A stretch of 48,266 bases of DNA, taken from positions 1 to 48,266 of the forward strand of contig CAMXAZ010000016.1 in assembly GCA_947179295.1 (NCBI GenBank), given 5' to 3'. A program made the position numbers and the translations under genes. Positions 1 to 48,266 of this stretch are shown piece by piece. Within the stretch, counting starts at the first letter, position 1. The number at the start of each line of letters is the position of its first letter. The notes beneath the pieces were generated by a model. It saw nothing but the letters and a program-made list of their open reading frames with translations, searched no databases and was not told where the DNA came from. The stretch comes from an uncultured Muribaculaceae bacterium (GTDB taxonomy: Bacteria > Bacteroidota > Bacteroidia > Bacteroidales > Muribaculaceae).

Positions 1-125
1 TAGGCAGCGAGAGCGTAGTTGTTTTCGCCATTTGAAATTTTGATGTCCCTGATTAAAGAGCGTAGCCATCATTGCTCTGCATGCTTACACACCACTTCTA
101 CACGCTGTCAAAACCGGTCAGCCCC
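1..125 (-). ncRNA. ssrA: tmRNA (ssrA), 5' part, cut by window edge
   Basis: Transfer-messenger RNA rescues stalled ribosomes and tags the nascent chain for proteolysis. Read on the minus strand, the 5' end at 125 starts GGGGCTGACCGG and continues with TTTTGACAG and AAGCATGCAG, the usual 5' domain of bacterial tmRNA. The tag reading frame sits at about 32-3 and reads N-G-E-N-N-Y-A-L-A-A, followed by TA at the very edge, presumably TAA. GENNYALAA is the Bacteroidales-type tag (I recall it for Porphyromonas gingivalis, with GETNYALAA in Bacteroides). The 3' pseudoknots and the tRNA-like CCA end lie outside the window. The exact 5' base is inferred from the family pattern. Confidence 0.93.
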
Positions 126-192
126 GTTTCGTGGTTGTATGTGTGATCAGATTTCAGGATTGAAAATCCATGTCTTCTGATGCTCTAATTTG

Positions 193-200
193 CAAATTTA
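193..200 (-). promoter_or_regulatory. Candidate -7 promoter element for ssrA
   Basis: On the minus strand this reads TAAATTTG, matching the Bacteroidota -7 consensus TAnnTTTG. It lies about 70 bases before the tmRNA 5' end, which would leave a 5' precursor to be trimmed by RNase P. No clean TTTG was found at the -33 position. Confidence 0.5.
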
Positions 201-248
201 GGCTGTTTTGCGGTAAAATGCAAGGTTGGTGACTGTATTTAACTTTGA

Positions 249-1349
249 TTAACTGTTTCGATCGGGCTGATTCTGTGCGTCAGGAACCGGTGAGGCGGTC
301 GGGAGCGTGCGGTCGAGCCAGTTGAAAATATAGCGATATAGGGGTTCGCGTATTTCCGGTGCCGACAGAACGAGGTCATGCAGCCCTCCGATGACTTTGA
401 CGCATGTGACATCCGGGCCAAGTTCGCGCCCGAATTTCTTGATGTCGCTGACGTCAAGCACTCCGTCGGCGCGGTTGTGGGCCGGTGTCCATTCCGAACC
501 GCTGACGCTTTCAGAGGAGTAGAGCAGCAGGATGGGGATGCGGATGTCGGCATGTCCGTCGCGGAGCGCATGTTGTGCATCCGTGATGGCGCGTACCCAT
601 CCGGCGGTGACGGGAGGCGACTGAATCAGCTTCCAGTCGGTGTTGTAGGTCCATTCTCCGTGATATTCTTTGAGGAGGCTTTCGGCATAGGCTGTTGACA
701 TGCCTTGTGAGATGGGGAAGTCGGGAAACAGTCTGCCGAGCAGCCCTACGGCGGGGATGAGCCGTTCTTTCCATCCCTGGTTCCAGTCGAGGAAGGGGCT
801 GTTGAGAATGAGTGCTTTGATGATTTCAGGGTGGCAGCGGCTTTCGAAATAGGCGGTGGTCAGGCCGCCGGTGGAATGGCCCATGAGTATGACTTCGCTG
901 ATGCCGTTGCGCTGCATTTCGACGAGCGCGGAGTCTATGTCGGGGAAATAGTCGGCCATGTCTCGCACATCAAACGGTTTCTGCCCGGCGGTCAGCGAGC
1001 GGCCGTAGCGGCGCAGGTCCACGGCGTAGAAGTCATAGCCGTGGTCAACAAAACGGTCGCCCATTTCCTGCTGGAAGAAGTAGTCGTTGAAGCCGTGGAC
1101 ATACAGCACTCCGTGGCGCACGTCAGAAGCCGTCGCGGCCGAATCACTGTGGCAGACTTTGCGTATGATGGTTGAGATCACGGGACCGGTGTAGTCTGAG
1201 CCCTGGTCTACATGGCGCATCTCATAACCGTCGCCAAGTATGTCGGGCTGCCATTTCTCCGGTGTCTGTGCGTGGCTGCCTGCGCTGAAAATTGCAAGAG
1301 TCAGCAGTAGCAGCGTTGAAAATAATGTGCGTTTTTTCATCGTTGTCAT
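249..1349 (-). CDS. Secreted alpha/beta hydrolase (S33/lysophospholipase-like)
   Basis: A 366-residue protein with an N-terminal signal peptide (about 1-28, ending SAGSHAQ), so it is exported to the periplasm or surface. The alpha/beta-hydrolase fold is shown by the nucleophile elbow GHSTGG near residue 158, an oxyanion-region VHGFNDY motif near residue 85, and a late GLHDLVLS segment supplying the likely catalytic His. This matches the Hydrolase_4/serine aminopeptidase S33 group (monoglyceride lipase, lysophospholipase, esterase). The substrate cannot be read from sequence. A second in-frame ATG at 1340 (MKKRT) is an equally good start. A hairpin at 1369-1413 separates it from rprY, so it is probably its own transcript. 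Confidence 0.85.
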   Translation of the reverse strand: MTTMKKRTLFSTLLLLTLAIFSAGSHAQTPEKWQPDILGDGYEMRHVDQGSDYTGPVISTIIRKVCHSDSAATASDVRHGVLYVHGFNDYFFQQEMGDRFVDHGYDFYAVDLRRYGRSLTAGQKPFDVRDMADYFPDIDSALVEMQRNGISEVILMGHSTGGLTTAYFESRCHPEIIKALILNSPFLDWNQGWKERLIPAVGLLGRLFPDFPISQGMSTAYAESLLKEYHGEWTYNTDWKLIQSPPVTAGWVRAITDAQHALRDGHADIRIPILLLYSSESVSGSEWTPAHNRADGVLDVSDIKKFGRELGPDVTCVKVIGGLHDLVLSAPEIREPLYRYIFNWLDRTLPTASPVPDAQNQPDRNS

Positions 1350-1368
1350 GGTCCGGGAGGTTGAAAAT

Positions 1369-1413
1369 TCACCGGACCGGCGCCGTTATGGACTGTTGGC
1401 ATCGGTCCGGTGA
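1369..1413 (-). terminator. Terminator hairpin after rprY
   Basis: A perfect 11-bp stem (1369-1379 with 1403-1413, core CCGGACCG) with a 23-base loop. On the minus strand it is followed by AATTTTC. It lies between the end of rprY and the start of the hydrolase gene. Confidence 0.65.
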
Positions 1414-1454
1414 TATGGATGGTGGCGAATCCGTTTTCTCAGACGGAAATCGGA

Positions 1455-2162
1455 TCAGTTCGAGCTTTCGAGTTCCGGGGCGATGAGCTTGTAGCCTTTG
1501 CCGTGGATGTTGATGATCTCGATCGAGGGATCGTCTTTAAGATGCTTGCGCAGCTTGGTGATGTAGACGTCCATAGAGCGGGCGTTGAAATAGTTGTCGT
1601 CGATCCAGATGGTCTTGAGCGCGAAGTTACGTTCGAGGATCTCGTTGACATGTGCGCAGAGGAGGCTGAGGAGTTCCGACTCCTTGGTGGTGAGCTTGGT
1701 CACTTTGTCGTCGATCAGCAGCACCTGTTTCTGGGTGTCGAAAGTGAATTTGCCGATCTTGTACATTGTGATCTCCTTGCCCTTCTTGCCTTTGACGCGG
1801 CGCAGGATGGCTTCGATGCGGAAGACGAGCTCTTCCATCGAGAACGGTTTGGTGATATAGTCATCGGCCCCGATCTTGAAGCCTTCGAGGATATCTTCCT
1901 TGATTGATTTTGCGGTCAGGAAGATGATGGGGACTTCAGAGTTTACGGTACGTATTTCCTGAGCGAGTGCGAAACCGTCTTTCTTGGGCATCATCACGTC
2001 AAGGACGCAAAGGTCATATTTACCTTTGAGGAATGCTTTGTAGCCGCTTTCCCCGTCGGCGAAGAGATCGGCGTTGAAGCCTTTGGCCTGCAGATACTCG
2101 CGGAGCAGCATGCCGAGGTTCTCGTCGTCTTCGCAAAGTAGTATGCGCAAACGTTCTTCCAT
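1455..2162 (-). CDS. rprY: OmpR-family response regulator RprY
   Basis: A 235-residue response regulator. The receiver domain (about 5-120) has the acidic pair E11-D12-D13, phospho-acceptor D55 in VLDVMMP, and the conserved Lys in YITKPF near residue 107. The winged-helix DNA-binding domain occupies about 130-232 (ELLSLLCAHVNEILER, then RSMDVYITKLRKHL). Overall sequence and length match Bacteroides RprY as I recall it. It lies 6 bases downstream of the rprX-like kinase, so the two are co-transcribed. RprXY is described in Bacteroides as an essential regulator affecting antibiotic and stress responses. The exact regulon here is unknown. Confidence 0.93.
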   Translation of the reverse strand: MEERLRILLCEDDENLGMLLREYLQAKGFNADLFADGESGYKAFLKGKYDLCVLDVMMPKKDGFALAQEIRTVNSEVPIIFLTAKSIKEDILEGFKIGADDYITKPFSMEELVFRIEAILRRVKGKKGKEITMYKIGKFTFDTQKQVLLIDDKVTKLTTKESELLSLLCAHVNEILERNFALKTIWIDDNYFNARSMDVYITKLRKHLKDDPSIEIINIHGKGYKLIAPELESSN

Positions 2163-2168
2163 AGTTCT

Positions 2169-3665
2169 TTAATTTTTAGTTATTGGTAATGTTATTGTAA
2201 ATTTTGTTCCTACATTGAGTTCGCTCTCCACGCTGATTTCGCCGCCGAGCTCGCCGACCATCTTCTTGACATAGGCGAGGCCGAGGCCGAAGCCTTTGAC
2301 GTCGTGGCGGTTGCCGGTGGAGACGCGATAAAATTTCTCGAAGATCTTTTTGAGGTCTTCGCGCTTCATGCCTATGCCGTTGTCGCGGATGGTGACCGCT
2401 ATGCGCTCGTCGCCGTGCTGGCTTACATTGCGGGTGCTGACGGTGAGTCGCAGCGGTTCTTCCTCACGGCGATATTTGACGGCATTGTCGAGAAGGTTGA
2501 AAATCACGTTGGTGAAGTGCATTTCATCGACATTGACGGTCGACTCTTCGGCATCGAGCACGGCTTCGATCTTGCCGCCGTATTTCTCGACCTTGAGTTT
2601 GAAAGTGCTCGTGATGTTGGCTATGAGCACGTTGGCATCGACGTTCTGAAGACGCAGAGTGGCTTTCTGGCGCTCGAACATCGACATCTGCAACACTTTC
2701 TCTACCTGGAAGCGCAGACGCTTGGTCTCATCGTTGATCACGGTGGAGATATGGCTGAGCATGGCCGGCGATTTCAGCACGGCTCCGTCGTTGAGCATCT
2801 GCGCGGCGAGCGAGATGGTCGAGATCGGAGTCTTGAACTCGTGGGTCATGTTGTTGATGAAGTCGTTTTTCATTTCGGTCAGTTTCTTCTGGCGGAATGC
2901 AAGGATGATTGTGCAGAGGAAGGTGACAAGCAGAATGAATGTGAAGATAAACGATGGGATCATGAAGCGGATCGAGCCGAAAATGTAGTCGCTCTTGGTC
3001 GGGAAATAGACTTTGAGGTAATACATTTTGTTTTTCGGATCGTTGGGGAAGAGTGTCTGAATGAACATCGAGTTCTCGTCGCCCGGTGTCGGATGGTAGT
3101 TGGCCGAACGGTAGACGATTCCGCCGACGCGGTTGACCACGGCAAATTCAAAGGGCAGTGTCAGTCCGTTGTTGTCAAGTTCTGACCTCAGATATGATCT
3201 GACTTCCGCCGAGTCGGCCCGCTCGCTGATGGGGCGGTTGCTCGACCGGGTGATGATGTTGAATATCACCTCGTCAAGCAGACCTTTTTGATAGAGATAT
3301 TTTCCGCGCATGATCTCGCGCATCGAGGCGGTGGTGTTGCGCTGGTCTATGTTCCCTTTGAGGGTGAGATCATAGTTGATGCCTTCGGGCGTGGTGAAGT
3401 TGTAGTTGATTCCCACCGAGCCGTCAGCATTGGTGCGTGGATAGAACTGCGTCTCCATCGTGGCGAGGTCTTCTTCAAGGAAATGCTTGGTCTCGTCCTG
3501 TTCGAGGCGGGTGCTGACGGCATAGAGAGAGCGCTTGACCCCCTCGGCAAACTGGTCGTCACGCATTTTCTTCATGTTGTTCATGTACATGATCTGTACA
3601 TAAAGCAGCCCGATGAAGGTCAGCGCCATTATGATGGTCAGAAACCATATAGTCGATTTTTTCAT
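2169..3665 (-). CDS. rprX: Membrane sensor histidine kinase RprX
   Basis: A 498-residue kinase with two membrane segments (about 7-27 and 236-257) flanking a roughly 205-residue periplasmic sensor region. The HisKA box is NNMTHEFKTP with phospho-acceptor H275. The ATPase domain has the N box (NLLDNAVKY, 390-398), the G1 box (DNGIGM, 428-433) and the G2 box (GFGLGLAYVKKM, 458-469). It is the first gene of the rprX-rprY pair and phosphorylates RprY in the family model. No clear TAnnTTTG promoter is visible upstream. The adjacent AT-rich region 3666-4036 separates it from the divergent ahpC. Confidence 0.93.
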   Translation of the reverse strand: MKKSTIWFLTIIMALTFIGLLYVQIMYMNNMKKMRDDQFAEGVKRSLYAVSTRLEQDETKHFLEEDLATMETQFYPRTNADGSVGINYNFTTPEGINYDLTLKGNIDQRNTTASMREIMRGKYLYQKGLLDEVIFNIITRSSNRPISERADSAEVRSYLRSELDNNGLTLPFEFAVVNRVGGIVYRSANYHPTPGDENSMFIQTLFPNDPKNKMYYLKVYFPTKSDYIFGSIRFMIPSFIFTFILLVTFLCTIILAFRQKKLTEMKNDFINNMTHEFKTPISTISLAAQMLNDGAVLKSPAMLSHISTVINDETKRLRFQVEKVLQMSMFERQKATLRLQNVDANVLIANITSTFKLKVEKYGGKIEAVLDAEESTVNVDEMHFTNVIFNLLDNAVKYRREEEPLRLTVSTRNVSQHGDERIAVTIRDNGIGMKREDLKKIFEKFYRVSTGNRHDVKGFGLGLAYVKKMVGELGGEISVESELNVGTKFTITLPITKN

Positions 3666-4036
3666 TCCTTGGTACTCTCTATTATATTTAAGGTGGTCTT
3701 TGACAACCAGCCTTGTTTAGTGGATACGCTTACAATGTTAACAACCGTAATGTATAATTGTTGTAAAAATTTTCAAATAAGACAAAAGTCAATTAACATT
3801 TTGCGTCAAAATTAACATAAAAATGTGAATTCCGCAATAAATATTTCCGGATTAATTTTGAGATTTATGATTTTTTAGCCTGAAACAGACGTGGTTATTG
3901 AGTGCCGGTGAACATTCGGCCTGCCGTGATGTTATAAAATAGGTGTCTTGTGGAGGCTTGTATTGCCGATTCCATCAGGTCACCGCCAGACTTGAATCTA
4001 CTATAAAGACAAACCGAATATATCTACTAAAAAACT
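3666..4036. promoter_or_regulatory. Divergent rprX / ahpC intergenic region
   Basis: 371 bases without a gene, notably AT-rich. On the plus strand TAATTTTG at 3853-3860 fits the Bacteroidota -7 consensus and would give ahpC a leader of about 170 bases. No matching -33 TTTG was found. No clear minus-strand element for rprX was seen, and no recognisable OxyR-type operator could be assigned by eye. Confidence 0.4.
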
Positions 4037-4603
4037 ATGCAGACAATCATCAATCAGCAGATACCCGAATTTTCAGTCGATGCGTTTGTCGACGGCGATT
4101 TCAAAACCATAACGTCAGACGATCTGAAGGGCAAATGGGCCATTCTGTTCTTCTATCCGGCCGACTTTACATTTGTGTGTCCTACCGAACTTGTCGACAT
4201 GGCTGAGTCCTACGATAAATTCAAGGAACTCGGTGCCGAAGTCTACAGTGTCAGCACCGACAGCAAGTTTACCCACAAGGCCTGGCATGATTCAAGCGAT
4301 TCGATCAAGAAGGTCAAGTTCCCGATGCTTTCCGACAAGACCGGAGTGCTCAGCGAGTATTTCGGCGTGATGAATCCTGCCGATTTCATGGCCTACCGAG
4401 GCACATTCGTGATCAATCCCGAAGGTAAGATCAAGATTGCAGAGATTCAGGACAACGGCATAGGCCGTAATGCCGAGGAACTTCTCCGCAAGCTCGAAGC
4501 CGCGCAGTTTGTGGCCGAACACGGCGATCAGGTCTGTCCGGCCCGCTGGCGTCCGGGTCAGCAGACCCTCAAGCCCGGCATCGACCTTGTCGGTAAGATC
4601 TGA
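4037..4603 (+). CDS. ahpC: Alkyl hydroperoxide reductase subunit C (2-Cys peroxiredoxin)
   Basis: A 188-residue typical 2-Cys peroxiredoxin that reduces hydrogen peroxide and organic peroxides in the cytoplasm. The peroxidatic cysteine is C48 in FYPADFTFVCPTE, the resolving cysteine is C167 in QVCPARW, and the C-terminal tail is complete. The ATG at 4037 gives the standard N-terminus (MQTIINQQIPEF). In many Bacteroidales ahpF, the flavin reductase partner, follows directly. Here a terminator hairpin and an opposing gene follow instead, so AhpF, if present, is encoded elsewhere. Confidence 0.97.
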   Translation: MQTIINQQIPEFSVDAFVDGDFKTITSDDLKGKWAILFFYPADFTFVCPTELVDMAESYDKFKELGAEVYSVSTDSKFTHKAWHDSSDSIKKVKFPMLSDKTGVLSEYFGVMNPADFMAYRGTFVINPEGKIKIAEIQDNGIGRNAEELLRKLEAAQFVAEHGDQVCPARWRPGQQTLKPGIDLVGKI

Positions 4604-4648
4604 GCTGATGTGGTTTAGTCCACCGGCTAAAAGTATTCTTAAAAATGA

Positions 4649-4710
4649 AAGGGCCACGCAGCTGTCATCGTCTTTTATGGGCGGTGTCAGTTGCGTGGCT
4701 CTTCCGTTTT
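4649..4710 (+). terminator. Terminator after ahpC
   Basis: A 16-bp stem with two G-U pairs (4649-4664 with 4688-4703, core GCCACGCA/TGCGTGGC) and a 23-base loop, then CCGTTTT. It sits in the gap between the convergent ahpC and the TPR-HTH regulator. Confidence 0.7.
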
Positions 4711-4805
4711 GTCCGGAGTGTGAGACTTCGGATGTGTGTGTTAAGTCGCTGTTGATGGAAAGACGTAAGGTTTAAGAGTTTGAGTATGAGAATTTGATTT
4801 AATAT

Positions 4806-6302
4806 TTATGACGTAGCATTTAGCTTTTGCAGGAATTCATCGCGGTCGATAGCCTCTGATGCGCTGATTCGAGTTATCAGTCGTGTCCGTTTGGTGTAAA
4901 ACGATTTCAACTTCATTCCGGTGAACATACACACCGCTCTCGGAGAAAAACCCGCATAGATCAGGACTATGAACCGGATGTCATCTTCTTTGAGCAGGGT
5001 GGCGCATTGGCTGCGCAGGCGGCTGGCTATTGAGTCCATGCACTCGTCGACCGAGGCCTCGATCTGACGTAGTTTGAGAGGCGTTTTAAGCCGTTCTATC
5101 TCTTTTTCGACCTCCTTTATGATGAAGGCGCGGGTCTTTTCCGAATCGCCTTTCTCGAAAAATTCGTTGCAGAGGAAATTGATGGTCTGCCAGCGCTCGC
5201 GGAAGAGGTTTTCGATGCGCGTGTTCATGGCGGATGACGATGCATGTCCGCGAGCTATCTTGTTGCTAAGATTGGCGAGCGATTCCATCTGCGCTTCGAT
5301 TTCGGCGTTTTTTACTTTCATGCGCAGGCGGTAGTAAGCATAGCCCGCGGCCACAATGACGATAAACAGCAGTGTGACACAGATGAGGATTGTCCGCAGG
5401 CTTGAAGCCCGCGAGTGTTGTTCGGAGGCCCGGTCCGACTGGAAATCGCGTTGAGCACCTACAACGGTCTCGGATGCTGTGGGCTGTCGGCCATAGAGCC
5501 GTCGTTCGCGTAGGCTGTCGGTGTAGTTTTTCCAAAGTTCCGGCTCTCCGGCATTTCTGTAACATTCGGCTGTGGCCCAGTCGATCAGCTTGTATTCCGA
5601 TTCGGTTTTCGCTATCGCGCGAGCACTGTCGAGATAGAGGCCGTAGTCTGCCGCCTCTGTCTCGATCTCGGCAGCTATTTCGGGCAGTACATGGCGATAG
5701 TCTTCGGCCTTGGCTTTCATCGTGCTTCTGCTGATGGCGAGATAGGCATAGTCTGCGGCTGTCGGAGTGAAGAAACGGCGGTATTGTTTCAGTTTGCGGC
5801 TGTCGAATTCCCGGAGACCGTCGAGCCTTGCCGTGATGCGCATTGATGCCCGCAGGCAGTTGGCTGTCAGAGCCGAATCGCAGCCGGCTATTGACCGGAT
5901 GCTGTCCAGCAGAAACATTCCGAGGCGCAGGCTGTCGTTGTTGGCGTGGGCTATAGCCACATCCAACATGGCATAGCGGTGTGCCCTGACACTGTCGGCT
6001 TGAAGGTATTGCGTTGCTGCATTGAGTCGATGCTCCACCACTTCATGTCCGCCGTAAGTCGCGGCTATTATGTCGGCAAGCAGGTCTTCGGCCTGCCCGC
6101 AAAGATAGTGGTCGCCATCTTCGCGGGCAAGTTCCAGAAGCTGCATCGCAGGCGTGACCGCCGCGCTGTATTCCCCTGTGCGGTAGAGCGAGTCGGCATC
6201 GTTAAGCAAGGTTGCTTTGAAGTGCCTATTTTCAACTCTGCAGCAGTTTATAAGAGTTAAGCAGCTGCCTAAGACCCATATTATTTTATGTATGGTAAGC
6301 AC
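4806..6302 (-). CDS. Lipid-anchored transmembrane TPR-HTH regulator
   Basis: 498 residues with an unusual layout. A short hydrophobic N-terminus ends in a lipobox-like L-I-N-C (C20). A helical TPR-like region of about 270 residues follows, then one membrane segment at about 305-327 (ILICVTLLFIVIVAAGYAYY), a coiled-coil stretch, and a C-terminal helix-turn-helix around residues 445-480 (FSPRAVCMFTGMKLKSFYTKRTR). This architecture recurs in Bacteroidetes proteins annotated as tetratricopeptide or LuxR-like transcriptional regulators, which are thought to sense in the periplasm and bind DNA at the membrane. It follows two small lipoprotein genes on the same strand at a 110-base distance, suggesting a shared role. 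The ligand and target genes are unknown. Confidence 0.7.
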   Translation of the reverse strand: MLTIHKIIWVLGSCLTLINCCRVENRHFKATLLNDADSLYRTGEYSAAVTPAMQLLELAREDGDHYLCGQAEDLLADIIAATYGGHEVVEHRLNAATQYLQADSVRAHRYAMLDVAIAHANNDSLRLGMFLLDSIRSIAGCDSALTANCLRASMRITARLDGLREFDSRKLKQYRRFFTPTAADYAYLAISRSTMKAKAEDYRHVLPEIAAEIETEAADYGLYLDSARAIAKTESEYKLIDWATAECYRNAGEPELWKNYTDSLRERRLYGRQPTASETVVGAQRDFQSDRASEQHSRASSLRTILICVTLLFIVIVAAGYAYYRLRMKVKNAEIEAQMESLANLSNKIARGHASSSAMNTRIENLFRERWQTINFLCNEFFEKGDSEKTRAFIIKEVEKEIERLKTPLKLRQIEASVDECMDSIASRLRSQCATLLKEDDIRFIVLIYAGFSPRAVCMFTGMKLKSFYTKRTRLITRISASEAIDRDEFLQKLNATS

Positions 6303-6412
6303 TGGCTAAATATTACTTTTCAAAGTTTTATTTACGCTTCCTAATAGTCGGATGGTATTGTTTTTTGATTTTCAATTCAGATCCGACAATGTAAAATAAA
6401 ATCAGAAATATG

Positions 6413-7249
6413 TTATATTGTATCTTCGTAAAATAGGAAGTCAACAAGTTGAAGAGTTGAATAAGCGGTTAACATGTAATAATGATTTTCTTTATATGGC
6501 TTTATTCCAAGATAAAGTTTTAAAAAGCAGTCTTCTCCATAAGTGATAAAATGATCATCAACCTTATTCAATGGTGTTTCGGCCGTTGCAATTATTAAAT
6601 TTTGTTTAATTTCAGGCTTAAGACGACAAGCATAGACTTCACACAGAGCTGTTAATGTTACGAAAGGAGCGGAATTGGCATGTACAACATGGATTGTGTC
6701 TCTTTGGCCTCTTTGAACTGTACAGCCATCAATAAAAGGCCAAAATTCACAAGTGCTAAATCTTGCCCGCGATATAGAGGAAGTAGTTTTATTTGTTAAT
6801 CGAACATCTTTATATTTTTTTATGCGGTTCACCGTTTCTTTGATTCCGGTCGTCAGATTCAAAGTTTTTCCTGCTGATATAATTTGAGCAATCTGATCAT
6901 TTATAGAATCTTGATATTTTAATCGCTCATGATAATATGCAGATGAGACACCTAACTTGTTAGCTTCTTCTTCAGATATAGTGATATGGAATTTGTTGTC
7001 TGTGAAGTCTGTATGCTCGGAAATAATCAAACTTGATTTCCAACGCTGTTTTGCTTCTTCACTCAATTCTTTTATAATAGATATAGGTAAATACAGAGAA
7101 TCTGCTTCAGCTTGCAATTTATTGGCGTCTATAATAGAGGATTGTAAAGACAATTCTGGTTCAGCATTGAAGTCATCGCCTTGATTACAAGCACAAAAGC
7201 AAAGTATAGAAATTATAAATGAGGATAATGATATGGTTAGAGATTTCAT
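6413..7249 (-). CDS. Lipoprotein of unknown function, AT-rich gene
   Basis: 278 residues with a type II signal peptide (MKSLTISLSSF, hydrophobic core, cysteine in FCACNQ at about 20), so probably an outer-membrane or periplasmic lipoprotein. No family was recognised. A segment near residues 90-125 (ITISEEEANKLGVSSAYYHERL, then DSINDQIAQII) closely resembles a segment in the lipoprotein encoded just upstream, so the two are likely diverged paralogues or share a module. The C-terminal half has several cysteines (STCEFWPFIDGCTV, ALCEVYACRL, GEDCFLKL). The gene is visibly much richer in A+T than its neighbours, which suggests horizontal transfer. Confidence 0.75.
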   Translation of the reverse strand: MKSLTISLSSFIISILCFCACNQGDDFNAEPELSLQSSIIDANKLQAEADSLYLPISIIKELSEEAKQRWKSSLIISEHTDFTDNKFHITISEEEANKLGVSSAYYHERLKYQDSINDQIAQIISAGKTLNLTTGIKETVNRIKKYKDVRLTNKTTSSISRARFSTCEFWPFIDGCTVQRGQRDTIHVVHANSAPFVTLTALCEVYACRLKPEIKQNLIIATAETPLNKVDDHFITYGEDCFLKLYLGIKPYKENHYYMLTAYSTLQLVDFLFYEDTI

Positions 7250-7278
7250 TTTTATTGATTTTGCGGTTTCTAATATGT

Positions 7279-7839
7279 CTAATTTCTATCTCGTATTGCG
7301 GGTGCATCGGGACGTTCGAAATGATCTTTATTCAGATATTTGTAATATTCATGTGTGCCGTTGCGTGCACTTTCAAATGCTTCTTCCATTAGACTATGAT
7401 TGATTCTATAAATGGATGATTCAGTTCTTAATGCAATAATGCTGTCAATGTGATTATTGGTCTGCTGAAAGGAATCTAATGTCCTATCGTAGCTTTCTGC
7501 TGAGATGCCGAGATGCAGGGCTTCTGCTTTGCTTAATTTCAGGATATAATGTTCGTTTTCAACATAGCAATGTTTAAATATGAGCATTCTTTCTTTCATT
7601 TGTGCACGGCCTTCCGGTGTTGACGCCAGCTCTTCAAGAGCAGCTTCAGCTCTTTCCTTCGTTCTTGCTTTGCGTAGTTCGATTTCAGCCTTGCATTTTT
7701 CAATACGCTGTGAGATTTCGTTCGCTTCGATTGATTCCCGGATTTCGTTGGCCTGATCGTTTTCTTCCGATTGTGTGCAGGATGCCATTCCCGCCGAGAG
7801 CAGCAGGGAGAGGATGAGGGGGGTGAGTGTCGCTTTCAT
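7279..7839 (-). CDS. Small lipoprotein of unknown function
   Basis: 186 residues with a lipoprotein signal (MKATLTPLILSLLLSAG, then MASC with the lipid cysteine at about 21). The mature part is highly charged and probably helical (KCKAEIELRKARTKERAEAALEEL). The segment YILKLSKAEALHLGISAESYDRTL...HIDSIIA matches the module in the lipoprotein 29 bases downstream (shared L/I-G-V/I-S-A/S and D-x-I-x-x-x-I-I pattern). It is the first gene after a good promoter at 7907-7939 and probably starts an operon with the next lipoprotein and perhaps the TPR-HTH regulator. No function can be assigned. Confidence 0.75.
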   Translation of the reverse strand: MKATLTPLILSLLLSAGMASCTQSEENDQANEIRESIEANEISQRIEKCKAEIELRKARTKERAEAALEELASTPEGRAQMKERMLIFKHCYVENEHYILKLSKAEALHLGISAESYDRTLDSFQQTNNHIDSIIALRTESSIYRINHSLMEEAFESARNGTHEYYKYLNKDHFERPDAPAIRDRN

Positions 7840-7906
7840 GTGATAATGTTTTTGGAGAGGTTAGACATGTGGCGGAATTCGGTCTGCAGCCTCGATCCCG
7901 ACAATG

Positions 7907-7939
7907 CAAAGATACGACACGAATAGTGGTTTATGCAAA
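7907..7939 (-). promoter_or_regulatory. Promoter of the lipoprotein operon
   Basis: Minus-strand TATCTTTG (7914-7907) with TTTG (7939-7936) 21 bases upstream, an excellent match to the Bacteroidota TTTG/TAnnTTTG promoter. It lies about 68 bases before the lipoprotein start at 7839. Confidence 0.75.
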
Positions 7940-8043
7940 TTTCGAGGGGGTCTGAATATTCTTCAGTCTGTTTTGTCGGGCGTTGAAAATCAATGTGTTA
8001 GTCTGCGGTTTGTTGATGCAATTTTCTTCACCTCTCCGAAAGG

Positions 8044-8077
8044 GCTTTTTCCGCCCCGGAATCTGGGCGAAAAAAGC
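8044..8077 (-). terminator. Terminator after the YgiQ gene
   Basis: A 13-bp stem with one mismatch (8044-8056 with 8065-8077, GC core CGCCC/GGGCG with flanking T/A runs) and an 8-base loop. It lies 12 bases beyond the ygiQ-like stop. Confidence 0.65.
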
Positions 8078-8089
8078 AGTCGGTCGGGC

Positions 8090-10000
8090 CTATTTCCTTT
8101 TTGATTTTTGATAGGGATAGGTGGCCTGGCGAGGGAATAGGCGCTGGAGAAGATCGGGACGCCGCAGTCGCTGAAGAGAGCTGATGAGGTCTGCCCGGTA
8201 GGCGCGGTCATACCAGAAAAAATATTTTCGCTGTGCCTGCTTTTGCTCAGGGCTGACGGCTGTGAAGACTTTCTCGCCTGTGTAAGGATGGTAGCCGGTA
8301 TAATAGATCTCGGTCGAGAGGGTCATCGGGGTAGGGGTGAAATCCTGGATCTGTTCGAGGTGCAGATTGAGCTCTTTGGTCTCGGCGGCAAGCTCGGCCA
8401 TGTCGACTTCGCGGCATCCGGGATGGGAGGAAATGAAGTAGGGGATCAGCTGCTGTCGGAGCCCGTGGTGCGAGTTGACGCGGTCAAAGAAGCGGCTGAA
8501 TTCATGGTAGAGCCGGAAAGATGGTTTGCGCATCAGGTTGAGCACAGTGTCGGAGGTGTGTTCCGGCGCCACTTTCAGGCGTCCGGAGACGTGGCGGGTG
8601 ATCAGCTCTTCATTATATGTGCGGTTTGTCTCGTCTATGCGGCGGTCGCCTGTGTGGTGCATGGAAAGATCATAGCGCACACCGCTGCCGATGAATGATT
8701 TCTTTATGCCCGGCAAGCTGTCTATGGCATGGTAGAGGTCGAGCAGCGGCCCGTGGTCGGTGTTGAGATTCGGGCAGACTTTGGGGTGCAGACACGAGGG
8801 TTTCAGACACTTGGCGCAGATGCTTTTGTCTTTGCCTCCGAGGCCATACATGTTGGCGCTCGGACCGCCGATGTCGCTCAGATAGCCTTTGAAGTCGGGC
8901 ATACGGGTGACTTCGCGGGCTTCGCGGAGCACAGACTCCTTGCTTCGTGAGGCTATGAACTTGCCCTGATGGGCTGAGATGGTGCAGAACGAACATCCGC
9001 CGAAACATCCGCGGTGGATGTTGACCGAATGGCGTATCATCTCATAGGCCGGAATGCGCTTGTCCTTATAGCGCGGGTGGGGCAGGCGGGTGTAGGGGAG
9101 ATCAAACGATGCGTCGATCTCTCCGGTGGTCATGGGCGGATACATCGGATTGACTTTCACCCAGAAGCCGCCGTCGTGGCGCTGCCAGAGCACACGTCCG
9201 TTCATCGAATTGCTCTGCTGCTCGATGTGGCGGAAGTTTTCGGCCTGCAGGCGCTTGTCGCGTAGGCAGTCGGCAAAGGAGTGGAGTATTATGTCATCAT
9301 CGCCTGCCCGGAAATCGGCGTCGGGGATGCGGACCACGGTCTGCGGCAGATCGCGGAGCGAGTTCACGCTCTCTCCGGCTTCCAGGCGGCGGGCTATCTC
9401 TATGACTGACTTTTCGCCCATGCCATAGTTTATGAGATCTGCCTTGCAGTCGGCAAGCAGCGACGGGCGCAGGCGGTCTTCCCAGTAGTCATAGTGTGAA
9501 AGCCGGCGCATCGACGCCTCGATGCCTCCGGCTATTATAGGAGTGTCGGGGAAGAGGTCGCGGAGGATTGCCGAGTAGACTATGGTCGGATAGTCGGGGC
9601 GCGCTCCGTGGCGTCCGCCGGGAGTATATGCGTCGTCGCTGCGCCTGCGGCGAGCTGCGGTGTAGTGGTTGACCATCGAGTCCATTGCTCCGGCTGATAC
9701 ACCGAAGAATAGACGCGGGGCGCCGAATTTGCGGAAATCGCGCAGATCGTCCTGCCAGTTGGGCTGGGGGACAAGCGCCACATTGTAGCCGGCGGCCTGG
9801 AGTGTGCGGCCTATGACTGCGGCTCCGAAAGAAGGGTGGTCTACATAGGCATCGCCTGAGAAGATGACCACATCGACGTGGTCCCAGCCGAGAGCCTTCA
9901 TTTCCTTGACCGAGGTGGGCAGATAGCGGTCGGCGGAGGGATATATCATTCGCTGCTGTGAAGCAGCTGCGGTTTTTATGTTTTTTTTCTGTTCGTTCAT
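8090..10000 (-). CDS. YgiQ-family radical SAM protein
   Basis: 636 residues. An N-terminal UPF0313-type domain ([32 protein letters not shown]) precedes a radical SAM core. The cluster-binding motif is [12 protein letters not shown] (CxxxCxxC) near residues 328-340, and a second Cys set ([15 protein letters not shown]) follows near 395-410. Length and order match the YgiQ family, whose reaction is not firmly established to my knowledge. The ATG overlaps the uvrB stop by four bases (ATGA), so it is translationally coupled to uvrB, and a terminator follows. Confidence 0.92.
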
Positions 10001-12111
10001 TTTGATTCTTCCTTCTGCGGTTCAGCTGACATTTTTGCAAGGCGCTCCTCCATAGCGAGGACCTCGTCGCGCAGGCGGGCGGCGTCGATAAAGTCCATGC
10101 GCTTGGCGGCCTCGACCATTTCGAGACGCTTGGTGGTGATGAGCTTCTGCAGCGCATCGGCGTTGAGGTAGGGGATGACCGGATCGGCAGCGAGATTGAC
10201 CTTTGTGCTGTATTCCTCGGCATAGGGTATGGATTTTGCCCGTCCGGTCTTTGATGTGCTGTCCCGGCGTGACGGCTGCTTGCCGCGGCTGCTGTCAGCG
10301 ATTTCATCGGCATCGGCTTCAAGACCGATGATCGAGTTGCGGGCTTTGATGATGGCCTGCGGGGTTATGCCGTGCTCTTCATTGTAGGCAAGCTGCATGG
10401 CGCGGCGGCGCGAGGTCTCGTCGATGGTCTGCTGCATGGAGTCGGTAATCTTGTCGGCATACATTATGACGGTGCCGTTGAGGTTTCGGGCCGCACGTCC
10501 GACAGTCTGCGTCAGAGATCTGTGGCTGCGCAGGAAGCCTTCCTTGTCGGCATCGAGTATGGCCACAAGCGATACTTCCGGCAGGTCGAGGCCTTCGCGG
10601 AGGAGGTTCACGCCGACAAGCACATCGAATTCGCCGGCCCGCAGTCCGTCGAGAATCCTGATGCGGTCAAGGGTGTCGACATCGCTGTGGATGTAGGCAG
10701 TCTTTATGCGGATCTTTGTCAGATAGTCGTTCAGCTCCTCGGCCATGCGCTTGGTCAGGGTGGTGACCAGCACTCGTTCGTTACGCTCGATGCGCAGATT
10801 TATCTCATGAAGAAGATCGTCGATCTGGTTGAGTGACGGGCGCACTTCTATCACGGGGTCGAGCAGACCGGTGGGGCGGATGATCTGCTCCACTACCACG
10901 CCTTCGCATTTTTCCAGCTCGTAGTCGGCCGGAGTTGCGCTGACGTAGAGCACCTGAGGAGTCAGGCGTTCGAATTCCTCGAATTTCAGCGGTCGGTTGT
11001 CAAGCGCCGCAGGCAGACGGAAGCCATATTCCACAAGATTCATCTTGCGCGAGAGGTCGCCGCCATACATCGCGCGGCATTGCGGCAGAGTGACGTGGCT
11101 CTCGTCAATGATGGTCAGGAAGTCCTGGGGGAAATAGTCGAGGAGACAGAAGGGGCGCATGCCCGGCTGACGACCGTCGAAGTAGCGGCTGTAGTTTTCG
11201 ATTCCCGAACAGTGGCCCACCTCGCGCAGCATCTCGACGTCGTAGGTGACACGTTCCATCAGGCGTTTGGCTTCGAGTTCCTTGGCCTCGCGCATGAAGT
11301 AGTTGTATTGCTCGCCGAGGTCAAGTTCGATCTGGCCTATTGCCGAGCCCATGCGTTCGGGCGATGTGACAAAGAGATTGGCGGGATAGATCTGGAATAT
11401 GTCGTGGGTGCCGAGCGAGACATTGTCAGACGGGTGGAGGGCCTTGATCGACTCGATCTCGTCGCCCCAGAAAGTGACTCGGACAATGATTTCCTCATAA
11501 GCGAGCCGGATGTCAACTGTGTCGCCTTTGACACGGAATGTGCCGCGCGACAGTTCCAGCTCGTTGCGCGAGTAGAGCGAATTGACGAGCGACCGCAGGA
11601 ATTTGTTGCGTGTGATTTTCTGTCCGACTTTCACAGTCACCACATTGCTGTCGAAGTCTTCGGGGTTGCCCATGCCGTAGAGGCATGACACTGAAGAGAC
11701 CACAACCACGTCCTTGCGCCCTGACAGGAGTGCCGAGACGGTTGACAGTCGCAGTTTTTCGATCTCGTCGTTGATCATGAGATCTTTTTCTATGTATTTG
11801 TCGACAGTGGGTATATAGGCCTCCGGCTGATAGTAGTCGTAGTAGGAGACGAAATACTGCACCGAGTTGTTCGGGAAGAATCCCTTGAACTCGCTGTAGA
11901 GCTGTGCGGCAAGAGTCTTGTTGTGGCTGAGGATGAGGGTCGGCTTTCCAACCTGCTCGATGACGTTGGCCATCGTGAATGTTTTGCCTGAGCCTGTGAC
12001 GCCGAGAAGCGTCTGGGCTTTCTCACCCGCCCTGATGCCTGCCACGAGCTGTTCGATTGCCTGCGGCTGGTCGCCCGTGGGCTGATATTGTGATGTAAGC
12101 TGGAAATCCAT
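9997..12111 (-). CDS. uvrB: Excinuclease ABC subunit B
   Basis: 704 residues. UvrB is the DNA-damage verification helicase of nucleotide excision repair and works with UvrA and UvrC. Visible motifs are Walker A GVTGSGKT (37-44), the damage-wedging beta-hairpin region [16 protein letters not shown] (about 92-107), Walker B DESH near 337, the helicase motif QTVGRAARN near 540, and a C-terminal UVR domain ([17 protein letters not shown], about 660-685) for UvrC contact. Its start codon lies one base from a perfect 20-bp palindrome that contains a promoter-like element, pointing to regulation at this site. It is coupled to the downstream ygiQ-like gene. Confidence 0.97.
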
Positions 12112-12112
12112 G

Positions 12113-12161
12113 ATAAAGGGAATTTTTCGTAACTTACAAAATTACGAAAAATTCCCTTTAT
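12113..12161. promoter_or_regulatory. Perfect 20-bp palindrome with uvrB -7 element
   Basis: Arms 12113-12132 and 12142-12161 are exact reverse complements (core AAAGGGAATTTTTCG) around a 9-base spacer. On the minus strand TAATTTTG (12144-12137), a match to TAnnTTTG, spans the spacer and the edge of one arm. The structure ends one base before the uvrB ATG. It could be a repressor operator over the promoter, a hairpin hiding the ribosome-binding region, or the pyrF terminator. The stem is AT-rich, so the terminator role is less typical. Confidence 0.6.
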
Positions 12162-12191
12162 ATGCAATAAGCTATCTGTTTTCGGCCCGGA

Positions 12192-13022
12192 TCAGATTAC
12201 TCCGTAGGTCGAGAGCAGGATTGTCATGTGGTCACGGAGCTTGCGGGCCTCGGCGGCGGCGGCGTCAGCGAAATCGGTGCCGGAAGAGGCATAGATGATG
12301 CCGCGCGATGAGTTGACGAGCAGTCCGCATTCTGGGGTCATGCCCCATTTGGCCACTTCTTCGAGGCTGCCGCCCTGGGCGCCTACGCCGGGAACGAGCA
12401 GGAAGCTCCGGGGGGCTACACGGCGCACTTCGGCAAACATTGCGCCCTGAGTTGCGCCGACAACGAACATGAGGTTTTCTGTTGTGCCCCACTTCTGGGC
12501 TGTTTCCAGCACGTGCTCGAAGAGGCGGGTGCCTGTCATGTCGGTCAGGAACTGGAAGTCGCGGCTGCCGGGATTGGAGGTCAGGGCAAGGAGGATCACC
12601 CACTTGCCTTCGTAGTCCATGAACGGCTTCACGCTGTCAAATCCCATGTAGGGAGCCACGGTGATGGCATCTACACCCATGTTCTCGAAAAATGCGCGGG
12701 CATAGAGCGAGGAAGTGTTGCCGATGTCACCGCGCTTTGCGTCGGCGATGATGAAGTGGTCAGGATAATTGGTGCGCAGGTAGCTGACGGTGCGTTCCAG
12801 AGTCTGCCAGCCTTCTGTGCCCCGGCTTTCATAGAAAGCTGTATTGGGCTTATAGGCTACGCAGTAGGGAGCGGTGGCGTCAATGATAGCCTTGTTGAAG
12901 GCGAACATCGGATCTTCCTCCGTCAGAAGATGCTCCGGGATCTTCTTGATGTCAGTGTCGAGTCCAACGCAGAGAAAGGTGCCCTTCTTGCGGATTTGGT
13001 CGATGATTTGCTGTCTGTTCAT
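12192..13022 (-). CDS. pyrF: Orotidine 5'-phosphate decarboxylase
   Basis: 276 residues; catalyses the last step of UMP synthesis, decarboxylation of OMP. The catalytic motif [11 protein letters not shown] places D94, K96 and D99 as the Asp-Lys-Asp triad. The length and the motif followed by NTS fit the longer subfamily 2 type found in Bacteroidetes and mycobacteria. Phosphate-binding residues are in the segment [10 protein letters not shown] near residue 210. It follows prfA on the same strand with a 27-base gap, so the two are likely co-transcribed. Confidence 0.96.
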
Positions 13023-13049
13023 ATCTTGTTGAATAGCTTGTTTTTGCGG

Positions 13050-14159
13050 TTAAAGTTCTGCGGCTTTGAGCTTTTCGGCGTTTTCAGCGATTGTCAGCTG
13101 GTCGATGACATCCTGGATCTCGCCGTCCATGAAAGCCTGCAGGTTATAGATTGTGTAGTTGATACGGTGGTCGGTGATGCGCCCCTGCGGGTAGTTGTAG
13201 GTGCGGATTTTGGCCGATCGGTCGCCGGTCGAGACGAGGGTTTTGCGCCGTGAGGCTATGTCGTCGATGTATTTCTGGTGTTCCTTGTCATAGATGAATG
13301 TGCGCAGGCGGCTGAGTGCGCGCTCCTTGTTTTTGGGCTGGTCGCGGGTTTCTGTACATTCTATCAGAATCTCTTCGCTCTCGCCGGTATTGGGGTTGCG
13401 CCACATGTAGCGCAGGCGCACACCTGATTCAACCTTGTTGACGTTCTGACCGCCTGCTCCGCCCGAACGGAAGGTGTCCCATTTGATCTCGCCCTCGTTG
13501 ATCTCCACGTCGAAGGCCTCCGCTTCGGGTAGCACAGCTACTGTGGCGGCCGATGTGTGGACGCGGCCCTGGGTTTCGGTTGCCGGAACTCGCTGCACGC
13601 GGTGCACACCGCTCTCGTATTTCAGCGTGCCGTAGACGTTGTCGCCTGTGACAGCAACCACAATCTCCTTGAATCCTCCGGCAGCGCCCTCGCTGAAACT
13701 GGTGACAGCCACATTCCAGCCTTTTGACTCGCAGTATTTGACATACATCTTGTAAAGGTCGCCGGCAAAGATGGCGGCTTCGTCGCCTCCGGTGCCGCCG
13801 CGGATTTCGAGAATGGCATTCTTGCCGTCTTCCGGATCGGCCGGAATCAGCAGCAGTTTTATTTCTTCCTCAATGGCCGGTATGGCCTCGGTGGCTTCGT
13901 CGAGCTCCTCTTTAGCCATTTCGCGGAGTTCAGGGTCATTTTCAGACGCAAGCACCTCGCGGGCTTCGTCGATGTTGCCTAAAAGCTCGCGGTAACGGCG
14001 TGTCACAGCCGTGAGTTTTTCAAGATCCTTATACTCTTTGGTCAGGCGGACATAGCGTTTCATGTCCTGGATCACAGAGGGATCTGTGATCAAAGTTCCC
14101 ACTTCCTCGAAGCGGGCCTCAATGCCGTCCAACCGGGTCAAAAGGGAATTTTCAGCCAT
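13050..14159 (-). CDS. prfA: Peptide chain release factor 1
   Basis: 369 residues. RF1 recognises UAA and UAG and triggers peptide release. The anticodon-like PAT tripeptide is at 192-194 ([10 protein letters not shown]), which distinguishes it from RF2 (SPF). The catalytic GGQ is at 236-238 ([11 protein letters not shown]), where Gln is normally methylated by PrmC. An N-terminal coiled-coil region occupies about 1-100. A minus-strand promoter element lies 21 bases upstream, and pyrF follows closely. Confidence 0.97.
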
Positions 14160-14179
14160 AGATCAGATTCATTTGCCTG

Positions 14180-14187
14180 CAAAGTTA
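14180..14187 (-). promoter_or_regulatory. Promoter -7 element for prfA
   Basis: Minus-strand TAACTTTG within CGTAACTTTGCAGG, a full match to TAnnTTTG, about 21 bases before the prfA ATG. No clean -33 TTTG at the expected distance. It implies a very short leader. Confidence 0.6.
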
Positions 14188-14242
14188 CGAAAAAATTTTC
14201 ACCCTCTCCGCATTATCGCACTAAATCAGGCTTCGCGCGCGC

Positions 14243-14250
14243 TATCTTTG
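14243..14250 (+). promoter_or_regulatory. Promoter -7 element for the 14281 gene
   Basis: TATCTTTG, a match to TAnnTTTG, 31 bases before the ATG at 14281. It supports this ATG over the longer upstream reading frame that begins inside prfA. No -33 TTTG is visible. Confidence 0.6.
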
Positions 14251-14280
14251 TCGCGTAGAAACAACTCAAAACATCAGACT

Positions 14281-14778
14281 ATGAAAAAACATGCGCCCCA
14301 AAGACAGCTCCCCGTATCAAAAAATTTCTATGCCTCAGTCATCGACCGTGTCCGTGGGTCGCTGAATTTGATTGGCCGCAGTGATGCAGTGGCTGAAACA
14401 ATGGCCTGCATAGACCGCTATATGGCCGACGGCACTGTGCCGCCGACCGATACCGATCCGGCTGTCGCGCTGACTTTCGCCCTTTTGCGCGCCGAATTGG
14501 ACAAGGCCGTCGAGCGCTCACGCCGTGCCCGCAGCCGTGGCGCCCGTAAATCGTCAGCCGCCTCCTCGGCCACCGCTGAAACCGGGGCCAAAACCAAAAC
14601 AGCGTCAGAATCCGCTTCCATAGCCGAGGCTGAAACCGATTCTGACGCAGAGTCCGGGGCTGATCCGGAGCCCTTTGTCCCGCGCAACCGCCGCGAACGC
14701 CGCCTTTATGAGCAGGAGGTGCGCCGTGCGGCCCGACGGCTAACCCGCCGTCTTGCCGCCTCGCGGACCGAAGTCTGA
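14281..14778 (+). CDS. Hypothetical protein with basic C-terminus
   Basis: 165 residues from the ATG at 14281, chosen because a promoter element lies just upstream and the open frame upstream of it overlaps prfA on the opposite strand. The N-terminal about 85 residues look folded and helical (FYASVIDRVRGSLNLIGRSD, ALTFALLRAELDKAVERS). An Ala/Ser/Thr/Glu-rich low-complexity linker follows (about 86-130), then a strongly basic Arg-rich tail (RNRRERRLYEQEVRRAARRL). No family was recognised. The tail could bind nucleic acid, but that is only an inference from charge. It stands alone between prfA and the thr operon. Confidence 0.65.
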   Translation: MKKHAPQRQLPVSKNFYASVIDRVRGSLNLIGRSDAVAETMACIDRYMADGTVPPTDTDPAVALTFALLRAELDKAVERSRRARSRGARKSSAASSATAETGAKTKTASESASIAEAETDSDAESGADPEPFVPRNRRERRLYEQEVRRAARRLTRRLAASRTEV

Positions 14779-14863
14779 ACCATGAAAGAGAGACACCGCA
14801 GGGTCGGCCCGATGCCTCCGCCTGCGGCGCCTGATGTGTGCTGAATTTATTTTATTGTAAAAC

Positions 14864-14896
14864 TTTGGTGGAGAATTGGAAATTTGATTATCTTTG
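14864..14896 (+). promoter_or_regulatory. Promoter of the thr operon
   Basis: TTTG (14864-14867) and TATCTTTG (14889-14896) separated by 21 bases, a full match to the Bacteroidota promoter. The predicted start near 14903 gives a leader of about 100 bases before thrA. Confidence 0.75.
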
Positions 14897-14936
14897 TCAT
14901 TTGAATAAAAACTAATCCTAATATTAAGCAAAGCCG

Positions 14937-15005
14937 ATGGCTGACGATCCGTTTGTCTGGATGTGGCCACCGGCGGAAACCATTCAACCACACATTATTA
15001 AATGA
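14937..15005 (+). CDS. Possible 22-codon leader ORF overlapping thrA
   Basis: An ATG at 14937 opens a 22-codon frame (MADDPFVWMWPPAE, then TIQPHIIK) whose TGA at 15003-15005 overlaps the thrA ATG as ATGA. It lies wholly within the predicted thr leader transcript. The arrangement could couple thrA translation to leader translation. It holds one Thr and three Ile codons, which is weak compared with a classical thr attenuator peptide. It may be chance. Confidence 0.25.
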   Translation: MADDPFVWMWPPAETIQPHIIK

Positions 15006-17434
15006 AAGTATTAAAATTCGGCGGGACGTCCGTAGGTTCCGCGAACAGTATTCTCAATCTGAAGAATATTGTTGAAAGTCAGGATTTTCCGGTTGTTGTA
15101 GTAGTGAGCGCTCTTGGCGGAGTTACAGATCTCCTTATCAAGACGGCAAGAACAGCGTCAGAAGGCAATGAGGCCTATAAGGATATGCTTCAGACCATAG
15201 TACGCCGTCATCATGACATGATAAATGACGTGATAACTGACGGTCGGGAGGATCTGATTCTTGAAACAGATGCGTTGCTTGCAGAACTGTCATCGATATA
15301 CCACGGTGTATATCTTATCCGTGATCTCAGCCCAAAGACACAGGCTACCATAGTAAGCTATGGCGAGCGTCTGAGCAGCCGTATTGTGGCACGTCTGATC
15401 ACAGGCGCGGAGCTGCACGATTCACGGACTTTTATAAAGACAGAGCGCAAACATGGCCGTTCGCTGCTTGACAGCGAACTGACACGCAGACTTGTGGTTG
15501 AGGAGTTCGGACCGAAAACCCTTTGCGGGAAAATACACATAGTGCCGGGTTTCATCAGTTCGGACCGCGATTCGGGCGAGGTGACAAATCTCGGCCGCGG
15601 CGGCAGCGATTACACGGCTTCGATCATCGCGGCGGCGCTTGGAGCGGAAGCTCTGGAGATATGGACCGATGTTGACGGATTCATGACCGCTGACCCGCGA
15701 GTCATCCCTACGGCCTATACAATCAACGCGCTCAGTTATGTAGAGGCTATGGAGCTTTGCAACTTCGGAGCCAAGGTGATCTATCCGCCGACCATATATC
15801 CGGTTTGTGTCAGCAACATTCCGATCTATGTTAAAAATACGTTCAATCCGCAGCTTCCGGGCACCGTTATCCGCAATGAGATAGAGGATGACCGCAAGCC
15901 TATCAAGGGTATATCAAGCATCAGCGGCACTTCGCTCATCACCGTGACCGGTCTGTCGATGGTCGGTGTGATCGGTGTGAACCGCCGCATCTTCACCGCC
16001 TTGGCCGACAATGGCATTTCAGTCTTCATGGTCAGCCAGGCTTCATCTGAAAACTCGACTTCGATCGGTGTGCGCGACGAGGATGCCGCAGCAGCCATTG
16101 AGGTCCTTGACAATGAGTTTGCCAAGGAGATCGAAGAGGGGGCCATGTTCCCGATGCACGTTGAAAGCGGCCTGGCCACAGTGGCGATTGTGGGTGAGAA
16201 CATGAAGCATACTCCCGGTATAGCCGGCAAACTGTTCGGTACTCTGGGGCGCAGCGGTATCAGCGTCATTGCCTGCGCGCAGGGCGCCAGCGAGACAAAC
16301 ATCTCGTTTGTGGTTCATGGTGACTATCTGCGCAAGTCGCTCAATGTGATCCATGACTCATTCTTCCTGAGTGAATACAAGGAACTCAACCTCTTTATAT
16401 GCGGAGTCGGCACTGTCGGCGGAATGCTGATAGAACAGATCCGCAGCCAGCAGGAAAAACTGATGCAGACCCACCGTCTGAAACTCAATGTGGTCGGAAT
16501 CGCCTCAAGCCACAAGGCTGTGTTCAGCCGCGCAGGCATTGATCTGGCAACCTACAGAGAGCAGCTTGAGGCGAGTCCCGAAAGTTCGCCCGAACGTCTG
16601 CGCGACGGAGTTGTGGGCATGAATATATTCAACAGTGTCTTTGTGGACTGCACCGCAAGCAAGGAGGTGGCAGAACTTTATCAGACATTCCTTGACAACA
16701 ACATCTCGGTTGTCGCGGCCAACAAGGTTGCGGCGTCGAGCAGCTATGAGACTTACCGCCGGCTGAAATCCACGGCTCTTAAGCGCGGTGTGAAATATCT
16801 TTTCGAGACGAACGTGGGTGCGGGCCTGCCCATTATCGGCACCATCAACGACCTCGTTTCGTCAGGCGACCGCATTCTGAAGATCGAAGCCGTGCTGAGC
16901 GGAACTCTCAACTTCATCTTCAATGCCATTTCAGAAAAGGTTCCTTTCTCCGAAACAGTGCGTCTGGCCAAAGAACTCGGCTACAGCGAGCCTGATCCGC
17001 GCATAGACCTCAGCGGTCAGGACGTGGTGCGCAAGCTGGTGATCCTTACCCGTGAAGCCGGCTACAAGGCCGAGCAGGACGAAGTGGAAAAGCACCTTTT
17101 TGTGCCTGACGAGATGTTCAGCGGCTCGCTTGAAGACTTCTGGAAGAAACTGCCTGAGCTCGATGCCGATTTCGAGGCGCGCCGTCAGGTGCTCGCGGCC
17201 GAAGGCAAGCGCTGGAGGTTTGTGGCGAAGATGGAAAACGGAGAGATGAGCGTAGGCCTGCAGGCCGTTGACAGCCGTCATCCGTTCTATGGCCTTGAAG
17301 GCTCCAACAATATCGTGCTGCTCACCACCGAGCGCTACCATGAGTATCCGATGCTCATCCAGGGCTACGGAGCAGGAGCCGAGGTGACAGCGGCAGGAGT
17401 ATTTGCCAACATAATGTCAACCGCCAACAACTGA
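15002..17434 (+). CDS. thrA: Bifunctional aspartokinase / homoserine dehydrogenase
   Basis: 810 residues catalysing the first and third steps from aspartate to homoserine. The aspartokinase domain starts at once (KFGGTSVGSANSI) and runs to about 290. Two ACT regulatory domains follow to about 460 (segments with SENSTSIGVRD and SETNISFVVHGD). The NAD(P)-binding homoserine dehydrogenase domain begins with LFICGVGTVGGML near 463 and extends to the end (GTLNFIFN and GYSEPDPRIDLSGQDVVRK). Length and order match E. coli ThrA/MetL fusions. It is the first gene of thrA, apgM-like, thrC, with gaps of 14 and 23 bases. Feedback control by threonine is typical of the family. Confidence 0.97.
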   Translation: MKVLKFGGTSVGSANSILNLKNIVESQDFPVVVVVSALGGVTDLLIKTARTASEGNEAYKDMLQTIVRRHHDMINDVITDGREDLILETDALLAELSSIYHGVYLIRDLSPKTQATIVSYGERLSSRIVARLITGAELHDSRTFIKTERKHGRSLLDSELTRRLVVEEFGPKTLCGKIHIVPGFISSDRDSGEVTNLGRGGSDYTASIIAAALGAEALEIWTDVDGFMTADPRVIPTAYTINALSYVEAMELCNFGAKVIYPPTIYPVCVSNIPIYVKNTFNPQLPGTVIRNEIEDDRKPIKGISSISGTSLITVTGLSMVGVIGVNRRIFTALADNGISVFMVSQASSENSTSIGVRDEDAAAAIEVLDNEFAKEIEEGAMFPMHVESGLATVAIVGENMKHTPGIAGKLFGTLGRSGISVIACAQGASETNISFVVHGDYLRKSLNVIHDSFFLSEYKELNLFICGVGTVGGMLIEQIRSQQEKLMQTHRLKLNVVGIASSHKAVFSRAGIDLATYREQLEASPESSPERLRDGVVGMNIFNSVFVDCTASKEVAELYQTFLDNNISVVAANKVAASSSYETYRRLKSTALKRGVKYLFETNVGAGLPIIGTINDLVSSGDRILKIEAVLSGTLNFIFNAISEKVPFSETVRLAKELGYSEPDPRIDLSGQDVVRKLVILTREAGYKAEQDEVEKHLFVPDEMFSGSLEDFWKKLPELDADFEARRQVLAAEGKRWRFVAKMENGEMSVGLQAVDSRHPFYGLEGSNNIVLLTTERYHEYPMLIQGYGAGAEVTAAGVFANIMSTANN

Positions 17435-17448
17435 TCTCCTCTACCTCT

Positions 17449-18696
17449 ATGAAGCATCTTATCATACTCGGCGACGGGATGTCAGACCATCCCATCGCCC
17501 GGTTTGGTGGCAAAACACCTCTCCAACAGGCTTCGACCCCCAATCTTGACCGTCTGGCCCGTGAAGGCCGCTGCGGGCGGCTTGTGACCATTCCTGACGG
17601 CTTTGCTCCCGGCAGCGAAGTGGCAAACACCGCCATCCTCGGCTATGACCTTAATGAAGTCTATGAAGGGCGCGGGCCTCTCGAAGCCGCGAGCATAGGC
17701 TATGAAATGGAACCCGGCGACATGGCTATGCGGTGCAATATCGTCAGTCTCGGCCGGGGCGGAGAAATAAGCGCCCATCATGGCGGACATCTGACCACCG
17801 AAGAGGGCGCCGAACTCATCAGCTATCTTGACCGGCATCTCGGCAGTGAACGGGTGAAGTTCATCCCCGGCATACAGTATCGTCACCTCCTTATTATAAA
17901 AGGTGGCAACAAGAACATCGAATGTGCGCCTCCTCATGATCATCCGGGAGAACAGTGGCGCGAGCTGCTGGTCAGTCCGGTGGCTGAAAGCGGTGAAACC
18001 AATGTCGAGTCCGGCCGGATGACAGCCGGGGAGACTGCCGCTCTTCTCAACGATCTGATACTGCGGTCGCAGGAACTCCTTGCAGACCATCCGCTCAATC
18101 AGCGCCACCGCGAGCAGGGCCGGCTGGAAGCCAATTCCATATGGCCCTGGAGTCCGGGCTACAGGCCGAATATGCTGACTCTTCAGCAGATGTATCCTCA
18201 GATCCGGACAGGAGCTGTCATCACGGCGGTCGACCTTATCCGTGGTATCGGGCATTATGCCGGACTCAGAAGCATAGTGGTCGAGGGAGCCACAGGTCTT
18301 GCCGACACCAATTATGAAGGGAAGACCGCGGCAGCCCTTGAGGCCCTGCGCAGCGATGATTTTGTGTTTCTTCACCTCGAAGCTACCGATGAGGCAGGCC
18401 ATGACGGCGATGTGGACCTTAAAGTGAAAGCGATAGAATATCTTGACAGCCGGGTTGTCGGCCCGATCATGCAGGAACTCGCATCATGGAATGAACCGGT
18501 CTGCATAGCCTTGCTGCCTGATCATGCTACGCCTGTCGAAAGGCGCATTCATATGGCCGAGCCTGTGCCCTTTGTAATCCATACGCCGGGAGCCAAGCCT
18601 GACAGCGTGGACCGTTATGATGAAGAAAGCTGTGCCTCAGGCAGCTATGGTCTTTTGCGGCTCAGTGAATTTATGGATCGATTCATGAACTCATAA
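17449..18696 (+). CDS. apgM-like enzyme, proposed homoserine kinase
   Basis: 415 residues of the alkaline-phosphatase/cofactor-independent phosphoglycerate mutase superfamily, archaeal type. The metal-site segments are LGDGMSD at 7-13, EATDEAGHDGD around 304-314, and PDHATPV near 354. The region GSEVANTAILGYD holds the usual Ser/Thr nucleophile. Its place between thrA and thrC, where thrB is expected, matches the family that TIGRFAM names a proposed homoserine kinase and SEED calls a functional analogue of homoserine kinase. I therefore infer phosphorylation of homoserine rather than glycolysis. Phosphoglycerate mutase activity remains the alternative. Confidence 0.85.
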   Translation: MKHLIILGDGMSDHPIARFGGKTPLQQASTPNLDRLAREGRCGRLVTIPDGFAPGSEVANTAILGYDLNEVYEGRGPLEAASIGYEMEPGDMAMRCNIVSLGRGGEISAHHGGHLTTEEGAELISYLDRHLGSERVKFIPGIQYRHLLIIKGGNKNIECAPPHDHPGEQWRELLVSPVAESGETNVESGRMTAGETAALLNDLILRSQELLADHPLNQRHREQGRLEANSIWPWSPGYRPNMLTLQQMYPQIRTGAVITAVDLIRGIGHYAGLRSIVVEGATGLADTNYEGKTAAALEALRSDDFVFLHLEATDEAGHDGDVDLKVKAIEYLDSRVVGPIMQELASWNEPVCIALLPDHATPVERRIHMAEPVPFVIHTPGAKPDSVDRYDEESCASGSYGLLRLSEFMDRFMNS

Positions 18697-18719
18697 ACTC
18701 AGAAAATCAATAATTGCAA

Positions 18720-20024
18720 ATGAAATACTATAGTACTAACCGGGCTACGCCCGAAGTGGATCTGGAAGAAGCTGTGGTCAAGGGACTGGCTGCAGACCGC
18801 GGACTTTTCATGCCTGAGACCATCAGGCCCCTTCCAAAAGAATTTTTTGACACGATTGACCGGCTCTCGTTTCATGAGATTGCCTGCCGTGTGGCCGAAG
18901 CGTTTTTCGGCGAAGACATCCCCAAGGAGGATCTCGACCGCATTGTCTGTGACACTCTGGCTTTTGACTGCCCGGTCGCTGAGGTGGAGGACCGCATCTA
19001 CAGTCTCGAACTTTTCCACGGCCCCACACTCGCATTCAAAGATGTCGGCGCCCGTTTCATGGCGCGTCTGCTCAGATATTTTATAGGCAAGCGTGGAGCC
19101 GGGCGCACGGTCAACGTGCTTGTGGCCACAAGCGGTGACACCGGATCGGCCGTGGCAAACGGATTCCTCGGCGTAGACGGCATTCATGTCTATGTGCTTT
19201 ACCCAAAAGGGAAAGTAAGCCCGATTCAGGAATGTCAGTTCACAACTCTCGGCCACAATGTGACGGCTGTCGAGGTCGACGGAGTGTTTGACGACTGCCA
19301 GCGTCTTGTCAAAAGCGCCTTCATGGACAGTGAACTTTGTGAGAAAATGACGCTGACGTCAGCCAACTCAATCAATGTGGCCCGATTCCTGCCGCAGGCA
19401 TTCTATTATTTCAATGCCTATGCCCGGATGAAGGCTCTCGGCAAGGCATCGGAACTCGTGATCAGTGTGCCGAGCGGTAATTTCGGCAATATAACCGCCG
19501 GACTTTTCGCTCACCGGATGGGGCTTCCGGTCAAACGCTTCATTGCCGCAAACAATTCCAACGACATATTTTATAACTATCTGCTCACCGGCACATATTC
19601 GCCGAAGGCAAGTGTGCAGACCATTGCGAACGCGATGGACGTAGGCGATCCGAGCAACTTCGCCCGCATCCTGGATCTGTATGGCAACTCTCATGAGCGG
19701 ATTTCATCGCTGATCAGCGGATTCGCATATCCTGACATCCGTATCCGCCGGACCATGCACGACTGCTATGCCGCTACCGGCTATCTGCTTGATCCGCATG
19801 GAGCCTGCGGCTATCAGGCGCTGAAAGACGGCCTGCAGCCCGGCGAGACAGGCGTATTCCTCGAAACAGCCCATCCGGCCAAATTCAAGGAGACTGTAGA
19901 AGCTGCCGTCGAAGCTCCCGTAGCCATTCCTGACCGTCTTGCCGCATTCATGAACGGCGAAAAACAGTCCGTAGCCATGAGCGCAGACTTCTCTGACTTC
20001 AAGGGCTTTCTGATGCAACGGTAA
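18720..20024 (+). CDS. thrC: Threonine synthase
   Basis: 434 residues; a PLP enzyme converting O-phosphohomoserine to threonine. The PLP lysine is K107 in PTLAFKDVGARF. The phosphate-binding segment is ATSGDTGSAVANGF, and VPSGNFGNITAG is a second cofactor-loop motif. The ATG at 18720 (MKYYSTNRATP) is chosen; a TTG six bases upstream would only add two residues. It is the last gene of the thr operon. No strong terminator was found in the next 75 bases. Confidence 0.96.
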   Translation: MKYYSTNRATPEVDLEEAVVKGLAADRGLFMPETIRPLPKEFFDTIDRLSFHEIACRVAEAFFGEDIPKEDLDRIVCDTLAFDCPVAEVEDRIYSLELFHGPTLAFKDVGARFMARLLRYFIGKRGAGRTVNVLVATSGDTGSAVANGFLGVDGIHVYVLYPKGKVSPIQECQFTTLGHNVTAVEVDGVFDDCQRLVKSAFMDSELCEKMTLTSANSINVARFLPQAFYYFNAYARMKALGKASELVISVPSGNFGNITAGLFAHRMGLPVKRFIAANNSNDIFYNYLLTGTYSPKASVQTIANAMDVGDPSNFARILDLYGNSHERISSLISGFAYPDIRIRRTMHDCYAATGYLLDPHGACGYQALKDGLQPGETGVFLETAHPAKFKETVEAAVEAPVAIPDRLAAFMNGEKQSVAMSADFSDFKGFLMQR

Positions 20025-20100
20025 AGAAAACGGGTGTCGCGTTAAGTAACAAAACGAAGGTTTGCTAACTTTTGTTTGAGCATGGCCGTATATATTCAGA

Positions 20101-20130
20101 CAAACAAAAACAACAAAAACAACAAAAACA
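20101..20130 (+). repeat. Short tandem repeat, period 9 (caaaaacaa)
   Basis: About three copies of CAAAAACAA in the gap between thrC and the GYF/TM2 gene. Such tracts can vary in copy number by slippage. It lies upstream of the mapped promoter element, so an effect on expression is uncertain. Confidence 0.6.
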
Positions 20131-20159
20131 TGGCTGCTGGATAATTTAAGAAAAGTATG

Positions 20160-20191
20160 TTTGGCAGATATGCTATAAAATCTTAAATTTG
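20160..20191 (+). promoter_or_regulatory. Promoter of the GYF/TM2 gene
   Basis: TTTG (20160-20163) and TAAATTTG (20184-20191) spaced by 20 bases, a full consensus match 49 bases before the ATG at 20241. Confidence 0.7.
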
Positions 20192-20240
20192 CAGATGATA
20201 GGAAAACAGAAAACAAACCACAATAACAATATCAATCATT

Positions 20241-20828
20241 ATGGCATCCTGGTACGTTTATCAGAATAATGTCCAGACAGGCCCTGTGAGCGAAGATCAG
20301 CTTTCAGGCATGGGACTGACGCCGGCCACTCTGGTATGGCGCGAAGGTATGGAACAATGGCAGCCGGCAGGGCAGGTGTCCGAACTGGCATTCCTGTTCG
20401 AAGTACATGCCGAAGAAGCATCATCGTTCACAACCACGCCCCCTCCCTCGCCCGGAGCAGAGGCTTATGCCGGAAGCCGGCAGTATCAGAACGCCCACGG
20501 CGGAGCGCAATATCAGGGCGCGCAAGGCGGTCAGCAATATCAGAATGCCCCCGGCGCAGCCTATCCACCCGCAGGCGCCTACATCCCCACCTCAGGCAAG
20601 GACAAGACCACAGCCGGAATTCTGGCCATACTCCTTGGTTTCTTCGGTGCGCAGTATTTCTATCTCGGCAAAATCGGAGCCGCGATACTGACTATCGTGC
20701 TCTCATTCGTCACCTGCGGCATCTGGAATCTGCTGACATTCGCACAGGGCATTGTCATGCTCACTATGTCTCAGGAACAGTTTGACCGGAAATACGTCTA
20801 CACCAACAGCACCTTCCCCTTGTTCTGA
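20241..20828 (+). CDS. GYF_2 (DUF4339) - TM2 domain membrane protein
   Basis: 195 residues in three parts. Residues 1-55 are a GYF_2/DUF4339 domain (WYVYQNNVQTGPVSEDQL, then VWREGMEQWQPA), a putative peptide-binding module. Residues 60-118 are a Gln/Gly/Tyr-rich linker with repeated QYQNA/QYQGA motifs. Residues 120-195 are a TM2 domain with two membrane helices (AGILAILLGFFGAQYFYLGKIG and ILTIVLSFVTCGIWNLLTFA) separated by a short turn. This combination is common in Bacteroidales. Its function is unknown. It has its own promoter and terminator, so it is a single-gene unit. Confidence 0.85.
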   Translation: MASWYVYQNNVQTGPVSEDQLSGMGLTPATLVWREGMEQWQPAGQVSELAFLFEVHAEEASSFTTTPPPSPGAEAYAGSRQYQNAHGGAQYQGAQGGQQYQNAPGAAYPPAGAYIPTSGKDKTTAGILAILLGFFGAQYFYLGKIGAAILTIVLSFVTCGIWNLLTFAQGIVMLTMSQEQFDRKYVYTNSTFPLF

Positions 20829-20907
20829 AAGCGGCCTGCGGTCCGCTATTCGGGCTGCAGATATGTTTAAAAACATAAAATTGTCAAAAACAGACATATG
20901 GCATTGC

Positions 20908-20950
20908 AAATAGCGCCTCCACGGGCGCTATTTCTGCTTATTTTTCTTTC
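20908..20950 (+). terminator. Terminator after the GYF/TM2 gene
   Basis: A perfect 10-bp stem AAATAGCGCC/GGCGCTATTT (20908-20917, 20924-20933) with a 6-base loop, followed by CTGCTTATTTTTC. Confidence 0.8.
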
Positions 20951-20957
20951 TATTTTC

Positions 20958-20988
20958 TTTGCTTTTAGGAAGTTTCCAATTAACTTTG
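20958..20988 (+). promoter_or_regulatory. Promoter of mutAB
   Basis: TTTG (20958-20961) and TAACTTTG (20981-20988) with 19-base spacing, a full consensus match. The leader to the mutA ATG at 21054 is about 58 bases. Confidence 0.75.
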
Positions 20989-21053
20989 CACGAAGATTGT
21001 TAACCTCTCAGGTTGCTTTCTAAACCCTGAACAGTATATTTAATACCATAATC

Positions 21054-22916
21054 ATGGCAGAAAAGAAAGAAAAATTGTTTGAACAGTTTCCTCCCGTGAG
21101 CACCGCAGAGTGGAAAGCCAAGGTGGAAGCTGACCTTAAGGGCGCACCGTTTGACAAGAAACTCGTGTGGCGCACCAACGAAGGCTTCAATGTTCAGCCG
21201 ATGTATCGTCTGGAGGACATCGAAGATCTCAAGACCACCAATTCGCTTCCCGGTGAATTTCCCTATGTGCGAGGAACACGCACTGACAATGACTGGCTCA
21301 CCCGCCAGGAAATCATCGCCGAAACTCCCGCCGAAGCAAATGAAAAAGCACTTGATGTTCTGACAAAAGGTGTCACTTCACTCGGTTTCCATGTTGACGA
21401 ACCGACTGCCGAAACACTTCAGATCCTTCTCAAGGGCATTGATCTCGGCAAGGTTGAGGTAAACTTCACCTGCTGCATCAAGAAGGCCCTTCCTCTGGCA
21501 AAGGCTCTTGTCGAATATATCAAAGCCAACGGCTGTGCCGAAACTTTCAAAGGCTCGATTGATTTCAATCCTTTCCGCAAACCCCTGCGCAAGGGTGTGG
21601 CGTTCGAGGCTTCGGTTCTCGCTTCAATGTCATGTGAACTGCTTGACGCAGTCAAGGAAGTTGCCGGTCTCCGTGTCCTTTCAGTTGACAGCGACATGCT
21701 TTCAAATGCCGGAGCTTACATTTTCCAGGAACTCGGCTATGCTCTTTCATGGGGCGCACAGTGGCTGACACTCCTGACCGAGGCTGGCCGCAGCGCCGAC
21801 GAGGTAGCTGCCCGCATCAAGTTCAACATGGGCATCTCGTCGAACTTCTTCATGGAACTCGCAAAGTTCCGCGCCGCCCGTATGCTCTGGGCCCAGATTG
21901 TAAAGCAATATGGTGCGTCAGACGAAGCCGCCAAGATGATGGCCCACGCTTCTACCTCACGCTTCAATCAGACTCTTTACGACGCACACGTCAACCTGCT
22001 CCGTTCTCAGACCGAGGCCATGTCAGCAGCTCTTGCCGGTGTCGACTCAATCACTTCGCTTCCCTTCGATCTTCCCTATAAGACTCCCGATGAATTCTCT
22101 GAGCGAATTGCCCGCAACCAGCAGTTCCTTCTGAAAGAAGAGAGCCATCTTGACAAGGTGATCGACCCCGCCGGCGGCAGCTACTATGTGGAGACCCTCA
22201 CCGTCTCTATTGCAAAAGAAGCCTGGAAACTCTTCCTCGAAGTAGAGGACAAGGGCGGCTTCCTTGCCTGCTGCAACAATGACGAGGTTCAGAAAGTGAT
22301 CCGTGAAAGCGCCGAAAAGCGTCACACCGACGTGGCCCGCCGCAAAGAGATCCTCCTCGGAACCAACCAGTATCCCAATATCAATGAAATGGCTGCTGAC
22401 AAGATCGTGGATCTCAAAGGCTCGCTTGCCTGCGCCTGTGGCGGTCAGGGCGACGGATGCGAAACTCCCGCCGGACTTCCCACCAAGCGTGCCGCAAGTG
22501 ACTTTGAAGCACTCCGTCTTGCCACAGAAGCCGCTTCAAACCGTCCGAAAGTGTTCATGCTGACCATCGGAAATCTTGCCATGCGTCTTGCCCGCGCACA
22601 GTTCTCCACCAACTTCTTCGGCTGTGCAGGTTATGAGATCATTGACAACCTCGGCTTTGACACTGTAGAACAGGGCGTTGACGCAGCTCTTGAAAATGGT
22701 GCCGACATAGTGGTGCTCTGCTCAAGCGACGACGAATATGCCGAATTCGCACCCGCCGCATTCAAGTATCTCGACGGACGCGCTGAATTCGTTGTTGCCG
22801 GCGCACCTGCCTGCACCGACGATCTCAAGGCAATCGGAATCAACGACTTCGTTCATGTGCGTTGCAATGTGCTCGACACTCTCCGCGCTTTCAACGACAA
22901 ACTCCTCAAGAAGTAA
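21054..22916 (+). CDS. mutA: Methylmalonyl-CoA mutase small subunit
   Basis: 620 residues. The small subunit of the heterodimeric mutase resembles the large one but does not bind B12. The TIM-barrel half (about 40-460) includes RNQQFLLKEESHLDKVIDPAGGSYY, typical of this family. The C-terminal flavodoxin-like half (KVFMLTIGNLAMRLARAQF) lacks the DxHxxG cobalamin ligand motif that MutB has, as expected. It is followed 27 bases later by mutB. The heterodimer interconverts succinyl-CoA and (R)-methylmalonyl-CoA for propionate formation. Confidence 0.95.
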   Translation: MAEKKEKLFEQFPPVSTAEWKAKVEADLKGAPFDKKLVWRTNEGFNVQPMYRLEDIEDLKTTNSLPGEFPYVRGTRTDNDWLTRQEIIAETPAEANEKALDVLTKGVTSLGFHVDEPTAETLQILLKGIDLGKVEVNFTCCIKKALPLAKALVEYIKANGCAETFKGSIDFNPFRKPLRKGVAFEASVLASMSCELLDAVKEVAGLRVLSVDSDMLSNAGAYIFQELGYALSWGAQWLTLLTEAGRSADEVAARIKFNMGISSNFFMELAKFRAARMLWAQIVKQYGASDEAAKMMAHASTSRFNQTLYDAHVNLLRSQTEAMSAALAGVDSITSLPFDLPYKTPDEFSERIARNQQFLLKEESHLDKVIDPAGGSYYVETLTVSIAKEAWKLFLEVEDKGGFLACCNNDEVQKVIRESAEKRHTDVARRKEILLGTNQYPNINEMAADKIVDLKGSLACACGGQGDGCETPAGLPTKRAASDFEALRLATEAASNRPKVFMLTIGNLAMRLARAQFSTNFFGCAGYEIIDNLGFDTVEQGVDAALENGADIVVLCSSDDEYAEFAPAAFKYLDGRAEFVVAGAPACTDDLKAIGINDFVHVRCNVLDTLRAFNDKLLKK

Positions 22917-22943
22917 TACGTCAACCCCCATCAACATTCAGAC

Positions 22944-25079
22944 ATGAAACCCAATTTCAAAGAAATAGACATCGTTAACGACGCTTTCGGCGATCTCCGT
23001 GTCCCCGAAACTCAGGGGGAAGACTGGATCACCCCGGAACTTATCCCCGTCAAGCCCATCTATACCAAGCAGGATCTTGAAGGACTCGAACACCTCAACT
23101 ACGTGTCAGGTATTCCTCCCTTCCTCCGTGGCCCGTACAGCGCCATGTATCCTCTGCGCCCCTGGACCATCCGCCAGTATGCAGGCTTCTCGACCGCAGC
23201 TGAGTCAAACGCCTTCTACCGCCGCAACCTCGCAGCCGGTCAGAAGGGTCTGTCAGTGGCCTTTGACCTTGCCACACACCGCGGCTATGACGCAGACCAC
23301 GAACGCGTGGTAGGCGACGTGGGAAAAGCCGGCGTTTCGATCTGCTCGCTTGAAGACATGAAAGTTCTTTTCGAGGGAATTCCCTTGAACAAGATGTCAG
23401 TCTCCATGACAATGAACGGAGCCGTTCTCCCCGTGCTCGCATTCTATATCAACGCAGGTCTCGAACAGGGTGCCAAACTCGAAGAAATGGCCGGTACAAT
23501 CCAGAACGACATCCTCAAGGAGTTCATGGTGCGTAACACCTATATATATCCGCCGGAATTCTCGATGCGAATCATCGCCGACATCTTCGAATACACTTCG
23601 CAGAACATGCCCAAGTTCAACTCGATCTCCATCTCAGGCTACCACATGCAGGAAGCCGGTGCGACATGCGACATCGAGCTTGCCTACACTCTCGCCGACG
23701 GTCTCGAATATCTCCGTGCCGGTATCAATGCAGGCATCGATATCGACGCCTTCGCTCCGCGTCTGTCATTCTTCTGGGCTATCGGCATGAACTACTTCAT
23801 GGAAGTGGCCAAGATGCGCGCAGCCCGTCTTCTCTGGGCCAAGATCGTCAAGCAGTTCAACCCGAAGAACCCCAAATCGCTTGCACTGCGCACCCACTCT
23901 CAGACTTCAGGCTGGTCGCTCACCGAGCAGGACCCCTTCAACAACGTGGGCCGTACATGTATCGAGGCAATGGGTGCCGCTCTCGGCCACACCCAGTCGC
24001 TCCACACCAACGCGCTTGACGAAGCGATCGCCCTCCCGACCGACTTCTCCGCTCGTATCGCCCGCAACACCCAGATCTACATCCAGGAAGAGACTATGGT
24101 CACCAAGCAGGTCGATCCCTGGGGCGGCAGCTACTATGTGGAAGCCCTCACAAACGAGATCGCTCACCGTGCCTGGGAACACATCCAGGAAATCGAGAAA
24201 CTCGGCGGTATGGCCAAGGCCATCGAATCAGGTCTGCCCAAAATGCGTATCGAAGAAGCTTCGGCCCGCACTCAGGCCCGCATCGACTCAGGCCGTCAGA
24301 CAATCGTTGGTATCAACAAATACCGTCTCGACCACGAAGATCCCATCGACATCCTTGAAATCGACAACACCGAAGTGCGCAAAGACCAGGTGGCCCGTCT
24401 CGTCGACCTCAAGGCCCATCGTGACGAAGAGGCTGTCAAGAAAGCCCTCGCCGCCATCACCGAGTGTGTCCGCACCAAGGAAGGCAACCTCCTCGACCTC
24501 GCTGTCAAGGCTGCCGGTCTGCGCGCCACACTGGGCGAAATCTCCGATGCCTGCGAAGACGTCGTAGGCCGTTACAAAGCAGTAATCAGAACCATTTCAG
24601 GCGTGTACTCATCAGAAACCAAGGCTGATCCTGACTTCGTGAAGGCTCAGCAGATGTGCGAAGAATTCGCCAAGCGCGAAGGTCGTCAACCCCGTATCAT
24701 GATCGCCAAGATGGGCCAGGACGGTCACGACCGCGGTGCCAAGGTAGTAGCCACCGGCTATGCTGACTGCGGTTTCGACGTTGACATGGGCCCGCTGTTC
24801 CAGACTCCCGCCGAAGCAGCCCGTCAGGCGGTTGAGAACGACGTCCACATTCTCGGTGTCTCTTCACTTGCCGCAGGTCACAAGACTCTCATTCCGCAGG
24901 TGATCGAGGAGCTCAAGAAACTTGGCCGTGAGGATATCATGGTGACTGCCGGCGGTGTGATCCCCGCTCAGGACTATGACTTCCTTTACAAGGCAGGTGT
25001 CGCCGCCATCTTCGGCCCCGGTACCCGCATCCCGGTTTCGGCAATCAAGATGCTTGAACTCCTTGAAGGAGAAGAATAA
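22944..25079 (+). CDS. mutB: Methylmalonyl-CoA mutase large subunit, B12-dependent
   Basis: 711 residues. The N-terminal TIM barrel (about 30-560) binds the CoA substrate ([31 protein letters not shown]). The C-terminal cobalamin domain has the base-off/His-on motif DGHDRG with H595 (D593, G598), then [12 protein letters not shown]. It is the catalytic partner of MutA and the second gene of the operon. Codons are strongly C-ending, suggesting high expression. A long structured element follows at 25131-25221. No epimerase or decarboxylase gene is adjacent. Confidence 0.97.
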
Positions 25080-25130
25080 TAGAATTTCCCTGATGTTTTC
25101 CCTGATTGTTTGAATCAATGGAAAACATAT

Positions 25131-25221
25131 CGGCAGGGGGACGCATTTCAGAGCGCCCGCAGCAGGCTGCCGCTTACCGACAGTCTGCTGTGACGACGCT
25201 TTGAATTGCGTCCCTCTGCCG
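25131..25221 (+). ncRNA. 91-base near-perfect hairpin after mutB
   Basis: The plus strand folds on itself almost end to end. The outer stem is 15 bp (25131-25145 with 25207-25221). After one T-T mismatch, 9 pairs follow (25147-25155 with 25197-25205), then an internal loop, then 10 pairs (25160-25169 with 25181-25190) closing an 11-base loop. Three of the 34 pairs are G-U in plus-strand RNA and would be A-C mismatches in the other strand, so the RNA form is probably transcribed with mutAB. It may be a terminator, an mRNA-stabilising 3' element or a small RNA. No long U run follows. Confidence 0.55.
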
Positions 25222-25246
25222 CGTTTATTATAATAATGTATGACCA

Positions 25247-26419
25247 ATGGATAATTTCACCTTTTGCACCCCTACGCGCTATCTGTTTGGCCGAGGGGTT
25301 GAGAATGAAGTAGGCCGTCTTTGCAAAAACGCGGAGTGGAAAAATGTCATGATCGTCTATGGCGGCGGCTCGGCTGTGAAGAGCGGATTGCTTGATCGCG
25401 TCACAGCCTCACTCGGCGCTGAAGGCATCTCTTTTGTCACCCTCGGAGGTGTCAAGCCAAATCCGACCGACGATCTGGTCTATGAAGGCATAGACCGGTG
25501 CCGGCAGAGTGGGGTAGATGCCTTGCTCGCAGTGGGTGGCGGCTCTGTGATCGACACTGCCAAGGCCATAGCCTGCGGAGTGCCTTATGACGGAGACTTC
25601 TGGGACTTCTTTGCCGGAAAAGCCGTTGTGGGATCGGCCTTGCCTCTCGGAGTGGTGCTGACAATTCCAGCCGCAGGCAGCGAGGGCAGCGGAAACTCAG
25701 TGATAACCCGTATTGACGGACTGCTGAAACTCTCGCTCAGGACCGACACAGCTTTGCGGCCGAAATTCGCCTGCCTGAACCCGGAACTGACATTCACTCT
25801 TCCGCCTTATCAGACTGCAAGCGGCATCGCCGACATGATGGTCCACATCATGGAGCGCTATTTCTCACCCACAGAAGATGTCGAGGTGACCGACCGTCTG
25901 GCCGAAGGGCTGCTGAAAGCCATAATAGCGGAAGCCCCCAAAGTAATGGCCTGTCCTGACGATTACCAGGCCCGCGCCAATATAATGTGGAGCGGAACCC
26001 TCGCCCACAACGGCATCTGCGGATGCGGACGGCGTGAAGACTGGGCCTCCCACTTCATGGAGCATGAGCTGAGCGCCATCTACGGAGTGACCCACGGAGC
26101 CGGACTCGCCGTAATAGTGCCTGCATGGCTCGAATACGTGTCACGCGTCAAGCCTGCCAAAGTGGCGCAGTTCGGCCGCAGAGTCTTTGACGTGAACGAG
26201 CATGATGACACAGCAGCGGCCACCGAGACCGTCTGCTGCCTGCGCGGATTCTTCAGCTCGATCGGTCTGCCAGTCACCATGAAAGCACTCGGCATTGAAG
26301 CGCCTGATTTTGACTTGCTCGTCAGCAAGCTTCATGAAAACAAAGGCCCGCAGATAGGCGGCTATATCACTCTTGGCAAAGAAGACACCGAGGCTATCTA
26401 CCGTCTCGCCGCGGAATGA
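25247..26419 (+). CDS. Iron-containing alcohol dehydrogenase (BDH/YqhD-like)
   Basis: 390 residues of the group III, iron-type alcohol dehydrogenase family. The N-terminal Rossmann-like half binds NAD(P) (VYGGGSAVKSG, VGGGSVIDTAKA near 96-107). The all-helical half carries the metal ligands in GIADMMVHIMERY (Asp and His about 194-198), HFMEHELSAIYG and THGAGLAV. The sequence resembles NADPH-dependent butanol dehydrogenases and YqhD aldehyde reductases. It lies after mutAB beyond the long hairpin, so shared expression is possible but not shown. The natural substrate cannot be named. Confidence 0.92.
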   Translation: MDNFTFCTPTRYLFGRGVENEVGRLCKNAEWKNVMIVYGGGSAVKSGLLDRVTASLGAEGISFVTLGGVKPNPTDDLVYEGIDRCRQSGVDALLAVGGGSVIDTAKAIACGVPYDGDFWDFFAGKAVVGSALPLGVVLTIPAAGSEGSGNSVITRIDGLLKLSLRTDTALRPKFACLNPELTFTLPPYQTASGIADMMVHIMERYFSPTEDVEVTDRLAEGLLKAIIAEAPKVMACPDDYQARANIMWSGTLAHNGICGCGRREDWASHFMEHELSAIYGVTHGAGLAVIVPAWLEYVSRVKPAKVAQFGRRVFDVNEHDDTAAATETVCCLRGFFSSIGLPVTMKALGIEAPDFDLLVSKLHENKGPQIGGYITLGKEDTEAIYRLAAE

Positions 26420-26473
26420 GAGGTCTTGCAATATCCTCCGGACTCTTCTGAAAGCAATTGCCTCTCTCTAATT

Positions 26474-26515
26474 AATCCCGAAGCAAAACCGAACATAAGG
26501 TTTCGCTTCGGGATT
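26474..26515 (+). terminator. Terminator after the alcohol dehydrogenase
   Basis: A 17-bp stem with one A-C mismatch (26474-26490 with 26499-26515, core ATCCCGAAGC/GCTTCGGGAT) and an 8-base loop, followed by a CATCATAGG sequence without a U run. Confidence 0.65.
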
Positions 26516-26593
26516 CATCATAGGACGGCAATTCTTAATAATCATCAAAACTGCGGATTTTGATGCGAAAAATACGGGAAATGGTAGATTTTA

Positions 26594-26625
26594 TTTGATT
26601 GTGGCCGAAAAATCATCTATCTTTG
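26594..26625 (+). promoter_or_regulatory. Promoter of the first pectate-lyase-like gene
   Basis: TTTG (26594-26597) and TATCTTTG (26618-26625), spaced by 20 bases, a full consensus match 74 bases before the ATG. Confidence 0.75.
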
Positions 26626-26698
26626 CATACTGAGAAAGAATGCCTTAAATTAAAATTCTATACCTTAATACATCAAATTTACCCCTTATCTACACAAC

Positions 26699-29080
26699 AT
26701 GAAAAGATTTGCAATATTCACCTTGGTGGCATTGCTCTGCTCTATGTTCGGATTTGCCGAGACCACAGGACGTCTTGAAGCATTTCCGGGAGCCGAGGGC
26801 TATGGCCGCTACACGTCAGGTGGTCGCGGTGGAGCTGTTTATCATGTAACAACTCTTGAAGACAACAACAATCCCGGTTCTTTCCGTTATGCCTGCAATC
26901 AGTCAGGTCCGAGAACTATTGTCTTTGATGTTTCAGGAACAATACATCTGACTTCTGAACTCAAACTAACAAACGGCAACCTCACCATAGCCGGACAGAC
27001 CGCTCCCGGCGATGGTATCTGCATTGCCGACTATCCTTTCTCGATCAGTGCAAACAATGTCATCATCCGTTTCATGCGTTTCCGTCTCGGCAATAAGAAT
27101 GCCACTGCCGGTGGTGCCGACGGCTGGGATGCTCTCGGATGTCTTGACCACAAGCACATCATCATTGACCACTGTTCTGTCAGCTGGAGCCTTGACGAAT
27201 GTCTGTCATTCAGCGGAACCAGCTACACAACCGTGCAGTGGTGCATCGTGTCTCATTCCCTCGTTCACTCAGGCCACTCAAAGGGCAATCACGGCTACGG
27301 TGGCAACTGGGGCGGTGAGTATGCTTCATATCATCATAATCTGATGGCTCACCACACTTCACGTGCTCCCCGCCTTGGCCCGCGTCCGTCGACCCAGCTC
27401 AAAGAGTACATGGACATGCGTAACAATGTCATCTACAACTATTCCGGTGAAGGTTGCTACGGTGGTGAAGGCATGAATGTCAACATTGTCAATAACTACT
27501 ACATTCCCGGTCCCGGTAATAAATATGTCACAGCTACAGGCTCTACCGCCTATAAGGCTTCGCGTGTTGCCGGTATCGGTGTGCGTACAGTCGATTATGT
27601 CACAAATGCCCCGGCCTATGCGGATGCACTCCATAAAATCGGCACATATTATGTAGACGGCAATGAAAATAAGAGTGTCTCTGCCGTCAAGGATGACAAC
27701 TGGGCAAATGGTATCTACAATCAGATTTCCTGGTCTGACTGGGATGATCTTGCCACTACAAACACACAGAGGGAAGCAATCAAAAAGCAGATGAAACTCG
27801 ACAAGCCTATCGAGTTTGAATATACCACTACGCATACAAGCCAGAATGCATATGCTCAGGTTGTCAATTTTGCCGGAGCATGTCGGATGCCAGGTTTTGC
27901 TCCCATCCGTGATGCCTATGACGCTTCGATTCTTGCGAATGCCAGGGCTGCTACAACAGTGATGGGTACCGGTAATGAGTATGATAACAGCGGTAATCTT
28001 ACAGGCAACAAGATGGGAACAGGCTTTATCAATACCGTAGACGATATCGAATACCCGTCTACATATAAGGCCGGTGTTGATTATGATGCCACTACCAAAC
28101 TCCCTATTCTTAAATCAGAAGCAGCTCTCAAGGACACTGACGGTGACGGTATGCCCGATGAATATGAGACTAAGAACGGTCTCAACCCCAATGATCCTTC
28201 AGACGGCGCCCAGCGTTCAAAATCAGGATTTACAAATCTTGAAGTCTATCTGAATTCTCTGGTACAAACTCTGATGGACAGATGTGTGTCCGGAGGCAAG
28301 CTTCTTAACGGACAGCTTACCTACAATGATGCCGCAGTTACCCTCCCGGTATTTGACATAAACCTTTACAATGCCGCTGAAGATCCTGTGAATGACAATA
28401 GTGTCAACAGCTATAATCCTTCAGGCGGTGGCGATGACGAAGATGACGCTCCGGGTAAAATTTCGGTTAACCCTGAAAAACTCACATCGTTCGGCGCAAA
28501 TGAGACCCTTTATGAAGATGACAACATCAAGATCGCCACATATTACGCCACTACCGGCGGTGGTGACGGAAAGGCTTATGTCTATCCCGACGGACAGTCA
28601 TTCTTCGGCTGGATCGAAATGCGTGGTAAAGCTCCTTCTGCAGCTAATCCTGCAGGCGAACAGGATTCCAAATCTCCTCTGATTGTGACTGTCAAAAATG
28701 CTCTTACGCTGACGGCATATCTTCGCACAGGCGGCAACAAGGAGAATGCCGTAAATATGTATGATCAGGCTAACCCCACGGTTGCATTGACAAAGGTAGC
28801 TGACAGCGAAGAAGATCCGACAAGCAGCTCAAACAGCTTCTGGCAGTTTACCTGGACTCTTCCTGCCGGCACATATACTTTGACCGAAGTTTCAGGAACC
28901 GGTCGTGTCTCCGGCTTCTGCTATGAGCTTGGCGACCAGTCCGGCATCGAGGATATCGTCATTGATCCCGCCAAGCCTCAGGGCAACGGCAAGATCTACA
29001 ACATCATGGGTGTCGAAGTCAAGGAGCCGCTGCTCCCCGGCATCTATATCCGTGACGGAAAGAAGTTCCTTGTGAAATAA
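26699..29080 (+). CDS. Secreted pectate-lyase-like protein with T9SS-type tail
   Basis: 793 residues. A signal peptide (1-20) is followed by a right-handed beta-helix of the PL1 pectate-lyase type, about 25-430 (FPGAEGYGRYTSGGRGG, VYHVTTLEDNNNPGSFRY, DHCSVSWSLDE, HHTSRAPRLGPRP). A thrombospondin-type-3-like Ca2+ motif, DTDGDGMPDEYE, sits near 480. A beta-sandwich-like domain follows (about 575-735). The C-terminal tail reads KIYNIMGVEV...PGIYIRDGKKFLVK, typical of type A sorting domains of the type IX secretion system. It would cleave polygalacturonate by beta-elimination if active. Exact PL subfamily and substrate are unproven. It is the first of two related genes in tandem. Confidence 0.85.
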   Translation: MKRFAIFTLVALLCSMFGFAETTGRLEAFPGAEGYGRYTSGGRGGAVYHVTTLEDNNNPGSFRYACNQSGPRTIVFDVSGTIHLTSELKLTNGNLTIAGQTAPGDGICIADYPFSISANNVIIRFMRFRLGNKNATAGGADGWDALGCLDHKHIIIDHCSVSWSLDECLSFSGTSYTTVQWCIVSHSLVHSGHSKGNHGYGGNWGGEYASYHHNLMAHHTSRAPRLGPRPSTQLKEYMDMRNNVIYNYSGEGCYGGEGMNVNIVNNYYIPGPGNKYVTATGSTAYKASRVAGIGVRTVDYVTNAPAYADALHKIGTYYVDGNENKSVSAVKDDNWANGIYNQISWSDWDDLATTNTQREAIKKQMKLDKPIEFEYTTTHTSQNAYAQVVNFAGACRMPGFAPIRDAYDASILANARAATTVMGTGNEYDNSGNLTGNKMGTGFINTVDDIEYPSTYKAGVDYDATTKLPILKSEAALKDTDGDGMPDEYETKNGLNPNDPSDGAQRSKSGFTNLEVYLNSLVQTLMDRCVSGGKLLNGQLTYNDAAVTLPVFDINLYNAAEDPVNDNSVNSYNPSGGGDDEDDAPGKISVNPEKLTSFGANETLYEDDNIKIATYYATTGGGDGKAYVYPDGQSFFGWIEMRGKAPSAANPAGEQDSKSPLIVTVKNALTLTAYLRTGGNKENAVNMYDQANPTVALTKVADSEEDPTSSSNSFWQFTWTLPAGTYTLTEVSGTGRVSGFCYELGDQSGIEDIVIDPAKPQGNGKIYNIMGVEVKEPLLPGIYIRDGKKFLVK

Positions 29081-29121
29081 TAAGGGGTGATAATCCCTTG
29101 GATATGAAATATTAACTCTCT

Positions 29122-29153
29122 CGGCAGGGGCGCTTGAAAAGGCGTTCCTGCCG
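29122..29153 (+). terminator. Hairpin between the two lyase genes
   Basis: A 12-bp stem with two G-U pairs (29122-29133 with 29142-29153, core CGGCAGG/CCTGCCG) and an 8-base loop, followed by TGAATTTTATG. It may attenuate transcription between the genes. Because it ends on the GTG at 29153, that codon is an unlikely start for the next gene. Confidence 0.55.
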
Positions 29154-29176
29154 TGAATTTTATGAAAGTGTATATG

Positions 29177-32152
29177 ATGAAACGGATTAATTTGCTGACA
29201 GTCGCCATGCTGCTGGCTTCAAGTGGCTATGCCTTGCCTCCTGACGGTTTCCCGCGTTCGATGCGACCTGACCGTCAGCGTAAGGTGATGCAAAAAGAAA
29301 CGGTACCCTCCGTATGGATCAGGCCTTCGGTAGCCGCTTTCCCAGGCGCAGAGGGCTTCGGCATGTGGACCACCGGCGGCCGTGGCGGCCGGGTGTATCA
29401 TGTCACGACTCTTGATGACAATGACAGTCCCGGTTCATTCCGCTATGCCTGCAATCAGTCCGGCCCGCGAACAATCGTTTTTGATGTCGACGGCACTATT
29501 TTCCTGAAATCGCCCCTGCGGCTTGAAAATCCGGATGTGACGATAGCCGGACAGACCGCTCCCGGCGATGGAGTCTGCATTGCCGACTATCCGTTTCTCA
29601 TCCAGGCCGACAATGTGATAGTCCGTTTCATGCGTTTTCGTCTCGGCGACCGTGAAGTGGCCCATCACGAAGGCGACGGTCTCGGCGGCAGCGGTCATCG
29701 CAATGTGATGGTTGACCATTGCTCCGTGAGCTGGAGCATTGACGAGTGCATCTCGGTCTACGGTATGACTGACTTCACCGTGCAGTGGTGCATCGCATCC
29801 CACAGTCTCCATAACAGCGGCCATCAGAAAGGTGCTCACGGCTACGGCGGAAACTGGGGCGGCAGCGGCGCAAGCTATCATCACAACCTTGTGGCAAACC
29901 ATACGTCGCGCACACCGCGTCTCGGACCGAGCCCGCACACCCAGACTGACGAGCGCATGGATCTGCGTAACAACGTGATCTATAACTACGGCTCAAACGG
30001 ATGCTATGGAGGCGAGGGCATGACTGTGAACATAGTCAACAATTATTTTAAACCCGGCAAGACCACAAACACCATGCCTGAGCGCATAGCGGGTCCCGGA
30101 ATACGCACCGTGCAGTACTGTCTCAACGGCCGCGGGCTTGCTGAAGACTATAACCGCCTGTTCGGCACAAGCCTGAGCCGCGACGATGTCAAAGGCTTGC
30201 GTGAGGGCAAGGGGCGCAAGGGTGTGAACCGCGTTAGTGTAGGCAGGCGCATTTTTGAGATCGACATGGCCGACAACAGTATCGAAGTTGACGGACATAA
30301 ACTGAAAATAGACTGGAACGTATGGCGCCCGATGCTTCACAAATGGGGCCGCTTTTATGTGAGCGGCAACGAGAACCATGACATCGCAGCAGTCGGAGCC
30401 GACAACTGGGGCGTAGGCGTCAAGCGCCAGATAAAACCTGCCGGCTGTGACGGTTATTGGGATAAATCCATTGCGGATGAAATCCGTCTCGATGAGCCTA
30501 TGGACTTTGAGACGGTGACTACCCATACAGCCCGCGAAGCCTATGAACGGGTGCTCGACTGCGCCGGAGCCTCGCTTTGCCGTGATGCCTATGACAGTCT
30601 TGTCATCAGTGACGTGCGTGAGGGCAATGCGTCATTCGGCAAAAACGGCATCATTGACACTCAGGATGAGGTTGTCTATGCCGACGGATCGCGCGGCTGG
30701 CCTGCTCTGAACAGCGGTGTGGCTCCGGCCGACACTGACGGCGACGGGATTCCCGATGACTGGGAAAGGTCCAACGGTCTTGATCCGGATGATGCTTCTG
30801 ACGGCAGTCTCATAGGTAAATCAGGTTACAGCAATCTGGAGCTCTATATGAATTCTCTGGTCGCCGATGTGATGGAGGCCGGGCTGAAAGGCGGGACACA
30901 GTCTGCTCAGATACGCGAGACATCCTCTTCTGATTTCGGCCGGAAGTTTGAAGACCGCACCCTGCGTGTCGACTATCTCTTCACAGCCACTCCCGCCGGC
31001 GGCAGAGCGGTATCTCTTGCCGGTCAGTCGGGAATCGACGGATGGGCCGGCCGGCGCCATAGAATGTCGGAACTGCCTTTGCTTGGAAACGGCACGGTCA
31101 CAATGGTTTCAGAGGCCGACGGTGACACGCTCTACCGCACATCGTTCTCTTCTCTCTATCATGAGTGGCTTACCACCGAGGAGGCTTCAGAAGTAGCAAA
31201 GGCTTTCGAGCACACGGTGCTTCTGCCTTATCCGGTCTCTCCGGCCCGCATAAGCGTCGAGCTGCTTGACAACCGCCATAAGCCTATAGCCTCGATGACC
31301 CACCGGTTTGATCCGAAAGATATTCTGATCACGAGGAAAGGCCACGGCCGGGTGGCGGAGCACCGCTACATCCACCGTGGCGGTGATCCGAAGGATGCCA
31401 TAGATGTGGCTATTCTTGCCGAGGGCTATACAAGAGCGGAGATGGACAGTTTCTATCGTCATGCCCGTACGGCAGTCGATGCAATACTTTCCTACGAGCC
31501 GTTCAAGTCGCGGGCCGACAAGTTCAATTTTGTCGCCGTGGCCACACCTTCGGCCGATTCCGGCGTGAGTGTGCCCCGTCTGGGCGAATGGAAATCCACG
31601 GCATTCTCTTCGCATTTCAGCACATTTTATTCTAACCGCTATCTGACGAGCCTGCATGTCAGGGATATTCATGACGCCTTGGCCGGAATACCTTATGAAC
31701 ATATCATAATTCTGGCAAACACTCCGGAGTATGGCGGCGGTGGCATATATAACAGCTATACGCTGACCACTTCGCGTCACGCGAATTTCCGGCCTGTGGT
31801 GGTCCATGAATTCGGCCACAGTTTCGGCGGCCTGGCTGATGAATATTTCTATGAGACCGAGACCAATGACGAGGCCTATCCCGCAGATGTGGAGCCTTGG
31901 GAACCGAACATCACCACGCTGGTCGATTTTGAGAGCAAGTGGAAAGATCTGATTCCCAAAGGCGCACCGCAGCCCACGCCGGTTTCTGAAGCATCCAAAT
32001 GGCCCGTAGGACTTTATGAGGGTGGCGGTTACTCTTTTCATGGAGTGTATCGGCCCGCCGATGACTGCCGTATGCGCACCAACACAGCTCCTGACTTCTG
32101 CCCGGCCTGCCGCAGAGCCATGACCCGCCTGATCGACTTCTACACAGAATAG
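29177..32152 (+). CDS. Pectate lyase - M64 metallopeptidase fusion
   Basis: 991 residues from the ATG at 29177 (MKRINLLTVAMLLASSGYA, a type I signal peptide); ATGs at 29162 and 29174 and a GTG at 29153 are alternatives. Residues about 52-470 are a PL1-type beta-helix very similar to the preceding protein (FPGAEGFGMWTTGGRGG, DHCSVSWSIDE, NHTSRTPRLGPSP). A Ca2+-type motif DTDGDGIPDDWE lies near 519. Residues about 590-730 match the M64 N-terminal domain (FEDRTLRVDYLFTA, GWAGRRHRMSELPLLGNG). About 740-991 is the M64 (IgA-peptidase family) catalytic domain with the zinc motif HEFGHSFGGLADEY at 877-890. It has no sorting tail. One intact frame joins a polysaccharide lyase to a protease. Confidence 0.88.
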   Translation: MKRINLLTVAMLLASSGYALPPDGFPRSMRPDRQRKVMQKETVPSVWIRPSVAAFPGAEGFGMWTTGGRGGRVYHVTTLDDNDSPGSFRYACNQSGPRTIVFDVDGTIFLKSPLRLENPDVTIAGQTAPGDGVCIADYPFLIQADNVIVRFMRFRLGDREVAHHEGDGLGGSGHRNVMVDHCSVSWSIDECISVYGMTDFTVQWCIASHSLHNSGHQKGAHGYGGNWGGSGASYHHNLVANHTSRTPRLGPSPHTQTDERMDLRNNVIYNYGSNGCYGGEGMTVNIVNNYFKPGKTTNTMPERIAGPGIRTVQYCLNGRGLAEDYNRLFGTSLSRDDVKGLREGKGRKGVNRVSVGRRIFEIDMADNSIEVDGHKLKIDWNVWRPMLHKWGRFYVSGNENHDIAAVGADNWGVGVKRQIKPAGCDGYWDKSIADEIRLDEPMDFETVTTHTAREAYERVLDCAGASLCRDAYDSLVISDVREGNASFGKNGIIDTQDEVVYADGSRGWPALNSGVAPADTDGDGIPDDWERSNGLDPDDASDGSLIGKSGYSNLELYMNSLVADVMEAGLKGGTQSAQIRETSSSDFGRKFEDRTLRVDYLFTATPAGGRAVSLAGQSGIDGWAGRRHRMSELPLLGNGTVTMVSEADGDTLYRTSFSSLYHEWLTTEEASEVAKAFEHTVLLPYPVSPARISVELLDNRHKPIASMTHRFDPKDILITRKGHGRVAEHRYIHRGGDPKDAIDVAILAEGYTRAEMDSFYRHARTAVDAILSYEPFKSRADKFNFVAVATPSADSGVSVPRLGEWKSTAFSSHFSTFYSNRYLTSLHVRDIHDALAGIPYEHIIILANTPEYGGGGIYNSYTLTTSRHANFRPVVVHEFGHSFGGLADEYFYETETNDEAYPADVEPWEPNITTLVDFESKWKDLIPKGAPQPTPVSEASKWPVGLYEGGGYSFHGVYRPADDCRMRTNTAPDFCPACRRAMTRLIDFYTE

Positions 32153-32240
32153 TCAGCCGCCGGTCGAGACCCCATTACGCTGTTACATGCAAATTCTTGC
32201 ACAATAATAATTTCTCAATTCATAATGATGGCTGAAAAGT

Positions 32241-32271
32241 TTTGATAAATAAATTAAAATCCTTACCTTTG
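32241..32271 (+). promoter_or_regulatory. Promoter of rpmE2
   Basis: TTTG (32241-32244) and TACCTTTG (32264-32271) with 19-base spacing, a full consensus match. The leader before the ATG at 32345 is about 66 bases. Confidence 0.75.
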
Positions 32272-32344
32272 CACCGCCATTACGAATCTACGCGTCCTAC
32301 CAGCGCAACGATAACTTCTGACAACAAAAAAATCACGAAATAAA

Positions 32345-32599
32345 ATGAAAGCAGATCTCCATCCTTCCAACTACCGCGAAGTAGTATTCAAGGACATGTC
32401 GAACGATGAAATCTTCATCACTCGCTCCACTGTAGCCTCAAAGGAAACAATCGAAGTTGACGGCGTGACCTATCCCCTGGTTAAGCTTGAAATCACCAGC
32501 TCGTCACACCCCTTCTTCACCGGTAAGCAGAAGCTTGTCGATACCGCCGGTCGCGTGGACAAGTTCATGAGCCGTTACGGCAACCGCAAGAAGAAATAA
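32345..32599 (+). CDS. rpmE2: 50S ribosomal protein L31, type B
   Basis: 84 residues ([20 protein letters not shown], then [23 protein letters not shown]), matching the type B L31 family in length and sequence. It lacks the CxxC zinc-binding cysteines of type A L31, so it is the zinc-independent form, which in several bacteria replaces type A when zinc is low. Here it is a monocistronic gene with its own promoter and terminator. Confidence 0.96.
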
Positions 32600-32626
32600 T
32601 CCATTCTTCACGGAACAAAGAATCAG

Positions 32627-32661
32627 CCGGCGTCCTGCAGCATTTGTCTGCGGGACGCCGG
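32627..32661 (+). terminator. Terminator after rpmE2
   Basis: A 14-bp stem with one U-G pair (32627-32640 with 32648-32661, core CCGGCGTCC/GGACGCCGG), 7-base loop, then TTTCTTTAT. Confidence 0.85.
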
Positions 32662-32711
32662 TTTCTTTATATGTGATGTTTTGAATCGGTTTTGCGTAGC
32701 CATCCGGGGCG

Positions 32712-32829
32712 GTAAATCGGTGTCCTCGACCGGACACCACAATTTATTGAATGTCTTTCCCCCCCGACACCTACGCGCTGTGCGCTGCGGTGTCGGGGGC
32801 TACGAGTAAATCAGTGTCCTCCGGACACC
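32712..32829. repeat. Intergenic repeat cluster (GTGTCC palindromes)
   Basis: Two near-identical units, 32712-32738 and 32806-32829 (GTAAATCGGTGTCCT / GTAAATCAGTGTCCT then CCGGACACC), differ by one base and a 3-base insertion, and each is itself an inverted repeat. Between them lies a perfect 11-bp stem CCCCCGACACC/GGTGTCGGGGG (32761-32771, 32789-32799). This looks like REP-type or MITE-like non-coding repeat DNA. Confidence 0.65.
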
Positions 32830-32925
32830 CGCTGGCTGCGGATTTTAACACCCCATTTTTTACATTGACTCCAAAAAAATCCGTATAATCGGTGTTAAAA
32901 GTAAACATACTCAAAGAATTTGATG

Positions 32926-32933
32926 TATCTTTG
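32926..32933 (+). promoter_or_regulatory. Promoter -7 element of the LysM gene
   Basis: TATCTTTG, a TAnnTTTG match 24 bases before the ATG at 32957. It argues against a longer start overlapping the promoter. Confidence 0.6.
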
Positions 32934-32956
32934 TGGAAGTTTTTAGTCATAAGCAC

Positions 32957-34798
32957 ATGAAATTTCGTAGACTGACCATATCTGCCCTCTGTTCTCTCGC
33001 ATTGGCAGCCGGCATCACGGCTGACGCCGCAGTGAAAGACCTGCCTGTCAAAGTGATAAACGGACGTTCATATCATTATTATACCGTAGAGAACAAGGAG
33101 ACCATTTATTCTCTCTGCCATAAGTTCGGCATCAGCAAAGACGAGCTTGTGAAGTTTAACCCCTCAGTGGCCGACGGACTGAAGTCAGGCTCGATGCTGT
33201 TCTTCCCGGTTGAAGAAAGCGAGGTGCTGACTCCGGACAATGCCAACCGTCACGGAGTGCGTATGCTGAGCCACACCGTGGCAAAAGGGGAGACTATCTA
33301 TGGAATCGCTAAAAAATACGGAATAAGCACCGATGCGCTGATTGAGCAGAACCCCGTAGTCCGCGAAGGGCTGAAGGCCGGTCAGACTCTTCATCTGACC
33401 GCTCCGGTTGTCGGCGAAGATAATTCAGCGGCCAGTGCAGCGGCTCCCGGAGCAGCCTCGCAGGGCACCACGGTAATCCGCACAGCTCCTGAAGGCTATA
33501 TAGTAAAAAAGAAAGAGACGTTTTATTCCATAGCCAATGCCCACGGAATCACCGTGGAGCAGCTTGAAGCCGCCAATCCGGGTATTACGATCCTGAAAGA
33601 AGGCCAAGTGCTGAGCATTCCGGCTCCGCAGGGAGCAGTAGCGGCAGAGCAGCAGGCTTCTCCGTCAGGCCTGATTCCGGTCGGAACTGACGGCACGGTC
33701 TCAGTCGATGACCTTGCCCGTGCATCCGGTGTGACTCCGGAGGCTAAAGAGGAACTTTCGGTAGCGGTGGTATTGCCGTTTATGCTCAAGGAAGAAACAC
33801 CGTCAAAGAGTGCGCAGCGCTACACTGAATTCTATAAAGGATTTCTGATTGCCGTAGACAGTATGCGCCACAATGGAGTCCCGGTAAAAGTGACTGCCTA
33901 TGACACTGAAGGCTCCACTGCGAAAGTCCGTCAGCTGACTTCTGACAGCACCTTGAAAGCCCATCGCATGATAATAGCCCCCGATTCGTCAGACCAGCTG
34001 GCTATTCTCGGCGAATTCGGGCGTGACAACGGCATAAAAGTGCTCAACGCCTTTATAGTCCGCGATGAATGCTATCAGACCAATCCGGCCGTGATGCAAG
34101 GCAATATTCCCTCGCAGCGTATGATCGACAAGGCCGCTGAAGCAATTGCCGGACGACTGGCGTATTCGACTCCCGTCTTTGTATCTCTGGCAGACGGCGC
34201 GAATACGGATAAGTCAGACTTCATCTCGGCGCTTAAATCGCGTCTTGAGTCAAAAGGGATTGAGTGGAAGACCATCTCGGCCGAGGCAAAACTGACTCCG
34301 GCCGATCTAAAAAGCCTTAAGTCTGACGGGAACTACACATTTATACCGCTGTCTGCCCGTCAGAGCGATCTCAACCGCATAATGCCCGCTATCATAGAGT
34401 GGCGCGACAACGCCGGACTCCCGATGGTCAAGCTTGTAGGTTATCCTGAGTGGGTGACATTCCGCGGCGAGACTCTGCAGAACATGCACAATCTCAATAC
34501 CACGGTGTATTCGCGTTTCTTTGTCGACGATGACAACGTGCGCACCCGTCGCATGGAAGACCGCTTCAAAGGCTGGTATGGAGCCGGAATGGAAAATGCC
34601 ATACCGCGTCAGGGACTGCTCGGTTTCGACACCGGAATGTTCGTGCTGGATTATCTGAAGAACCCGGTTGCGCGTTATGACGGCGTGCAGAACGGCTATT
34701 CGTTCACGACTCCGGAAGGTGCCGAGGGGCAGTGCAACAATGTGCTTTATCTCATCAACTTCCGCACCGGCGGCCTAATTGAAAAAATCAATCTCTGA
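32957..34798 (+). CDS. Exported triple-LysM protein with binding-protein-like domain
   Basis: 613 residues from the ATG at 32957, which gives a clean signal peptide (MKFRRLTISALCSLALAAG...ADAA). Three LysM domains, at about 40-84 (YYTVENKETIYSLCHKFGIS), 106-148 (HTVAKGETIYGIAKKYGIS) and 181-222 (YIVKKKETFYSIANAHGIT), should bind peptidoglycan. Residues about 268-600 (SVAVVLPFMLKEE, FYKGFLIAVDSMRHNGVPVKV) resemble a type I periplasmic binding protein fold. The pairing suggests a wall-anchored sensor or scaffold. The stop overlaps the next ATG (TGATG), so it is coupled to the outer-membrane barrel gene. Confidence 0.85.
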   Translation: MKFRRLTISALCSLALAAGITADAAVKDLPVKVINGRSYHYYTVENKETIYSLCHKFGISKDELVKFNPSVADGLKSGSMLFFPVEESEVLTPDNANRHGVRMLSHTVAKGETIYGIAKKYGISTDALIEQNPVVREGLKAGQTLHLTAPVVGEDNSAASAAAPGAASQGTTVIRTAPEGYIVKKKETFYSIANAHGITVEQLEAANPGITILKEGQVLSIPAPQGAVAAEQQASPSGLIPVGTDGTVSVDDLARASGVTPEAKEELSVAVVLPFMLKEETPSKSAQRYTEFYKGFLIAVDSMRHNGVPVKVTAYDTEGSTAKVRQLTSDSTLKAHRMIIAPDSSDQLAILGEFGRDNGIKVLNAFIVRDECYQTNPAVMQGNIPSQRMIDKAAEAIAGRLAYSTPVFVSLADGANTDKSDFISALKSRLESKGIEWKTISAEAKLTPADLKSLKSDGNYTFIPLSARQSDLNRIMPAIIEWRDNAGLPMVKLVGYPEWVTFRGETLQNMHNLNTTVYSRFFVDDDNVRTRRMEDRFKGWYGAGMENAIPRQGLLGFDTGMFVLDYLKNPVARYDGVQNGYSFTTPEGAEGQCNNVLYLINFRTGGLIEKINL

Positions 34799-35523
34799 TG
34801 GCTGGAAAGGTATTTCGTATGATTGCCGGACGGGTCGGGCTGCTTGTTGCGCTGGCACTCCTGCTGCCTGTCACTGTGATGGCCCAGAGAGAATACTCGC
34901 CAAACTTCTCGATCGGAGGAAAGGCGGGGGCTACATTGTCGCGCATGTCATTCAGCCCTGAGGTGCATCAGAAATTCACCCAGGGACTCACTATGGGTCT
35001 TTCCTGCCGCTACACGGAGGAGAAGATCTTCGGTCTGATCGGAGAGATCAACGTGACGCAGCGCGGATGGGCCGAGGATTTTGCTAAGGACGAAGCGCCG
35101 GAATTCAGATATTCACGCACTCTGACCTATGTCTCGATCCCGGTGATGACACATATCTATTTCGGGTCACAGAAAGTCCGTGGTTTTTTCAATCTCGGAC
35201 CTGAGGTGGGATTTTTGCTCGGCAGCTCGATTGATGCCAATTTCGATTATAACAATTATCAAGACGTACCAAATTTTCCAAAACCGGAAACTTTCCGAAC
35301 GAATGAGCAGCTGGCAATGGCAGTAGACCGCAAGTTTGACTACGGTATTGTCGGTGGGGCCGGTATGGAGCTTGTGATAAAGCGCCGCCACTCCATAATG
35401 CTCGAAGGCCGCTACTATTTCGGCCTTGGAAATATCTTCAAGGATTCAAAGCGTGATTTCTTTGCGGCCTCACGTAACAACTCGATAGAGATTTCTCTGA
35501 AGTATATGATACGTGTGAAATAA
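34798..35523 (+). CDS. PorT-family outer-membrane beta-barrel protein
   Basis: 241 residues: a signal peptide (about 1-30, ending VMAQ) and then a predicted eight-stranded barrel typical of the OMP_b-brl_2/PorT-like family (FSIGGKAGATLSRMSF, GLSCRYTEEKIFGLIGEIN, VSIPVMTHIYFGSQKVRGFFNLGPEVGFLLG, terminal SIEISLKYMIRVK). It is coupled to the LysM protein by a one-base overlap. A link to the type IX secretion system (PorT) is possible, but this family is large and most members have no known role. Confidence 0.82.
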   Translation: MAGKVFRMIAGRVGLLVALALLLPVTVMAQREYSPNFSIGGKAGATLSRMSFSPEVHQKFTQGLTMGLSCRYTEEKIFGLIGEINVTQRGWAEDFAKDEAPEFRYSRTLTYVSIPVMTHIYFGSQKVRGFFNLGPEVGFLLGSSIDANFDYNNYQDVPNFPKPETFRTNEQLAMAVDRKFDYGIVGGAGMELVIKRRHSIMLEGRYYFGLGNIFKDSKRDFFAASRNNSIEISLKYMIRVK

Positions 35524-35577
35524 GCAACGTCCGGACTTAGAGATTGTTTTTTAACAAGATCTTAATATACAACACGA

Positions 35578-35628
35578 CATCCCCCGCACATTCAACCGTG
35601 ATCTGACTCAGGTGATGTGCGGGGGATG
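35578..35628. terminator. Bidirectional terminator hairpin
   Basis: A perfect 14-bp stem CATCCCCCGCACAT/ATGTGCGGGGGATG (35578-35591, 35615-35628) with a 23-base loop, between the convergent barrel and SDR genes. Confidence 0.75.
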
Positions 35629-35642
35629 ACCGTTATGATGCC

Positions 35643-36482
35643 TTATGCTGTTACGCTTTTCGGGACTTTGACTTCTGCCGGAGGTTCGGGCCGGGCGAGA
35701 GTCTTTTCGACGGATTCGTCGGTTTTCTCCTGGGCCGGAGTGGCAGGGGCGGAGACATTGACCGGAATGCGTTCCCAGATGCGGTCGGGGATGAGACTCC
35801 AGAGTCTTACTGCCAGATTCCATCGCCAGTCGACTATGCACAGTCTCCGGCGCTTTATGATGGCGCGGACAATGCTTGCCACTGCGTGGTCAAGGCTCAT
35901 TGTCATCGGGTAGACTCTGTCGGGGTTGAGCAGCGGAGTGCGTATCCAGCCGGGGCGGATGTCTGTGAATGAAATGTCGAGATTCTGCATCCCGGCGAGC
36001 TGGTCGAGAGCGGTCAGATAGGTCTGCTGATATTTCTTGGATGAAGAATAGGATGCGAGTTGTCCGATTCCCTTTGTGCCGGCTACGGATGTCACGGCAG
36101 CGATGCGCCCTCGGCCTCCGTGTTCACGGAAATATCTGAAAGCCGTGTCGATCATGCGGGTGAAGCCGACCACGTTTGTCTGTGCGGTGGCCGCATCATG
36201 GTCTGTCACAAGAGCCTCGTTTTCATATCCGATGCCTGCTACGTGGAAATATATGTCCATTCCGCCGAGCCTTCCGATGAGATCACGGAGGTGGGCTGGA
36301 GATGCTGCGTCGTCAATATTGATCCGCGCATAGCGGATGCGGTCAGGAAAGTCTGACTGAAGTTTGCGCATGACTTTCTCATTGCGCCCTGCGGCTCCTA
36401 CGAGCCAGCCGGCTTTTGCGAAGATTTCTGCCACACGGAGTCCGATTCCGGATGTGGCGCCCATGATTACGATTCTCTTCAT
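35643..36482 (-). CDS. Short-chain dehydrogenase/reductase
   Basis: 279 residues from the ATG at 36482 (MKRIVIMGATSGIGLRV). The longer open frame upstream adds 37 residues with no conserved features. The Rossmann motif GATSGIG is at 8-14. The active-site Ser lies in VTSVAG and the YxxxK pair in YSSSK. After about residue 225 comes a non-catalytic tail (RRLCIVDWRWNLAVRLWSLIP) that could associate with a membrane, then a Pro/Glu-rich end. The oxidised substrate is unknown. No convincing promoter was found in the 428-base gap upstream. Confidence 0.88.
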   Translation of the reverse strand: MKRIVIMGATSGIGLRVAEIFAKAGWLVGAAGRNEKVMRKLQSDFPDRIRYARINIDDAASPAHLRDLIGRLGGMDIYFHVAGIGYENEALVTDHDAATAQTNVVGFTRMIDTAFRYFREHGGRGRIAAVTSVAGTKGIGQLASYSSSKKYQQTYLTALDQLAGMQNLDISFTDIRPGWIRTPLLNPDRVYPMTMSLDHAVASIVRAIIKRRRLCIVDWRWNLAVRLWSLIPDRIWERIPVNVSAPATPAQEKTDESVEKTLARPEPPAEVKVPKSVTA

Positions 36483-36910
36483 TTTTTCTGATGTGCTCAA
36501 AAGCGGATGATAGTTTGACAAGTGACTTGTCTGTCTAACGCCCGGAGCTGTCAGTTGGTTTAAGAGGTTGTTATTAAACACCCTCTTAAGCAAGCTTTTA
36601 AAGCGGATCCGGCCCGCAGTCAGGATGAATTTTAGTTAACTTAGGTTAAAAGGTCGGGTGGGGTGTAACTTTGGGCATGGTTCTTTCGTCTTATAAACAG
36701 CACAACGAGAAATCGCGATGGTTTGAATCGCGTAAAAGATAGTACGAATGCAATATTAGTTAAAGCTTCTATTTTGTAATTAGTCCGTCTTTTTAGCTTT
36801 GGACGGAGAAGGTATAAAGCAATGCAGGGTTGGTCGAGATGACCGGCCCTGCATTGTGTATGGGGTTAGCCGTTGATATTGCGCCGTGATGGCGCAGAGG
36901 TGTGTGGAGG
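36483..36910. other. Gene-free region with two promoter-like motifs and a hairpin
   Basis: 428 bases without a convincing reading frame. On the plus strand TAACTTTG at 36666-36673 and TAGCTTTG at 36794-36801 match TAnnTTTG, and a strong hairpin lies at 36822-36858. It may hold a small RNA transcribed on the plus strand, or simply the terminator of the LytTR gene. Confidence 0.45.
36822..36858. terminator. Hairpin beyond the LytTR regulator
   Basis: A 16-bp stem with two G-U pairs (CAATGCAGGG...CCCTGCATTG, 36822-36837 with 36843-36858) and a 5-base loop. It lies 52 bases past the LytTR stop on the minus strand. Confidence 0.6.
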
Positions 36911-37657
36911 TCAGCCTAAAGTGCGCCTGGCAATGAATTCGGCGAAAGTGTCTTTGTAGCTTTCAGAGACCGGTATCTGTGTGCGTCCGAAGATGATGCG
37001 GTTGCGCTCGATGACTTTTATCTTTGACAGATTGACGATATATGATCTGTGGACGCGCATGAAGGTGTCGGAAGGCAGGGTCTGTTCGAGTGCTTTCATG
37101 CTCAGCAGCGTCATTATGGATTTTTCTGATCCTTCCACATAGATTTTGACGTAGTCCTTGAGGCCTTCGATATAGAGAATGTCGGCTATGCGGACCTGGA
37201 CCAGCTTGTATTCGCTTTTGACGATTATATATTCGTCCGCTTTCTCAGTGGGAGAGACCTGCGACTGTAATTTTGACGAATCGGACTGGTGTTTCATCTC
37301 GTACCAGGCAAGAGCTCGCCTTGCGGCTGCAAGAAATTCCTCGTAGCTGATAGGTTTGAGCAGATAGTCAAGGGCGTTGACCCGGAAACCTTCAACCGCG
37401 TAGTCGGAATAAGCCGTAGTAAATATAATGCGGGTGTCGGCAGGGATGATGCGGGCAAATTCGATGCCGTTCAGCTGGGGCATCTGTATGTCAAGGAATA
37501 CGATGTCTATATCGTTGTTGAGAATGGTGGAGACAGCATCACGAGGCGATGAAAATTCGCCTGCGATTTCAAGAAACGGTGTCTTTTCAATATATGAACG
37601 GATGAGGCCCGAAGCCAAGGGCTCGTCGTCGATCACGCAACAGCGAAGGGTCTGCAT
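36911..37657 (-). CDS. LytTR-family response regulator
   Basis: 248 residues. The receiver domain (about 3-120) has D10/D11 and phospho-acceptor D56 in VFLDIQMP, then the conserved Lys in YLLKPISYEEFL. The LytTR DNA-binding domain spans about 145-245 (YIEGLKDYVKIYVEGS, FMRVHRSYIVNLSKI). It lies 56 bases downstream of the LytS-type kinase on the same strand, forming a two-component pair of the LytS/LytR (YehU/YehT, Bacteroides LytTR) kind. Target genes are not evident from context. Confidence 0.95.
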   Translation of the reverse strand: MQTLRCCVIDDEPLASGLIRSYIEKTPFLEIAGEFSSPRDAVSTILNNDIDIVFLDIQMPQLNGIEFARIIPADTRIIFTTAYSDYAVEGFRVNALDYLLKPISYEEFLAAARRALAWYEMKHQSDSSKLQSQVSPTEKADEYIIVKSEYKLVQVRIADILYIEGLKDYVKIYVEGSEKSIMTLLSMKALEQTLPSDTFMRVHRSYIVNLSKIKVIERNRIIFGRTQIPVSESYKDTFAEFIARRTLG

Positions 37658-37713
37658 AGGTCAGTTGGTTATAGAGGTTGGAGACTGGTTTTTGACGGTT
37701 GTTTGACATTCTC

Positions 37714-38802
37714 TTATTTGAGAGTTGACGGAATGCTCAGCCAGACCTGATAGAGGCCATCGGCAGTAGAGACTTTCAGTTCGGCTGCCGGACCGTAGAT
37801 CAGATGCAGGCGCCTGCGGAGATTGACCATGCCGATTCCACCTGAGGGGGAGAGTGCATTGTGCTCAGGGCTTTTGTCTGAGGGTATGTAGCCGTTTGAT
37901 GTATGACATTCGATCCGGTTGCCGGCTGCCAGAATGTGGATGGTCAGAGGCACTTCCGGGGTATGGATGCCATGCTTGAAGACGTTTTCAATGAGTGTTA
38001 TGAACAGCAGGGGGGCGACTCGTATGTCCTGTCCGCCATCACTGTCGATGTCAAGTCTGATGTCGAGTTTAATGCCTGAGTTCAGTCGAAGCCGCATGAG
38101 GCTGATATAGTTTGTGATGAAGTCAAATTCCTGCTTTATAGAGACTGAGGTGGGATTGTCATAAAGCACGAAACGCAGCAGCCGGCTCAGTTCATGCACT
38201 GCTTCCTGGGCTTTTTCCGGTGAGATGGCTATGAGTGCGTAGATTGAGTTGAGCGTGTTGAAGAGGAAATGTGGATTGAGCTGGCTTTTCAGATTTTTCA
38301 GTTCCTCTTCATGCTGTGCGCTGATCAGGTCTTTCTGTTTGCGGTCGAGCATCAGCCATTTGTCGCCGAGGCGCAAGGCTGTGGCGAGGCCGATGACAAG
38401 GATTACCATAACCAGGTCGCGCGACATGATGCTGACCCATTTTGCGATGTAGATGCCTTCTGACAGGTGAAGATGTTTGGTCTTAGGCGCTTTCCCTCCA
38501 AGAAATTCACGGAACCGCCACACCAGATAGATGAGGATCATGGCTACAATTATGAGCAGTAGGTTTGATGCCACGAACCTGACAACCCGATGAGGCTTGT
38601 CAAGCGACTTTTCGATGATCCAGTAATAGTTTATATAGAAGACAGCGATATACACAAGGGCCTTGGCATAGACCCACAGGCGCAATGGATGGGCCGGAGA
38701 GGAGAGTGAGGTCAGCACCTCCGGAAGTATGAACAGTATGGTTATGCAGAGCAGGTGAGTCAGAAATGTGGTGATGCGCTGCCGGGTAAGAATTTCACTC
38801 AT
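37714..38802 (-). CDS. LytS-type membrane histidine kinase
   Basis: 362 residues. Four membrane helices lie in the first 145 residues (about 12-31, 43-62, 75-95, 122-143) and there is no sizeable periplasmic domain. The His_kinase (PF06580) box LNPHFLFNTLNSIYALI has phospho-acceptor H178. The ATPase G box SGGIGMVNLRRRL is near 333. It is the cognate sensor of the LytTR regulator. Membrane or intramembrane sensing is typical of this class; the signal is unknown. An AT-only palindrome lies just upstream of its ATG. Confidence 0.94.
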   Translation of the reverse strand: MSEILTRQRITTFLTHLLCITILFILPEVLTSLSSPAHPLRLWVYAKALVYIAVFYINYYWIIEKSLDKPHRVVRFVASNLLLIIVAMILIYLVWRFREFLGGKAPKTKHLHLSEGIYIAKWVSIMSRDLVMVILVIGLATALRLGDKWLMLDRKQKDLISAQHEEELKNLKSQLNPHFLFNTLNSIYALIAISPEKAQEAVHELSRLLRFVLYDNPTSVSIKQEFDFITNYISLMRLRLNSGIKLDIRLDIDSDGGQDIRVAPLLFITLIENVFKHGIHTPEVPLTIHILAAGNRIECHTSNGYIPSDKSPEHNALSPSGGIGMVNLRRRLHLIYGPAAELKVSTADGLYQVWLSIPSTLK

Positions 38803-38810
38803 AGATCACA

Positions 38811-38846
38811 AAAATAATTATTTTCGGTCAAAGTGGCAAAATAATT
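38811..38846. promoter_or_regulatory. AT palindrome and inverted repeat upstream of the LytS gene
   Basis: AAAATAATTATTTT (38811-38824) is a perfect 14-base palindrome, and its right half AATTATTTT is repeated inverted at 38838-38846 (AAAATAATT) across 13 bases. Position 9 bases from the kinase ATG suggests an operator, but AT-rich DNA makes such repeats easier by chance. Confidence 0.35.
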
Positions 38847-38959
38847 GGACGTCACAGGATTTTCAATCGACAAAAGTGGCTTTGCGGTAAGCTGCGGATG
38901 TTACTGCCGATCAGCAGGTCAGGGGGGACGGTGATGCGGCCCGGATTCTGAGAAAAATG

Positions 38960-38990
38960 AACGGGTGCTGACATTTATTCAGCACCCGTT
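38960..38990 (-). terminator. Terminator of the ribosomal-protein operon (after tsf)
   Basis: A perfect 12-bp stem AACGGGTGCTGA/TCAGCACCCGTT with a 7-base loop, followed on the minus strand by CATTTTTCTC. Confidence 0.85.
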
Positions 38991-39031
38991 CACGGAGTAT
39001 TGCGTTGTTATGACTTTCTTGGCCGGGAGGA

Positions 39032-40024
39032 TTAGTCCTGGTTGAGGTTTACGCGCTTGAACGCAACAGCGACAAGGCCTTTGCGGGTCTGTTCGAGGAA
39101 CTGACCGACAGAAAGCTTGCTGTCCTGAACATATTCCTGTTCCATGAGGCAGCTTTCTTTGAAGAACTTGTTGAGACGGCCGTTGGCGATGTTCTGGATC
39201 ATGGCCTCAGGGAGGTTGGCAGCTTTTGCTTCAGCTGTTTCTTTCATGATCTGACGAGCCTTGGTTGCATCTTCTTCAGTGATCCAGCCTTTGGTGATGT
39301 TAGACTCAATGTGGTCTTCAGAATCGAAGTGGTTGGGGTTGAGACCGGCTTTCTTGAGAGCGGCTTCAACGGCCTTCTTGATCTGCTCCTGTTTGGTCTT
39401 TTCAACAGCGACTGCGATTTCCTGGTCGATAGTGGCCTGGGGAACGTCTTCGCGGCTGCAGGCAACGGGGTTCATAGATGCGATCTGCATGCAGATTTCG
39501 CGGCCTACCTGAGCGTCAACGTCAGGAAGGTTGAAGCCTACGATAGCGGCGAGCTTGTTGTTGAAGTGGTTGTAAGCAGCGGTAGTGGGAGCTTCAACTA
39601 CTTCATAAGCGCCGATTTCGGTCTTTTCGCCGGTCTTGCCTGACTCTTCGGTCACGAGGTCGGCGACAGTGATGCCGTCAACGGTGATGGCCTTGAGTTC
39701 GTCGACAGTCTTGCAGCGGTTTTCAACTGCGATGTCGAGGAGCTTTTTGGCGAGAGAAACGAAGCCTTCGTTCTTGGCAACGAAGTCAGTCTCGCAGTTG
39801 AGGGCGAGGATAGCAGCGAAGTTGCCTTCGTTCTTTGAGAGAACGCAGCCTTCAGCGGCGTTGCGGTCTTCACGCTTTGCTGCTACAGCCTGACCTTTCT
39901 TGCGGAGGATCTCAACGGCTGCTTCGATGTCGCCGTCAGTTTCGGCGAGGGCTTTTTTGCAGTCCATCAAACCGGCGCTTGTGAGGTGGCGCAGTTTGGT
40001 GATTTCTGCCATTGTAACTGCCAT
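39032..40024 (-). CDS. tsf: Elongation factor Ts
   Basis: 330 residues from the ATG at 40024 (MAVTMAEITKLRHLT), the start used by Bacteroides EF-Ts. The upstream 21 codons of the open frame lie in the rpsB-tsf gap and are not conserved. It exchanges GDP for GTP on EF-Tu. The N-terminal UBA-like segment (LRHLTSAGLMDCKKALAETDGDIEAAVEILRKKG) and core dimerisation domains with ALNCETDFVAKNE are present. It follows rpsB by 43 bases, the classical rpsB-tsf order, and a strong terminator follows. Confidence 0.97.
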   Translation of the reverse strand: MAVTMAEITKLRHLTSAGLMDCKKALAETDGDIEAAVEILRKKGQAVAAKREDRNAAEGCVLSKNEGNFAAILALNCETDFVAKNEGFVSLAKKLLDIAVENRCKTVDELKAITVDGITVADLVTEESGKTGEKTEIGAYEVVEAPTTAAYNHFNNKLAAIVGFNLPDVDAQVGREICMQIASMNPVACSREDVPQATIDQEIAVAVEKTKQEQIKKAVEAALKKAGLNPNHFDSEDHIESNITKGWITEEDATKARQIMKETAEAKAANLPEAMIQNIANGRLNKFFKESCLMEQEYVQDSKLSVGQFLEQTRKGLVAVAFKRVNLNQD

Positions 40025-40067
40025 AGTATAGTGGGAGTTTAGAATGTTTGTGAAAAGAGTGGATTGA

Positions 40068-40889
40068 TTATTCAGCTGCTTCAGCAACTTCGGTTTCAGC
40101 TACTTCAGCTTCGCCTTCGCCCTTGCGGCTCACGCGGCGACGTTCGCGGCGGGGAGCTGCGTCAGAATTTTCGGCAGATGCTTTTTCGTCAGCCTTCTCT
40201 ACCTTGCGTTCCTCAAGACCTTCGCTGATTGATTCGCATACGGTTGAGAGGATGAGGTCGATAGACTTTGATGCGTCATCGTTTGCGGGGATAACGAAGT
40301 CTACGTTAGAAGGATCAGAGTTGGTGTCGACGATAGCGAAAACGGGAATACCGAGACGGTTTGCTTCAGCAACGGCGATGTGCTCCTTGCAAACGTCAAC
40401 TACGAACAGAGCCGAGGGAAGACGGTTGAGGTCAGCGATTGAGCCAAGGTTCTTTTCGAGTTTGGCGCGCTGACGGGTGATCTGGAGTTTTTCGCGCTTC
40501 GAGAGGTTGTCGAAAGTGCCGTCTTTTGTCATCTTGTCGATGGCGGTCATCTTCTTCACAGCCTTGCGGATGGTCGGGAAGTTGGTGAGCATACCGCCGG
40601 GCCAGCGTTCGATAACGTAGGGCATGTTGACGCTCTGAGCCTTTTCAGCGAGGATTTCCTTAGCCTGCTTCTTTGTAGCTACGAAGAGAATCTTCTTGCC
40701 GCCCTTTGCGATGTTGCGGAGAGCTGCAGCAGCTTCTTCGAGCTTGGCCTGAGTCTTATAGAGGTCGATGATGTGGATACCGTTGCGCTCCATGAAGATG
40801 TAAGGAGCCATTGCAGGATTCCATTTTCTTTTCATGTGGCCAAAATGGCAACCTGCTTCGAGGAGTTGGTCAAAATTGGGAGTTGACAT
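40068..40889 (-). CDS. rpsB: 30S ribosomal protein S2
   Basis: 273 residues. Characteristic S2 segments are FDQLLEAGCHFGHMKRKWNPAMAPYIF at the start, VIERWPGGMLTNFPTIRKAV, and FAIVDTNSDPSNVDFVIPANDDA. The C-terminal 45 residues form a charged Glu/Ala/Arg extension (APRRERRRVSRKGEGE and onward) common in Bacteroidetes S2. A 114-base gap to rpsI is long enough for a separate leader, but no clear promoter was seen there. Confidence 0.97.
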   Translation of the reverse strand: MSTPNFDQLLEAGCHFGHMKRKWNPAMAPYIFMERNGIHIIDLYKTQAKLEEAAAALRNIAKGGKKILFVATKKQAKEILAEKAQSVNMPYVIERWPGGMLTNFPTIRKAVKKMTAIDKMTKDGTFDNLSKREKLQITRQRAKLEKNLGSIADLNRLPSALFVVDVCKEHIAVAEANRLGIPVFAIVDTNSDPSNVDFVIPANDDASKSIDLILSTVCESISEGLEERKVEKADEKASAENSDAAPRRERRRVSRKGEGEAEVAETEVAEAAE

Positions 40890-41003
40890 GATTTGTTGTT
40901 GGGTTGTTTACGTTCTTTTGACAAATTACAACCGAAGAGTAGGGAACGTGTCCATCTCAGCGGTTTAGATACTAAACACTTGAGGAGAGTCAGAAATTGA
41001 ATA

Positions 41004-41390
41004 TTAACGCTTGGAGAACTGGAAGCGCTTGCGAGCTTTGGGACGACCGGGCTTCTTACGTTCAACGACGCGCGGGTCGCGGGTCATGAAGCCTTCTACG
41101 CGGAGTGCGTGCTTGTCTTCCGGGTTGATCTTGACGAGAGCGCGGGCGATAGCGAGGCGGAGAGCTTCAGCCTGGCCTTTGTAACCGCCGCCGTTGAGGT
41201 TGACCTTGATGTCATACTTTTCAACAACGTCAAGTGTTGACAGGGGCTGTTTAACGATGTACTGAAGGATGGAAGAGGGGAAGTACACATCGAGGGCGCG
41301 TTTGTTGATGGTGATTTGACCGTTTCCTTCTTTAACGATCACGCGAGCTACGGCTGCTTTACGGCGGCCAACTGCATTAACTGATTCCAT
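41004..41390 (-). CDS. rpsI: 30S ribosomal protein S9
   Basis: 128 residues with the family C-terminus ending KPGRPKARKRFQFSKR, whose last residues reach the ribosomal P site, and the N-terminal NAVGRRKAAVARV motif. It lies 7 bases after rplM, the universal rplM-rpsI pair. Confidence 0.98.
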   Translation of the reverse strand: MESVNAVGRRKAAVARVIVKEGNGQITINKRALDVYFPSSILQYIVKQPLSTLDVVEKYDIKVNLNGGGYKGQAEALRLAIARALVKINPEDKHALRVEGFMTRDPRVVERKKPGRPKARKRFQFSKR

Positions 41391-41397
41391 TCTTCAA

Positions 41398-41877
41398 TTA
41401 TTTAATTTTGTTGATGTCGATAACTACGGGATTCTGTGCTTCGTGGGGGTGGTTGGGACCATTGTAAACGTGCATGTTTTCAATGATGGCACGGCCCATG
41501 CGGTTTTTGGGGAGCATACCTTTCATCACTTTGGTGAAGAGGGGATGGTAGCCGGGTTTGATGTGCTTGTTCAGAGACTTCTTCATCATGATTTCGGGAG
41601 TAGCCGTGCGCTGTCCGCCGGGATAGCCGGTGTAAGAGAGGTATTCACGGTCTGTCCATTTCTTGCCGGTGAGGCGAACCTTGTCGGCGTTGATGATGAT
41701 GACATTGTCGCCACACTCGATGTTGGGAGAGTAGCTGGGTTTGTTTTTGCCACGGAGAATGAGGGCAACTTTTGCACAAAGACGGCCGAGCACCTGGTCG
41801 GTAGCGTCAACAACGACCCAGTTGCGTTCAACGTTTGCTGCGTTGGGGGTAAGGGTCTTATAACTTAAAGTATCCAC
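41398..41877 (-). CDS. rplM: 50S ribosomal protein L13
   Basis: 159 residues. The start is a GTG at 41877: an in-frame TAA lies four codons upstream and no ATG precedes MDTLSYKTLTPN, which is the N-terminus I recall for Bacteroides L13. Core motifs are WVVVDATDQVLGRLCAKVALILRGK, YTGYPGGQR and VMKGMLPKNRMG. It is the first gene of the rplM-rpsI-rpsB-tsf cluster. A leader of about 105 bases with a hairpin precedes it, a possible site of autoregulation. Confidence 0.97.
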   Translation of the reverse strand: MDTLSYKTLTPNAANVERNWVVVDATDQVLGRLCAKVALILRGKNKPSYSPNIECGDNVIIINADKVRLTGKKWTDREYLSYTGYPGGQRTATPEIMMKKSLNKHIKPGYHPLFTKVMKGMLPKNRMGRAIIENMHVYNGPNHPHEAQNPVVIDINKIK

Positions 41878-41918
41878 GTTAAATGTTTAATTAATAGATA
41901 ATTACTTTTTGACTGCAT

Positions 41919-41950
41919 CAGGGCTCCGCTTGGCCAAAAGCTCGGTCCTG
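41919..41950 (-). promoter_or_regulatory. Candidate L13 leader hairpin
   Basis: In the predicted rplM leader the minus-strand RNA reads CAGGACCGAGCTTTTGG then CCAAGCGGAGCCCTG. It can fold into CAGG/CCTG and CCG-GCTT/AAGCGG stems with a bulged A and a small loop. It resembles ribosomal-protein autoregulatory leaders in form only; it does not clearly match a named family. Confidence 0.4.
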
Positions 41951-41987
41951 AAACCGTCTGGTTTATTAATTGGACATAATCGGTGTG

Positions 41988-41995
41988 CAAAGGTA
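41988..41995 (-). promoter_or_regulatory. Promoter -7 element of the rplM cluster
   Basis: Minus-strand TACCTTTG, a TAnnTTTG match, about 111 bases before the rplM GTG. It sets the leader start near 41981. No exact -33 TTTG. Confidence 0.65.
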
Positions 41996-42191
41996 GTGAT
42001 TTTGTGCGGATTGACAATTGTGGTTTATGTTTTTTTAACAAATTGTTTCCGGTGTGTGGCGCTGATTCTACATTGTGGGGTGTGTCTGACGGGCAATGAT
42101 AATCTTGCATAAATCGGATTGATTTTGTTTCATATTATTATAATGTGGTATCCCGATGTTTTGTCAGGCCGGGAATTTGCCTGCGAAATGG

Positions 42192-42223
42192 TTTGGAGGG
42201 AATTATAATTTAAGTTAAATTTG
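42192..42223 (+). promoter_or_regulatory. Promoter of the YitT-family gene
   Basis: TTTG (42192-42195) and TAAATTTG (42216-42223), spaced by 20 bases, a full consensus match 23 bases before the ATG at 42246. Confidence 0.75.
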
Positions 42224-42245
42224 CGCTGTTATAATTCTATCGACA

Positions 42246-43181
42246 ATGACTTTTTCAAAAACGAAACTCTGGATGTCGAGCCGTGATTATATCATGATCA
42301 CGCTTGCCGCTTTGATTTATGGTTTTGGTTTCTCGGCTTTTATTCTTCCGGAGAAGGTCGTGATAGGTGGTGTGACCGGTCTTGGCACGATTGTGTATTT
42401 CCTTACCGGTAATCCCTATCTGATCGGTATTACGCAGTATGCCATAAATATAGTGCTACTTGTGATTGCCTGGAAGGTTGTCGGCCGGGCTTTTGTCTAT
42501 AAGACTCTTTACGGTGCCACGGCGATTTCGCTCGTGGTCACTCTTATGCCTCCGCTCTTTCCGGGAGCACTGGTGCCGGGCCAGCCGTTTATGAATGTGT
42601 GTATCGGTTCGGTTTTGTCAGGTATAGCTCTTGGTATTGTTTTCACGCATAACGGCAGTACGGGCGGAACGGATATCGTGGCGGCTATTGTGGCGAAGAA
42701 AACTAATATGACTGTGGGCCGCACTATGCTTTATGTCGATTTTGCTATCATATCCTCAAGCTATCTGTTTTTCCATGACATAACCAGGGTGGTCTACGGT
42801 TTCATAGTGCTGTTTATTCTGACCTATATGCTGGATCTGATCATAAACTCAAACCGTCAGGCGGTTCAGTTTATTATTGTTTCCAAGCACTGGGAGCGGA
42901 TTGCGAATGCTATAAACAAGTATCCGCGACGCGGTGTGACTGTGCTTGACGGCATGGGCTGGTATTCAAAGCAGCCGGTCAAGCTCTTGCTGGTTGTGTG
43001 TCGCAAGATGGAGGCTGTGACTGTGTTCCGTGTGGTCAAGGATCTTGATCCGAATGCCTTTATTACGCAGGCTAATGTAAACGGTGCTTATGGCGAGGGT
43101 TTTGATCAGCTGAAGTTCAGGCCTGACCATGAGCTGAGCCGTAAGCTTGAGGCTGACAAAAGTTGTGGTGTATCGGAATAG
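42246..43181 (+). CDS. YitT-family membrane protein (DUF161/DUF2179)
   Basis: 311 residues. About five or six membrane helices lie in the first 200 residues (MITLAALIYGFGFSAFILP, ITQYAINIVLLVIAWKVVG, VCIGSVLSGIALGIVF, VVYGFIVLFILTYMLDLII). The signature VIGGVTGLGTIVYFLTGNP and HNGSTGGTDIVAAIVAKKTN are typical of the YitT/YczE group. A C-terminal cytoplasmic DUF2179 domain (QFIIVSKHWERIANAI, RGVTVLDGMGWYSKQPVKLLLVVC) follows. Transport function is presumed, but the substrate is unknown. Confidence 0.93.
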   Translation: MTFSKTKLWMSSRDYIMITLAALIYGFGFSAFILPEKVVIGGVTGLGTIVYFLTGNPYLIGITQYAINIVLLVIAWKVVGRAFVYKTLYGATAISLVVTLMPPLFPGALVPGQPFMNVCIGSVLSGIALGIVFTHNGSTGGTDIVAAIVAKKTNMTVGRTMLYVDFAIISSSYLFFHDITRVVYGFIVLFILTYMLDLIINSNRQAVQFIIVSKHWERIANAINKYPRRGVTVLDGMGWYSKQPVKLLLVVCRKMEAVTVFRVVKDLDPNAFITQANVNGAYGEGFDQLKFRPDHELSRKLEADKSCGVSE

Positions 43182-43356
43182 AATGGCGCTGTGCGAGGAT
43201 GTCGCATCATCGCCGTTCAGCAGTAAAGTAACAGATGTTAGTATAACTTTATCTTGGTCTGATTATATTTGTTTATGGATATTTGGATTGTCTATGATTC
43301 ACTTATTTTTTAGGATATTCTCTATGCCGGAAACGGTTATGATGATATAAAAAACA

Positions 43357-43393
43357 GCAGCGGCGTAATCTCTGATGAAGATTACGCCGCTGC
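43357..43393. terminator. Bidirectional terminator
   Basis: A perfect 15-bp stem GCAGCGGCGTAATCT/AGATTACGCCGCTGC (43357-43371, 43379-43393) with a 7-base loop. A run of As precedes it, serving the minus strand as a U run. It lies between the convergent YitT and spt genes. Confidence 0.85.
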
Positions 43394-43429
43394 CGGTTTA
43401 TGGGATTGTGGCCTGTCTCGCCGGTTTTT

Positions 43430-44617
43430 TTACGGAAGCAGGTCGTATTTGCGGAATACTTTTGTGATTGTTTCAAGCGCGCGGTCCACCTGCTCCATTG
43501 TGTGGGTGGCCATCAGCGAGAAGCGGATGAGGGTGTCGGTGGGCGCTACGGCGGGCGAAACGACCGGATTGACGAAGATTCCTTCTTCGAGGAGGTCGCG
43601 TGTGATGGCGAATGTCTTGAAGTCGTCGCGGATGAAGAGCGGAATGATGGGGGTCGATGTGTTGCCGATCTCGAATCCCATGCTGCGGAATCCGTCGAGT
43701 GCATGGTTTGTGAGTTTCCAGAGATTTTCCTGACGTTCGGGCTCGGCTTTCATTATCTCCAGGGCTTTGAGGGCTGCGGCGGTAGAGGCCGGAGTGATGC
43801 TGGCGGTGAAGATGTAGGAACGTGAGTGGTGGCGCAGGAAGTTGGTGATCTCCTTGTTTGTGGCTATGAATCCGCCGAGTGAGGCGAATGATTTGGAGAA
43901 TGTGCCCATGATGAGGTCTACGTCATCGGCCACGCCGTAGTGGTGACACACTCCGCGTCCGCCTTCGCCGAACACGCCGATGCCGTGGGCTTCGTCCATC
44001 ATGACGCTGGCGTTGTATTTCTTGGCAAGCTTTACGATCTCACGCACGTTTGCCACATCGCCTTCCATTGAGAAGACGCTGTCGCTGACAATGAGTTTTA
44101 CTTTGTCGGGGTCGCATCGCTGGAGCTGCTTTTCGAGCGACTCCATGTCGTTGTGCTTATATTTGAACTGCTGGCTGAATGAGAGTCGGCGTCCTTCGAT
44201 GATCGAGGCATGGTCCTGCTCATCCCAGAGGATATAGTCTTCGCGTCCGGTAAGGGCTGAGACAACTCCGAGATTCACTTCGAATCCGGTTGAATAGACC
44301 ATTACGTCTTCTTTGCCTATATATTCAGCAAGTGCGGCTTCGAGCTGCTTGTGGAGATCCAGGGTTCCGTTGAGAAACGGAGATCCGGCGCATCCGGTGC
44401 CGTATTTGCGGGTGGCTTCGATGGCTGCTTCTTTGATGCGTGGGTCATTGACGAGGCCTGTGTAGCAGTTCGATCCGAACATCAATACTTTCTTGCCGTC
44501 AATGATTACCTCAGGGTCCTGTTCGCTCGAAATGGCGCGGAAGTAGGGGTAAACCCCGGCGGCTTTTGCTTCCTGAGGAGCTGTGTATCTGGATAGTTTT
44601 TGTTGTAGTAAGTTCAT
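43430..44617 (-). CDS. spt: Serine palmitoyltransferase (alpha-oxoamine synthase)
   Basis: 395 residues of the PLP-dependent alpha-oxoamine synthase family. The PLP lysine is K242 in GTFSKSFASLGG, and DEAHGIG (208-214) and GCAGSPFLNGTLDLH are family motifs. The sequence closely follows the Bacteroides serine palmitoyltransferase I recall as BT_0870, including YPYFR, RRLSFSQQ-KYKHNDM and FSMEGD-AN. SPT condenses serine with a fatty acyl-CoA as the first step of sphingolipid synthesis. Glycine C-acetyltransferase (kbl) is the nearest alternative and is a common automatic annotation. It is transcribed away from the acyltransferase gene. Confidence 0.85.
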   Translation of the reverse strand: MNLLQQKLSRYTAPQEAKAAGVYPYFRAISSEQDPEVIIDGKKVLMFGSNCYTGLVNDPRIKEAAIEATRKYGTGCAGSPFLNGTLDLHKQLEAALAEYIGKEDVMVYSTGFEVNLGVVSALTGREDYILWDEQDHASIIEGRRLSFSQQFKYKHNDMESLEKQLQRCDPDKVKLIVSDSVFSMEGDVANVREIVKLAKKYNASVMMDEAHGIGVFGEGGRGVCHHYGVADDVDLIMGTFSKSFASLGGFIATNKEITNFLRHHSRSYIFTASITPASTAAALKALEIMKAEPERQENLWKLTNHALDGFRSMGFEIGNTSTPIIPLFIRDDFKTFAITRDLLEEGIFVNPVVSPAVAPTDTLIRFSLMATHTMEQVDRALETITKVFRKYDLLP

Positions 44618-44679
44618 AAAATAGTAAGAAAACGCTTATGCCGCGATTGTGAATATTTTCTTGGTCTTTTTGCAGTGTG

Positions 44680-44687
44680 CAAAGGTA
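44680..44687 (-). promoter_or_regulatory. Promoter -7 element of spt
   Basis: Minus-strand TACCTTTG, a TAnnTTTG match 62 bases before the spt ATG, in the divergent 241-base region shared with the acyltransferase gene. Confidence 0.65.
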
Positions 44688-44826
44688 GAAAAATTTTCAC
44701 ACTTTTATACAATTGGCAGTTGCTTTTGGGTGTTAATTTTGCTAAACGGGGCTTGGTAATGGCTATTTTTATTGTGTTTTTAGTGCTTATGGGTAACAAT
44801 ATATCGGGTTTTACCTATATTTTTCT

Positions 44827-44834
44827 TAATTTTG
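44827..44834 (+). promoter_or_regulatory. Promoter -7 element of the acyltransferase gene
   Basis: TAATTTTG, a TAnnTTTG match 25 bases before the ATG at 44859. No exact -33 TTTG. Confidence 0.6.
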
Positions 44835-44858
44835 CACTTGCTCTTAACTTGAATTACA

Positions 44859-45707
44859 ATGGAACAAACTCAAAATAAGGAAGTCAAACGTACTGTTCTT
44901 GACTATGATGACATTGTCGGTATGGCTCCTTTCCTGAAGGGAAAGAAGCGTCTGGTAGGTTGGCTGATGAAGCTCCTCTCAGTCGATAAGGTCAACTGGA
45001 TACATAGTCATAACTTCGACACTCCGGGGCCGCAGTTTTGCCGCGGTCTGCTTGAAGATCTTAATATAAAGCTGCGGATCGACAATGAAAAGGTGCTCGA
45101 CAATCTGCCTGAGGGTGCTTTTATCACCATTAGCAACCATCCGTTCGGTGCGCTTGACGGAATCACGCTGATTGATATAATAGGTCGTCGTCGCCCGAAG
45201 TTCAAGGTGATGGTGAACATGATCCTGAATTATATAGTGGCGATGCGCCCCAATTTCATTGCGGTAGATCAGACTGCAAGCGATGATCCGGCCAAGAAAG
45301 CGGTGTCGATGAAAGGTATAAAAGAGGCGATCATGCAGGTGCGCAGGGGCGAGCCCATAGGCTTTTTCCCGGCGGGAGCGGTGGGCAATTACAACAAGCA
45401 TCTTAAGTTTGAGGACCGCGAGTGGCGCGAGTCGATCATCCGTCTTATCCAGCAGCTGAAGGTGCCGGTGATTCCGATTTTCTTCCACGGCTACAACAGC
45501 TGGTGGTTTCGTTTCCTGGGTATAGTTTCATGGCAGATCCGCACTCTGAGATTGCCGGCCGAGGTGTTCCGCAGGAAAAACAGCACGATCCATATCTCGG
45601 TCGGTGACCCGATATCTCCCGAAGAGATCGAAGCTCACTCAGGCTCGATAAAGGAGCTCGGAGATTTCTTGCGTGAGAAAACCTATTGCCTGCAGTCTAT
45701 CAAATAA
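44859..45707 (+). CDS. PlsC-like lysophospholipid acyltransferase family protein
   Basis: 282 residues. The acyltransferase active-site block is SNHPFGALDG with H94 and D100. The spacing is His-x5-Asp rather than the classical His-x4-Asp, as in the NHPxGxxDG subgroup. Later blocks are IGFFPAGAVGNY (glycerophosphate-binding region) and VPVIPIFFHGYNSWWF. It transfers an acyl chain to a lipid acceptor at the inner membrane. Divergent pairing with spt hints at a role in sphingolipid or other membrane lipid synthesis, which is inference. A sigma-54-type activator gene follows 49 bases later on the same strand. Confidence 0.85.
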   Translation: MEQTQNKEVKRTVLDYDDIVGMAPFLKGKKRLVGWLMKLLSVDKVNWIHSHNFDTPGPQFCRGLLEDLNIKLRIDNEKVLDNLPEGAFITISNHPFGALDGITLIDIIGRRRPKFKVMVNMILNYIVAMRPNFIAVDQTASDDPAKKAVSMKGIKEAIMQVRRGEPIGFFPAGAVGNYNKHLKFEDREWRESIIRLIQQLKVPVIPIFFHGYNSWWFRFLGIVSWQIRTLRLPAEVFRRKNSTIHISVGDPISPEEIEAHSGSIKELGDFLREKTYCLQSIK

Positions 45708-45756
45708 TGACCGGCTTTGCCTCTGATCGGATTGTTTAATTTTTGAAGAGTTACTT

Positions 45757-47022
45757 ATGCAGATTAATCTTCAGGAACTGCCTGATGAAATCGTTCAGGC
45801 CAAACAGCGCTATGGGATTGTCGGCAATGCACCCGGCCTTTTGGCTGCGGTATCGCGTGCAATCCAGGTTGCGCCGATTGATCTATCGGTTCTTGTGACC
45901 GGCGAGAGCGGTACCGGAAAGGAATTTTTTCCGAAGATAATCCACGGTTTCTCGCCGCGGAAACATAACAAATACATAGCTGTCAACTGCGGGGCCATTC
46001 CGGAGGGTACGATTGATTCTGAACTTTTCGGACATGAGAAGGGTTCGTTTACGGGCGCAGTATCTTCGAGAAAAGGATATTTCGAGGAGGCCGACGGCGG
46101 TACTATATTTCTTGACGAAGTGGCGGAACTGCCGCTCACCACTCAGGCGCGACTGCTGAGAGTGCTTGAAAGCGGTGAGTTTCTGAAAGTGGGGTCCTCT
46201 ACGGTTCAGAAGTCAAACGTGCGCATCGTGGCGGCTACGAATGTTGACATGGCAAAAGCCGTTGCCGATGGCCGTTTCAGAGAAGATCTGTATTATCGAC
46301 TGTCAACGGTTTCGATCCACATACCGCCGCTCCGCGACCGTGGGTCGGATATCGCACTTCTGGCGCGTAAGTTTGCCTCTGACTTTTCAGAGCGCTATGC
46401 GATGCCGGCGGTGACGCTTGATGAAAGCGCGCGTGGGGTGCTGATGAGATATCGCTGGCCCGGTAATGTGAGGCAGCTGAAAAATGTGGTCGAACAGATC
46501 GCATTGTTTGAGTCAGGCCGTGAAGTCGGAGCTGACGATGTCATGTCGTTCCTTCCAGCCGGAAGTCTCAATTATGTCCCTGTGGCCTCTTCTTCCGATT
46601 CGCATCATGACTATGCTTCCGAGCGCGAAGCTCTCTTCGGAATGATATTGCGTCTTCAGCAGCAGATCGAGGCTCTTAATTCGCGGATCGAGGCTTTGGA
46701 TAATGGCGAGCCTCTTTCTCGCGGCGCATCATATCAGTCGATCGAAGAGGTTGAACCTTCTGAAAGTCCGGTAAGGTCGATTGTGAAGTTTCAGCCCTTT
46801 GTCTCGCCATTGCGTCGTGAGGTCATAGTCGCTGACTCTGTGCCGTCATTCCGCTCCGGTGGGGTAGGTGACGTTGTGCCTGCCACTCTTGAAGAAACCG
46901 AGCGCGATACTATCCGCCGGGCTCTTGAACGTAATGGCGGAAAACGCAAGGATGCTGCCAGGGAGCTGAAAATATCGGAGCGTACTCTCTATCGCAAAAT
47001 CAAGGAATACGGTATTGAATAG
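45757..47022 (+). CDS. Sigma-54-dependent transcriptional activator without receiver
   Basis: 421 residues. The AAA+ domain starts near residue 20, so there is no N-terminal receiver or GAF domain. Walker A is GESGTGKE (49-56). The sigma-54 contact loop is GSFTGA (96-101, variant of GAFTGA). Walker B is GGTIFLDEV, with the arginine-rich sensor region RYRWPGNVRQLKN. A linker of about 120 residues includes a coiled coil (LRLQQQIEALNSRIEALDNG). The Fis-type HTH is at 380-421 (RKDAARELKISERTLYRKIKEYG). Control is probably by abundance or a partner protein. It may be co-transcribed with the acyltransferase gene. Confidence 0.93.
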   Translation: MQINLQELPDEIVQAKQRYGIVGNAPGLLAAVSRAIQVAPIDLSVLVTGESGTGKEFFPKIIHGFSPRKHNKYIAVNCGAIPEGTIDSELFGHEKGSFTGAVSSRKGYFEEADGGTIFLDEVAELPLTTQARLLRVLESGEFLKVGSSTVQKSNVRIVAATNVDMAKAVADGRFREDLYYRLSTVSIHIPPLRDRGSDIALLARKFASDFSERYAMPAVTLDESARGVLMRYRWPGNVRQLKNVVEQIALFESGREVGADDVMSFLPAGSLNYVPVASSSDSHHDYASEREALFGMILRLQQQIEALNSRIEALDNGEPLSRGASYQSIEEVEPSESPVRSIVKFQPFVSPLRREVIVADSVPSFRSGGVGDVVPATLEETERDTIRRALERNGGKRKDAARELKISERTLYRKIKEYGIE

Positions 47023-47042
47023 AGATTTGGATGGTATTTGAA

Positions 47043-47094
47043 AGAAAAGCAGGGGTCGAAATTTCACTGATGAAATTTCGACCCCTGCTTTTCT
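47043..47094. terminator. 24-bp perfect hairpin, bidirectional terminator
   Basis: Arms 47043-47066 and 47071-47094 are exact reverse complements (core AGCAGGGGTCGAAATTTC) around a 4-base CTGA loop. TTTTCT ends the plus-strand arm and AAAGAAAA precedes the other, so both convergent genes can end here. Confidence 0.85.
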
Positions 47095-47111
47095 ATATAT
47101 TATGGTGTTGG

Positions 47112-47990
47112 TTACTGCGCCTGCAGACGCAGCACTCTGATGCCGGTCAGCTGGTGGGCTTTGCGCATGTATTCTGTCAGCGGGAGTTTGTCAATGACTA
47201 CTTTTCCTTCTTTAGATGATGCGTGTAGCAGATGGGGGCCGTCTTTTTCTATTACGAGTATTCCGACATGGCTCACGTCAAGGCCGTTCGTCTTTGTGGT
47301 GAGAGCCACGATGTCGCCTCCTTTGAGAGCGTTGATGATCGGCTTGCTCGAAAGACGGGCCGATTTGATGTAGGGGAAGCGGTGAGATCTGTAGCCCACC
47401 TCCATATTCTTGATTCCTTCAAACGTGGCGGAGTCGCTGAGGGCCGGGTATTTTGAGCGGTTGCGCGACATGAAGTCGAGAGTCTTGATCTGAACGTCTG
47501 ATTGCGGTATTCTGTCTGTCACATCTTTTATATAGCCCCGGTGGGTGTTTGTTATCACCCAGTCGCTGATATAGTGCAGGCGCGAGGCATATCCGTCGGC
47601 ATATCCGTTGCGATATCGGATTGTTTCAAGCATGTCCAGAAAGTCAATCCATGAGCAGCGGTGGTTTTCTACCGTCAGGGCCAGGGCTACTACAGTTTCC
47701 ATGAAAGTGGTGCAATCCATTTCTTCCAGGTTTACCGTGAGTGTTTCGGGGGATCCTTCGAGTGTTCCGGCTTTATATGGAGTGCCTATAAATTCGCGGC
47801 CGATGAATTCGACTAACTGATTCGGGTTGCTGGCGCAGAGATCTGTGGCTTTGATCAGGATTCTGGTTATTGTTGTGGTGTCGGCCGCTTCATTGTGCCA
47901 TCTCACTTCGCTCGGATTTGCTGCGTGGACATTGGCGGGTAATATAATAAGTAATAATATATATATAATATAGGTATAGACTTTGTTCAT
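47112..47990 (-). CDS. DUF1460 exported cysteine hydrolase-like protein
   Basis: 292 residues from the ATG at 47990, which gives a signal peptide (MNKVYTYIIYILLLIILPANVHAA). The longer frame upstream adds 33 residues before it. The domain matches DUF1460 (annotated as N-acetylmuramoyl-L-alanine amidase-like): EFIGTPYKAGTLEG, then the likely nucleophile Cys in LEEMDCTTFMETV, and later LKGGDIVALTTKTNGLDVSHVGILV with the likely His. A cell-wall peptide or amide hydrolase role is inferred from the NlpC/P60-like layout. Confidence 0.88.
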   Translation of the reverse strand: MNKVYTYIIYILLLIILPANVHAANPSEVRWHNEAADTTTITRILIKATDLCASNPNQLVEFIGREFIGTPYKAGTLEGSPETLTVNLEEMDCTTFMETVVALALTVENHRCSWIDFLDMLETIRYRNGYADGYASRLHYISDWVITNTHRGYIKDVTDRIPQSDVQIKTLDFMSRNRSKYPALSDSATFEGIKNMEVGYRSHRFPYIKSARLSSKPIINALKGGDIVALTTKTNGLDVSHVGILVIEKDGPHLLHASSKEGKVVIDKLPLTEYMRKAHQLTGIRVLRLQAQ

Positions 47991-48188
47991 GGTTGCACTT
48001 GGGGCTTTCTTGATTCTTTTAATTTTATTGCTGATTTTGAATGCAGAATTGTGTAGCCCAAAATTACTCAAAAGTTCCGTCTTTGCCAAATTGAGATGCT
48101 AATTTGACGGGTATTTGTTAAAATGGAGTGGTATAAAGCCTCAAAACCGCCATTAAATGTTAAAATTGCGTTAAAATACCGTGAAATA

Positions 48189-48220
48189 TTTGGAGGGAAT
48201 TGGGGAAATGCCTACCTTTG
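48189..48220 (+). promoter_or_regulatory. Promoter facing out of the right edge
   Basis: TTTG (48189-48192) and TACCTTTG (48213-48220) with 20-base spacing, a full consensus match. No start codon with an open frame follows before the window ends, so it serves a gene or RNA beyond 48266. Confidence 0.65.
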
Positions 48221-48266
48221 CACTCGCTTTTGAGAAGCAAGGCCTGCAGCGGCAGACTGATAGAAG

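Follow-up and report, generated by a model that had tools for sequence, protein, structure and literature searches.

The characterised members of PL1 subfamily 2 (PL1_2) so far act on pectins, the activity of PfPL1 of Pseudoalteromonas fuliginea (PDB 9buj) being cited, and the C-terminus of PfPL1 binds Ca in a pseudo-EF-hand (PMC11229556). BT_4115, BT_4116, BT_4119 and PelZ are placed in the same subfamily in the PfPL1 paper. The PfPL1 gene lies in a pectin locus, and no peptidase is described on the protein.

Peptidase family M64 is recognised by the motif HEXXHXXXGXXD, and its largest cluster, the BF3526-type CL-I, comprises 1933 proteins with a physiological role that is merely guessed at in the sections of the source paper used here (PMC12402451). 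According to those sections, BF3526 of Bacteroides fragilis (PDB 4DF9, 9QDI) leaves intact IgA1, IgA2 and IgG1 uncut, trims pre-cut fragments near the N-terminus, and converts VPCPVPSTPP to CPVPSTPP and VPSTPP; cutting is preferred after Pro and was reported after Ser, Gly, Thr and Cys as well, a pattern that we describe as dipeptide-wise and proline-preferring. BF3526 nicked with chymotrypsin did cut IgA, and the authors see M64_N as a gate. In the same sections, this M64 group is described as unconnected to carbohydrate genes or metabolism (PMC12402451). ThomasA/IgAse of Thomasclavelia ramosa (9ekk, 9qdh), which has other domains and cuts intact IgA, is assigned there to another cluster, CL-V (PMC12402451).

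The DNA analysed was a stretch of 48,266 nucleotides from an uncultured Muribaculaceae bacterium (the window, taken at full length), in which a PL1_2 lyase and an M64 peptidase are encoded in one open reading frame (Table 1). The preliminary description of this DNA had reported a lone intact 991-codon frame joining a PL1-type lyase to M64_N and M64 domains, with a calcium-type DTDGDG motif and an M64 catalytic motif at 877–890; the joined frame was borne out by the domain and PDB matches given below, DTDGDG was located inside the lyase domain, and the catalytic motif was present with its zinc ligands and base conserved. Both enzyme families are already known, and in the genome samples searched their pairing was found in a few genomes of one genus only. 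The lyase-M64 architecture is not announced in the titles and abstract openings of the papers listed by literature searches; domain databases may list it.

Table 1. Features of the fused gene and of the adjacent lyase gene (positions in the window)
Feature	Position	Strand	Remarks
Fused gene, PL1_2 lyase - M64_N - peptidase M64	29177..32152	+	991 aa, no internal stop
Alternative GTG start of fused gene	29153	+	8 codons upstream of 29177
Signal-peptide-like hydrophobic N-terminus, without visible lipobox Cys	29177..29239	+	about aa 1-21, from reading the sequence
PL1 subfamily 2 pectate-lyase domain	29330..30886	+	aa 52-570; model ordered to about aa 580
R245, counterpart of catalytic Arg220 of PfPL1	29909..29911	+	by alignment
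DTDGDG, calcium-type loop in lyase C-terminal region	30731..30748	+	aa 519-524
Junction/linker	30887..30931	+	aa 571-585; no indels across five genomes, residues variable
M64_N domain	30932..31297	+	aa 586-707, Pfam
Peptidase M64 domain	31373..32149	+	aa 733-939 by Pfam; structure match reaches aa 991
HEFGHSFGGLADEY: zinc ligands H877, H881, D888, base E878	31805..31846	+	aa 877-890
Stand-alone PL1_2 lyase, same locus, outside fused gene	26699..29080	+	793 aa, C-terminal sorting-like tail
C-terminal tail of neighbouring lyase	28931..29077	+	repeated elsewhere in genome

The lyase half was matched by no Pfam lyase model at E <= 1. NCBIfam PelZ (NF041900) matched aa 51–273 with an E value of 1.5e-31; PelZ itself was rejected, as the score of 109.7 compares with an equivalog cut-off of 840 bits and indicates relatedness only. 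In a PDB sequence search, the pectate lyase PfPL1 (9buj) matched aa 52–300 (E 1.1e-64), and it was also the nearest structure; the PL1_2 beta-helix fold with its C-terminal region was found in the lyase half. The lyase domain is complete, at about aa 52–578, which leaves some ten residues of linker before M64_N. An alignment of 41 rows (39 lyases, some trimmed shorter, and two window proteins) showed R245 to be invariant (41/41) and aligned with catalytic Arg220 of PfPL1, with R248, R264, K218, H221, D180, H181, D189, E190, D262 and E280 likewise invariant. The second catalytic Arg of PfPL1 is printed as Arg235, whereas position 235 of the deposited 9buj chain is Glu. The loop at about aa 300–385 was rejected as a fusion-specific insert, since it is found in other stand-alone lyases too.

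The M64 half exceeded the curated Pfam cut-offs for both models that the preliminary description had named, PF09471 (216.2 vs 26 bits) and PF16217 (113.5 vs 27 bits), and carries the family motif as HEFGHSFGGLAD at 877–888. PDB sequence searches gave matches of 3P1V to aa 586–990 (E 4.5e-166) and of 4DF9 to aa 585–990 (E 1.1e-165), and the M64 half was 54% identical to BF3526. BF3526 and BACOVA_00663 (3P1V), of cluster CL-I, have the M64_N plus M64 arrangement, with 53–56% identity; both are free-standing (PDB chains of 407 and 409 residues), whereas in the fused protein a lyase precedes M64_N. Every published zinc ligand, the base and the substrate contacts of the CL-I type are kept. Aligned to the residues named for BF3526 in the cited sections of PMC12402451, 14 of 16 were identical, namely zinc ligands H877, H881 and D888 and base E878, substrate contacts E663, R821, Y822, Y852, G856 and Y890, and second zinc site residues E889, C964, C975 and C978; the two that differ, E895 and N897, correspond to D329 and M331 of BF3526, described there as loop-loop contacts (PMC12402451). 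Because these residues are kept, the M64 half would be expected to carry out the same reaction as BF3526. ThomasA has the M64 catalytic fold in common with the fused protein at 19% identity over the structural match, and in phmmer searches the ThomasA-type match was confined to aa 742–793 (best E 2.5e-5).

In structure prediction, both halves showed the folds of their families. The full-length model was weak (pLDDT 72.3, pTM 0.49, with aa 447–584 unreliable), and for this reason no domain orientation is claimed. GC and GC3 were similar in the lyase and M64 halves, and no tandem repeats were found in the fused gene.

The neighbouring lyase is of the same family as the fused one, with 68% identity over aa 52–322, and differs in having a sorting-like tail, in lacking a peptidase and in falling in a separate clade from the fused lyases. 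Its tail has 12 further occurrences in the genome at E <= 0.1, most of them weak. Six relatives have an adjacent lyase, and in each of them that lyase ends in the same tail, which in the broken G001 gene lies on the second frame. As no curated sorting-domain model matched it, its role in sorting is putative. None of the fused proteins matched the tail at E <= 1e-4. The genome encodes SprA, a component of type IX secretion, and the type IX C-terminal sorting domain is absent from the fused protein, whose end is M64; without a sorting-like tail the protein is expected to be periplasmic and, by its sequence, is probably exported to that compartment. Lyase matches at E <= 1e-90 were present in 21 of the 27 genus genomes (fused genes included), and PL1_2 lyases with a tail are widespread among them. 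Compared with G004 in 150-column steps, the neighbour's lyase core (window 26740–28900) was mostly 45–85% identical in DNA, whereas its start and tail were about 93–98% and the fused and next genes about 83–99% identical; the pattern looks like cassette exchange of the core. The stand-alone lyase of G001 is broken into two frames (L028 4443–5156 and 5153–6802) beside an intact fused gene.

No SusC/SusD pair was found among the complete ORFs of the window, the next longest of which encodes 810 aa, or by Pfam on 19 window proteins; the fused gene differs from that of PfPL1 in its window having no SusC-sized gene. The pyrF and prfA genes, which in relatives immediately precede the lyase/M64 genes, lie about 12 kb off at window 12192–14159 (-), and an iron alcohol dehydrogenase and genes for methylmalonyl-CoA mutase lie closer to the fused gene; the gene order suggests a local rearrangement. 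The products of window 4806–6302 (-, 498 aa) and 6413–7249 (-, 278 aa) had no Pfam match at 1e-5. A lyase-like match at G008:C8:49924–50115 lies inside a 1315-codon open frame and is perhaps another unusual architecture.

We consider it likely that the gene encodes one exported, probably periplasmic two-enzyme protein with the following origin and activities. The PL1_2 beta-helix would cut polygalacturonate by beta-elimination with R245 as the base, and the M64 half would act as a zinc peptidase that takes short N-terminal pieces, preferably ending in Pro, off peptides with a free, flexible N-terminus, folded proteins being kept out by M64_N. The fusion would have arisen a single time, in the ancestor of one clade within the genus, by in-frame joining of a tail-less PL1_2 gene to a pre-existing stand-alone M64 gene across a short linker, and the lyase part would have been lost again in at least one descendant. 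Both enzymes would draw on a single food source made up of pectin and proline-rich wall peptides. Counted against this explanation were the second catalytic Arg of PfPL1, for which no counterpart could be placed, the lack of a SusC-sized complete ORF beside the fusion, the published description of this M64 group as unconnected to carbohydrate genes, the neighbour's tail matching no sorting model, the fused rows not forming one clade in the best M64 tree, ambiguous bases in G010, and the 22 of 27 genomes without the fusion.

Near-full-length M64 was found in 12 of the 27 genus genomes (own included), in frames of 971–1014 codons in five and of 436–495 codons in seven. The lyase was present in all five long frames (window genome, G000, and G004, G006, G026 and G001), and the other four fused proteins were 97, 74, 74 and 73% identical to that of the window. 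A junction query (aa 520–640, E <= 1e-14) was spanned in exactly the same five among 397 sampled family genomes, and in the window's own genome alone among 393 sampled order genomes. The remaining family matches were one-sided, a few extending slightly past the junction: G014 (query 1–97, 638-codon frame; no M64 listed), G277 (1–82, 806-codon frame; its M64 frame is of free-standing size) and G707 (52–121, 484-codon frame). M64 matches at E <= 1e-60 were obtained in 116 of 297 family genomes, with frames above 900 codons only in the five, and M64_N in 62 of 395 phylum genomes, with a frame above 700 codons only in the window's own (others 185–639). Of 105 loci examined together with as much as 8 kb of flanking DNA (about 1.5 kb only for 25), 47 had M64, 58 had lyase and none had both. 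In a contig scan, the best 80 of 559 relatives, from which records near the window's genome may be missing, matched on one side of the junction, bar a few lyase matches to aa 592–687. A viral scan with two lyase patterns gave 14 lyase-side relatives, and none of 167 matching plasmid records covered 80% of the query. The preliminary description had proposed looking for the same architecture elsewhere; four further genomes carry it, and its observation as a whole is confirmed.

Gene order was prfA, pyrF, tailed lyase and fused gene in G006, G026 and G001, and prfA, pyrF, tailed lyase and free-standing M64 in G013 and G010 (relatives' prfA 93–96% and pyrF 84–91% identical to the window copies, which were named by Pfam). 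An iron alcohol dehydrogenase precedes the lyase pair both in the window and in G004. G015 has prfA, a 142-codon ORF, pyrF and M64, with no lyase within an 18-kb stretch, and G003, G002, G008 and G012 have M64 without lyase in the 14.6–18 kb examined. In G010, the signal peptide of the free-standing M64 is separated from M64_N by a degenerate lyase start (SPGAEGSDRYATG against FPGAEGFGRYTTG). Aligned in register with each fused gene, this scar agrees at 34–38 of 57 bases, and none of 1000 shuffles, which preserved base composition only, reached that agreement in any of five comparisons. On account of the scar, we infer a gain of the fusion and at least one later loss, most simply one gain after which G010 lost the lyase core in frame; G013 lacks a scar and may represent a second loss or the ancestral state. 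The G010 draft contains ambiguous bases, and a collapsed assembly there is conceivable, though less likely in view of the decayed motif.

Between the window and G004, dN/dS was 0.048 and 0.039 for the two halves, both of which are under purifying selection; dS of other fused pairs was saturated and these values were not relied on. It is possible, if less likely, that the protein is a tolerated chimera whose domains work independently and without a common substrate, the join saving a promoter, a signal peptide and a sorting step. Stand-alone lyase and M64 adjoin in G013 and G010, the lyase part was apparently lost in at least one lineage, M64 is free-standing in seven of the 12 genomes with near-full-length M64, and linker residues are free to vary between the two fused-gene groups; however, the lyase half is roughly as constrained as the M64 half, and the junction is free of indels among five genomes.

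Hydroxyproline-rich glycoproteins associate with pectin in plants, and a pectin lyase combined with a proline-preferring N-terminal trimmer would fit such glycoproteins. A joint plant-cell-wall role of the two halves is a plausible hypothesis. That the protein is an enzyme dedicated to plant cell-wall glycoprotein-pectin, in which the lyase frees pectin-bound peptides and the peptidase strips X-Pro from arabinogalactan-protein or extensin-like chains, seems doubtful; if true, it would be the first link of the large BF3526-type M64 group to carbohydrate breakdown.

Of the 56 lyase rows found, 39 entered alignment A2, as did 20 of the 22 for M64; the same 39 lyases are in the 41-row alignment above. 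The broken G001 stand-alone lyase and the genome's own C49 paralogue were not included in the lyase tree. The five fused lyase halves formed one long-branched clade (support 100/100) apart from the adjacent tailed lyases, five of six of which fell in a different clade, and L062, a Muribaculaceae record, was the named lyase closest to the fused clade. A recent tandem copy of the neighbouring lyase was rejected as the source of the fused lyase, the fused lyases being a long-branched clade of their own. The G006 neighbour lyase grouped weakly (88/58) with the fused lineage, and partial gene conversion is possible there. The best M64 tree did not unite the fused rows in one clade, G013 and G010 falling inside the fused group. 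Such a placement of free-standing genes between G000/G004 and G006/G026/G001 would fit a history in which related lyases were fused to M64 twice independently, which we regard as very unlikely given that the fused lyases are one clade, that all five have the same junction without indels, that G010 has a scar, and that a one-clade M64 tree was not rejected (AU p 0.233). A single origin of the fusion is most likely.

The preliminary description had suggested either plant cell-wall glycoprotein-pectin complexes or host glycoproteins as targets and had placed the protease in the family that includes IgA peptidase; this interpretation is partly supported, the plant target being plausible with a PfPL1-like lyase and the host target highly unlikely, the M64 half matching BF3526, which leaves intact IgA uncut. 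An IgA protease of the ThomasA type was rejected by sequence and by the published BF3526 data. A host-directed IgA or mucin glycoprotein peptidase on a glycan-binding beta-helix would agree with membership of the M64 family, and the cutting of IgA by nicked BF3526, reported in the cited part of PMC12402451, calls for caution; we nevertheless judge it highly improbable, as the protein has the residues and the M64_N domain of BF3526, inactive on intact IgA, and the nearest lyase structure is the pectin-active PfPL1 with its catalytic Arg220 kept. The genome is a draft of 116 contigs, one of which contains the window, and the chance that an assembly error or a lost stop codon joined two genes is negligible, since the same junction is present in 5/27 genus genomes (protein identity of the other four, 73–97%) and GC is even across the join.

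The fused clade is an exception to the BF3526-type M64 being unconnected to carbohydrate genes, in a window that is still without a SusC-sized gene. That the fusion is kept under selection in several genomes is a hint that some BF3526-type M64 peptidases may act on peptides released from plant cell walls. With the fusion, neighbouring unfused states and the scar of a loss side by side, the locus lends itself to studies of the gain and loss of two-enzyme proteins.
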